Shown one piece after another: positions 1-64,000 of a stretch of 64,000 nucleotides of DNA. The stretch is taken from assembly GCF_964355755.1 (NCBI RefSeq), contig NC_092674.1:29810001-29874000 (forward strand), written 5' to 3'. The notes under the pieces were generated by a model. The model worked only from the letters and a program-made list of their open reading frames with translations. It made no database searches and had not been told where the DNA came from. This DNA is from Antedon mediterranea. Lineage: Eukaryota > Echinodermata > Crinoidea > Comatulida > Antedonidae. Made by a program: the position numbers and the translations under genes. Numbering within the stretch: position 1 is the stretch's first letter; each line of letters opens with the position of its first letter.

Positions 1-157
1 CTACACTATAAAAGTTTGTGACAAAAATTTGATGTGCCCCTTATGGACAGGATGATGTCATATCACTACTATATTTGGTCACATCACTACCATATTTGGG
101 CACACCATACAGTATGTTTTTTGTCAAACTATTTTGATAGTGTTGACAGGCTTAAAG
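1..157. mobile_element. Palindromic MITE family A, copy 1 (left end cut by window)
   Basis: This is a copy of a palindromic MITE found at least nine times here. Its ends read TTAAAGCTCTGTCTACAC and inward ATCAAACTAGTTTGACA, with an interior of alternating GATGTGCCCAAATATGG and its inverse around TGATGATGTCATATCA. This copy lacks the outermost bases on the left and ends at GTTGACAGGCTTA. It has no coding capacity. The superfamily is unassigned. Confidence 0.7.
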
Positions 158-322
158 GTACAAGTTCTCCTCTTTTTTTAAATGTACAGATTTAAGCCCT
201 ATACAGTAACTACTAGGCCCTAAATAAAGGGGAGATCAGTGAGCACAGGGCTACAGTACATAGGAAAGCTACATCATAACTTATATGATTTTGAAAAAAA
301 AAACAAAGATTAAGTCTCTTAC

Positions 323-399
323 TTTTGTATCTCAGCTGAACGACATGGCTTCTTGCCTGGAGATCCCCCTTTTTCTTTAATTTCTGATTTCCGTTTCAT
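323..399 (-). CDS. Exon 3 of the HhH gene: Lys-rich segment
   Basis: It encodes MKRKSEIKEKGGSPGKKPCR and a few more residues between a TTTCTTTCAG acceptor and a GTAAGA donor. It ends in phase 2, so at least one more coding exon lies beyond the left edge. It is too short for a domain call; its basic composition is nuclear-signal-like. Confidence 0.6.
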
Positions 400-3300
400 C
401 TGAAAGAAAAACCATCATTGATATATAAGACAGGTAAATGATAAGACGTCGTTACAATGTCACTGTCAATACATGTTATAATAAAACGCTAACAATCACT
501 GACATTCTATTGCAAAAATGTGACAATCACAAATCACCATACAAAACCGTAAAAAAACGTTAAGAAATTAGGAAATCCAAAAACACTGTCTGAGTAGTAC
601 ATACTAAGTGCATGGATATGATTAATATTTACTGTATTTATTTCTCCTTTCAATAACTATTTTATTACTTTCTTTTGTTAAAAATATTTCAATTTTGTTT
701 TCAGATTTTTCGTTTTTCAGATCAGTTATTTTCAGATCAGTTACAAAATTTACCAACTAGATTAATAATAGACCAACATGAACAATTTTAAAGAGTGAAA
801 ACTCAGTGTGCAGAGTTGCTTGAGAAGTTTATCAAATACCTTTTAATATCGATATTATAATTCCTGTAAACATTTCAAGCCATACTTGTCCTAAAATACA
901 TTTTCACAGTGAATAATTTGATTTTTCTCACCCAGTTATTAGGGGAACAAGTCATATAGCCTTGAACTGTGTGAGTTCTACTCCATGGAGACATACAATG
1001 ATTTGATTTTACGAAAAATACTCGATGGTACTACAGTAATATAGTCAAGTAACTAACTGTAACTCAGCTTAGAAATACTGTATAAGCAATTCTACGATTT
1101 TAAATATATTAATTCCTTCTTTCTCCCCAATTAATAATTAAATTTATAACTAATTACATACATACATACAGGTAATGCAAGACTGGTTTTTCTTTTCATT
1201 GCAAAATGTATGATAAAGATCTATCAAATTAGTTTGACAAAAAAAGTGTGATGTTTTTAAAGCATACTTTTATTCCATCGATGTTATGCACATGTATAGA
1301 TATAGTGCCTTTTTAACTACTCTATTGAATTTTATTGTTTTATATTTTTACAAAAATGTATGTATACTATATAATATATATTTGTAAAAGGAATGAATAA
1401 ATGTGGGTGACCCCCACGAAAGAGAAAAAAAAAAGTGTGATGTGCCCATATATGGATTGGTAGTGATATGTTTAAATTTTGGCAGTGATATGACAACATC
1501 ATGTCCATATATGGTCACATCACATTTTGTTGTCACATAAAGTTTGATAGTGTAAACAGAGCTTAACATGTCATACTGTTTATTATCCAACAATGCAATG
1601 AAGAATGGATTTATACTTTAGTATAATTGTAGTAAGTCATTTTTTGTCATTTCAAACTAATGTTACTTTACTGCAAATTGTAAATTGAGCACAAAAAAAA
1701 AGAAGTCAACAAGAGAGTCAAGGCAAGATCTTTAAATTTCCTTTAAAGTATGTTCTGTGAAAGTAAGACTAGTTGTGTCTGTCCATGGGGTCTTTAGCAG
1801 ATGTGGAAAGATGAGTGTTAAGTTGTCATGTCACCAAATGCCCCGGATGTATCTTACTTCCTTCAAATTACAAATGTGAACACACACTTAATTGCCAATA
1901 GCAGTGAAGACTATCAGTAAGCATACTGTAGACTAGTAGTAGGACAATGCACCTTGCTAAGGAGTTTATGTACTTTATTCTAATTTTACAGATTTTTCTA
2001 AAACCGAAATAGACAATTTTAAGAAAATGTTTTGTAATTTATTGTTTTAATATTTTGTTGAATTGTAAGAACTTTTTGTTCACTTAGGGACAAAGATTAA
2101 GCTTTTTTTTTAGCCTTGTTTTTCAATTATAATATTTTTATGTTAACTATTTATTAGTATTCATGATTTTCTGAAGTTACACAAAACAATATGTTTAAGA
2201 TTGCATAATAAATTAAGCTCAACTATAAAAACAGTAGAGTATACAATACTGTACAACATTACATTTTATAACTATACTATTTTATTATTATTATTCTATC
2301 TATATTTTATGTAAATAAATACATACACCTATTAAACAATAAAATAAAAATATTAAATGAAAGGAGCATAATCGGATAAAAATTCAAATCAAATTTAATC
2401 AATCAAAATTTATTTATGATCCTGTACATGTACAATAAAGTCAGTTTTAATGATCTCACCAATTATCTAATAAAAGTTACCAATTTCATGGTTATTTGAT
2501 AGTTTCCTAGCAATTTGGTTTATAACTCAATTTAAACATCGCATGAAGGCTTATGTTGGCCTACTGTAGTAGATATACAGTAAAATGTAATTATGTTAAA
2601 TGGCATTGGCATCTAACCCATACATTCCACAGGGTTATTTTGGGTTAAAACTAGACCTCCTTGACGAGTGTAAAATTATTAAAAATCTGTGGCAAGTAAA
2701 ATTAATATTAAAACTGAAGTTATGATGTTGACCTCTAACCTACTCTCTACCAAAATGTTCTTTGATAAGGTTAAGAAACAAAAGAGGCCTTTGTTCTAAG
2801 CTACTTCTAATTCCTTAGCTTGGCTCCTATCAAACAATGCCTACAAACAAAGGCAGTGGGGAGTGTTGCTTGAAAATCTACCCAACAAAGGTTGTGTATT
2901 AAAACCAAACCCACCAAATGTATTTTATTAACAAAAATCAGAGACAGACTTTGTGGGGTTTAAAGGAGAGTGTAGATACTATACTTCATACATTGATTCT
3001 CATCAGGTTGAGATTTAAGGTCAAAAGGGTCATGAGAAAATTGTGAACAATAAGAACAGTATTGGAAAAGACTCAAGTTTTCACCCTTATGAGTCAAAGG
3101 TTAAAGTAGATGCTTAAAATCTTGCATTTCACACACAAATTGACCAGTATTAGGAATAAACAGTAAAATTCCTTTTTAAGGGACACCTCTGAGAGTCGAG
3201 ACAGAATAAAGTGTCCTAAGAGAAAATTCCCTGAATTGAGATCTCAAAGCAGGACTTCTGTGCTAATGGTTTAAAAACATCCCTAAATTTTGACTTAAGT

Positions 3301-6300
3301 GTATTCCTTCACTGTGGCTCAATAAAACTCAATTACCATTTACAAATTTACAGACTATATTTTTTCGTTTAACTTTAAAAATATTATAAACATTTTTTTT
3401 AACAGTTTTAATTACTTAATTTTATCAATAGTTGTGATTGTCGTAGACCTTAAAGGTATTTTAACTTACTTCTAAAGTTGTTTTAATTCTTATTGTTTTA
3501 AACATGTATGTACTGCGCCTATGAGCAATCATTGATTGGATATATGGCGCATTATAAATGCTTTTATTATTATTTAATAAGCAACATATTATAATTGACA
3601 TTATGAGTCATTGATGGGTTTACAATATGATATTAATAATAATATTCCTACCTTGCTCCTTGTCTCGCATCCATCCACTTCACTACCGGATGATGCGGAC
3701 TGACGCATCGATACATCCTTGTGATTTGCAGGAGAACTCTTCTGCTCAGATGGAGTATAACTTCGTAAAGTTGATAGCCTCGTCGTTAATATAGACTGTT
3801 TATTATTAACCATATTTGACACATTGTTTGTCGTAGCACTGTGCCTGCGAGACGTGCTATGTGAACGTCCATTTTGAGGTGGGGGACGTTCTCGTTTAAA
3901 TGTTCCACATGTTAAGATAATTTTATTTAGTTCCAGCACACTGTTCCCTATTCCTGGTACTTTGGTTAAATCATAAATACTTTTATATCCATTTAGACTC
4001 TAAAAAAAAAAAAAAATAACAGAATTAGTATCATAGGTATTAATAGATCATGTCAGAAAAGCTTACATTTCATAACCTAAACCTCAGCATTTATAACTAA
4101 TTATTTAAGCACATACTGATACCAAATGTTATATCATAATACTACTACAGTCAACTCTCCCAATACCAGACTCTCTGAAAAACATTTCTTGTGGACTCCT
4201 AAATTTCTTTTATACCATTAAAAACCCATTAAGGATACCACACTTTCCGCAAAACCAGACATATTTTGCCGCCTCAATGTCCAGTATAGGGAAAGTTGAC
4301 TGTACAGGTACCACATAGATAGATACTACATAGAAGTTCCCACCAAAACTTTGTCGGCAGACTATCAATTTTAGGGTATAATTTCAAAAAGGTGTACTGA
4401 TTGCAGTAAATTAAAAGCATTTAAATCTATTCTCACAAAACTTTAGTGCCTTAACCAAATTTTTATTTCCTTGAACTTCTGAATGCTTAAACAAACCTAG
4501 GAAAGCAAATAATTCAAGTACAATACTCTTTTCTAGACATTAATACACAAACTACTATAAAACCTATTGACCCGATATCACAAAAAGACTTGAGAAAGAA
4601 GATTTACCCAACGACCTACATTTTGAATGTCGTTAAGTTCGCTAAATAAACTCAGACAGGTAATCCAACGATTGATTCCTTTTACTTCCAATCAGTTGCA
4701 TAATTAAACATTAACAATATAGAATATTATATTATTATTATTATATTACAGTCAACCTTCCCTAAATCAGACAAGTGTTAATGGCCAAATGTCTGGTTTT
4801 CAGATTATCTCAATTGGAAGACTGATGTTACAATATGAATTGCACAATGGGGCTTGCCATATTTATTTAGTAGGCTGGTCATAAATTTGTTTTTTGCTAA
4901 ATTTATAATATGAATGTAACAATCATGTATTTGTGCTTGAAGGGGGGTCGCTGTTTATCGCTTTTGCTCACACAATTGCAACTCTAGACTATATTATTAT
5001 TTAAGTACAGTAATTGTAAGATGTTGTATGAAAGACGGTTTTGCAATAATTTTGGAAATACTACTGTACTCTCTGTAGCCTACAGTACTTGTTTCCTTAT
5101 TTAATCTAAACTTGAAATTGTTTATTCTTTCTAGGGTTGCCATTGTTACCTAGGTACAGTTATTGAAAATTGGAGCAAAGGTCATTGACATTTTAGATAG
5201 GAGGTCATCAATACCTTTATTTAAACTCTTTAGAAATATGACCAGGACACAACTGTTTGGAAGAATATTAAGCGGTCCTTCATAATTTATTATATAGAGT
5301 AGAGTACATACAGACACTTTTGTTATATTGATCATAGAGTACATATAGTACAGACACTGTTGTTATAGAGTACATACAGTACAGACACTGTTGTTACAGT
5401 ATAACATTCAATCAAAGATTGTTTACCATGTACAGTACAGAAAATCCTTTCAAAAAAGATTCAGTATCAATACAGTCAACTCTCTTTATAAAAACAAGAC
5501 TTTTCTCGAGGTCTATAAAAAGGTCCCAAAATAATTTTTAACCATTAAAAACACATTCAAAATACTGCACAGCTACTGTGGAATACTTTCTGGAAAACCC
5601 AACCATATTAGGCTAGCCCAAAGGTGTCCGGTATTGGGGAGTTGATAAATACTTTTAATAGTTTCAACTGTGGTAATCTGGTTACCTTATTATATATAGG
5701 GCAAAAGTGAATCTAATTGTATTCAACAAGGACTATGAGTAAATACAGTAGTAAACCTCAAATTACCTCTATTATAACCACAGGCTATACATGTAGGAAA
5801 ACCATTGGATATCAAGGATACATATAAAAAATAATAAATAAATAAGGCCAAGAAATAATATTTAGTCATCAAATATATAGGAACCCTATCAACATCATCC
5901 CTTTCAGAAACCACAATACCTATAGTGTTTGTATGTCCTTGAAGAAAGCATCATATCCTATCCTGTTTAGCCACTAAACCCAGTACTGTTGTATACTGTA
6001 CTTTGTATTATTACATTTTCCCAAGCACTAAACTACAGGTATAAATAATATGGTGGTAAACTATATTATCACATGGAGTAATATTACTCCATGCTTATCC
6101 CAACAAAGTACCTACTGTACGGTATTCATTCATGACTGTTTTCCCTATAATAACTTTGTTTTCTAATGTACAATGCTTACTGTACAAACATATTCAATAA
6201 AAAGCTTGTTTTACAGTAAATATCTGCACTTTAACAACACCATAATATTCTTATATTTTGTCTCCAAGTAGGAATACTTTAGCAAACTCTGTACCGTGAT

Positions 6301-7133
6301 TCTTTATAACCTCACACTATTGTATGTGTCATGAAAGGTTACAGACAAATCTGTACAACTTCAATTTTTTCAAATTAAAAATCATAGTTTTTAATTGGCT
6401 GCCAACGAGCTACTATTGTCTTATACTGGTAATTATTAAGGAAGATTACAAACAGGAAACAAACCATATAACTAATACTGTTGATATGTCTGAAAGTAAT
6501 TTACGCTTTAATTACTCAATAGAATATTTACACAATATTAATCGACTCAAGGTACAATTTTTTTTAAATACAAACAAGGACATTATATAATAGATGATGT
6601 TGGAATATTTGTGCTTCATTTGATGCAGGACAATTCATTCTGAGCATGCTCACAAACACATTGAGAGCATACGAAGAATTAGTGTTTTTACTGTGTCGTG
6701 TTTTCTTGAATTCATAACACAGCAATACAAACAAACAGCACAAAAACACATTGTGACGAGCAATGTGTTCTTGGTAAAATGTAACTGTTAAGCTTTTATA
6801 AGCAAAATTATAAATAATCTCATTTTTTTGGCCAAATTAAATAAGCTGATTTAAAAATAAAACTAGAAGTATTTCTATATTTACACGCCTTGAGTACTGT
6901 ATGTGCGCTATATAAATCTAAATTATTATTCCTATTCAAAGTTGGATTTTATTCATCAGTTTTTATATTTTGGAATGGAAGACAAACAACATGTTTTAAT
7001 AATATGCATGAAATATTAGAAAGCCTACAATTCTTGTTTCCAGTATAGCTTCCGCTCTTGACCGTCCAACACCGACCAATCTGGACAAGGTATCTACAGA
7101 AGCTGTGTTTATATCAATCAGCCTTGTCACCAT
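323..7133 (-). CDS. Helix-hairpin-helix (ComEA-type) protein, 5' part (3 coding exons, runs off left edge)
   Basis: Three exons join in frame on the minus strand: 7029-7133 (start ATG, 35 codons, phase 0), 3652-3999 (116 codons, phase 0) and 323-399 (25 codons plus 2 nt); the rest lies left of the window. Exon 1 encodes DINTASVDTLSRLVGVGRSR and exon 2 opens with GYKSIYDLTKVPGIG, together a tandem helix-hairpin-helix of the ComEA/EEPD1 kind (INTA...L..L.GVG...A..I...R, then F/YKS...L..V.GIG). HhH pairs bind the DNA backbone without sequence preference, so a nuclear DNA-associated role is inferred. After the HhH comes a Ser/Thr/Arg-rich, low-complexity segment, and exon 3 is Lys-rich (KRK, GKK), possibly a nuclear localisation signal. 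An in-frame TGA five codons before the ATG supports the start. Donors are GTAGGC, GTAGG and GTAAG; acceptors end TTTAG and TTTCAG. The catalytic domain, if any, is not in view, so I give no symbol. Confidence 0.72.
400..3651 (-). other. Intron 2 of the HhH gene
   Basis: This 3.25 kb AT-rich interval is bounded by the exon 2 donor and the exon 3 acceptor. Apart from MITE copy 2 I see no exon, RNA gene or conserved frame in it. Longer open stretches do not resemble any family. Confidence 0.6.
1225..1566. mobile_element. MITE family A, copy 2, interrupted
   Basis: The left part (AGTTTGACAAAAAAAGTGTGATG, broken here as 1230-1253) is separated by about 175 bp of unrelated AT-rich DNA from the rest of the element, which resumes at about 1428 with AAAAGTGTGATGTGCCC and ends CAGAGCTTA at about 1566. 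The AAAAAGTGTGATG string is present on both sides of the interruption, so it arose by insertion or by unequal duplication. It lies in an intron of the HhH gene. Confidence 0.6.
3652..3999 (-). CDS. Exon 2 of the HhH gene: second helix-hairpin-helix and Ser/Arg-rich linker
   Basis: The first 30 residues complete the second HhH (DLTKVPGIGNSVLELNKI). The rest is polar and low in complexity, with RERPPPQNG and repeated Ser/Thr/Arg/Asn, ending VDGCETRSK at a GTAGG donor. The acceptor follows a long T tract (TTTTTTTTTAG). The 348-bp length keeps phase 0. Confidence 0.7.
4150..4305. mobile_element. MITE family B (pogo/Tigger-like ends), copy 1
   Basis: It is bounded by TACAGTCAACTCTCCCAATAC on the left (broken as CAGTCAACTCTCCC) and its inverse GGGAAAGTTGACTGTA on the right, flanked by TA. 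CAGT..A.CTC termini with a TA target resemble pogo/Tigger MITEs (Tc1/mariner superfamily). The interior has no coding potential. Related copies lie near 5470, 11147, 25843, 31072 and 54577. Confidence 0.65.
4748..4815. mobile_element. MITE family B fragment
   Basis: It begins TTACAGTCAACCTTCCCTAA and continues with a CAGAC...GTCTGGTTTTCAGA hairpin, as in the other copies. The far end is missing, so it is a decayed fragment. Confidence 0.45.
5279..5405. repeat. Short tandem repeat, about 31-bp unit, three imperfect copies
   Basis: Units read GAGTACATACAGTACAGACA followed by CTGTTGTTATA. The middle and last copies are nearly identical; the first is diverged and lacks the second TACAG block. 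The repeat lies in the HhH intron. Confidence 0.6.
5471..5648. mobile_element. MITE family B, copy 2
   Basis: The left end is CAGTCAACTCTCTTTATA and the right end is GGTGTCCGGTATTGGGGAGTT, with interior ACCATTAAAAACACATTC and GGCTAGCCCAAAGGTGTCC shared with the 11147 and 25843 copies. The right end is slightly truncated. Confidence 0.6.
6072..6093. repeat. Perfect 22-bp palindrome CATGGAGTAAT/ATTACTCCATG
   Basis: This is a perfect inverted repeat with no loop. A closely related 23-bp palindrome (TATGGAGTAAT T ATTACTCCATA) occurs at 46077-46099. TTATC lies on both sides (66-70 and 95-99 of the 6000 block), a possible short target duplication that is not convincing by itself. Confidence 0.6.
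7029..7133 (-). CDS. Exon 1 of the HhH gene: first helix-hairpin-helix
   Basis: This exon carries the start codon and the first HhH motif, with hairpin LVGVGRSRAEAI. The exon probably begins at 7165, after a TTTTTTTCAG acceptor, which implies at least one further upstream non-coding exon. The donor GTAGGC sits just after ETRI. See the uORF entry for its leader. Confidence 0.72.
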
Positions 7134-7165
7134 TTTGCATATTCCTCAATCCTATAAAAGGACAT
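7127..7165 (-). promoter_or_regulatory. Short uORF overlapping the HhH start codon
   Basis: A 12-codon reading frame starts exactly at the proposed exon boundary (ATG at 7163-7165). It ends at a TGA that overlaps the main ATG region (ATGGTGA arrangement, different frame). A uORF terminating across the main start is a known layout for reinitiation control. Whether it is translated here depends on the true transcription start and splice pattern. Confidence 0.35.
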
Positions 7166-8364
7166 CTGAAAAAAATATGAAAACATTTTTATAAAACAAA
7201 ATTTTCAGACTGTATTTCTTAATCCTGCAATAGGAATTAGACGTTTGGAAAAACCAGATGAAAAATAAAAGAATAAAAATTTATGAAATAAAACGTGATG
7301 AATTATTATTGATGTCATACTTGACAACACTAATCTCAAGCATGTCTGGTATTTTTCACTGTACATTGTAATTTTAAAAAGTCAACGATTAGGAAATCAA
7401 AGAAAAGGAACAGTAATAATTATGAAATATTCAAGTATTATTTCATTTAATTCAAGAAGATCACTGTTGTCTAGATATGAATGAAATAGAGTGTTTTAAA
7501 GCAATGTTTGCAGTACAAACTGTTTTGTAAACAAAACATGAACATTCAATCATCCATACTTTTGAATTGAAGTTTGTATCGAATAAAATCAATCAGTCAT
7601 TATCAACAACTCCATCTGAACGCGACCATCAACAATTCAAGTCAAGACTGGTTTGAAAAAAAAACAACGATAGGTGACTAGGATAGGATTTCGTAAAACG
7701 ATCTCTCTGTTCTGTTTGAATTGTGTGCGGAGTGTATGTAGAGAGACACTGGACCCCACCGACATCGCCAGCCCTTTCTTCGTCCGTACAACGTAGGCCT
7801 ATCTCGCTTCGTTGACACAACTTTAATTTAGGTAATTTTCATACTTTAGTTGCTTAAATATTGTAGTAAAAATGTTCAGATAATAACAATTTATTGTCTG
7901 AGAACTAATCTGAGTTACTTACCAAACTTAAAATTAGATTTCCTTCTAATTAAGACGAATTTTCAGAAGTCATTTTTGACACGAAATAATTTCGTCGTCG
8001 CGCTCCTGCATTGTTATAGTTTTTTTTTTCTCGCCCTCCTTGAACTACGCCCCCACATGTCATTAAGCAGAAGTAGTCTCTAACCAAGCCGCTACTGACT
8101 GACACGAAATATGCATTATATTGGAAAGCAGCGTCCACGTGGTTGAATAGGCAAGCTAGCCTGGCCTACCTAGTCTAGCAGTGGTATAGTATCAACATTT
8201 ATCGTTATTTTAGCAGTCATAAACGAACATTTTTAATGTAACTCATTACACTAACACATTTAAAGTAACAATTTCTATAAATTACATTAAATATCTAACA
8301 TTTAAATATCGCATTACTACGATTTAATAGTCAGTAACCAAAGATATCACGACACTTTCAGATT

Positions 8365-8436
8365 GGGGATGTAGCTCAGTGGTAGAGCGCTTGCTTTGCA
8401 TGTAGGAGGCCCCGGGTTCAATCCCCGGCATCTCCA
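8365..8436 (+). tRNA. tRNA-Ala (anticodon TGC), copy 1
   Basis: This is a complete 72-nt cloverleaf. Acceptor GGGGATG pairs with CATCTCC (one G-T), followed by discriminator A; the D arm is GCTC/GAGC, the anticodon loop TTTGCAT gives TGC, and the T arm is CCGGG/CCCGG with loop TTCAATC. The internal A box (TAGCTCAGTGG) and B box (GGTTCAATCCC) are intact. It has no intron. It is followed after CAA by a run of T's from 8440, a strong Pol III terminator. The CCA end is not encoded, as expected in animals. Confidence 0.97.
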
Positions 8437-8439
8437 CAA

Positions 8440-8449
8440 TTTTTTTTTT
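8440..8449 (+). terminator. Pol III terminator of tRNA-Ala copy 1
   Basis: An uninterrupted T tract begins four bases after the tRNA 3' end, the usual RNA polymerase III stop signal. Confidence 0.85.
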
Positions 8450-8643
8450 GTCCCTTCGATACTCAATATTTTAAGTAAATACTTACTTTATTTATTATCT
8501 TCTTTTCTACTTTTTTTGGTGAATTTGAATTTAAATTGTAATTCCTAATTGTCCTTTCTTTAATTTCCTTCAATTTAGTAAAAATACTGTAAATTTCATA
8601 TTCATACGAAACCTGTTACAAACAATACAAATCGTTTTATAAC

Positions 8644-8715
8644 GGGGATGTAGCTCAGTGGTAGAGCGCTTGCTTTGCATGTAGGAGGCCCCGGGTTCAA
8701 TCCCCGGCATCTCCA
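8644..8715 (+). tRNA. tRNA-Ala (anticodon TGC), copy 2
   Basis: Its 72 nt are identical to copy 1, 279 bp downstream on the same strand. Flanks differ except for the immediate CAATTT after the tRNA. A TTTT stop occurs at about 8722. Identity of the genes with diverged spacers suggests gene conversion or a recent local duplication limited to the tRNA body. Confidence 0.97.
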
Positions 8716-8793
8716 CAATTTGTTTTATTTTTATCTGTACCTGTTTTTGATCACCGTGACAATTCAAAAAATGTCATTTAAAAATATTAATAC

Positions 8794-8836
8794 CTGTGTA
8801 CAGGGAGTTGTTATTAGAACAACTCCCTGCTGTGTA
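8794..8836. mobile_element. 29-bp micro-palindromic insertion with 7-bp target duplication
   Basis: The perfect hairpin at 8801-8829 has 12-bp arms CAGGGAGTTGTT / AACAACTCCCTG and a 5-nt loop ATTAG. It is flanked directly on both sides by CTGTGTA (8794-8800 and 8830-8836). The same CAGGGAG terminus and a 7-bp duplication also define the 50-bp insert at 42240-42289. A minimal non-autonomous transposon is the simplest reading. It is too small to hold more than termini. Confidence 0.6.
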
Positions 8837-8879
8837 TGTACATTTTTATTTGACATATACTAGGCCTATAGGGCCTAGG

Positions 8880-11140
8880 TACAGTGTATAAGCGCAGCCC
8901 TCTCTTGCGGCGACTTTAACGGTATCTTCGATATTTTTCTCATCTGGAATTATGAATCTTACTTAATATAATGAAAAATAGAGATTAATAAAATATACTT
9001 TGATAGGACATTTTGTAGTTTTTATCAAGTTATTCACTCTGCAGACAATTAAAAAAGTTTTTATATAGCACTTATAAAAAGACTAAATAAACGGTTAAAT
9101 TCAACGAAAAATAGAAGTTATGACAAGTATTCTTCTATAATATTTAAGCCCATCGCACGCCTCCATATTTTTTCACGCTGCTGCTCTAGCCCGCTACGTC
9201 CCATTAGGACTACTCAATCAGAAACTAAAGCAAGCAGCAGTTATAGTTCTAAGGACGACAGTTTTGCGAAAATGGAAACTCCACTATAATTTATTGATTC
9301 CAGCTGCTACAGTAGACCCAAAAAACGTCTGCGAAAAGAGTCTATTAGGACATGTCATGTACAAATCCCAAAGCATTTCTGGTATATTCACTGTCAGATA
9401 TTCATTGAATTATTATCAAAACAGTTCATTAAAGTTTGTGTTTGTAATAGGATACTTCACACTTGAAATATCTAGGGATATGAAGTGACCCCCAGACTTG
9501 ACCTTAGCAATAAAATTAACTAAAGTGACAGAAATTGAGTATTCACTTCTGTAACGAAGGAGAAAAGAAACCCAAAAACCATTGTCTGACAGCAGACAAT
9601 TTAAGTATTTGTTGCTTTAAATTACATTTTTTTAGGTAAAATAACTATTATGTGACAATAAAATGACACATTCAAAAACATTTGAAATAAAAAATATTTT
9701 TCAAAAAGCAAGCAGCGTTTTTTGTAAGAAGTATTTCTTGTCTAACTTATCTAACTGTTCAAATCGGGTTTGAGACAATATTTATACATTTTCCATTAAA
9801 ATTACTGATTTCACGCAGTTTCTGTACTTGGCAGAGGGCGCTGTTCATTTTAATTACAAACTGTGGTCTTCAAAATGCATACAAGCCTACATCTGAGATT
9901 GAGGAGGAGAACTCCACTATGATGTCTGTTTCCACGCATCCCCGGGCCATCTCCCCTCATTCTTCACGCACTCGTTATTTGCACCTCATTGTTTATAGCC
10001 TTTTTTTTTATTTAAAGGAAGTAAAAGAATTTTAAGAACACTGAAACAAATTATCCTCATAAATCGTTTTATTTCAAATTCTTTATTAAATTCTTTTCAA
10101 ATTAATAGTAAACTTTTAAAAACACATATCAATTAGAACACTTATAAATGCAACAACTTTATGAATTAATTTGATTAATTTGATCTTAAGTAAACACAAC
10201 AGAAATAATAATATAAATTATAATCATCATAATTTCGTGAGGTAATAAATATAAATTTCTAAATTTAAAAAAAAAATTATTTTTATTGCTTATGAATTAA
10301 ATACACATTTATAAAGAAAAATGAAAATTATTATTACATTATTTGGAGGTGTGGGCTTTCAACATCTGCTAATAGTATTTCTTGTTAGTCAATCAAATGT
10401 AGCCACAACTTACTCTCCCCCCCCCCCCACCCCCTCTCCCGCCTCCCTACATCTCTTCTGAAATTCACACATTGCATGACGGTGCCAAAACAGTATAATA
10501 CATATATCTTTTATCTAACAGTTTTATTTTCATTATCATAATTTCTAATTTTTTCTTTATCATGAATAATTATATTTATAAATATTATTTTCATAATTCT
10601 GGTTCATGATTACAAATAAATACTGTTTTAGTCCAAACTATCAATATCATAATCACATGATCATAATTTATATCGTCATTATCACTTAATTAATCATTAT
10701 CATTGGTTTGCATCATTGCACTTTCTAATTTCAAATATTTACTGTCGTCGAAATTGTCATAAACTTTTATTCCATTATAACAAATAAGAAATGAAATATA
10801 TCAGGCATACAAAACACACACATAGAAAAAGAATTGCAAATGTCTATACAAAATCACACCTATAACTATATTAATAATATAAAACCTAAACTGTTTAATT
10901 TTCTAATAACAAAATGAACTAATATCTTGGTTGCTATGATACAGTACTGTGATGGACTAATACTGACCTGACTTAGTAAAAGAAGACAAATATTTTGGTA
11001 ACCTCTGACCTGTAATATTTAACCTCTGACCTGTACCAAATAATAAGTAAATACTGTACAAGCTTATAAAATGCCACAATATTGATTAATATATAGCACA
11101 CATATGTTTGTGAGATGGATTGATTGGAGAGGTTGGAAAT
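8880..11140. other. Gene-free interval between the tRNAs and the RING/B-box gene
   Basis: This is AT-rich sequence with a C homopolymer (about 10411-10428) and scattered simple repeats. No open frame in it resembles a protein family, and no RNA gene is recognised. Confidence 0.5.
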
Positions 11141-11146
11141 TCAAGT

Positions 11147-11318
11147 ACATTCAACTCTCCCAATACCGGACTCTCTGAAAACCAGAAACTCTTCCAATAA
11201 TAGAGTCCAAACAGTCTCAAATTTAATTTGACCATTATGAACCATTCCGAATACCAGACTTTCCGGAAAATCAGACATATTTGGCCAGCCCAAAGGTGTC
11301 TAGGGAGAGTTGACTGTA
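11147..11318. mobile_element. MITE family B, copy 3, just past the RING/B-box gene 3' end
   Basis: It runs from ATTCAACTCTCCCAATACCGG to GTCTAGGGAGAGTTGACTGTA (ends broken here), with interior GACCATTATGAACCATTCCG and GGCCAGCCCAAAGGTGTC. It lies 30 bp beyond the predicted poly(A) signal of the minus-strand gene. Confidence 0.65.
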
Positions 11319-11347
11319 CCTTGTTGTCAAGAAATACAAAAAAAACT

Positions 11348-11353
11348 TTTATT
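11348..11353 (-). terminator. Poly(A) signal AATAAA of the RING/B-box gene
   Basis: A canonical hexamer on the minus strand (GATTAAATAAAAG) lies about 120 nt after the TAA stop at 11472-11474. It is the first AATAAA downstream in the 3' UTR. Confidence 0.6.
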
Positions 11354-11471
11354 TAATCAACTACATTAATGAGAACAGTACAACACTGGTGCTGATGTGA
11401 GAATTACATAATCAAAAGGTCATTTTTTTACACGTTTTTGTATAATATATTTAATACAAGCTATGAAGGGT

Positions 11472-12246
11472 TTAGAGAAGAAGCAATGCACCACAGGAGG
11501 CGCATGTCACAGCGTCGTCTGAATTACTGACAGAACATGATGGACAAAGATTCTCACACGGCGATAACGACCTCCGTGTTCTCCACACTCTATCCTGTCT
11601 GGCTGCCATCGCACTTGCTTTGATAGTCTGCTCTTTAGCTGGGTTTTTCCCGCCAACTGCTTGTGAAGATTCTGTGTGCGAACTGATACTACTATTAGAG
11701 CTGCTGGAACAAACCTTCTGTTTGGCATGACCTCCTTCGCTAGATTTCGCCGTCTTTCTTTGGTTACTGGTCTTCTCCGAGACGTGGTTTCTCGTTGAGG
11801 TTTGAGTGCGATCACTTCCTGTATGACCTGAGCTTTCTCCTGAACCGTCAGATCGAGGTTCATCCGATGATTGCTGTTGAGGTCTAGAACGCGAGTTACA
11901 TTTGGAACATGCGTGATTGCGATGGCAGGAATGAGAGTTACCTGCGCAACGACTACATCTGTAGCTGGTTTCTGATGACAGAAGAGCACGGAGAACGTCT
12001 GGACTGTTATGGGTGGCTTCTACACTCTCTTCTTGATTCGGAACACCGTCGGTTGGTGATTGCTGCGAGCTACCAGCCAAATAAACAAAACTGTGACCTT
12101 GAGGGCGTTTGTAACATCGTCTTGCACTTGCAGATTCTGCAACACAATCTCGACAAAACACTCGTGAACATTTCTTGCATTTGACAAAGAATGTACTACT
12201 TTTGGTGGCACAGTTGAAGACTGAACACTTAAGTTCCCTTGTGTAC
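11472..12246 (-). CDS. Terminal exon: Cys-rich module, Ser-rich linker and RanBP2-type zinc finger
   Basis: This is the largest exon (257 codons plus stop). Near its start are C593, C598, C609, C612, C617, C620, C630 and H637 (CKKCSRVFCRDC core), which look like a zinc-binding module of the AN1/B-box type without matching either spacing exactly. A second cluster, YRCSRCAGNSHSCHRNHACS, follows. After a long Ser/Asn/Gln-rich stretch the protein ends CPSCSVSN...CASCGALLLL, a RanBP2 finger lacking the usual leading Trp. The stop TAA is at 11472-11474. Confidence 0.85.
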
Positions 12247-15200
12247 CTAAGATGAAACAAAATTGAAATTTAATTAGGTGCTTAAGTTGAAAATTAAGAT
12301 TACGGATTACTACCTGCATCCTGTGAAACCAATTTAATGCACATGTGTTTCAAAGGTCAATAAGCTAACTAAAATCATATTTTTTATATTCAATCATTCT
12401 ACATGCAAACATAGTTGTACAGGGGTGTTGAGGAAAAGCCATTTTGTGACATGCTAAAGCTCTGTCTACACTATCAAACTAGTTTGACAAAAAAAGTGTG
12501 ATGTGCCCAAATATGGTAGTGCTATGACATCATCATGTCCATATATAGGCACATCACATTTTGTTATCACATCAAGTTTTATTGTGTGGACAGAGCTTTA
12601 ACCAACCCCCATCATCTTCTGTAAAATTTTCTACACATAATTTTCATCAATATTTCAACAGTGAAAGCAACTACTAACCCAGAGGATGACTTTTGACTGT
12701 GTTGGTGACACCGCCTCCTTACTGGCGACACTTCTTCTGAGGTGGACTGAGCTGTTGCGCCCTCTGTTTGATTACCTAAATAAAGTCAACAATTAAATAT
12801 TTTTAGCGATTGCTAAATAAAAATAAATAAAAAACACATTTTTCTAAAATTCAGAAAATTTCAATTGAACTGATCAATTCAATCAATCAAATATGGTAGT
12901 GATATCACATCATCATGTCCATATATGGGCACATTAATTTTTTTTTTTTAACATAAAGTTTGACAGAGCTTTAAATGAGTAAAACAATTTTGGACTGTAC
13001 CATTATTTGCAGGGTTATCCTGCATGACAGACAGAATTTCCCTTGCTGAAAGTGAAACAGTTGTGCCAGCATCTCTATTGCTCTGGCCAGCCCAGTTGCC
13101 AGCATTCGGCCAAGCCGATCGTAGCGGCAGCTCAATCTCCATATCACTAATGTCACTGAGGTCAGGACTCTCTGTGGTTGATGAATTGTTTTCGCGGGCT
13201 GCTACCGAAAACGGAAGAGGCATGTATGGGTAGGAGCGTCGATCTACCAGAATAAAAAAATTGTTGGTGTTATCGCAAAAATATATTGGGTGTAAGCATA
13301 TAAATTTCTCCTCTATGAATATGTAATGTAACAATTGAATTGTGATCTGAGAGCTTCAAAAGAGCTAAAATTGTTTATGTTATTTTTACTTGTGTGTCTG
13401 CCGCCTTTTGTTTTGATTTTCTTTGCAACACCCTGCATGGCTAATGGTTTATATCTCATTTACATACTCATGAATTTAACACGAATACCCTAAAAACTTT
13501 TACATAAAATTACCTCTTATAGTGCAGTGGCGCAAGAAAGGGTGACATCCCAAATTTCTTCCCCCTTCCTCTATTGCTAGTGCTTCCCTCAGTTGGCTCC
13601 CTCTAAGACTAGTTGACCGCGAATGCATTGCACGTTGTGTAGTTCTGGTTGTTGAGGCTACCGTTGTTGATGTGGTTGTTGCAGCATTTGATGACTGACC
13701 AGTAGTTGTAGGTCTTGCTACCTCCTCTGTTCTAGTGCTATCAACATTCGTGTCATCATTCTCCAAGACCATCACATCTTCTGGTTGTATACTTCTTCGA
13801 GATCTTAACAAAAAACGGAAATAACATTTAAAATTCAACCGATATCTTTACTATATTATCTCCTGCTACATTTCATTTTATTTTCATTTCCATTTCATCA
13901 ATTCACTTCCAGCCCATTTTACAATAAAAAATCTTGTTCATTTTCGGACATGCAGAAGCGTCTTTATTAAATGATTTAGCTAAATATAATGCAAAAAATA
14001 TTAATTTGTTGTAAATTATTTGTAGCAAATATATTTCTATACTTATGTACATACAATTAGCAATCAAGATAGATAACTCCAAACAAATAATAAAATCGCC
14101 CAATCACCTAGGTGTGTTTGTAGTGCGCCGTGTACGGCCATTGTCCAGACGAAACCATTCTATATTCTCTGGTTCTTGTCCTTCACTTTCATCTGTAGTA
14201 GGGTCTCTTGGAGAGCTTGCTCCAGATTGACATCCTTCAGAGCTATTTGCTTTTTCTGCAAGTGAAGGAACACAATGTAATAAAATGAGAAGAAACATTT
14301 AATTCTGTATTTTAAGAGAAACCCTATCTCCTTAATAGGGTTGTATACTGTGGTCATAGTGTTGAAACATGCATTTCCCCTTGTTTATATCACAGGAATG
14401 TGTCCTCTTAATAGAGATGTCCCAAAGGAAGGGTTCTGAATTATGTATACCTGTGTCCTCAATAATAATGCCATGATTTGAGATCTTGTCAGCCATAGTG
14501 CAGTCCAGTAAACAGGACAGGTCATTCTGGGTGCATGGTTTAGCCTCCATACTACAGACAGCTTCACCTGTTTCTCGGCAATCAATCTAAACAAAGAAAG
14601 CAAAGTTGTAATTAAAAAATCTTGAGAAAGAAAAAATATTAAAATCATCAAATATGGAATACATCCGATTGTTTGACTGATATCACTTTATTTGACATTA
14701 ATAATATTTCGGCGGAAGAAGAAAAATCAAAAGAAGCAAGCTGTGGAAAAAGTAATCTTTTGATGAGTTTCCATATTATATTACTGAATGCTTGCAAATT
14801 CATCTAAATTATCTTACCTGCATCTGGGCCTTCTGCTGAAGGATTTCATAATCTGGTCCAGAAATAAGAGCTTGACACGAAGCATGGAGGCGATCACATC
14901 GACCAATCATATCGCTCAGCTGCCTAAAAAACAGACGATATAGAGAAATATAAAGAAATGAAGATGTATGCAGGGTAACAATAAATGGAGATCCATCTAA
15001 TAAAACGCAGGGGTAAAGGCCCCTGGTTTAGCACTCATAAGAAGCCCTCCAACGGTGGGTAGTTGCATTGGGGCTACTCATGCTCTGGGGCCCCTTAAGT
15101 TTCAGGGTTTAGCCAGTAAGTGCTGTAAGTATTAAGCTCTGTCTACACTAAAAAATGTCATGTTCCCAAATATGGACATGATGATGTCATATCACTACAA

Positions 15201-18200
15201 TATTTGGGCATATACAGTAAGTACCATATTTGGGCACATCACTTTTGTCAAACTATTTTGATAGTGTAGACAGAGCTTTACAACAGTACAGAGTTGTCTT
15301 ACTTTTTCTGTTTTTCTAGGCTCTTAACTTTACTACTTGATAAATTCTTTAATTTTCCTTTTATTTGATTTTCTCTTCTATACAACTTTCTCCGTAACAT
15401 CTCAAAATGATGCGTAATCTCTCGCATAGATTTTTCTTCCTGCAAAAACATCAATTTTTATTAATTATTATAATACATAAACCAATAGTGGTGTTTGTAG
15501 TCTATGAGTGCCACCTATCTGGATAAACCGACAGTAGCCTGTGCTTAGATATGAAAAGTAAAAAGTTCCTAGAACACCCATGTACCATAATAGACTAGCC
15601 CACAACCAGGCCCACATGTGGGAACATTCAAACGTACCTCTATCGATATACAATGTTAATATAAATGAATTTTATTATCAATGGCCTCAACATTATTACT
15701 GGTACAGTATTCCAAAGGACTCAAATTCATTGTGTTCTAGTTCTAATGCATTATTACATAGCTTCTAAGAAATGAAATTAATATTGATACAATTACAAAA
15801 TAATGATAATGACCTAATAAGAAGTCACAATATTGAATTTCATCATAAAGATACATTTCATGCAATGTTCAGAATATTGTACATTCTTGTATTACATAGC
15901 ATGGCTTCAAGGCCTCTTCACTATACAGTTCATGGCAAGTTTAACAACATATTCTACGAAGACAATTCTAGTATCTGCGATCGTTAAAGTCAAAAGCTTT
16001 TGGTAAGTATGATTTACAGCGTAACAAACTCGTGAATGTCGGTCGTTATCGGTATTACCTTAAATCTAATGGATGCAACCGTGTCGTGGATTGACTTTTT
16101 GCTCAACGTAACTTTCTCACGCTCTTTCATTATTTCATCCGCCAACTGTTTGCAAATCTGAAAAAATACAATAATAATAACTTTATTTGAAAACGGAAAA
16201 CTTGATCACTTAATATAGTGTTTTTAACAAGGCTATTTTAGTACATAGAAAAAAAAACAAACAAATAATAACAATCACACTATAATGCTCAAAATAAAAG
16301 TTTGTGCTCTAATGACTTTCAAAATACTGTACAGATACTATAACCATAATTCAAATTTTTAGATGTTTGTTTTCCATATTTATCTACAATTTATTTTTAA
16401 AAAATACTAAAATCAACTATACTATATTTCAAAAATATTTTCCCTTTGATAGTGCGACAAAATTACTTAATTTCAAATGTCAAACTAAAATATAATAATT
16501 TTTACCCTACGATGCATTTACACTGAATAAATGAACTAGTACTATTATTAACAAATTTATGATGTATATTTCGTATATCAGAAAACTGGGGCGTACCCAC
16601 CCCAGAGGCTTTGATAACATTTGTTTTATATCATCCTGAAGCAGACATATTAAAAATGATTTACAATAAAGTACAAAGCATTAAACATAATTCTAAATGT
16701 ATAATGGTAACATAAAGTTATTAAAGGGACTAAGAGAATGACTAAGCATTCATATTAGATATCATATCACATAATTAAACAGTTACATATAGCTAGACTT
16801 TAAATGCACTTGAAAACATTACATTATGCCAATCAAAATTACTATCTTATCAAAAGTGTGATGTTAATATCTAACAATTTTCAAACCACTCTCTTCTAAC
16901 AATACAATTTTTGGTAAAATGTTTACTTTTACCAAAGCTAATATGATATACAATCTTGTTTTCTGCATACAATAACCTACATGCTATCCATAACATACCG
17001 TCGAAATAGACACATTTGTTTTCCATTGGGTTTTCTAACCTAAAATATCTACATTAATACATAACAGCCCACACTCTGCCCCAGCATACTGTTTTCACAC
17101 TCTTAATGTAGTTAAAGTAATTAAAATTGACCCCTTGGCTTCATATTGTTAGCTCTACCCCCTTGGCTTCATATTGTTAGCCCTACCAATAGACCATCAA
17201 ATACTGCAGCCTTAATGATCCCCTTTAACACTGCTCTGTTGAACGTTTTTCAAGTTTCTGTGTTTTTTATATGTTTTATTTGCCATTACCACTGTTAATA
17301 GCTTTTGAACCCCAATGTAGTGTGCCAAACAGCATTAAATACTCTTCTTCTTTTCAGATACTATACGGCTCAAAGCTTCCATATTATCTGCCATTTACGT
17401 TTAATCTTTTAAATTCACTGTTAGAGTCAACATAGGTTGTTGAATTGTGTCCACAAGTTCAAGACAGATTTCATGAAACAATTAAAATCAGATTGGCAAC
17501 ATTTTAAGCCATGAGCCAAACCTGAAAATTGTGTGAACTTTTAAGCGAAAGACAAATCAATTTCACAGAATAATCAATGTTAGTTTGTTCAGTATTTTAT
17601 GAAAGTTCCATGATACACAGTCACATGTTTCTCACATATTTCCACTGTATCATAAGAATTATTTTAAAGGTTATGGGGCACTGTATTTAGGTATTTGCCT
17701 AGATACTGGACATAGACATTTTGAAATTTGCCTAGACACACTGTACTACAGCTAACGTTCTCACCTGTCTACCTTCTTCTGCAGCAGTACTAATGAGTTG
17801 GCACTCATGGCCTTCATGTTCGCCATACACCTGGCAATATATGCAAATGATCTCATTGTCAGTGATGCAGTACACCTTCTTTGGTTCTCGTTCATGGATA
17901 TTGCACACCAATACCTACAAAACAAAATAAAAATAACCTTTAACCTGAAGAACAAATTGTTGCATTATGATGGATACATCAATTATAAAGCTCTGTCTAC
18001 ACCATCAAACTTTATGTGACAAAAGAATGTGATGTGCCCATATATATATGGACATGATGATGTCATAATAATAATAATACTATAATATTATTATTTGTAA
18101 TATCTGTAAAAAAGAAGCAAAAATGTTCCAAATGCGTCACTGTCTCTATAAACTACTTTCCTTGATTTGTTTGACCTCAATAAATCCAGCAATGAAGAAG

Positions 18201-21200
18201 CAATTAAAGTTGTTTAAATATCGATAATTAAACTTAATTTTTGCGTTAACTATAACCTAATAAACTGAGCCAATATGTACATCTATAATCCACAGAGTAT
18301 AGAACTCGGACACTTAATTTACTTCAAATTTACTTCACGTATATAAGTAGAACACTAACACAAATTCCAAGTATAGTATAATAAAAATGTTATATAAAAA
18401 CAACTTAGGTATTTAGATACATATTCTCCTCTTAAACCTTTTGTAATTTAAGATAACAAGATAAGAAAGAAAAATCTCTCTAAGCTGAGACTAGAACATG
18501 CCCCTTCAATAGACAAGGGGTTTTGGGCAGCTGAGTTTTCACTGTATGTTTCATTGGATCACGTTATAGCTTTTCACCAAAAGTAGACACAGGTGGATCC
18601 AAAAAAGGTGGGGAAAGGAGGGTGTGGAGGACAATTGGTCAATAGGAGAATACTGCTTTTAAAAGTTTCATCTTTAGTATTTCAGTTGAAAGAGATACGA
18701 AAGTTCAAATGGAAATCTCAAACCCTGACAATTGATCAATCTGAATTACATATAGATTAATGTAAATTACCTAAGAGTTTAAGAGAGTGAAATCCAAAAG
18801 CTACGCGGCATTATTGATGTTGAACATTATTCATAAACAAAGTAAAATATGCAAGGTAGTTCAGAATATACTATTAAATACAACATTTGATAACGTGATG
18901 GCCACAAAGAGCATGTCAACAGAACAACTACTTTAATGTAAATACAAATACCTAATGCAAAGTCACGTCAAGGTCAGGACATCTTGTTATAATGTTACGA
19001 AAATTAACACATTATAACGAGAATATCGCCGCATCAATAATGCTATCATACAACACCATAAAACACTATCGCGTTTGAAATTAACTGAAACAGGCAAAAA
19101 ATATAAAATCTGCAATTTAGCAATCCACTTTATAACTTAGTAGGTCTTGACAAGAGGTAGTTAAATAATAATACAAATTGCTCATTATGTAGTATATCAT
19201 TGTATAATAGATACAATATAACAGCTTGTTTAAATGGCAAAAACATTCAACGATAACATAACAAATAATAATAGTGGTGTACAAATAAATGGATGGATTT
19301 GCTGGCTAAAGTAATAACAAGACAATTAGGAGGTTGGATAGGTCTGTCAACACCTGTCATCATCCACTGCTCTCTACTAAAAAAATGTCATAATTTTTCT
19401 GCGATTTAACATGTATTTTGGAATTATATCCAACACCCACACAAGCTTTTTGACTGTAAAACAAAAAATCTTTAAAAAATAGCAACTGTCGTCAACAAAC
19501 ATTTATTAATGATTCTCCGTCAAAAATGATAATAATTTGGCTAAATTTATTCATCCTATATATCATCCCATCTGTACTGTAAATGTTTATTGATGTCCCA
19601 GATTAATCCAATGGTTGAAGTATATCAATTTCAATTAGAAACAAACAATGCAGTTTGTAATTTCATGCGGTGATTAATAATTTAAAACCAAATAAGTAGT
19701 CCTTCTTAATTAATTACCGTAGATCTTGTGTATATGTTTGTCTTGTGAACAGGATTGCCACCTTTAAGAAGGACTTAATTTGCTTATGGTTATTCTTAGC
19801 AACTTGTCTAAATATATAAAATAAATAAACGCAAGGATGCTTGTATTTAGTATGGTCCGTGAATGAAGCAATGTTTGTAGTGTATAATAATAATATTAAT
19901 AATATGATTATTAATATTTCAACACAATATTAAACATTAAGTGTCACTACAAGTCAAGCATGTATAAACCAATCATTAAATACACAAGTTTAATTTAGCT
20001 CTGCGGTACTGACGACGCATCAAAGCGCAACAGCGCCGTGCCATAGGGACGTATGAAAGGTACATGCTAAGTTCACTACGAACTGTCGTGGGGAATCAAC
20101 AATTATTCTACACTGCAGCGTGGTGTTAAAAACAATCAGTATTAACTGATACTATTTCAACTTCATTAAAAGAAGATAGAAAATAATAAATATGACTTAA
20201 CATCAGATTATTTTAATTGTAATATGAAAAATATTTATTGAAAATACAATTATAATGAAAAAAAAGGAGATATTTTAAACCAACCAAAATAATATCGGGA
20301 AAAAACGATAATGATGTGAAAACCCGAGAGAGAAAGTCGGCAAATTAAAACGTTTGTTTCGTCTGATGCGAATGTTATTTTTAGAAATTTCTACAGTAGT
20401 TCAAATCCACTAGCATCTAGTTCTGAATTGTACGCAACCGTAAACTAATATGCAAATGAGGAACTTGACCTAAAAAAATGATTATAATTTCATGGTATCA
20501 GAAACAGCGGTAACACACAGAACAGATTCTGCAATAAATATAGTACAATCTGAGTACATTGTTCTTAGTAATTTAAGCATATCTTACTTCTTAAAGATAC
20601 ATTGTCCTGAACAATTAAAAAAAATGTTACCGTATCTCTTGAATACTTACAGGATTTGTAATATTACTACTGCTTTTATCTCCTGTATCTTCCAGTCCTT
20701 CTAATATCTCAAGAACGGCAAAGTTTTTAGCTAATCTCTCAACATCGTTTGAAAATCCTGACACAATTGTGTCCGTCTTGCATGAAGGACATCGCACATA
20801 GCCTCTTGCCACTTTTCCTATTAGTTTTTCCAAACAAGCTGCGAGAAATAAAAAAAAATAATAACCTCTCAACTAGTGGTAAAGAGTTGGTGGAGTGACC
20901 ATTAGTTGGAAGAGTGCCTGTGAGTCAGGATAGTGACCATTAGTCATGAGAGTGACCATTAGTTTTGAGAGTGAACAGTCAGTAGTTGGAAGAGTGACCA
21001 GTAGTTTGAAAAGTGGCTGTGAGTCGGAATATTGACCGTTAGTCATGCGAGAAATAACAAAAAATAATAACCTCTCAACTAGTGGTAAAGAGTTGGTGGA
21101 GTGACCATTAGTTGGAATAGTGACCGTTAGTCGTGAGAGTGACCGTATAGTTGGAAGAGATATTGATATTTATTTGAGTGGCACATAGGTTTGATGCTTT

Positions 21201-23671
21201 GCAATTATGCAGTTCTATTTCTATCTTTTGACAACAAATAAATAATACGTAAATATGTAGGGCACTGCAACCATTTGAGAATGTCATACATTTTTAGGCC
21301 ATTGCAAACACTTTGAAAGTGCTCTTGTCACGCTGCTGATATAACACCACCAAATAACTGTACATGTTACAAACAGCTTTTTACTCGAAATTGACTTCAG
21401 AACCAATTAATAAATTCAGAAATGTTGTGTAATTGATTGAATGGATTTGATGTTTCGCTACCAAAACACATCATCAAATTTAGGAAAGTATAGTTAATCG
21501 GAAATAATATTACTTTCAAGTTTAATTGCCACAAATAATCAAACGTAAAATGAAAGAAAGTCAACCAGGTGCTGGCAAATTTAGAGTATGTTTGAATTGA
21601 CAGCATATTAACAAATTCTTTGAAAAAATTCAAACATACTCTAATAGTAATACTATATATCTACTGAGCATATGCTAAAATATATTATAATATTCAAACA
21701 AACAACATTTAAAGAAAAAATTTTCTAATACCCTCAACATCTGGAATGTGTATATTGATATTCCTGTAATAGTATACACAAGACAGTAGAACAGTCTTGA
21801 TAGGATCCAGAGCTAGAGGGGGAGGGGGGAGGAGTTGGATGGGGAGGGGGGAGGAGTTGGATGGGGAGGGGGAGGAGTTGGATGGGGGGGGGGGGGGAGT
21901 TGGATGAGGGAGGAGCTCACTCACCCTTTTGACAGCGAAAATTAAATTTGAAAAAAACTGTTTGATATCAATTTTTGACAGAACATTTCATCATGTTTGC
22001 GCTTCCTTGTTTAAAAATCCTAGATCTGCCTCTGTCTTGTCTTTAAAGTAATTTCATATTAAAAACATTTTATAATTTGTATGTTTTGTCTACTTAGAAA
22101 ATCTTTATAAAACATTGACCTGTATTAAATGTATAAACAAAACTATTTGATACTCTTTAACAACTTTATGTTCTCACAATGCAAATGTGTTAACAGTAGA
22201 AAACATAGCAATAGGATATAAGTGCTATATGGCCTATTAAACAGTGTCTTGATGTTCATTCCATTGGGAACAAGGTACTTGCTGGGACGTTAAGAATTGT
22301 CAATCAGTTTAACAGCACAATTTAAGCAGACACATTAGTTTAAACTTAATATTTTTGTCTGAACATTTGTCTTTTAAAGTTGATCAAAACAAGTGATAAA
22401 TCATTGCGATGAGTGCTTATAATAGATGTTGGTTTTTTTTAAACGCTGAATGATAAATGCGATGTTTTAAATGAGGTAAACCTTGAGGATGTACAGTATG
22501 CCCTATTGACGACTAATTGGCAAGATTGGGACGTAAACAAAAACATATTTTGCGACAGAAACTGACCAATGATCGAATTCACGACGATGCTTTCAAGGTA
22601 ACTCAAATCAACGTTCATTCAAGGGTTATATTTATCATCACGTTCTCAAATGATTTAGGGAAAGATATTTGGAAAAGAACCAAATTAAACTTCACAAAGT
22701 TTAATTCATCAATTACTACAACAGCTATTTGTGAAAACTAAAAATAATTTAATTTCTAACTAAACCAATTTCAAGAAAAATGAAATTGATTTTGTAAATT
22801 GGTTTTTGAAATTTTTAATAGAAATGCAAATTTGTTTTTTAATGCATGTACGTTTATTAAAGTTTGTGATTGCTGTATAAATTTCAAGGTTAAACAAGTT
22901 ATAGTAACATAGTAAAATTTGTTGTTTTTGATATATGTCCGCTTTAGTCCATAATTAAATTCCTATTTCTAAGAAAAAATAAGACACAAATCTCATAATG
23001 CAATCACAAATTTCATTATAAATCGGTAAAAAGGAATGTGGAGAGTTGATAGTGTTTATGTACGATGCTTCATGTGAAGATTTGTGCAAGTTTCATTTTC
23101 ATACAAAAATTAATCAATAAATTGAATTTTTCTCTACAACTCATCTCGACGTATGGCCATCTAATACAAATCAGATTATAACTATCGTATTCACAAAATT
23201 AAACCAATTTATTTTTAGACAAGTATGAAGTTTCAAAAAGGGTGAAATGCTGGATGAGTTTGAATGTTTACACAAAACAAAACTAGTTCCATCTTGAAAC
23301 TCTACCCATGAGGCGCATTTTTAAGAGGAAAATAAAACTATAAAAACAGAATATCAAGCAGAGTTCTTACATTTTTGGAAATATAATATTTGGTTTATAT
23401 TATATCACCTAAAGTCTGAAGAAACTGACATAACATTAACGACGGACAAAAACGATAAAATTGTATATTGAGTATGGAGTACGGTATTAAACCTAGACAA
23501 GATCTCACCTGTGCAAAAACTGTGTCCACAAATCAAGATTCGTGGAACTGCTTTGCCGTTGCAGGAAAATCGGTGGTAACATATTGCACAATAGCGCCCT
23601 CTATGATCTTCGGTGTTTGAGTCTATACTTAGCGTACTAGTACTGATGTCGGACTTAGCTTGTGCCATCAT
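11472..23671 (-). CDS. RING, B-box, coiled-coil E3 ligase-like protein with C-terminal RanBP2 zinc finger (12 coding exons, 843 aa)
   Basis: Exons, 5' to 3': 23509-23671, 20651-20838, 17765-17914, 16059-16157, 15303-15439, 14818-14923, 14451-14586, 14108-14255, 13514-13803, 13001-13243, 12679-12775, 11472-12246. Every junction is GT/AG and phases agree throughout; the total is 2532 nt. Residues 28-74 form a C3HC4 RING (C28, C31, C48, H50, C53, C56, C71, C74) preceded by a short tail. Residues 121-153 form a B-box 2 (C121, H124, C133, C141, C144, H150, H153). Residues 165-260 are Lys/Glu/Arg-rich and probably coiled-coil. Residues 327-585 are Ser/Thr/Arg-rich and disordered. Residues 593-637 form a Cys/His module. 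Residues 820-837 are C-x2-C-x3-N-x6-C-x2-C, the RanBP2/NZF spacing. The order is tripartite-motif-like, so a ubiquitin E3 role is inferred; NZF fingers often bind ubiquitin. I do not recognise a specific orthologue. The start is ATG-ATG; no upstream in-frame stop exists within the exon, so a longer N terminus is possible. Confidence 0.85.
12455..12600. mobile_element. MITE family A, complete copy in intron 11
   Basis: This is the best-preserved copy. It begins TAAAGCTCTGTCTACACTAT, continues CAAACTAGTTTGACA, and ends with the inverse GTGTGGACAGAGCTTTA. Near-palindromic arms fold on each other around GACATCATCATGTC. It is about 146 bp with no coding capacity. It lies in the intron between exons 12679-12775 and 11472-12246. 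Confidence 0.75.
12888..12974. mobile_element. MITE family A, half copy in intron 10
   Basis: Only the right half is present (AAATATGGTAGTGATATCAC to GACAGAGCTTTA), ending 27 bp before exon 13001-13243. Confidence 0.6.
14306..14440. mobile_element. MITE family C copy filling most of intron 7
   Basis: This sequence, from AACCCTATCTCCTTAATAGG to GATGTCCCAAAGGAAGGGTT, matches the elements at about 50307-50530 and 55383-55568 (GTGTCC..GAATAGAGGTGTCCCAAAGGAGGGG). The intron spans 14256-14450, so about two thirds of it is this element, ending only 10 bp from the GTATAC donor. Confidence 0.55.
14818..16157 (-). CDS. Coding exons 4-6: coiled-coil region
   Basis: Exons 16059-16157 (ICKQLADEIMKEREKVTLSK), 15303-15439 (EEKSMREITHHFEMLRRKLY) and 14818-14923 (QLSDMIGRCDRLHASCQALI) are rich in Lys, Arg and Glu with heptad-like Leu/Ile spacing, as after B-boxes in TRIM proteins. 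Phases are 0, 2 and 0. Confidence 0.8.
15132..15280. mobile_element. MITE family A copy in intron 5
   Basis: It begins TTAAGCTCTGTCTACACTA and ends GATAGTGTAGACAGAGCTTTA. The internal CCAAATATGG/GTGCCC blocks are partly duplicated. It ends 22 bp before coding exon 5. Confidence 0.7.
16158..17764 (-). other. Intron 3 of the RING/B-box gene
   Basis: It is AT-rich, with a 27-bp direct repeat (CCCTTGGCTTCATATTGTTAG) at about 17135-17185. No further exon or RNA gene is seen. Confidence 0.5.
17765..17914 (-). CDS. Coding exon 3: B-box 2
   Basis: This 50-codon phase-0 exon holds the whole B-box: CNIHEREPKKVYC, then CIYCQVYGEHEGHEC. It ends EEGRQ at a GTGAGA donor; the acceptor is TTTTGTAG. A single-exon B-box is cleanly modular. 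Confidence 0.88.
17987..18070. mobile_element. MITE family A, truncated copy in intron 2
   Basis: Only the left arm remains (TAAAGCTCTGTCTACACCAT to GGACATGATGATGTCAT), followed by an ATA repeat. Confidence 0.6.
18100..20640 (-). other. Remainder of intron 2 of the RING/B-box gene
   Basis: This is 2.5 kb of AT-rich sequence with no recognisable exon, RNA gene or repeat family. Confidence 0.45.
20651..20838 (-). CDS. Coding exon 2: C-terminal half of the RING
   Basis: It completes the RING with ACLEKLIGK and VRCPSC, then a linker ERLAKNFAVLEILEGLEDTG. The acceptor TTTCTCGCAG and the donor GTAAGT are good. The intron sequence just upstream is part of an about 206-bp tandem duplication (20840-21120). 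Confidence 0.85.
20840..21150. repeat. About 206-bp tandem duplication with internal GTGACCATTAGT repeats
   Basis: GCGAGAAATAA..AATAATAACCTCTCAACTAG and the next 45 bp occur at about 20841-20912 and again at about 21046-21120. Between them lie degenerate units of GAGTGACCATTAGTTGGAA. The first copy directly abuts the acceptor of coding exon 2 and contributes its polypyrimidine tract. In the second copy the CAG of the acceptor is not preserved (ATG instead). Confidence 0.65.
21816..21913. repeat. G-rich minisatellite, about 21-bp unit
   Basis: Four to five units of GGGGAGGGGGGAGGAGTTGGAT-like sequence (written unit: GAGGAGTTGGATGGGGAGG). Clustered G tracts on the plus strand could form quadruplexes; the minus strand is C-rich in the direction of transcription of the host intron. 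Confidence 0.75.
23509..23671 (-). CDS. Coding exon 1: N-terminal half of the RING
   Basis: It encodes a Ser/Thr-rich tail and then GRYCAICYHRF and PRILICGHSFCT, ending in phase 1 at a GTGAGA donor. The start is taken at the double ATG (23669-23671). The exon probably extends upstream to an acceptor TTTTTTTAG at about 23714, making the rest of it 5' UTR. Confidence 0.8.
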
Positions 23672-23714
23672 TTCGATGCCACACAATTTGTATACTCTTC
23701 TATTCCACTTTTCT

Positions 23715-25602
23715 AAAAAAAATCAAACACAAATTTATAAATTATTTGAGGGATCTAAACATTCGTTTTTCGGATGATGGCAACGGCGGTGTGTAAATAA
23801 AAATCAAAAAGGTGGGGGTGAGTGATGCCATCTGATTTGAAGGTATCAGGGCTACTAAGAGTCATAGGTGGGATGAAGGTAATTTTAGAAACATCGAAAA
23901 TTGGGAAAAGAGCTGGTGAGACATAGAAACTCTCCTATTAGTCAAATTAAGAGGCCTAATCTATAGTAAGTTACTATATTTACACATTTTTCAGTATAAA
24001 TTTAGAGAGTTTAATTATTAAAAATGTGTTTACCGCAGACAAAGAGAGCGCGAATGCAACCTGATATCGCATATAATATTCAAAGCCAATAATAGCAATA
24101 TTAAGCCTATGTTGCAGCGAGTACAGCCTATTGAAAATCAAACCATACCTAAGGGCTTTATTAGTAATAGTTTAATACTATTACGCTAGGTCCTTTAGAA
24201 TTTATGGTTGGGTAAAATTAGTCTGTGATAATCTTGTACCAAATTGGAAACCTGACTGATTCTGATTTAAATACTAGATTTATTTGGTAATTGTATATAT
24301 TCAGCATCTTTTTACAGCAGATTCTGTCCTCATTCATATATTAGTTCTATATCAAGGCAAATCCTATAATACAGAATCACATATGTTTCATATGTGTTCC
24401 TGTATCATAGACAAATTAAGTTTATAAACATATTGTGTGAATAATAAACTGTAATAATATATTCATATGCATTCTATGCATCTCATAAAAAAAAATCCAG
24501 TGATTTTTGTTCCACAAAAAGATAAGTTGAACTACTTCGCAAAATTTATTATTAATATTACTGAATGAACTAAATCATTTTTTGGAGCGTTGAAATTGAC
24601 ACTCAATGCAAGATAAACAGAGAGTAAGAAGAGCTGTAATAAATAAAACTTCTACAGCGTTATGTAGTCTCATTTGATATACAATCTATGATAATAAATT
24701 TTGTTTATTACGTAAAGTAACTGTAGTTACCAATTCGAAAGCTACTCATATGAAGAATAATCTGCATGGGACCATTTGAGGGTTATAAAATGGACCACCG
24801 GGACTCTGGGCTTAAAATGTCCCCAGTCTACAACTCTCCTAGCCCAAAACTATCAGTGCTGTACTACACAATATATAGTAATACTGACAACATTTTGTAA
24901 ATGAGAGCCACCTAGCAACTGGAATTTTTTTTTGTAGCCCAGAGAGGTACAGTATTCAGAGCAAACCACACACTGTAACATTAAAATAAAACAGTGTGTT
25001 TAATAAGATGTTCTGTTGGGTTAAACACTTATTTTTCACTAGCCTGAACTAACAAGTGCTTTAGATTAACATTATGTTGGCTAGCCCTGAGCAATATTCA
25101 GACATGAGGCTACACGTTGTACTAATTTAAGCTCTGTAAAATGTAAATATAAACATTTTCATTAGACTTTTGATTTGTTATATTAAACAAAACACCAGAA
25201 AATATGAATCACATTTCTTAATCAAAGTACTTTTCCCAGAGCAGAGATTACTTTTGTTGCCACTAAATACTTAAAATAAATTGACTACAAAGATCAATGA
25301 AGGTACTTACTCAGTTTCATGCAAAACTGTCTCATTGTAAAGCTCTTATGAACAACTAACACAAGGGCAAGATAGAATGGAGAGTGTACATCACATTGGC
25401 CAACTTAACAGATTATTCTGTTTCTCTGCTTTGAACCAAATATAGTAGAGTGAAATCTGATTTGTTTCATCAGGGTGAGTGAAATGAATATGTAATTATG
25501 TAATTTCACTCTTCCTTGGTTTAATGTTCAGATAGATTAACAAACCAATAACTCAGGAAACACAACATTATTGGTCACCTCTAACTAAACATTTAATGTG
25601 AA
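23715..25602. other. Upstream of the RING/B-box coding start: intron or intergenic
   Basis: No coding frame recognised. It contains AT-rich unique sequence. A 5' UTR intron is likely here because the first coding exon appears to begin at a splice acceptor. Confidence 0.4.
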
Positions 25603-25733
25603 CTAAAGCTCTGTCAAACTAGTTTGAAAAAAAATAGTGTGATGTGCCCAAATATGGTAGTGATATACACAAATATGGTAGTGATATACACAAATATGGT
25701 AGTGATATACACAAATATGGTAGCTATATGCGT
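25603..25733. mobile_element. MITE family A copy with internal 21-bp tandem expansion
   Basis: The left end AAAGCTCTGTCAAACTAG is followed by GATGTGCCCAAATATGGTAG, then the CAAATATGGTAGTGATATAC unit repeated about four times. The right end is missing. Confidence 0.65.
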
Positions 25734-25842
25734 AAGCCACGCCAGTCTTACACCGTACATTCTACGTGTGAACGTACTCTAACAATGCTCCAAAAAATAT
25801 TTAAGAGAAAGTTTTCAAGCAAAGCTATACATATTATTAATA

Positions 25843-26020
25843 CAGTCAAGTCTCCTAATACAGAACTCTCCAAAAACCAGAAACTCTCCGAAAACAAGAC
25901 TTATTCTTAATGACCAAAAGGTCCCAAATTCCTGTTTACCATTAAAAACACATTCCGAATACAAAACTTTCCAGAAAACAAGACATATTTGGCCAACCCA
26001 AAGGTGTCCGGTATTGGGAA
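25843..26020. mobile_element. MITE family B, copy 4
   Basis: It runs from TACAGTCAAGTCTCCTAATAC to AAAGGTGTCCGGTATTGGGA (ends broken), with interior ACCATTAAAAACACATTCCG as in the 5471 copy. Confidence 0.6.
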
Positions 26021-26743
26021 ATATTGTAGGAAAACAAAATTGGCATATTATTTATGAGTAAACACAATCATGTTTTGATATGGCCAATAATTCAGTAACT
26101 CTTACATATAACAGTGACGTCATATGAATATTTATAAGGATGTAATTAATTACTTTAGGGTGAAACTTACAAAAATTATAATTTATTTAAACGTTTCTTA
26201 TGAAGTATGTTTCAACAAAGAACAGGTAATATCATTACCAACAGCAAGAGCATCCTGGTAATTTTGTATGTCTTGGGAATTTGGACAATTAAACCGTAAT
26301 CAATAGTATAACAATAGCAATGTTCTGTAAAATTGTACAACATTTTTAGAACTCTGACGACAGCAGCGATAAATTAAATTGTAATCTAGGCCCCGGAGAG
26401 GAATATTAATTTACATCAAGATAACACAAATTACTGACGTCATTTTATTGTGACCCTGATTGAGACCGAATATTATTTGGACATGATTCGCTATAAATAA
26501 ATGCCGGTAAAACCGTTTCCAATCCTGACTTGTTTCCGCACTAGGTTAGGCCAACAGTTAAATCTGGACAACAATGCACTACTGTACTTTAATAATGAGT
26601 CCATCTTTTCCATACAACATGAATGCATTTTAATGTATTTTGCCGATGGGCCTTGCATTCAATTATAAACAACCTTTAACGTAATCATTCTACACGACCT
26701 TCAAACTCATATTTTATTCATATTTTTTGTTCTAATAGTCTAG

Positions 26744-28331
26744 TTAAAGGGGGATTCTGGGTTTAAAATTGGTTTTAAATATCGTTTATTTATTAAATAA
26801 AAAATATTATAACAATATAGACATGTCAGAATGAAGAAGTAATAACGAGAAATTAAAAAAATTAAATTTCATATACATTTAGGGTAAATTCATGGAAAGT
26901 CTGTTTTTCAGCAGCTTAGGGAAGCTCATTAATATTCATGAGATATTCACAAAATCACGTCACCAGTGGATTCCAAACTCGCGACGTCATGTACGTTGTG
27001 TTTGTCAACTAATTTACATCTCTCTCCCCTGTCAAACGACGACCACCCGATCATTGTGAAATACATTTTTTGTAGATTTTCTGAGCTAGGCCTAAAGTGT
27101 AATAATAACAGTAGTAGCATATATTTATTTGACATTTAATGAAATACAAAATTTAGTACAGATACGGAGTCATAAATTATACTATTTTTATACCTCTATA
27201 GTACAGATCGTATTATCGGCTTCACGTACAATACTACTCTAGGCCTAGCCTAATAATAATATGGGCGAGAGCCATTCTGACTAGGGATTTCATGCCACGA
27301 TGGCTACGTTAAAACAATGGGGCCCATGGGCCTAGCTAGCCTACTACTAGACGATTGGCCCATAAATAACAAAACCCATCCTATCAACCAAACTCCTAAA
27401 CAATCTAAACCTAAAACGTTCTACAAAATCGGCTGTAAATATTGAAGCAAAACAAGGTCCGATCGCCGTCCACACGTATGGTGTCCCAATCGTCTAAGTA
27501 GGCCTAAAATAAAATAGGCTTAGTTTACTCTCCAAAAAAGCGGATACTCATGCATCAAGCAGGTAGACCAGGTAGTAGTAGGAAGGAGACCTAGCCGATC
27601 CGGCCCAGTTAAAAATTGAGCTAGCTAGTGTAGTAGACCCTATGCGAATTGATACTACCAGGCCTTTTACTATACGCTGCACTACACAAATATTCCAACT
27701 CTCTCATTCGAGCTATATTATCTATACCATTCCGGTAGGTCAAGTCGACCTTCAATCAAATACTGTACATCGTTCATGTTGTGATTATAGACGGGGTATA
27801 CTCGACCCGACCAGTTTGGTATTGTTGTATCTGCTTATCACGTGACGATGCCAGGCATGGGCCGGGCAGCAGAGAGAGCACGTGTATTTTCGTCTCGCTC
27901 GATCCTCAGCAGGAATGTACAGTATACGTTACGCTTCATTGATCTTGATTTTTCCCTAAGTCGGTGCGAAAATCGGCAAACGTAAAGTGCAAACATATCT
28001 AATTTTTCACTGTTTTGATGAATTTTCATAAAAAATTGACTTTATAAATGGGAAGACCGACTAAAATTACATCAGATAAGTATAATTTTACAAAAGTAAT
28101 TTATATGGTTTATGATAACGAGTCGTCGGAAGATGGACCATTTCACGAATTTCCTATTTTGTAACCACAGTGTGATTTTGCCGTAGCTGCACTTGTAATC
28201 TGGCCTGATTTCACAGCCTTCGTTCTGCTTCACTGGGCGCTTATATAAATTGAAACTTTTACCGTTCAAGAGACAAACAAATATATTTTACATTTTTTAC
28301 TATTCATTTTAAACCCGGAACCCCCCTTTAA
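26744..28331. mobile_element. 1.58 kb DNA transposon relic with TTAA target duplications
   Basis: TTAA occurs at 26744-26747 and 28328-28331. Inside are inverted ends AGGGGGATTCTGGGTTTAAA... and its near-complement ...TTTAAACCCGGAACCCCCCT (20 of 22 positions pair). TTAA duplications are typical of piggyBac and Kolobok elements. The interior has no intact transposase; one 65-codon minus-strand frame near 28072-28269 (CEIRPDYKCSYG) resembles nothing I recognise. It is non-autonomous. Confidence 0.65.
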
Positions 28332-28630
28332 ATGCAAACCTAAAGTTTGAATAAAAGATTAATATACTGAGAAAATGGGTGTTTCATATTAAAACACTCT
28401 AAACACAGTGCTGACCTTGTTTTTAGCCCACCATTTTGGTATAGGCCCACTGCCTGGGTACCGGCTCACTGCCTGGAATAAACTGACCCCTAGGTATAAG
28501 ATAAGGCCATATTCAAATTTACAGTATTTTTTAAGTAATCTTGGACACTCTTCAGTCAAAAATTTATTTTAGGAACTGTACAATAACTACGGAAAACGTC
28601 TTTCCAAAATGAATGTTAATATTACTTACC

Positions 28631-28800
28631 TTAATAAAACAAAATGGCACTACTAGTGGACAAAAATAGATCCGCACTGCTTTTGGCAACATTCAAATCT
28701 AAAAACACCGAGCTGGACTAGAAGAATTGACTTGCAGAAGTTACTCTCTGTTCTACACTGAATCTAACCACACTCTGTCTTAGTCTTCTGCTGACTTGAT
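28631..28800 (-). other. Possible 5' non-coding exon of the RING/B-box gene
   Basis: A good donor, TTAAG|GTAAGTAAT, is read on the minus strand at about 28626-28631. The only ATG frame upstream does not join coding exon 1 in phase, so it would be leader. This is a signal-only call, with no other support. Confidence 0.2.
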
Positions 28801-28869
28801 TAGACTGATGAGTTTAAACTGAATGCGATAGAAGCAAACCAATGATCCATCCTTCCCAAGATGCTCTCT

Positions 28870-30350
28870 GAGGAGGTAGATAACATTGTAGGATCAAGCT
28901 AAGATAAGGCTAAGTAGAGATCTTAACTTTTGGTCCAATTCCCCGAGGAAGATATTTTGGAAGTATGGTAGAGCAGATGGGAAGAACAAAAGATGTTTAG
29001 TTATTTATGGGACAGCTGGGAATTGTAGATAACTTTTTGATTTTAATGACACACATCTCAAAGATATAATTGAAAGCGTGCATGTTGCAAATTAAGTTTT
29101 AGAAGAAAAATTAACTACATTGGCCCTCAAAGGGAGTTTTGGAAATAAGCAGTCCTAAAAAAGAAATTAAAAGCTGCAACAATCAGATTCTGAACTTGGA
29201 ACAGATAACAAATGGGTCAAAAATTTTGGTTGGAAACAATGGTATTGTGATAAGAAAAATTATAATATTTTTAATATAACAACAAAATGTTTAATAACAA
29301 TAAAAGTGAAATGTTGTACATTTCACTTTTGTACACAAAGATAATAATACTTACATATTATGAAACAAATCAATTTAGAGACTTATTTCTTATAGTACTG
29401 TACTAAGAAAACGAGTCATCTCAAAATGCAGTAAATATTCAATTTCTGTAAAACAAAATGTTTAGAACAATAGAAAGTTAAGAGGATACAAGACAGATAA
29501 AAACAATTTCATCATATTCTGAGATTTTATACAAAGAACAAATAAAATAATATTGCATAAGAGTGAATGCTGGAGGTGTACTGTCCCAATACGAGTGGAC
29601 ATCAGAACAACTGGACATCAAAACAACTGGACATCAATACGACTGGACAGCAAGAATCTAAACCAAATGCATATAACAAAACAGTCAACAAAGTTTAAAA
29701 GCTTCAACAAACTCTTTTAAAAGTAAGTTTTAATGGTTTATATGAACAACTATTATATAAAAAATAAAATACAATAATTGTCATCTTCCAGGCTGTACTA
29801 CTTGGTCGAAAAGTTATCCACTTAAGGATTTGGCTCCATTAACTAACTGTTTACGGACCATTACCACGATCCATTCTCTTTCTTGGCACCCACTCTAAGC
29901 TGTTTTTATACATCTCTACTACTTGGTATGACCTGAAAATATCGGATAAATGTCTAAACTGTGACCGTGATTGGTTCGACCGATAAACTTTGTGGTCACC
30001 TCAATTTCCGAAATCCACTTAAGTTAGCTAACCACACATTTGCTATTACAATTTTCAAATCTTCAACACCATTTATTTCAAATAGTGCCTCATTTTTGTA
30101 GTTTTATGAGAGAAGAGCTTACGTCGGATATAGGATACAGGATTTAGACATTATACGTTACATATAATAGGTAGTCTCATGGGCTTTCTAAAGCAGTATT
30201 TATTGTGTTACACAATCATTAATGTATTGTTGCAGTTGAACTTGGTGCTATATTGGGGTCAGACTTGAAGAAGTTAGAAATTTTCTTTAAAATTAGCACA
30301 CAAATTAGTAGCAAACATATCATCATAATAAGTTTAAGAAACCTTGCTTT
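28870..30350. other. Gene-free interval
   Basis: It is AT-rich with the short 16-bp repeat noted separately. No coding or RNA signal. Confidence 0.45.
29595..29655. repeat. Short tandem repeat ACTGGACATCAAAACA (about 16 bp, four units)
   Basis: Units of GGACATCAGAACAACT and GGACATCAATACGACT vary at two or three positions. Confidence 0.6.
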
Positions 30351-30351
30351 G

Positions 30352-30548
30352 GTATGCCTCTATTGAGTGGACACACCCCTATTGAGGGGACACACCCCTA
30401 TTCAGAACCACACCCCTATTCAGAACCACACCCCATTCAGAACCACATCCCTATTCAGAACCACACCTCTATTTAAAACCACACCCATATTCAGATCCAC
30501 GCCCCTATTCAGAACCACACCCCTATTCAAAACCACACCCCTATTCAT
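30352..30548. repeat. Minisatellite CCCTATTCAGAACCACA (17-18 bp, about 10 units)
   Basis: The first units read CTATTGAGTGGACACACC and CTATTGAGGGGACACACC, matching the terminal part of MITE family C; later units change to CTATTCAGAACCACACC. Open frames across it on both strands are by-products of the period. Confidence 0.8.
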
Positions 30549-31071
30549 CCATTTTTTACTTTGTAGATTAGAATCTTTAGAATACAGTTTTTGTAAAAAC
30601 CGTTTGGATTTAATAAAAACAAATGACACATACTTTGTGCGTTTGTTGTAACATTGACTAGCTGTATATGACGCTTGCTATGAGTACAATAGAATGCTCG
30701 ATTAAATGAGATTTTGCTAATTACCTATCCCTTTAGTTTCAAACAGTAATAATGCGATGACAAAAATAAATTGCAATATCTCCCCAAGGATATCACATAG
30801 CAAACTACACTGACTGTAAGTTCATACCAGATACTGGGACATACTATACTACACACGTACAACTTTACACAGCCAATCAGAGGTGTTTATTCATCACGGA
30901 TAAAATGGTAAATGAATATTTAATGAGATGAATATAGAGCAGGGTATGGTTGAGAAAGTAGTTTAGGTTCAAGTGCTTAATTGAGGACACAGCAAAACCT
31001 AAGAGTTTAACAATGGTTCCAATATTAGGATGCTACAATATCAAATGGAATTTGCATTTAACCAATACGTG

Positions 31072-31200
31072 TATAGTCAACTTTCATAATACCAAATACC
31101 TTTGAGCTGGCCAAATATGTCTGGTTTTCTGGAAAGTCTGGAATTCGGAATGTTTTTAATGGTAAAAATGAATTTAGGACCTTTTGGGAAAGTTTCTGGT
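31072..31200. mobile_element. MITE family B, reversed, 3'-truncated copy
   Basis: It contains ATAGTCAACTTTCATAATAC, then GGCCAAATATGTCTGGTTTT and TTTTTAATGGTAAAAATGAA, the inverse order of the interior of the other copies. Confidence 0.5.
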
Positions 31201-31209
31201 AGTGGTACA

Positions 31210-34200
31210 GTAGGTAAGAAATGTTACTCAAGACATCATTTCTTCCACCAAATTTCTATGGCCTACATGCATCAAGTACTGTACAGACTGTATAGTTTCA
31301 ATTCATTATTGGTATTTTTTAATATTTACAAAACAAAACTGAATTGAAGAGACCTGGGTCAACAAAAATCAATGTGGCAGAGCCAGCTCCATTCAGTTGC
31401 CCCAATGTGTTTCAACGTATTGCATTTGTGAGGAAAACCTAACTCATCATACAAAGTTTAAATCTAATACAGTAATTTACTACGTCGGCTATTTTCACCA
31501 CCCCCATTCTTAATGTTCCATCACCTTTTCACAGGTTCAGACTACGTCTCTCCATCAAGAGACCTGAACACTGTCAGCTGTGCCAAGTGATGTCCCACTA
31601 CATCAATGCAAATAAGATAGAATTACGGAATATCTCGAAGATTGATATAATACTCATACTATGGAATTCTAGGCGATGCGAATCACGATTAGATTCACTT
31701 TAAAGATAATGATGTTGATACGCATCACTTCATTTTCTTTCGAGGCTGATGTGAAGCTTGGGAGTCAAAACGATTGAAAACTAAGAAACTCGCTGCAATG
31801 ATGAATGTATTTGTAACGGGGCGTGAACATTACACATCCGTGAAAACGCACACACACATTCATGAATTCAGTTGTGGTTTTGTTGAATGATAAAATAATT
31901 GAATTCTATTACAGAGAAAACAAAAATAATAATATTCTATATTGTATGTTATTTTATCAGGACAGTTAAAACACAGTTTAAACTATTGCTGCTGTAATTT
32001 ATATACCTAAAAGCTTTAAATGCAATAAGTAATAAATCATTTTTAATAAAAAATTTAATACAGTCATCTGAATAAATACTAATGGGTGGATCATAGCCTT
32101 TGTACTAACTTATTAATAATTATCAAGGTTAAATAAAATAGTTTGCCATGTGTGTCTGTGTGAGGGTTATTTAATATGGGCCCGCATCTTACAGTATTTA
32201 TAAATGAATGGAATCTATTCAGATCATATAATAAGCTAAAAAAGCGAACACTACTATCATCTGACCAGCAATACAATCATTCACTTTAATTAAAATAAAT
32301 AGACACATTTGATACTTTAAATATATTAATTCAATTAATGGTAATTGGTAATTGTGAGAATTAAGCATTTGGTAAACACCATTAATATCACAGCAAAAAA
32401 TTCAACGTGAAACCTATCTACAAGAGCGAGAAAAACCAGTCGATGAGAGACAAAACAATTGACAGTTTTTATTCCACCTAATGATCCATCACAAGTTCAT
32501 TGAAGTGCGTTAAATTAAATACAAAATATGGAATCAGAAAACAATGGATCTTACTGTAGTCTGTACACATCTGTTGGCCAATGCACACTCCTTTGACTAA
32601 ATTGAAAGAAAAGTATTGTCTCATTTCACACTATCAGAGTTTTACATGCAAAATTGTTGTTTAGCCTTTCTTTTATTTGGTAGCAGTAATTAAGTAAAGC
32701 TGAAATCATTAAAAATGTAAACATAATAAATCATATCATTATAAATATATATAGGTATCATAAAATGTTATGTTGGTGATCACCATGGCAAACCATTCTG
32801 AAAATAAACTGGACATTTAACAAAAAAAATATTATGCCTGTGGATTGTTAAAGAATAATCAAATGGTTTACACCTTTTTAAAATATAGTTCCAACTTGAC
32901 TATTTCCATTTTGTTGTTGATCAAACACAATCAATATAGGCCTAATGTGGACAAGAAATATTGTATTATCAATATTAATTTATTGAGAGGCCTGTACAGT
33001 GATAATAATAATTAATATTATTCTTTTATAAGCCTCATAAAAAAAAAATAGAAAACACAAACACCTCTATATTTTGTGATATCATTCTATCAGGTCAATT
33101 ATCAATTAATAACCGATTTAAGCAAGGCAAAAATGGTAAAGCCATCCTAAAAAGCTAGGCCTGCTGAACTATATTGACCACCAAGAAATGCAACTCTGCT
33201 GCAGTGCTGAGAAAGTAGTGTTGTGGCATGGCTGCAGATACACTGCAAAAGAGCGCAGCAGCAGCAGCAGCCAACAAACACGGAGAAAGACAAATAAGGT
33301 CAAATGCGCTTAAAAGAGTATTTAACACATATTTATAAAGTATTAAACAGCAGGTTACAAACCATTCAGTCGGTTCCTTTCTTTCTTTGTAGGCCTAGGT
33401 TAGTACAACTTTAATAAAATGTTGATATTATCTTCTTTTACAAAAAACTCAATAACAAACCGAATCGAGCGTATAGTTGGTACGATCAGATCAGACACGG
33501 CTCTAAATACAGAGGGCGCTATCGCTTTTTAAAATACTGTAGTAGTCCAGTCTTGTTTTATTGTAAATAATTCACATTTTTACATATTACATAATATTAA
33601 TGTGCAATTCAATCATCTTCGGAACCCGCCGTACCGACTAAACATTAACAATTCCATGAAAAAACTCCATTCAAAAATTATTAATGGATGGTATATACAT
33701 TAAACAAAAAATGATCGCCTCCTCCAACTTTTTTTTTATATCTATTCAATGTAACATTTATATAGTATTAGTAGCGCTCATGAAGTAATTATACCTCACA
33801 GGTAGGCCAACCTTCAACCATTTTAAATGAATTATTCATAACATTTTTGATCTAATAATGGGGGAAAATAACCATGCGACAAGCAAAATAACCCTTTCCT
33901 TCCTTATTTAGGTTAATAAAAATTACTTAGCAATACAAGTTATATAATATATATCCACTATCTTAATCAAATGCCATTTTTAATTGGATAAATAAGTATG
34001 TAGACAATTAGTAAAACAAACAATGAAAAATGGACTAGAGGTACAACGGCACGTGAATTTCCCATAAAAAATGTATATGTGCGTATGCTTAATTGTACTA
34101 CAAACTAGAGTGAATATGAGTTTGGTGTAATAGGGTATGTAAACTTATCTTCCATTGGTTGAATCCCAGGTTCTAATCGTGCTTGAGATGATCTTTTTAT

Positions 34201-34640
34201 AATTTACTTATTTATTTTTTATGAGTTGACAAATAGTTTATTGTTTGTGACTAACATACACAAGAAAGGTAAAAAAAAATCTCCTTCTAGCTAATTATAG
34301 ATGGTAGCCGATGATATTTATTGCAAAAATAAATGTTAACAACTTTATTTAAGATGAACATAGTTTGATTGTGAAAATAACAGTTATCTTTGTTTAATTT
34401 TGTCGTTTCTTGTAGGTTGTTTCATTAGCCCCGTACTTAATTAAAAATATTATTTTGTTCCGGATTTTTCTCTGATGATATTGCTTTTCACAATAGCGCC
34501 ATCTATGTAATTATTACTCTATTGCGCGAATTTTGACAGCAGACGGCCAGACTGTGCATGTTGATGTTGAAAAAGAAGAAAAAGTATGTTAATTTGAAGA
34601 ATAATACGGTAATTGACTCATTTATTCATTTTTATTAAGT
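31210..34640. other. Gene-free interval
   Basis: AT-rich unique sequence; short GCAGCAGCAGCAGCAGC triplet run near 33260. A possible short ATG frame ending in a GTATGT donor near 34560-34590 is too weak to call. Confidence 0.4.
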
Positions 34641-34990
34641 TCAGCCTATATTATAGGCTAGCTCCGGCTAGTAGAGTAGAAGACTAGACTATATCTAGAC
34701 CTAGGCCTAGGGCCTAGGCCTAGGCTAGGCCTAGCCTAGGCTAGACTAGAAAGACCACTCTCCTCTCTATAGGCCTATATGCCTAGCCTAGCCTACCTAC
34801 TCCTACTACTAGGCTAGCCTAGCTAGACTACTGTAGGCCTAACTAGGCCTAGCTGCTTGGGCCAGAGGTAGGCCTAGGCTAAGACTAAGTCTAGCTGAGC
34901 TCCTATGAACTGCTAGCTATGCCTAGTAGTAGGCTAGAGTGCTAGTCTACATAGTTTAGTTAGGCCTACTACTAAACTAGCTGTCCGAGT
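34640..34990. repeat. TAGGCCTA/CTAGCC-rich cryptic simple block
   Basis: Dense overlapping GCCTAG, CTAGGC and GGCCTA words run for about 350 bp in both orientations without a fixed period. The words are self-complementary, so the block could form many small hairpins. The same words are scattered through the window at lower density. Confidence 0.6.
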
Positions 34991-35115
34991 TGACGTTTTT
35001 ATTATGGCTGCATCTGGACTTGGTTTTTAGTTAGAAATACATAATAAATATATTATATTCTAATCAGATGATTAACATAGGTCTAAGTTTATATTGCTTG
35101 ATGATAAAAAAAGTG

Positions 35116-38100
35116 TATAGGGTCATTCCATGCCAAATCAACAAATCAGTTGGCAGGTAATCTCTTAGATTTTGCTGATTTTTTTTCCTAAGGTACCTCT
35201 ATCTATATAATGAACACATGCAAAAAATTAGCCCTCAATTCCAAGCGGTTTCGGAAATATGGCCGTTTTAAATTTGGTCGTCTCGCCCCATTTTTCGTTC
35301 CAAAATCGCGGAGTTTAATATTTTGTGTTTTTGGAGGCTTATATTTCCACAACGGACAAATATATTAAGCTGAAAATTACTACCCATGGATAATTCCCAC
35401 TCAATAAACAGAATCTCGTGAAAAAAAAATTTGATCTCTACTACTTTGGAAGATACAGCAGTCCGAAAACCCATTTTCGTTAAGCAAAATTAGCTTCTTT
35501 CGATTTTCGGCAGCCCTGTATACCCACAATAGCATTCATAGAGTGTTCAAACTTTTTAATTCTGTTATATAAGTACATACATTTACTCTAAAATAATAAT
35601 ATAATATTTTAAAGCTGAAATAACAAAATAACTAGTACCCAAAGTATGGTCCGGGGGAAAAAACCATGAAAATAGCCCATTTTCTCGTTGACCTTTGACC
35701 CCGTAGATGAATCTTGACAAACTTCAAAATTGCGTTAATTATTAAATACATATCAGATCTATATCTGATTCAAATTTGAAATTTGCAACTCCACTGCTTC
35801 ATGGTTATCTAAATTTTATATACAGTGCTACTTTTTCATTTTTATATACTTTTTTTATACTATAGCCGTTTTTCGTACTTTTTGAGTTCTCTAAACTGAT
35901 AATTAGAACTATTAACATTTTAAAATTAATCAATTTTAGCTAACTTTTTGTGCCGATTCCAAAAATGTAAACAGATTTACCATATCTTGTTTTATTCCTA
36001 TTGATACTGTAGCCTAAAAATGATCGAAAATGAAATTTATAGGATTTCTTTGTACATATTGAAACACAACTTACATGTAAACTGGATGGTATTACTTTGT
36101 ATTTCAACCATGCGCATGCCAATTTTGATATATATGTATGTATAATAATAGTGTTCAGCTATTTAAAATTTGGTAACAGTGCTATAATACGTTTGTGGTC
36201 CGCTTCCAATAATTTGTACTGCCGACCTCCATGACCTTGTATCTCTGGAGTATTAATACCACAGATAATATCCTGAAACGGCACATAACATTGGTTAGCT
36301 GGATTATCTGGTGGCCAGTTAAGATTGCCTGTGCGTATTGATTTTTTCATGAACTTAACATGTACATCACTGTTTTCATCTGAACGTTCATCCATAGTTC
36401 CAATGTACCACTCCTTTCATACATACAAGCAATATATTTACCAGGTTGATAGTCATCATTCGGAATTGAAATGTTTTCTTCTTCACTACCTAACTAAACA
36501 CACAGTGCTGTAAAAGTCATCTTCAGACAATCTGCGCATTTCAAGCTTTCCTGCAGATATACCGGAATAAAGCTATGATGGGAGCGAGTACCCATAATAG
36601 TTTTTGATGATAAATAGCGTTCCTCTCTAGTTTGTAAGCATCTGTATTTTTCTGTACATCCTTATCAAATACAAAGAAGAATTTGATGCCAGCAATATTT
36701 TTAGAGACCCAGTCAAACATTTGAAGAGCCGTGAGGATTTGGTTTCCTTCTGTTGCCTGTAAACTTGTTCGTGCAACAAGCCTCTTCACTGTACCGCAGA
36801 TACCATCACATGGGCTTTTTCCATGACTAGTGGCAAAAAAATGCCACTGGGCATTAATGCATGATCAGATTGGTGATGACATAGGTTTGTGAGGTTTTTG
36901 TAATTTTTATACTGGCTTGCTGCACCATCACTATAGTAAATTAATTTAGTTGTATGTGGTAAGATTTCTTTTAAATAAGATGCCAACACATTTAATAAAT
37001 GCATGAACTGTTGATGTTGCATGTTTAAGGCAGTCCGAAATAACACAGACACTAATGCACTTGAGATCTTCATTCTCCTTATAGTATATAGCAAATGGGT
37101 GGAGTGTTGCCTGGCTATTGTCCCAATAGAATAGTTTTCTGCAAAGTCTAACAGTACGATGGCTTCATCTCCTGCTGCTAACTGCTCTAAGGTTTCGCAA
37201 GTAGTAGGCAGCCTGGGCTAGCTTTTGTTACAAAATAGTGTTGACAAAGTTTATCTAAAGCATCGCATAGTGTCTAAAGGAGTTCTTGAATTGACAGTTG
37301 TAAAGATGCAAGTTGTGTTCTGTCTGTGTGCATCCATTGCTTGTAATTAACAGAATCCTCCATGTCAACTTCGTAGTCTGAGCACACTTGCGACATCGAC
37401 AAATAGCTCATGAGGGCTGCTTTACCAGGACAGTTGGTACAAGACCGCATCATGCAGTCCCGATTACTTATGTCGCATACCATTCTTGCGAGCAGGTCTT
37501 TGTATTCTTGTTTATTAGGAAGAGCTGCAATAAGAAGCTTCACATTTTGATGTTTTTGGCAGACATGGGTATGTCCATGGTTGAAGGATACCACCCAGTG
37601 ACATGTAGTTAGTGGTTTCAATAAACAAAGAAATCCTATAAATTTCATTTTCGATCATTTTTAGGCTCCAGTATCAATAGGAATAAAACAAGAAATGATA
37701 AATCTATTTAAATTTTTGGAATCAGCACAAAAAGTTAGCTAAGACTGATTAATTTCAAAATGTTAATAGTTCTAATTATCAGTTTAGAGAACTCTAAAAG
37801 TACGAAAAACGGCTATAGTATAAAAAAAGTATATAAAAATGAAAAAGTAGCACTATTTATAAAATTTAGATAACCATGAAGCAGTGGAGTTGCAAATTTC
37901 AAATTTGAATCAGATATAGATCTGGTATGTATTTAATAATTAACGCAATTTTGAAGTTTGTTAAGATCCATCTACGGGGTCAAAGGTCAACGAGAAAATG
38001 GGCTATTTTCATGGTTTTTCCCCCCGGACCATACTTTGGGTACTAGTTATTTTGTTATTTCAGCTTTAAAATACTATATTATTCTTTTAGAGTAAATGTA

Positions 38101-38571
38101 TGTACTTACATAACAGAATTAAAAAGTTTGAACACTCTATGAATGCTAATGTGGGTATACAGGGCTGCCGAAAATCGAAAAAAGCTAATTTTGCTTAACG
38201 AAAATGGGTTTTCGGACTGCTGTATCTTCCAAAGTAGTAGAGATAACTTTTTTTTTACACCAGATTCTGTTTATTGAGTGGGAATTATCCATATGTAGCA
38301 ATTTTCAGCTTAATATATTTGTCCGTTGCGGAAATATAAGCCTCCAAAAACACAAAATATTAAACTCCGCGATTTTGGAACGAAAAATGGGGCGAGACGC
38401 CCAAATTTAAAACGGCCATATTTCCGAAACCACTTGGAATTGAGGGCTAATTTTTTGCATGTGTTCATTATATAGATAGAGGTACCTTAGGAAAAAAAAT
38501 CAGTAAAATCTAAGAGGTGACCTGCCCAAATTTTGTTCAGATTTGTTGATTTGGCATGGAATGACCCTATA
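35116..38571. mobile_element. 3.46 kb element with about 940-bp terminal inverted repeats and transposase-like remnants
   Basis: The left arm (35116-36052) and right arm (37626-38571) are inverted copies, about 95% alike by eye, beginning TATAGGGTCATTCCATGCC on the left and ending with its complement. The outer TATA may include a TA or TATA target duplication. The 1.57 kb centre codes on the minus strand in broken frames. The coding order and motifs (LDFAENYS, YYSDGAASQYKN, SHGKSPCDG, GTVKRLVARTSLQ) belong to a widespread uncharacterised protein family that recurs in invertebrate genomes. Full inverted ends around it argue that the family is a transposase or travels in a transposon. I cannot assign the superfamily. 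Confidence 0.75.
36159..37648 (-). pseudogene. Degenerate transposase-like gene inside the long-TIR element
   Basis: Fragments run 37648 to 36159 in at least three frames. First comes a Cys/His segment (CHWVVSFNHGHTHVCQKH, then CTNCPG and YKQWMHTDRTQL). Next comes a stretch with LDFAENYS at about 37129-37155, then YYSDGAASQYKNYKN at about 36903-36945, then after a frameshift HFFATSHGKSPCDG at about 36805-36850 and VKRLVARTSLQ. The C-terminal piece ends VKFMKKSIRTGNLNWPP...GRQYKL. The Asp residues in LDF and YSDG are candidate catalytic acids of a DDE-type fold (inference). Frameshifts show this copy is dead unless they are sequencing errors. The 5' end of the coding region reaches into the right inverted repeat. 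Confidence 0.65.
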
Positions 38572-38753
38572 TTGTATCGTCCCAATTGAAATAGATAGCC
38601 CGGAAAAAAAAGGGGGGGACTTGTTATATGATTGAGGGTTGGGACAGGGGTCTGGGACAGCAGAGGGTTGAAGAGAGGGAAGGATCATAGTTGTGAAATC
38701 TCAATCTAATAGCAACCACCTCAAACTTGACTTGATGTCTGCCGATTTCATCT

Positions 38754-38993
38754 CATCACATGTTTGTGACATCTCATGTCATTTGACATTTCATCACATG
38801 TTATTTGACATCTCATGACATGTCATTTGACATCTCATGACATGTCATTTGACATCTCATGACATGTCATTTGACATCTCATGACATGTCATTTGACATC
38901 TCATGACATGTCATTTGACATCTCATGACTTGTCATTTGACATCTCATCACATGTCATTTGACATCTCATCACATGCTTTTTGACACTTTACC
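38754..38993. repeat. 22-bp minisatellite (CATGTCATTTGACATCTCAT plus GA), about 10 units
   Basis: The central units are identical; edge units vary (TCACATGT in place of TGACATGT). The unit itself is partly palindromic (ATGACATGTCAT). Confidence 0.85.
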
Positions 38994-38999
38994 ACACAA

Positions 39000-41700
39000 T
39001 GAATATATTTTTTATTCTTGTGTAAAAAAAAATTGAAAAAAGAAAAGTTTCATTTACCTTCATTGATCCTATAGGTTTTCAATAATATATTATTATTATA
39101 TTATTATTATTATATAATATATTACCGTAGTTGAGAGCATCATAGCAGACTAGTGTACTGATTAAAATAGAAGTACTCATTCATACTGTAGCATACATAA
39201 ACAAGAATATATTTCACAATATCTGACAGATGAAAGATGTAAATTCGAATAATTACTGCCTAATGATGTTCCTCTGTAGTGACTATATTATGATTCATTA
39301 CATATTACTCAGTAATTCCTTGTGTGTTAATTTATTCAGCGTACAAGGTACAATATGCATACATACTGCTCATAATTGTAACTCTCCGTCACTGTATAGA
39401 ATTGTTAATAATTTAAGTCTTCTCTCCAACCAGCAATTCTGTGATTATTTGAATTTTAAAAAAAGTACATACTGTATATCAATCGGAGATAAACAAAGTA
39501 TTTTACTGTTTAACTACTCAGTGCAAGCTAATGTTTGTATATATTCAACCAATTATTTAATAAGAATGTTATTATATTTTAGTTAATATTGTATCTGTTT
39601 TCATTTTCCATTTACTTGGTACTTGACACGGTGATTTATTTACTTCACTTTTTGGTTAAACTTTCTTTTCTTTTGTCTTAGTTCTGTTCTGACGAATTAA
39701 ATGAAATGAAAGATAAAACTATATAATGTCCTATCCACTATCATTTTTCATGTTTCTTATAAAAATCATATATTTTTTTTAAACATTTACATACGGTTAT
39801 AAAAACAAAATTTTTTTTAATATAGCATTTCAAAGTTTCTTGCGTTGTATGTGCTATGTTGAATTTTTAGGCTGGATAGAGAGCCTGAAAAAAATCTTTT
39901 TAGGCTGGTGTGAGAATTTGAAGACAGGATGTGTTTCTGCCCATGTACGCCCAGCACAATTATAACATCCATTATCCATGGTATATGTAGTTGATATGAA
40001 ATTGTTTCTATTCAAATTTATGATTTTTTAAATGAGATGAAATATTAGTCAGAAGATATTCACAGAAATGAAATATGTTCTCATGATCAGAGTTGATCCA
40101 CTCTACCGTAGGGTTTCTGTATTTGACCTTTGACCCTGACTGTTCGAATCCAATGTTCAATCTCTATAGCCAACACTAGTGTGGGGGTGACACTAAATTG
40201 GCTTGATTGGCCAAACATTGTTATGCCAATAAAATATTAGCTTTTTCACCAGCCAAAATAAGTAGGTATAATAGTCTGAAATCTTTTAACTGACTCACTT
40301 ATTAACCTCCAAATTAAGTAGTTTAATATCGCTGTCTCTTCTGAAGTATCCATTTAAAATACATAACATTATCGGAATATTTTCATGTCTGCCAATTAAG
40401 TACAAAATATACTTTATTAACATGACTCAGATATCTTAGAAGTGAGTCACCCAGATTACTAACTATAAATCATTATATTTAAATCAATAGTTATGAACTA
40501 CCATCAGATGTTGAGATGATTTAATGTATCCCTTATTGACATTGTTTTTATAATATCAAAAGCAAGGAAGGAAGGATTTCCTTTTCATTGTGTTTCTTGT
40601 TAATGTTTTATCCATGTCTAGGCTACTAGGGTGGATGTCTAGGCTACTAGGGTGCCCGGTGGATGGATGCCAAAAGGTTAAGTAAGAGTGGGTGGAAATA
40701 TGTTTACACTACCAGTTTAGGAGAGTATTATCATGGGGCTTTTGTAGTGATATCTTAATGGCCACCATTAAGCAAGTAGGGGAATAAGCCTGTAGCTAGG
40801 AGGGTTCATAGAGTTCGAAAGAACCCCCCTTTTTTCTGAAGTGCCCTTTTCAAACTAGAGACCAACACTACAGCATAGTAGTAGGCAAAATATTTTCATC
40901 TACTAGGTAGGCCTAAATCTATCATTTCTTGCTTTACTTGCCCGTTTTTGTGGAAAAAAGAACCTCTCTGCAAAAGGCTTGGGGAAAATAAAACAAATAC
41001 ATCCATCTAGACCTTGATCTATGTCTATAGCTTAAGTAGCGTTATCGCAACATTCTAAACTTTAATGGTCCTCGAAAATTATTTATTTAGCTGCTTCAAA
41101 ATGATAACCAATACATACAGGCATTTATTTTATCTTAACATTTTCAATCTTTATTAAAATCTTCCCTCATAAATATAACATTAAATTTATAGCAGTAATA
41201 TTTCTTTGTCTTTTAACTCCCAGTGGAAAAACATGAATCATGTCATTGCAGGCTTCTGATTGGCCAATGTTCTTATCAAATCGTTCATGTTCTTAATGGT
41301 TATTATCGCAGATGGTAATGTTAATAATGCATCATGATGTTTTTTAAGCCTTAAGCTAAGATAAATGGATAAGGCTAAGCATCGTAGCACATTACAATGA
41401 ATAATTCAATTTTAAAAGGTCACATGAAGTTTTTAAGATGTTTCAATACTGCTGTTGGTATATAAACCAATGCATCTTGGTATTCTAGTATAATATAATA
41501 AGTAGTCCACCCCAAACTTTGTGTTTAAAGGAGGGTGGTCAGTAGGATGGTCAAGGGAGAAAGAGACAATGGTCCAGGAAGATAAATACAAACAGTAATA
41601 CTGTATCACTATTCGTTGATTAATTCTTTTACTGTATTTCAGATTAATAGCCATAGAAAGAAAAATACATAATGTACAAGAAAAATGTATTATTACGAAT
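39000..41700. other. Gene-free interval
   Basis: This is AT-rich sequence with an ATT triplet run at 39088-39120. The longest frame (39230-39586) has no family resemblance and no flanking splice logic that I can support. Confidence 0.4.
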
Positions 41701-41850
41701 ACCTACAGTATATCCATAACATCATTGATAATGTCATGGATGGCGCCCCGTATATGGTATATCCATAACATCAGAATACAAATATAATTGTATGGGGCGC
41801 CAATCAGGAAATTGATAATGTCATGGATGGCGCCCCGTATATGGTATATA
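41700..41850. repeat. Duplicated GGCGCCCCGTATATGGTATA block with inverted partner
   Basis: TTGATAATGTCATGGATGG followed by CGCCCCGTATATGGTATA occurs at about 41724-41762 and 41811-41849. Between them is the inverse ATTGTATGGGGCGCC. This looks like two overlapping copies of a small inverted-repeat element. Confidence 0.55.
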
Positions 41851-42114
41851 CTATTATTTTCTACACTGAAGTGAGCATGGTAAATGCATTAGTCTGTTCT
41901 CTTCCTCTATTTCATTTTTTCATAATTCTAGATCATCTCAAAGACTTAACATTAGAACATTCTAGACTCTCTGGTTGCAACCCTGTAAATGTATGAAAAA
42001 TGAGCACTGCCCTCTATAGTCTATGTGAACCATACACAATGTGACCTTGATTAAATGAATATGCAAGAAAAATTCTGTCTGCAACAAATTCCAGGCCAAC
42101 CAAACAGAATGACT

Positions 42115-42314
42115 TTAAAGCTCTGTCTACACTATCAAACTTTATATGACAAAAAAATGTGATGTGCCTATATGGACACGATGATGTCATATTATCACTA
42201 CCATATTTGGGCACACTTTTGTTGCCAAACTAGTTTGATCAGGGAGGTGAAAAATAATATTATAATAATAATATTTTTTCGCCTCCCTGGTTTGATAGTG
42301 TAGACAGAGCTTTA
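42115..42314. mobile_element. MITE family A copy hosting a nested insertion
   Basis: The full left end is TTAAAGCTCTGTCTACACTAT (broken at 20 here) and the right end GATAGTGTAGACAGAGCTTTA. The element is interrupted at 42240 by a 50-bp palindrome. Removing the insert and one copy of GTTTGAT restores the normal family sequence. Confidence 0.75.
42233..42296. mobile_element. 50-bp micro-palindromic insertion with 7-bp target duplication, nested in a MITE
   Basis: The insert 42240-42289 starts CAGGGAGGTGAAAAA and ends TTTTTTCGCCTCCCTG; the two are inverse with one mismatch. The core is an AT-only stretch of ATA/ATT. It is flanked by GTTTGAT at 42233-42239 and 42290-42296. The pre-insertion site is known from other MITE copies (AGTTTGATAGTGTAG), so the duplication is a real insertion scar. 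Confidence 0.75.
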
Positions 42315-42997
42315 GAAAGTGCAGTAGTTAGATCTAGCCCCTCAGTATCACCTGATACAGCAATTAAGCAAGTACAATAGTGTTACTGTCAAGGTGCTCT
42401 CCCATGGGTCCGGCATGGTTGGTTTTTAAAATACATTTTAAATCTAGCTATTGACTGACTGTGACTTGATAAGTGTGTATGTCAGGCAGGTAAAAAGTTA
42501 ATCTTTGTTTGCAAATATGTTTCATTGGCTGACTATAAGCATAGACTAGAGATCACTATTCTGTAGTTAGTAAGACTAGAGTCTAATATGTCTGTATTGC
42601 ATAACAAATTTCCATTTTCATGAAATTCATTAATTCTTGTAAAAGTCACAACATGATAGAAGTGGGTTGGTCCTGCAAGTGTATTCAATATTGTAGAACA
42701 TTTGAATCTGCACAGTACAGGTTGTAATGTTCCACCGCACAATTTTCTATTCTCTCTTTGCACTACTCAGTGATTTTGCTGTTTTGTTATTATCTGTTTA
42801 GAGCTACTTAGGCTCCACAGCAAGGTTAGCAAAACAAAAACATTACAGCACTACAGGTAAGATAACAACACTGTGCAGTGTACAACAATATTACAAAAAC
42901 AACACTATATGAAGTGACCGTGTACGGCAGCATAGTAAATTAATTTCTATAGAACGCTTTCTTATTCAGCTACCCCGTAAATAGAAGTTTAACATAC

Positions 42998-43081
42998 CTG
43001 AGGTGTAAGCCTGCTACTAATTTTAGAGAGATTCTCAAGTAAAGTGGTACACCATCCAGATAGGGTCAGTCTGGTCTTCAT
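42998..43081 (-). CDS. Possible isolated first coding exon
   Basis: ATG at 43079-43081 opens 28 codons (MKTRLTLSGWCTTLLENLSK and a few more) that end exactly at a CAG|GTATGTT donor in phase 0. The reading frame extends upstream with a plausible peptide but meets a TAA. It does not join the RING/B-box gene in phase. No partner exon is identified, so this may be chance. Confidence 0.22.
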
Positions 43082-43232
43082 GTAATTAATTTTGTATTCA
43101 ACAAAAAGAGTTCCGCCATCATCAATTTTATATTAGAACAAATGTTTAGAACAATATTAAGAACAAGTACACTACATCATCCAAACCACAACAGATGTAA
43201 ACAATTAATTTGTGATCTTTATCTCTTGTTTA

Positions 43233-43588
43233 GCGAGTGAGTGGCCGAGCGGTTAAGACAGTGGAACCGTAATTACGTAGCCATAACATTGGCAAGGGTT
43301 CGAGGCTCACTCGCCCCATGGTTCTGGTGGTAGAACGAGTCTTCTCGGATAAGGACTATAAACCGTAGGTCCAGTGTACACATAGCTCATGCGCACTTTA
43401 AAGAACCTAGTACATCTTTCGAGACGAGTAGGGGGTTACCCCGGTGTACTAGTCCACACAAACACAGCCACTGTCACACACAGCCACTGTGCAAATTGGG
43501 ACTGGACCGTTTTAGAGGTTTTTACCACCTGTTGGTCCAGATCGTTCACTAACTGAGTTAGTGAGAAGTCGAATAAATAAAAAAGTTT
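43233..43588 (+). mobile_element. tRNA-derived SINE, about 355 bp
   Basis: The head (43233-43318) has a Leu/Ser-type tRNA shape with A box GTGGCCGAGCGGTTAAGAC and B box GGGTTCGAGGC, and GCGAGTGAG closing with CTCACTCGCC. The body carries AACGAGTCTTCTCGGATAAG, GGTCCAGTGTACACA and ATGCGCACTTTAAAGAACC, a central domain that recalls conserved-core SINEs of marine invertebrates (from memory, unverified). The tail is an AATAAATAAAAAAG run. Transcription would be by Pol III. Target duplications are not clear. Confidence 0.75.
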
Positions 43589-43589
43589 A

Positions 43590-45485
43590 ACTATTTTGTC
43601 TTTTCTTTACTTTCTATTACGTCTATTCGAAGAATTCCAGATATGGTTTCATATATTGTTGTTGTAAAATGTACAGATACTATATGCATTCTTTTTCATA
43701 ACATAAATCCATCTCCAAAGATTCAATGTAGGGATTAAATTAAATAGTAAACATGTTTGACCATGATAGATAATAATGATGTGATTTAATTTGATGAAAA
43801 TAATAAAATGTTACCATGTAGTTTACTATACAGAAAGACAGTCTAAAGTTAGCCATGATTTAAAACTTGAGCAATGTTAATTTTGAATAGATGTTTACGA
43901 TTAATTTAGAGGAGGACAATGCACCTTTTGATGTGGTTTTAATTCATCCAGCTGAATAGCATTGATGTCAAACCCCAAACCATCTTGCTCCAATCAGTGT
44001 TGACCTTGACTAAAACCATACTACAAACAACTTATGTGTCTGGCTGAAGGGAGTTGGCTAAATAGGTATTTTTTTAAATTTAATTTATTGTAGGAAAAGC
44101 CTTTAATAGTATTTTTGCTGATATCATTTTTTTAAAATTTATATATTATATTGCCATCTTCCATTACATTCTGTTTCCTTGGATTTTCTTTATATAGAAA
44201 CTATCTACAATGCCTTTAGTATCCCTCCAGTACACCCCCTGTAAGACTATATATTGTGGAAGTTATTTACTTATACCCATTTAGATGTTTTTCTTATAAA
44301 CAGTGCTGCTATTCTAATCTAACATGCCCTGTAAGTTACTGTACAAGTGTTGTTGGTATGCACTGAAGCAGGAAACAGGGTTCCATGGGTTAAGCCACGC
44401 TCAAGCAATAATATTAATATCCCAGTATATTGCATTAAATCGAATAGCAGTGTGTTAAAATGTATGCAGTTAGGTAGGTCTCAAGGCTCACAAAGAGGTA
44501 CAGTATAATAACGTACTGTAGGGGACAAAGTCCTATGGTTTAGCACTAAGGGGCCCTTCAATGCTAAACAATTGCATTGACCAGTGGCGATCCACGATCT
44601 GAAAAGTAGTGAAATGAAGTGTTCAATATAATTTCTATCTTTTGCATTAGAATTTGTGAAATTTAGAAGAGGGCTTGGGCAGACTGCCCCCCCCCCCCCT
44701 TGAATCCGTCCCTGCTGAGATTGCTCATGATAATACTGTAGCAGTTTATGCAACTGGCAACACAAACGCAAACAATCACACATCCTTGCTTTCAAAAGTG
44801 AATGTGTGTTTTAAATTGTTACAAAATCTTGTAAGTCAACCAGGGATCTCTCTAAGTCAACCAATTGTATCTATTTGTTTTTCTTTGTACGCGTTCTAAT
44901 CCATTTATCCATAGAGTAAAGTCGCTCTATATTTGTCAAACTCAACAAATTTGTTTGATTTGAAACTCAGTTTCAAAGACTCAAAGCGTTATCGGTCAGT
45001 TTACACGATTAAGACCTGCATTAATTAATATGACCTACCCGTAATCTTATCATAAATATTTAGCATCACTTGTAGTTATTGTAAACACTTTATCCTGGTA
45101 TTCTGTTTACAATCAAATATTTGATGAAGTTTTTAGTCTCAGTTTTTATGATAATCTTAAAATGGCATGATTTATTGTGGCATAGTAAGACGTTAAGTCC
45201 CCTTTTATTTGCTAAGTCTTGTTTCTGTGCCAATGAACAATCGCTTATTATTTGACAATAAAAACAGGAACTAGTGAAATCATTTGTTTTCAGCAGAAAA
45301 CTGATTATGGCTTTACAAACTAGACTGGTGTAGAATGTGTTCCTATCCCCATGAAATGATTTCACAGTTTTTAAATTTTATAATTCTCATTTTCACCTCG
45401 GAAGAATTCCTTTGAACAACAGAGGCAGGGCAGAATTGGCACACCCAATGCCTGCTTTTTTTAAATAGGGTAGATGGCACCACTC
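43590..45485. other. Gene-free interval apart from the 44.6 kb element
   Basis: AT-rich sequence; no frame with family resemblance. Confidence 0.4.
44585..44710. mobile_element. Short element with CAGTGGCGATCCA / TGAATCCGTCCCTG ends
   Basis: The left end CAGTGGCGATCCACGAT and interior TTTGCATTAGAATTTGTGAAATT match, inverted, the sequence at 49370-49525. The element contains a C homopolymer. It is a small relative of elements with CAGTGGCGNANCCAG termini. Confidence 0.5.
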
Positions 45486-45492
45486 TCTGCCA

Positions 45493-45645
45493 ATACCCAC
45501 AGGTACCAATACCCAAGTACAGGTACCATCAATAAACACAGGTACCCATACCTACAGGTACCGATCAAGTACAGGTACCGATACCCAAGTACAGGTACCA
45601 TCAATAACCACAGGTACCGATACCCACAGGTACCGACACCCACTA
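45493..45645. repeat. ACAGGTACC-based tandem repeat
   Basis: ACAGGTACC occurs eight times at irregular 16-24-bp spacing, alternating with GATACCCAAGT and ATCAATAA. Higher-order units of about 54 bp are visible. The frames open on both strands follow from the period. Confidence 0.75.
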
Positions 45646-45649
45646 GTAG

Positions 45650-47780
45650 TAGTACTCTATCTCTCCTCAAAGAAGGAAATAAATATAATATATTTATCAG
45701 TTTAAATCTTGTGGTTACTTTCATTCATACAATTTTAATTTCCTTCTTCCTGGTTGCCTTGTGATTTGTGTTCCTCAATTGGAATCAAAACACAAATCCT
45801 AAATCAATGATCAAAAGGATTAAAGCTATGCTTTTAAAGTTGTTGAATACTGTATACAGCAACTAACTAAACACAATTTACAATACCCTTTCTATGATGC
45901 TTGTGCAAGTGGAATGTTTTGAATACTCTTTACAATATCAATTTCTCTACCGGTACCTGCAATCTGTATAATAAATGCCAAGTATGTATTGAACGCAGAA
46001 AGTGGATGATAAACTCTTACACAGAGAGAAACTATTATGTAAAAAAATTTAGATTGAGCTCAAAATTGTAGGACCATATGGAGTAATTATTACTCCATAG
46101 TGGTAGTACGAACAAAGGTCTGTCGTGTAAAAAACATGTTGTACAGAACAGGTAATGTTTATAATGTTTATAAAGGCCTTTAATCATGATACAAATGTGG
46201 AAGAAGACCTAAAATGTCATCATTTTGGCTAAAAACCAGCAAAATAGAAATCTTGACCACTCTTGTAATTCCCAAACTGGTATGTGATCTAGATCATGCC
46301 AACCATACAGAGTTGACCAATGGAAGGTTCTCACCCATCTAAAAACTGTTTGGTAACAAGCCTACACCAGGATCACACCATATCCTATACCCAGTTGAGC
46401 ACACAGAGTTCATATAGACTGAATTAACTCACGAAATTCTCAGCATACTGAAAAATTTTTTGTTGAACACTAGAGTACAAAGAAACTTGTGAACGACTGT
46501 GATCAGGGAATTGCTAGCATAAACATAAAACTGCGGTTTCCTTGTAATAATAACACTAATAGCCTATTAGATTATACATTATATAATCAGTATTTCATCA
46601 CAGTAAAAAAAATTATCAGTAATTAAAATATCGTATTAATGTTTATATTTATGTAATTTATGTGGAAAACAAATGTTTTACATTTTAAATTATCTCTGTT
46701 TCCCTGTTGTTTTGGTTATTCTCTCTGTCTGATTCTTTATCTACTGTACGCTTTCTTGATGAACAAAACAAAATCTAAACTTTTTTCTGAGGTTAAAATA
46801 GTATGTAAAATTTGCATGGTTCTGTAATTTACACATGCAGTACAGAGCTTTTTATGTAACCTTTGACTTTTAGATTTATTTCTGACTTCCTGGTTTCTGG
46901 ATTAATATTAAGCCTCATCTACAGTATCTGCAGTATATTATAATGATAGGCCTAAAACAATTGGCATTTGATATCGGAGTCAGTTAGGCACACCTTCTTT
47001 CCTTCCACTGATTCTTCTCTTTAATTTTCTGATTCCTAAAAATAAATACTCATGTCACCAACAAACTTATGCTGATATTTTTTAAAGCAATTGCCACGAT
47101 TTATTTTCAACTTCTTTAGTAACCAGACACTTGTCCATATTAGACTATTAACTGTGAAATTGTTACCATGCCAACATCAGTTTCTTGGAACTGCCTCATA
47201 AGTGTTAAGTATCATTATTTTCAGTAGTGGTTTCTAGTTTTATATCCTACCATAAAAATCAAAGCGAAAATGTTTGAATGAATTATATGATTTACTCATA
47301 TTTATAAAACTACAGGATTAAATGTAGGTAGAAGGGTAGAGAGATATAATAATGTATAAAACATTCCTGTCTCTGCAGCTTTTCCCTATAGAAATATACT
47401 GTAATATTTTATTTTCAGATTTTTTAAGATTATCCCTGAAAATTTTTTTTTCAGCACAAAATTTTGATGTGTTACATTCTTTGATGAAAAATAATTTGTG
47501 GACGAACACTACAGGGTCAATGAATGAAGGATGAAGATTTAGCAATAATGTTGAATTTTGATTTACCTTTTCTTCCGTCTGACAAAGTATATCTATTAAG
47601 GAAGTATTACCTAATTAATAACCTTACTATAATCATGAATACAACAAGTACTGTATTACAATAAGTTACTGTAAAAGGCAACATTCCTATCAAAAATTAT
47701 TTTATTTCCTTCTAACACAGCAGCTCACCTACTCATATCCAACAAAGTGTCACTCATATGATATTAATAAATACATATTT
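45650..47780. other. Gene-free interval
   Basis: AT-rich unique sequence except for the palindrome at 46077. No gene, RNA or repeat array recognised. Confidence 0.4.
46077..46099. repeat. 23-bp palindrome TATGGAGTAAT T ATTACTCCATA
   Basis: Nearly the same palindrome as at 6072-6093. There are no target duplications beside it. Confidence 0.55.
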
Positions 47781-48345
47781 AGAATCCTCCTTTGGGACAC
47801 ACCTTTTCAGTGGACACACCTTTTAAGTTGACACCCTATTTATAAGTTGACACCCTTTTCAGTGGACACACCTATTAAGTTGACACCCCTATTAAGTTCA
47901 CGCCCTATTAAGTTGACACCCCTATTAAGTTGATGCCCCTATTGAGTTGACGCCCTATTAAGTTGACACCCTATTAAGTTGACACCCCTATTAAGTTGAC
48001 ACCCCTATTAAGTTGACACCCCTATTAAGTTGACACCCTATTAAGTTGACACCCCTATTAAGTTGACACCCCTATTAAGTTGACACCCCTATTAAGTTGA
48101 CACCCCTATTAAGTTGACACCCCTATTAAGTTGACACCCCTATTAAGTTGATACCCCTATTAAGTTGACACTTTCATATGAAACGAACAGGTGAATATGT
48201 GTTTAAGACGACAGCTATGATGAAGCTATTTGATGTCTTCATGCTATATCTAACCCCCTATTATAGGGACACTTTATTGGGCCATGATAGTGTCCTATTA
48301 TTATGGTATAGTATAGCATTGAGGATCACCTCACTGATCCTTGCA
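47781..48345. mobile_element. MITE family C copy with one end expanded into a minisatellite
   Basis: It begins AATCCTCCTTTGGGACACACC, the family end, and finishes near 48250-48345 with CCCCCTATTATAGGGACACTTT and a hairpin partner TAGTGTCCTATTATTATGG. The long array described next lies between the end and the interior. Confidence 0.55.
47801..48170. repeat. 17-18-bp minisatellite AAGTTGACACCCCTATT, about 21 units
   Basis: Units alternate between 17 and 18 bp (CCCTATT versus CCCCTATT). The first units read TTTTCAGTGGACACACC, a MITE C terminus, and grade into the homogeneous AAGTTGACACCCCTATT form. The right-hand half is nearly uniform, which suggests recent expansion there. Confidence 0.9.
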
Positions 48346-48629
48346 ATAGCCCTTCTGTTTGTCGTAAGATATTAAGATTGTTACCCTACCAATCATATGA
48401 CCCATTGTAGTAATAAGTGAATACATTTCATTGTATCAATGATATACCCATTGCAACATGTTGTAATCAATTGTCAGTCTATTTATAGGCTAAATAGTGA
48501 CAATGATGATAGATCAGCAAATGACAGTACACTAATGCAAGGCCTACCATGGGTATTATCATCCAGTGTTTGTAGCAGGAAGTAAGAGTGTAGTGTAATT
48601 CATTCCATTGTCTATTTTGGAATGACTGA

Positions 48630-48985
48630 ATGATTTGTTGGTTTATTGATCGATTGATTAGTTTATGTATTGATTGGTTGGTTTATTGATTGATTGGTTT
48701 ATAAAGTGATTAATTTATTGATTGATGGCAGATTAGATTAAATCAATAAATTTTTTAATATTGACTGAATAATTACATCGATTAGTTTACTCAATTGTTG
48801 ATTTTGATTGGTTGATTATACATACTGTAATTTGATTTGATTGATTAACTTTGATTGGTTAATTTTGTTAACTTAATTGATTAGTTAACTTTAATTGATT
48901 AACTTTGATGGTTAACTTTGATTGGTTGATTGTTTAACTTTGATTAACTAATTGATTAGCTCTGATTGATTAGTATTTGAAAAAC
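48630..48985. repeat. Degenerate TTGATTGGTT / TTAACTTTGATTGG repeat
   Basis: About 350 bp of irregular tandem TTGATTGATTGGTTTAT and later TTAACTTTGATTGGTT words. There is no fixed period; it is cryptically simple. Confidence 0.6.
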
Positions 48986-49369
48986 TGCGTAGCTTAATTT
49001 TGTCCCACATAAATTCTGTATCTATCTGTATTACGTTGTGTGTAGATGATCATAGGAATAACATAGATTCTATATTTTTATTACCATTACCACTCATCTG
49101 TGTAAATTGGCCTTAAGTAGTATTAGTTTCAGTTGTGTACCATCACAATTGCATCAATAATTAATGTTGTCTAAATGGAAGTTCTACTGCTATAATATAA
49201 TCTATTTTTATTTTCATTTGTTAAACTAGAATAGTAACTACTTGTCAGTTGTTTCAGTTTAATTGTTGCTGTATCTTAATATTGTTAGCTTTTCATAAAG
49301 TATGTGAGTAACTAAAACCTTATGTTAACATTCCCAGCCAGGCTTGTGCCCAACACATTATGTTCAGAG

Positions 49370-49530
49370 GTGGATTCAAGGTGGGGCCCAGCCAGCCCGG
49401 GCCCCCCTCTATATTTCACAAATTGTAATGCAAAAGATAGGACATCAAGGTCAGCACTTCATTTCACTAATTTTCGACCCTCCCTCCACCCCCCTATTTC
49501 AAAATCCAGAATCCGCCACTGATGTTCTAA
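49370..49530. mobile_element. Short element with GGTGGATTCAAGG / CCAGAATCCGCCACTG ends
   Basis: The interior TTTCACAAATTGTAATGCAAAAGATAG is shared, inverted, with the 44.6 kb element. The right end is AATCCAGAATCCGCCACTG. It is a decayed non-autonomous element; the two overlapping plus-strand frames across it are not genes. Confidence 0.5.
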
Positions 49531-49559
49531 ATCATCATTTTGCCTGCAATCCCCCTGAT

Positions 49560-51550
49560 CTTGATTTCAGACCATCAATATCAATATTAATTTTGTACTT
49601 GATTGGAGACTGTTAATAAAATATTATTACTGTACACTATCAATTATTATGGTCCATTTTTAGCAACTTTTGCCCTTATAAATTAAAACTTTTGAGGTGA
49701 GTCTGTGGGTATTCAATTTTATTAATCAATTTTATTTTTTGGGTGTTGTTGATTAAATTGGATAGAGACAAACTGGTTATAAATAATGTGGTAAGTGTAT
49801 TATTTTGGCTTACCGGTACAACATCTATCTAGGTAGCAAATATGGGCATGGGATTATATAGTGGCCTTAATATTAATAATGGTATACAATTATTGATGAA
49901 ATTGCTCGTGTTCTATAAGGCCTAGGATTATTTGGCTTACCACCAGTGTAAAAAAGGTGTGTGTTACTACTCCTCTACTTCCTGCTAAGTGGAACGTTGT
50001 GATTGGACGGATGGAAGGTGTAGTTTGATCGCAAGGTAGATTCAGGAAGAGGAAGATATAATATTGCAGGAATAAAAGGAAGCTATGCATGGATTCACAA
50101 TGAAAAAAGTCAATTGTGGTATTGAATAAAATGTACATAAACTTTACAGGGTTCAATTTATGAGCCTATGGCCAATGAGCAATATGATGTCACTCTGAAA
50201 GTGGAGTGACAATTATACCAGAAAATTGAAGTCATAAGAATATAGATGTAAAATGACATAAAGTAGTATTTTATTTGTAAATGCAGTACATTCTAATAAT
50301 GCGATTACACCTTTGGGACCCCACACAGTGTCCGCTTAAAAGGGGTGTGTACCTGAATAGGGTTTGACTAAATTGTATATATTACCCCTTGTTCTTTTTA
50401 CAGTATATTGTTCCATTTAATAGAAGTTACCCCTGAATAAGGATTTGTATATTGCCCCTCATTCGTTCCACAGGATGCTGTCCATTCTAGAAGTGTCCCC
50501 TGAATGGAGGTGTCCCAAAGGAGGGGTTATTATTAAAGATCTTCAATTTTCACATAAAAAAATCATAAAAAATAAAAGCTTTGTTTTCTTAAGAATACAT
50601 AGTATAACTGCTATTATATTATACCGATACCACCACCCTACACAGCTGTCTATGTAATGCAAAGAAGACAATGAGATATGGACAAGACAAAAATTATTGT
50701 TAATTTTTTTTTTTGAATAAATTATGCCAACAAAAGACACTATAAGAATAATATTTTTATTATACTAGCATCACATATCTACGACTGGAAAGAAATTTTT
50801 TTTATTTATATTCATCTTTTTTAAAATTTATTTGGAGACTCAACAAAATATAATACAATTTATTTTACCCAAAAAAAAATAAAAATCATATGGAAGGAAT
50901 TGTATATTATTTATAAGGAAATGGTACATCATAGTACAGTAAATCAATATTTATAGTGTACACTGTAGAGAACAGAATATCATTGTTGTCGTCATTGATT
51001 ATTTAAACAAAGTTACTTAAATACAGTACACTGGTAATTCTTTAAAAGGATAGTATGAATTTTTTAAGATTCTTTGATCTTTAAATATTAACAAAGTTAC
51101 TTAAAAACCTGGAAATTCAGTAAATCCTTTGGCTTACTTTAGATATTGTGGTTATAATAACTTTTTTATTCTAAAAAGTATGTATGCTACTAATACTATA
51201 TGAATATTCTGTTTTTACTTTTTGCTACATACATACAGTATTTATAAATATACAGTATTCTGTACAAAATCTAATTTTGATTTTCTTTCTCTTTTTGTAT
51301 GTTTGTTGAAATGGATGACATTTTTAAAAAATAAAAGAAATTGAATTGAATACATATGAATAATATACATATATCATTATGTATGTGGCTTATCTTTACT
51401 CAATATTTAATTATATTTGTGTAAAGTAAACAAATATTAAAGGTTAAACCATGGTTAAACTCACTGCCTCATCTGTACTCATGACTACACTCACTTTATT
51501 ATTTTCATTTTCTAAATTAGATGATATTTGCTTCCTTATACATGTATTAT
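49560..51550. other. Gene-free interval apart from the MITE C copy
   Basis: AT-rich, no supported gene. The short frames overlap the MITE or simple sequence. Confidence 0.4.
50307..50530. mobile_element. MITE family C copy
   Basis: It runs from ACCTTTGGGACCCCACACAG, through GTGTCCGCTTAAAAGGGG, to CCTGAATGGAGGTGTCCCAA and AGGAGGGGTT. The ends are inverse; AGTGTCCCCTGAATGGAGG matches the unit type seen in the minisatellites. Confidence 0.6.
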
Positions 51551-51735
51551 ACAGATATTGACTGCTTAGAGGTTAAATATAAGATTTGACATCCCCGAGG
51601 GAATGATATTAAGTTCGAGGGAATATATATTTCCCGAAGCGCCAGCTGAGGGAAATATATATTCCCCGAGAACTTAATATCATTCCCGAGGGGATGTCAA
51701 ATCTTATATTTAACCGATATAAAAGGCAATATCTG
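51551..51735. mobile_element. 185-bp hairpin element
   Basis: The outer 10 bp ACAGATATTG pair with CAATATCTGT. From 51571 to 51715 the sequence is a near-perfect inverted repeat centred at about 51643, with arms GGTTAAATATAAGATTTGAC, ATCCCCGAGGGAATGATATT and so on, and a loop around GAAGCGCCAGCTGAG. The outer parts between 51561 and 51570 do not pair well. It looks like a foldback-type MITE; clear target duplications are not seen. Confidence 0.75.
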
Positions 51736-52192
51736 TTATATTATATAGCCAAGAACAAGTCTGCTGGGTTGGGTGAAGCTAGGCTAGGCCTCCTTCCTAT
51801 AGTATTTGTATTGTATTTAAACAAGCCTGCCTAGACACCTTACCTTGCGAAGAATAATATACAGATAATTACTAATTAATGATTCCTTGGCAATAAAATA
51901 TTCACTTAGGCCTAGGTCGTTGAAATTAACAGAAGAATTTCCATCAATAAGCCTATTAAAAATAATAATATTATAATCAGGTAGGCCTAGGCCGAATAAA
52001 CAATTCGTCTTCTTCTCGATCTTCGAGGAGCCGAATCACCGGATGTTCAGCGCGTACTAGTTGCTAAGTTACTACCGTGAGTATTGACCAATCACAAACG
52101 GTGTTTCATCACATTTAGGGTGGACTAATAACAAATGAGGGCGCTATGTATGCATAGTTTAAATAGTTTAGATGATTAATTTCTTCAAGCAA

Positions 52193-52265
52193 GCTACATG
52201 GCGCAGCGGTTGGAGCGTTGTCTTGCGATGGAGTGACAATTCCACCCGAGTTCAAGATCGAGTAG
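52193..52265 (+). repeat. tRNA-like sequence (possible SINE head or tRNA pseudogene)
   Basis: It contains an A-box-like TGGCGCAGCGGTTGGAG and a B-box-like GAGTTCAAGATC at tRNA spacing. The acceptor and T stems are poor, so it is not a working tRNA. Confidence 0.5.
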
Positions 52266-52299
52266 ATGACTTTTGTTTATTTATCGGCAACGCGAGTGT

Positions 52300-52435
52300 T
52301 GGCACACGAAAATTACACAGTCAATATCATCGTACTCGAGAATCTATATGTTTAATGACAGGGGACACGATAATTACGCGAAAATTACACAGTCAATATC
52401 ATCGTTCTCGAGGATATATACGATTTACGATCCTC
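52300..52435. repeat. Duplicated CGAAAATTACACAGTCAATA block
   Basis: CGAAAATTACACAGTCAATATCATCG (broken here) with TCTCGAG occurs at about 52307-52342 and 52378-52413, a 71-bp direct duplication just after the tRNA-like head. It may be the body of a tRNA-derived element. Confidence 0.6.
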
Positions 52436-52669
52436 GCAGCGGTAGTCATGTGATGCAGTTTCAACCAATCACGTTCGCGTATTTACATAGGCTATGTAAT
52501 ATAAAGATATATTTAATCCCTCTCTCTAAAGTAGGTGTACTGTACCTGCTTGAAAGACACATTTATCAAAATTACATGTCTGCAGAATTTATAACATAAA
52601 CAACATCACAGGTTTAATGTCTTTAATCATGTGATATGTTAAAAGATGGGAAGCATTATTGAATGCTAC

Positions 52670-52745
52670 CATCAACTGGGAATAGAACTGAGTCTTTTCT
52701 GCTTTATAAGCTGGCACTCTACCATTAGACCAATGCCATGGTATG
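52670..52745 (-). repeat. tRNA-like sequence, minus strand
   Basis: Read on the minus strand it shows GGCATTGGTCTAATGGTAGA (A box) and CAGTTCTATTCCC (B-box-like), with a TTATAAA loop in the anticodon position. Stems are imperfect. It is a tRNA pseudogene or SINE head. Confidence 0.5.
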
Positions 52746-53351
52746 TATCTTAGTTTTCTAACTAAGCTATATCGCATGTCTTAGTTTTCTAGATTTGCAG
52801 TTTTCACCCTCCATATGCTGTTCTTACACTTTTTGTTGAACAGGTAACATTTTAAAAAACATTTTTTTCGTTCCACTTCCTGATATGTTGAGATGAACCC
52901 TAACTGTATTTTCAACAGGTTGATATTACAGCTAGCCAAGATCAAAGATGCTGCTGCAGTGGTTTTTTTGTTGTTGAGGTGTTTCCAGTTTCAGCATAAA
53001 TAATTTAACTATTGCACTGTTATTGCATGGAGTAAAGTCACAATTCCTCTGTTAAAAAAACAAAAATTGGCATTACAAATATTGCAACTGTAGTGTACAG
53101 CATCTAGATTGTTTTCTTCCATTTTAAAAACCATCTTTAGCTGATTGGTTACTGGTAGCAGTGGCAGATCCAAGATTTTGAAATAAAGGGGATGGGGGTA
53201 GTAGGAGTGTGTGCTTGTCAAATTAAGTGATGAGCTTAACCTAATTTCCTATCTTTTGCATTGTTGTAATCTTTGTAATCAAAATTAGGGGAATCCCTTG
53301 GACCTTCCCATGAGAATTTCTTACCATATTGGCCCTTCCCCAAGTCATCCC

Positions 53352-54498
53352 CAGTGGCGTATCCAGGATTTTGAAGTTGGCGGGGCCGGGAATTGCCAAT
53401 TTGCCGACAAAATTGGTGTCATTATCTGTACATACACGACGTCTCTGATCAATATATGTTCTAGGATTACATAGTCATATTGTCTTATATGGGATAACGA
53501 TGCAAAATTAAAACCAAACCAACATTATCTGTTAGTATGTTGTATTCATATTACAATAAAGAAAGAATTAGGAAAATCTGACTTGTAGTTTTCGAAATAT
53601 AGGGTCTAAAACATCGCCGAAAATGATCGTTTTTAGCCACGAAAGAAGTAAAACAATTTGCGGCCTCAGTCGACAATTCTATTAACTACGCCATTTTTGG
53701 TTAAAATATTTACATATAATTACGTTTTTTAGTAATTTATTTTATATATCACCATTGGAAATATCAATAAAACATGTTATTAAATGCTTATAAAATATAT
53801 AAAGTTGTTTACTTAACGGAATTCGGGCAAATTCATTGCTCTAACTTTGTGTAGTAACGATCAGAGAGATTCATGCTACACGCGCGAGAGAAAACATTCC
53901 GCTGCGGGTGATTCACATCCACCAATCAAATCAGCTAGAATTCAAAATCATTCACCCGTGAGCAATGCCAATCGCGAGAAAGCTCAGCTTTGATTGGCTT
54001 ACGATGACATCATATCACAAAATGGTGGTTTTGTAGTTGAGCCTCACGGAATATTCTGTTCCAAAAATGAAATACATAGATATTTTTTGGTATATGTGCT
54101 TTTTCTTTAAAAATTTTGAATAATAAAGGCCTCATATCGAGAAAAAAAACGGGTTTTTGGCACTTATAATAAATATATCTTAGACAAAAAAGCACATGGC
54201 ATGTGGAACTATATAATCTTAGCGTAGGAAGACATACAAATCCCAGGTCATGAGAGGCTCACATTTTTTACCTGTTTTTGTTAGATGTAATGAAAATAAA
54301 AAATATTTGATCTGAAGGGATCAATGATATGATATGTAAATAAACAAACACTCAAAAGAATTATGTTTACAGTTCAATTATTGTCAGAATAAATAGTTTA
54401 TTTTTTTCCCCGGCACCTTTGTTTGCCGACGGCCGCGATGATGTGCCGACGGAAACAAAATCAGGGGGGGCCGGGGCCCCCCACTGGATACGCCACTG
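53352..54498. mobile_element. 1.15 kb non-autonomous DNA transposon, CAGTGGCGTATCCAG ends
   Basis: The left end CAGTGGCGTATCCAG at 53352 and its exact complement CTGGATACGCCACTG at 54484-54498 bound the element. GGCGGGGCCGGG near the left and GGGGGGCCGGGGCCCC near the right extend the similarity. TCATCCC lies next to both ends (2-bp offset on the right), a possible target duplication. There is no transposase frame. Ends of this type are common on hAT-like or Harbinger-like MITEs; the superfamily is not settled. Confidence 0.65.
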
Positions 54499-54576
54499 GC
54501 TCATCCCCATTCCCCTCCCCCCCCCCATGCCTCACTGCAGTACAGTAGTTATTAATCATTAATATGTAAATTGTAC

Positions 54577-54692
54577 AGTCAATTCTCCCAATGCCTCGGA
54601 ATGTCTTTTCTTCTTTTTCAATGGTTACAAAATAGAATTTGGGACCTTTTAGACCTTATGAAAAGTCCTGTATTGGGAGAGTTGACTGTAAT
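54577..54692. mobile_element. MITE family B, short copy
   Basis: It runs from ACAGTCAATTCTCCCAATGC to CTGTATTGGGAGAGTTGACTG (ends broken), with interior GAATTTGGGACCTTTT. It is flanked by TA on the right. Confidence 0.65.
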
Positions 54693-55382
54693 AAATTATG
54701 ATGCATTGCAGATCAATGTTGCTTCTGTTAAATCAATAGGCCTCTTGACAATCAGTGAAAACAGCTGTAGCATTTGTGATGTGGTCAACTGAATGCATTC
54801 TAACACTTGCCAATGGTAACAACTTGAAGTACAGTATTGTTTTGTCATTATTGTTCAATGATTGGAGAAAAATAATTATGGTTTTAGGGAACCTGTGGGT
54901 AAATGTACAAGGAAATTATTAAGATGTGGCAAACCACAGCTTGAACTTTATTAATCGGGTGTTTTTCTGCTGCACCAAAATTCCCGATAAATTCCACTTT
55001 TTTTGGCCATCAAAGGAGTGATACTGTACATTAAAAAAAGCACAAAAACTGTTGGATTGAAAATTTTGTTTAATTAATTTACAGTATTTTAGTGAAAATA
55101 ACAGAATTCAACAATGCATGTCACTTGTCTATCATATCAGCAAAACATAAAACCATTAACTGATTAAAAAAATGTTATTACATTTTTTAGTTTAGTTCAT
55201 AGTGTGAAAATATGTGTATTTAATGAAGTTATTCAATATTCAATTACCTACATCCATAAAACATGTCGTGTAAATAACATTTCATATTGTTTGAGTCTAA
55301 AGGGAATTTGCATTATGTATAACACTATGTACCATATTGTGACTGGTTAGGCTCCTCCTGAGTCAGCCTATGGTATATTCAC

Positions 55383-55568
55383 AGTAGAACACCCCTGTTA
55401 AGGGGACACCTTCAGGACCCAATAAAGTGTCCTCCGTAATAGGGGTGTCCCTTGAATAGAGGTTGGCCATATAGTGCTAAAATATATACTTATTCCCCTT
55501 GTTTGTTTAATCGGAAAGTGTTCCCTGAAATAAGGGTGTCTCTTGAATAGTGTGACTCAAAGTGAGGG
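55383..55568. mobile_element. MITE family C copy
   Basis: GAACACCCCTGTTAAGGGGA opens it. Inside are CAATAAAGTGTCCTCCGTAA and GGGTGTCCCTTGAATAGAGG; it closes with GTGACTCAAAGTGAGGGG. It is the family copy with no tandem expansion. Confidence 0.6.
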
Positions 55569-55570
55569 GA

Positions 55571-56328
55571 ATATCTGTTCTCATACTACATGGTCCTCTT
55601 CAGAAAGAAGTGCATCATCTAGACTTGCAGTTATTGTCTTTTTTATTTTAGTACAGTCGGTGTTTCGATTTTTACAAGCTCAAATAGTGTACCTACGGAA
55701 CGCCATATGTGCCAAAATATTTATCTTTTTATTAATATTAAGTCAAAACTCCATCAGAGTCATAGACTATCAAACAACTTTTTTGTATGGGCTTAAGAAC
55801 TTGCAATCTTATTTGTCACAGCCCTTTGTAAAATATACACGATTAACTTCAATGAGCAAACATTAATTCTGATGACTTATGACTCATAAAATAATTGGTG
55901 TTTATTTCATTATTATCTTTATACAGTTGATGATGGCAGCGATGGTGTTATCCCAACGGACAAGAATAAGCCATGTTATTAGTAGGACTTGAGGATGACC
56001 TTTCCCGAGATCAAACTGGCTTCTTGTGGGTGGCGTGATTCAAACTTGTCCTAGTTTCTTGCAGCCGATCTATGAAGATTCTTAAATGACCGTTAAATCG
56101 CTAATTTTTCTCTACGCCAAATTCAAACCAGGAAATAATTGCTTGAGAATTCCACGAAAATGTTATCATTTTCTTTAACTGTAGCACAGGTAAAAATATA
56201 AATTATAAATCTATCTAAGTTTTAGAAATGCCTATAAAGAATGTAATAAAAATGATGGACCATATTTTTGGTTGTCAAGGATATCTATTGATTTTTTTAA
56301 TTTAAAAAGATGTAAAACTCCTGACTGA
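55571..56328. other. No supported gene
   Basis: A plus-strand TTTATACAG acceptor near 55926 opens a short frame (MMAAMVLSQRTRISHVISRT then stop). I see no partner exon and treat it as unproven. Confidence 0.3.
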
Positions 56329-56329
56329 T

Positions 56330-56472
56330 GTAAAGCTCTGTCTACCCTATCAAACTAGTTTGCCAAAAAAAGTATGATATGCCCAAATATGGTAGTTATG
56401 CCCAAATATAGTAGTGATATGACATCATCATGTCCAATATACAGGCACATTTTTGATAGTGTAGACAAGGCT
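56330..56472. mobile_element. MITE family A copy
   Basis: It begins GTAAAGCTCTGTCTACCCTA and ends TTTTTGATAGTGTAGACAAGG. The internal GCCCAAATATGGTAG block is duplicated once. The right end is shorter than in other copies. Confidence 0.65.
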
Positions 56473-56734
56473 AGATTTAGATACGGTAAGTGAAATTACA
56501 AAAATATACCTACACTTTCTTCTATCATATAAAATATCACATTGTTTTTCTGCTGACACTGTTAATGTGTTTTGACTACAATGTTTCCTTTTACTCAATG
56601 TTCAATTTCCTTGATGGTTTTTCTTTCCACATTAAAAAAAGACATTAAAATCTGTTCCAGTTTTATTTTGGATATGAAGCGCCGTAATGCAATACATTAT
56701 GTTTTTCTAATTCATAATAGTTAAATAAAATTTG

Positions 56735-57618
56735 AATGGCAGGGATGTGTAAATATAAAATGTCTACAGACACATTAATGTTGAAAGACACATTTTCAAA
56801 TGCAACAAAAACAAAAGTATTAGCATGGTATTCTCGTATTTATAGCATGCCGCTTAGTTTAGATTATTAGAATCAACATATTTTTCACCGTTTAAAGATG
56901 CAATAGGTCCATATAGTACCTATTTTTACATAAAATGTAGTGAATGACCTTAAAATAGGTTGAAAAAACGTAGGACTAGTGGCTTTAATTAATGTTTAAC
57001 AACATAAACCAACAACAACAAAAGTATTATTATGGTACCAACCAAGGACCAGATCCCCAAAAAGGGTTTGAATCCTATCCATTTTGTGGTCTGTTGGCTT
57101 TGAAGTTTTAAATGTTGTAACAAAGCCAAAAAAATCTATTTATATTGAAAGACATTGAATAAACAATAGGCCAACTGGAAATAATAAACTGGCTATAATA
57201 ACAATACATTGTATAACAACATCTCCAGGGTTTTAAATGGTACCTTAATATCCAGGGGTGTCCGAACATTTTTGGTTCTAGGTTTCTAAAAGTATGGTTG
57301 AAGTTTCAAAATTGCTGTGGAATTTTCTGACTTTATATTTTTAGTTTTTTTATCATCCTTAATATGAAACACAGCTGGCTAAATTTTTTATGTACTCAAA
57401 AATAATAAGATGACGTATTTTACTGTGAATGACAACATAGGGAGTTGAACCCATACCTCTAGGAATGGTAAGCAATGTTCAGTGGTAGTGGTAGTAGTTG
57501 TACTACAGTACTTTGTAAACCGATATGAGAGGCTTACGTACGTACTTTCAAGTTTCAGGTAATGGAGCAGTTTCCGGTTTTAATTTATAGACATTTTATA
57601 TTTACACATCCCTGCCAT
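56735..57618. mobile_element. 0.88 kb inverted-repeat element
   Basis: The left end AATGGCAGGGATGTGTAAAT plus ATAAAATGTCTA is exactly complementary to the right end at 57587-57618. The interior has no transposase frame. On its minus strand near 57435-57480 a B-box-like GGGTTCAACTCC follows CCATTCCTAGAGGTAT, so it may contain a tRNA-derived piece. No target duplication is evident. Confidence 0.55.
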
Positions 57619-57827
57619 TTCCAAGGAAAATACTTCCTTAAGTTTTCAAACACTATTCGTTTTATTTTCCTTGTGAAACAAATTAAAACTACCTTTGCAG
57701 ACATTCAAATACCATGTTTAAATAGAATAAATATCATTTCAATATCTAACCTATTTTTAGATTAATTTCAAAATTCTTTATGACGATAAATATATGGAAT
57801 GTTAAAGCAAATGGGCTGCTGCCATAT

Positions 57828-57862
57828 TTAGGCAGCAGTAGGAGGTGGTGAGACATCAGCTG
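57828..57862 (-). CDS. Candidate terminal exon of the beta-thymosin gene
   Basis: TTATTCTTAG on the minus strand at about 57863 gives an acceptor in the required phase. The exon would add TADVSPPPTAA and a TAA stop, for 44 residues in all, the normal length of a single-repeat beta-thymosin. Against it, the sequence lacks the conserved TIEQEK helix and the intron would be 2.3 kb. I regard it as possible only. Confidence 0.25.
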
Positions 57863-58014
57863 CTAAGAATAACAATACGAAAGCATGAATCATACTATTA
57901 TTTTTTAAAAAATAAGGAAAATATGATCTTTATTTTAGCAATTAACATGGTTTTTTTTATCACAAGTTCTTAAAAAGTTATGAGAAGCCTAGAATAATAT
58001 AAAACAGAATAGTA

Positions 58015-58092
58015 GACAGGATTGGTATGAACATGATTGGACAGGATTGGTATGAACAGGATTGGACAGGACAGGACAGGATTGGTATTATA
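58015..58092. repeat. ACAGGATTGGTATGAAC tandem repeat
   Basis: Three to four units of GACAGGATTGGTATGAACA with a short GGACAGGACAGGACAGG run between them. Confidence 0.7.
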
Positions 58093-58099
58093 AGCAATG

Positions 58100-60372
<2,273 letters not shown>

Positions 60373-60961
60373 TCACAAAACATTATGACAAACAAAAGGG
60401 AAGTTAGGCTACCCTACTACCTGTATATTAATTACACTGGACTCCACACCCTCAAGAATAAATTTAAAATGTAGCTTACTTATTAGTAACGTTCATAACG
60501 GAAACGTATGAAATTAAAAATATTTTTAAAAAATGGTAGGACGAGGGAAAGAGGCGAGGCACGGCGATCCCTTACTTCCGCTTCCTACTTCCGGGTTTAT
60601 GAACCACCTGCTGCCTAGCCAAAATGCAACAAGGAGGATAGGCGATGAAAATACTGCAAGTTGCAAGGCATAAATTAAATCAAACAATTAGCAACAGACA
60701 GTTGAAAGCATATATTTAAAATTCACGAGTTTCCTACAAAGTTTTAAAAAGAATAGCGCCGTGTTGAGGAAGTTTTATCGAAAAGGGAGTGGCCCACCCA
60801 GACGATATTTTTTCGAAAACTTTTACAACGTGTGAGCATTCATTGAAAATAACAATACACTCTACGCCTATGTGGAACATCTTAACAATACCAGCATGTA
60901 CATCTAGAATTATTACTCAATATATATTCTTTAATTTATTCTTGAAATTGAAAGAAATTAC

Positions 60962-61040
60962 CTGATTTATCAGAAGGTGTCTGTCCGTCCTCCTTGGTCA
61001 GTTGATAAGCGAAGAATAGGAGAAAACGTATAATGTCGCT
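60962..61040 (-). other. Probable non-coding first exon of the beta-thymosin gene
   Basis: On the minus strand, CTTATCAACTGACCAAGGAG continues to CTGATAAATCAG|GTAATTTC, a good donor. No ATG precedes the donor in the predicted exon. Vertebrate beta-thymosin genes also start with a non-coding exon. The 5' limit is estimated from the promoter elements just upstream. Confidence 0.45.
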
Positions 61041-61054
61041 GTTTTACATGCCAT

Positions 61055-61104
61055 GCGGTGATCTTTAAAATATGTGGGCGGGGTTAAACTGACATTAGCC
61101 AATC
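61055..61104 (-). promoter_or_regulatory. Putative thymosin core promoter: inverted CCAAT, GC box, TATA-like
   Basis: Read on the minus strand, ATTGGC (inverted CCAAT, 61098-61103) is followed by CCCCGCCC (GC box, about 61076-61083) and ATATTTTAAA (TATA-like, about 61065-61074). About 30 bp further on lies the proposed first exon. Spacing and order suit a Pol II promoter; this is motif-based inference. Confidence 0.4.
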
Positions 61105-62545
61105 ACATTTCACTACCCTGGAGGAAGAAAACGTAACGCTCTGCTGATGAAAAGCAACCGTGAAATCAGGTGAGAGTCGAGTTGGCTGCTTGACTCTGTA
61201 GAAAACAAACAGCGAAACTTCCATTCATTTTCTTTCTATTCTATTTTATGCGGTTTTAAAAATGTGGACATACCAATTGCTTTAAAGAAGACAATTCGAT
61301 TGCGTCTGTTCTCACACACCACAAACTTTCAGGCTGTGCATGAATTATTGGAGGGCTGTTATAGGAGATGATCGGGGTGGTGGTAGCCTACTACGGAAGC
61401 GTTGCATATTTTATCTAGGAATAATTGGATTTTATCATTTTTATATTTATAAATTTAAGTAAAAAAGTAGAACGTTTTGACAAGAGAAACATAGAAAAGT
61501 TGTGTTGTTTGTCAAATCATTGTTTTTTGTACATTTTTTTCTCTAAACAGATGTGTGACGTGAAAATATTTTGAAATTTGGAACCAAAATTCGGTGGTGA
61601 CCAACCCGGTTGCATTATTTTTTCCTATCATTCCTCAAGCAGAAATTATATATTCTCATCCTACTAAAAAAAAGCGCAGTTAAATACGTCATTATGGTAG
61701 GCTAAATAAACTTTGAGAAAATTGTCGCATCATTTCCGTCGTCTCGGGGATACGCCGCTCGTTCAAATCAAAGTCAGAATTACTTAGCAATAGAAAATAA
61801 TAGACCTATTGTTCATTTTAAACTTTTTATTATATGATGTAAATGAAACCTTAATTGTATATGAATATTTATGGAATACAGAATGTCAGAAGGAGAGAGG
61901 GCAATATGTTAACAAATAATTCTTGTCCTCTCTTCTCATTCACAGAATCCAATGTATTTCTTTTGTTTGTGTTTGTATTTGAAATAAAAGTTGAATTGAA
62001 AATATTAATTTATCGCATCTTTTCACTGGCTTATATCATGGAGCAACACAATTTTATTAACGCAATAGTATTATTTCATGTGCATACAGCGATGCTGTCT
62101 CTGTATCTACTACCACCATGATCTTCGAATAAATAGTTGTGTCGCCCTCTATTATGTAGGAGTACAACGTCATCGATCTGGCGATTGGTGGGGCGCGCGC
62201 GTCATAATAACGGAACTGACGTATAATTTATGTAAACATTTTATGCTCGCGGAATAACATTTTCTCCAAATGATTGTTAAATATTCTCTATTAAGACATA
62301 CTTTAGTAATTAAAGTTACATATTAGTATAATATGAAATTAATTTATAAATATTGAATAATCAAATAATAATAAAGTCGTTACATATTTTGGTTAAAATT
62401 ACTTATTTTTGGAACTATTTTAGAAACGTAAAAACACGTCGGTGTGAGTGGTATCCCCTAATTTGCATAAGAAGAAAGGCATCATAAAGAAGGAGAAACG
62501 TTGTTGTGGTGTGCAGTCGAAAAATTGTAAATTTCTGTGGCCAAA
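61105..62545. promoter_or_regulatory. Shared upstream region of thymosin (left) and OGT (right), with OGT leader
   Basis: About 1.4 kb separates the two divergent genes. Near OGT are an inverted CCAAT with GC-rich GATTGGTGGGGCGCGCGCG at about 62183-62201 and a CRE-like TGACGTATAA at about 62218. The OGT 5' UTR probably runs from about 62420 to 62545. Sequence between 61430 and 62120 is AT-rich with nothing recognised. Confidence 0.4.
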
Positions 62546-63821
<1,276 letters not shown>

Positions 63822-64000
63822 GTGAGTATGAAGGTTGGTCTCTTCGGGGTTCAGTATGGATTCCCCACTTTTTTTTACCACTAATGTCTTGCATGCAAAC
63901 ATTAACCATTGCCATACTAACTACGTATGCTAACTTTGAATCGGCTACCCCTGCTTTTATTGTTTTTTCCCGTGTCTATCCACCCTACCAATTCTTGTAC
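63822..64000 (+). other. OGT intron 3 (partial)
   Basis: It begins GTGAGTATG and runs to the window edge. Nothing is recognised in it. Confidence 0.8.

Follow-up and report, generated by a model that had tools for sequence, protein, structure and literature searches.

A 50-bp palindrome interrupting a MITE copy in a 64,000-nucleotide stretch of the Antedon mediterranea genome (C5:29810001-29874000, hereafter the window) is very probably the footprint of an excised P-superfamily DNA transposon, closed by end joining. Palindromes of this kind, present at hundreds of places in the genome, are best read as scars rather than as mobile units.

Short palindromes in the window

The insert (Table 1) reads as a 19-nt left arm, about 13 nt of AT-rich filler and an 18-nt right arm. 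The GTTTGAT copies on its two sides form an exact 7-bp duplication. A genome search with the host MITE returned 79 matches, which include no fewer than 40 separately scored copies. The long forward alignments, that of the window copy excepted, ended at query position 118–132, before or just inside the insert. When the MITE flanks joined with a single GTTTGAT were compared with 29 fetched copies, 28 of these were uninterrupted at the site and had one GTTTGAT, in some cases mutated; CAGGGAG/CTCCCTG tips were absent from the position of the insert in all 29. The first-pass annotation had described a separate insertion within one MITE copy, framed by an exact duplication of GTTTGAT and related to a second insert at 8801. 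The alignment of the MITE copies upheld the first two points, and the kinship was supported by the CAGGGAG-type ends of the 8801 insert and by its own exact 7-bp duplication, CTGTGTA. The arm type of the MITE insert was seen at 22 further places in the genome. Two tRNA-Ala (TGC) genes were observed upstream of the 8801 insert, at window positions 8365-8437 and 8644-8716.

Table 1. Features of the two palindromic inserts and of the host MITE (window positions)
Feature	Position	Strand	Remarks
Left 7-bp duplication CTGTGTA of the second insert	8794..8800
Second insert CAGGGAGTTGTTATTAGAACAACTCCCTG	8801..8829		29 bp; TTGTTATTAG subfamily; core recurs at unrelated sites
Right 7-bp duplication CTGTGTA of the second insert	8830..8836
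Host MITE, family A	42116..42314		interrupted by the palindrome; inverted repeats of 25 bp without mismatch at 42116-42140 and 42290-42314
Left copy of the 7-bp target-site duplication GTTTGAT	42233..42239		empty site in other MITE copies; fits consensus GTTWAAC
Palindromic insert CAGGGAGGTGAAAAATAATATTATAATAATAATATTTTTTCGCCTCCCTG	42240..42289		50 bp
Left arm CAGGGAGGTGAAAAATAAT, terminal inverted repeat remnant	42240..42258	+	GGTGAAAAAATAAT subfamily, one A fewer
Putative AT-rich filler at the join ATTATAATAATAA	42259..42271		limits uncertain by 1–2 nt; compared with T-nucleotide insertions
Right arm CAGGGAGGCGAAAAAATA (minus-strand reading), remnant of the opposite terminal inverted repeat	42272..42289	-
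Right copy of the target-site duplication GTTTGAT	42290..42296		continuous with the original MITE end

Genome-wide distribution and target sites

Related termini are abundant elsewhere. At least 834 sites of the form CAGGGAG(N10-40)CTCCCTG were found in the 354-Mb genome, vs. 2 sites for the reversed pattern used as a control, an excess far too large for chance. The tip subfamilies were TTGTAAAATAA, TTGTTATTAG, ATGTAAAATAA, and GGTATAAAATAA; the insert in the MITE belongs to GGTGAAAAAATAAT. Among the sites listed, which are the first along the chromosomes of one assembly and not a random sample, 41 distinct sites were read with their flanks. An exact 7-bp duplication was found at 21 of them and a duplication with at most one mismatch at 27; the cross-site control gave no exact duplication and 28 with at most one mismatch among 1640 pairs. 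Exact 6-bp repeats were found at three and exact 8-bp repeats at two of the 41 sites. The target consensus, derived from 131 right flanks (the 7-mer following the palindromes of two subfamilies), was the palindromic GTTWAAC, with the frequencies G(0.47) T(0.76) T(0.51) W A(0.44) A(0.72) C(0.36).

A parent transposon and its possible relation to P transposases

Some CAGGGAG tips lead into long sequence rather than into a palindrome, and the larger elements with related ends to which the first-pass annotation had pointed do exist. A 78-nt end, CAGGGAGTTGTTATTAGATGGAGTAACATC..., was present in 12 places, ten of them full-length at 99–100% identity and two partial. In the copy at C2:6308856, the 5' end is preceded by AGCTAAG. 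A genome search for CTCCCTGAGCTAAG gave just two places, one of which was C2:6311403-6311416; since AGCTAAG was found again there, the element occupies C2:6308856-6311409, its length of 2,554 bp being deduced from the duplicated 7-mer and not read through. This parent element has CAGGGAG ends, an exact 7-bp duplication AGCTAAG on both sides, and about ten near-identical copies. An inner CAGGGAACTCCCTG, located approximately 1 kb into the element, was considered as its 3' end and rejected because the sequence beyond it was identical in two copies. The inverted repeat of the parent appears to be only about 18 bp long, judging from a related 60-bp derivative. In the part that was read, the parent seems to have two genes running towards each other, with putative exon limits.

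A 94-residue stretch of the minus-strand gene retrieved the copies of the parent and, at lower significance, four further open reading frames, with matches of E about 0.001 at 36% identity and of E 0.26. Three of the four coincide in open-frame length and neighbouring position with hits to PF21787, the RNase-H domain of P transposases: C3:12882968 (617 aa), C6:31444020 (617 aa), and C5:16166642 (538 aa). No P hit was listed beside the fourth (C4:13298798). The PF21787 hits had been found independently of the search with the parent exon and number only 35 in the genome, so the coincidence is hard to explain by chance, though each match is weak. A Pfam search with two exon fragments of the parent gave nothing significant. 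The parent is weakly linked to P-transposase reading frames, and we take it, short of full proof, for a P-superfamily element on this sequence evidence. The parent is probably non-autonomous.

We found no autonomous element bearing CAGGGAG ends, and a by-eye comparison revealed no P-domain hit near enough to the listed CAGGGAG arms to belong to one element with them. An uninterrupted 794-aa reading frame for a P-type transposase with RNase-H and GTP-binding domains was found at L076:1081-3465 (C1:2823415). Its domain score is identical at C3:37950354 and C8:6208861, i.e., in three places, and the predicted transposase of this type has possibly been active recently. As an autonomous partner of the palindromes, this reading frame was rejected: neither CAGGGAG ends nor convincing inverted repeats were present within 5 kb. 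A 323-aa reading frame of unknown kind adjoins it on the opposite strand.

Arm lengths and central joins

In the TTGTTATTAG subfamily, represented by 77 palindromes, the left arm matched the transposon end over 17 nt (21 palindromes), 18 nt (35), 19 nt (20), or 20 nt (1), the 17-nt class being the minimum imposed by the search pattern. No left arm of this subfamily matched beyond 20 nt, where the long element itself goes on with ATGGAGTAAC. Among 82 sites that had not been selected by arm, 26 arms (both sides counted) were 18 nt long, but only 3 were of 19 nt, 2 of 20 nt, and 2 of 21 nt. All arm lengths were measured against ends inferred from the long elements, and they would place the cut at 18 or 19 nt. 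The joins in the 77 sites of the TTGTTATTAG subfamily were overlaps of 1–2 nt (34), blunt (21), or contained filler (22). The overlap was slightly above that of a random-join simulation (mean 0.76 vs. 0.60, P about 0.03, simple model). At C9:20249073-20249148, three direct copies of one 18-nt arm stand in a row, followed by a closing arm; the arrangement resembles filler templated repeatedly at a single join.

The first-pass annotation had regarded the palindrome itself as a jumping element, belonging to a family whose only conserved part is its ends. Conservation of the ends only was confirmed, but it is better explained by the repair of an excision break than by a family of tiny mobile palindromes. 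As mobile elements, the 24–50-bp palindromes would be non-autonomous and mobilised in trans by a transposase needing only the first 7–18 bp of each end. Like MITEs in general, they are short, palindromic, non-coding, flanked by target duplications, and present in hundreds of copies; their ends are constant, the duplications are of 7 bp, and some identical sequences occur at unrelated sites, e.g., CAGGGAGTTGTTATTAGAACTCCCTG with several different flanks. Mobility, however, predicts shared cores, and unlike MITEs in general the palindromes as a set have no common core: roughly every second sampled copy has a join of its own (41 distinct sequences among the 77 sites of the TTGTTATTAG subfamily). 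Where joins recur at unrelated sites, most are plain end-to-end joins. Larger cores that recur, where checkable, have common flanks (a 45-bp core in L005 and L071; TTAGACAACTCCCTGTATAAACTAAATAATC in four places) and, as far as sequence comparison indicates, ride within bigger repeats. Unlike those of MITEs, the arms also have a fixed limit, 17–20 nt in from the transposon end. The transposase would have to act on molecules of 24–50 bp, and a 24-bp molecule is too small for the subterminal transposase sites used by P elements, which also counts against mobility. Together with the anatomy of the junctions, which is that of P-element excision, these observations make independent mobility of such palindromes unlikely, and the earlier reading of the insert as a mobile micro-element is probably wrong.

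A mixed origin, in which the palindromes formed as scars and then became mobile by transposase through their two intact tips, so that part of the 834 sites would be true micro-insertions, we consider unlikely. If it were true, few known mobile DNA elements would be as small as these 24–50-bp palindromes.

Ordinary internal-deletion derivatives, produced by interrupted gap repair after excision and shrunk to almost nothing, are a very improbable source of the set. Longer derivatives do exist, e.g., a 60-bp one at C1:31705211 that retains approximately 30 nt of each end. Internal deletion, however, predicts breakpoints anywhere, and nearly all of those observed lie within approximately 20 nt of the ends: 834 matches at 24–54 bp vs. 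only 45 genome-wide at 55–85 bp, many of the latter being other repeats, arrays, or accidental pairs and not simple palindromes. That the palindrome is a feature of a MITE subfamily and not a separate insertion is practically excluded by the empty sites in other MITE copies, even if nested repeats can be copied together, as seen for other scars; in apparently the same MITE family, moreover, other scars lie at different positions (C4:29147523, C4:3474728, and C2:37086188).

Comparison with known excision junctions

Excision junctions of the P element in Drosophila begin with an 8-bp duplication, followed by as much as 17 nt of the inverted repeat, a join, inverted repeat again, and the second duplication (Chan, Yu and McVey 2010, Table 1; PMC2895639). 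Their joins have microhomology of 1–3 bases or AT-rich insertions such as TAATAATAATATAA (PMC2895639). P transposase cuts the 3' end at the element tip, whereas on the other strand it cuts within the inverted repeat, at 17 nt. This staggered cut, described as unusual to P (PMC7776569), leaves 17-nt tails on the flanking DNA. The palindromes described here resemble these junctions in the duplication, the trimmed asymmetric inverted-repeat arms, and joins with microhomology, blunt ends, or AT-rich T-nucleotide filler (PMC2895639). They differ in the length of the duplication (7 bp instead of 8 bp), in arms of approximately 18–19 nt, and in the end sequence; furthermore, the Drosophila junctions are laboratory events, whereas those of the crinoid are natural genomic fossils.

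The features of an excision footprint were thus found together: the target-site duplication kept on both sides (exactly at 21 of the 41 sites read with flanks), arms corresponding to the outermost transposon end and stopping at the staggered-cut distance (17–20 nt), and a centre that varies from site to site through trimming, microhomology, blunt joining, or AT-rich filler. A 7- or 8-bp duplication at a palindromic target, a feature of the P superfamily, was also present (AGCTAAG in the parent, GTTWAAC for the palindromes). Since the anatomy is that of the published P-element junctions, with 7 bp for 8 bp and approximately 18 nt for 17 nt, we interpret the insert in the MITE as an end-joined excision footprint.

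For the excision footprint, the course of events would be as follows. A P-type element with CAGGGAG... inverted-repeat ends would have inserted into the MITE copy, duplicating the 7-bp GTTTGAT. A transposase would later have excised it, cutting one strand exactly at the end and the other approximately 18 nt inside the inverted repeat, so that each side of the gap would have retained the target duplication and a single-stranded inverted-repeat tail of approximately 18 nt. The tails would then have been end-joined with trimming, microhomology, or AT-rich filler of the polymerase theta kind. As the two tails are inverted copies of each other, the product would be a short palindrome with constant ends, a variable centre, and intact target duplications. 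We infer the staggered cut, the repair pathway, and the former presence of a full element at this site of the window.

Galileo, a member of the P superfamily, makes 7-bp duplications at a palindromic consensus, GTANTAC (PMC4168063). The best explanation of the data is that the transposons of the parent family are Galileo-like in the length of the duplication and in having a palindromic target (GTTWAAC here, GTANTAC in Galileo). Many copies of Galileo are long foldback elements whose inverted repeats are long as well, unlike the 2,554-bp parent with its apparently short repeat.

Other probable scar families and arrays

Exact 7-bp duplications were also found around short CA...TG palindromes with other tips: CATAGAGATATTATAG... 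/ CATAGAGATATT at L059:2143, CAAAGAATAT... at L062:1208, and CATGGAGGTAT...ATACCTCCATG at L073:2611. A 7-bp duplication likewise surrounds such a palindrome with CATGGAGGTAT...ATACCTCCATG tips in L008. These palindromes are probably scars of other P-like families, so that more than one such family would have left its traces in the genome. At L008:1494-1579 (C1:2816765 region), a CAGGGAG scar lies beside a CATGGAGG scar, with three copies of GTCAAAC standing between and around the two; judging from this arrangement, one element seems to have used the target duplication of the other for its insertion. A tandem array at C3:297727-298560 has a unit composed of a 38-bp palindrome and the 7-bp spacer ATTGGCT, with a period of 45 bp and some units of 61 bp. 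This small satellite seems to have arisen from a scar together with its target duplication.

Significance of the probable scars

Excision scars as a kind are already known. In the literature searched, we found neither a description of such palindromes as a repeat family nor a genome-wide fossil set of excision scars of this size. The findings advise caution in annotation, because palindromic repeats as short as these, when framed by target duplications, may be miscatalogued as miniature transposons. Each scar is a record of one natural germline double-strand break, preserving both the place of the cut and the mode of rejoining. From sequence alone, the scars give an estimate of the cut offset (about 18 nt) and of the target preference of an uncharacterised P-type transposase, as well as the balance of blunt, microhomology, and filler repair in an animal without genetics.
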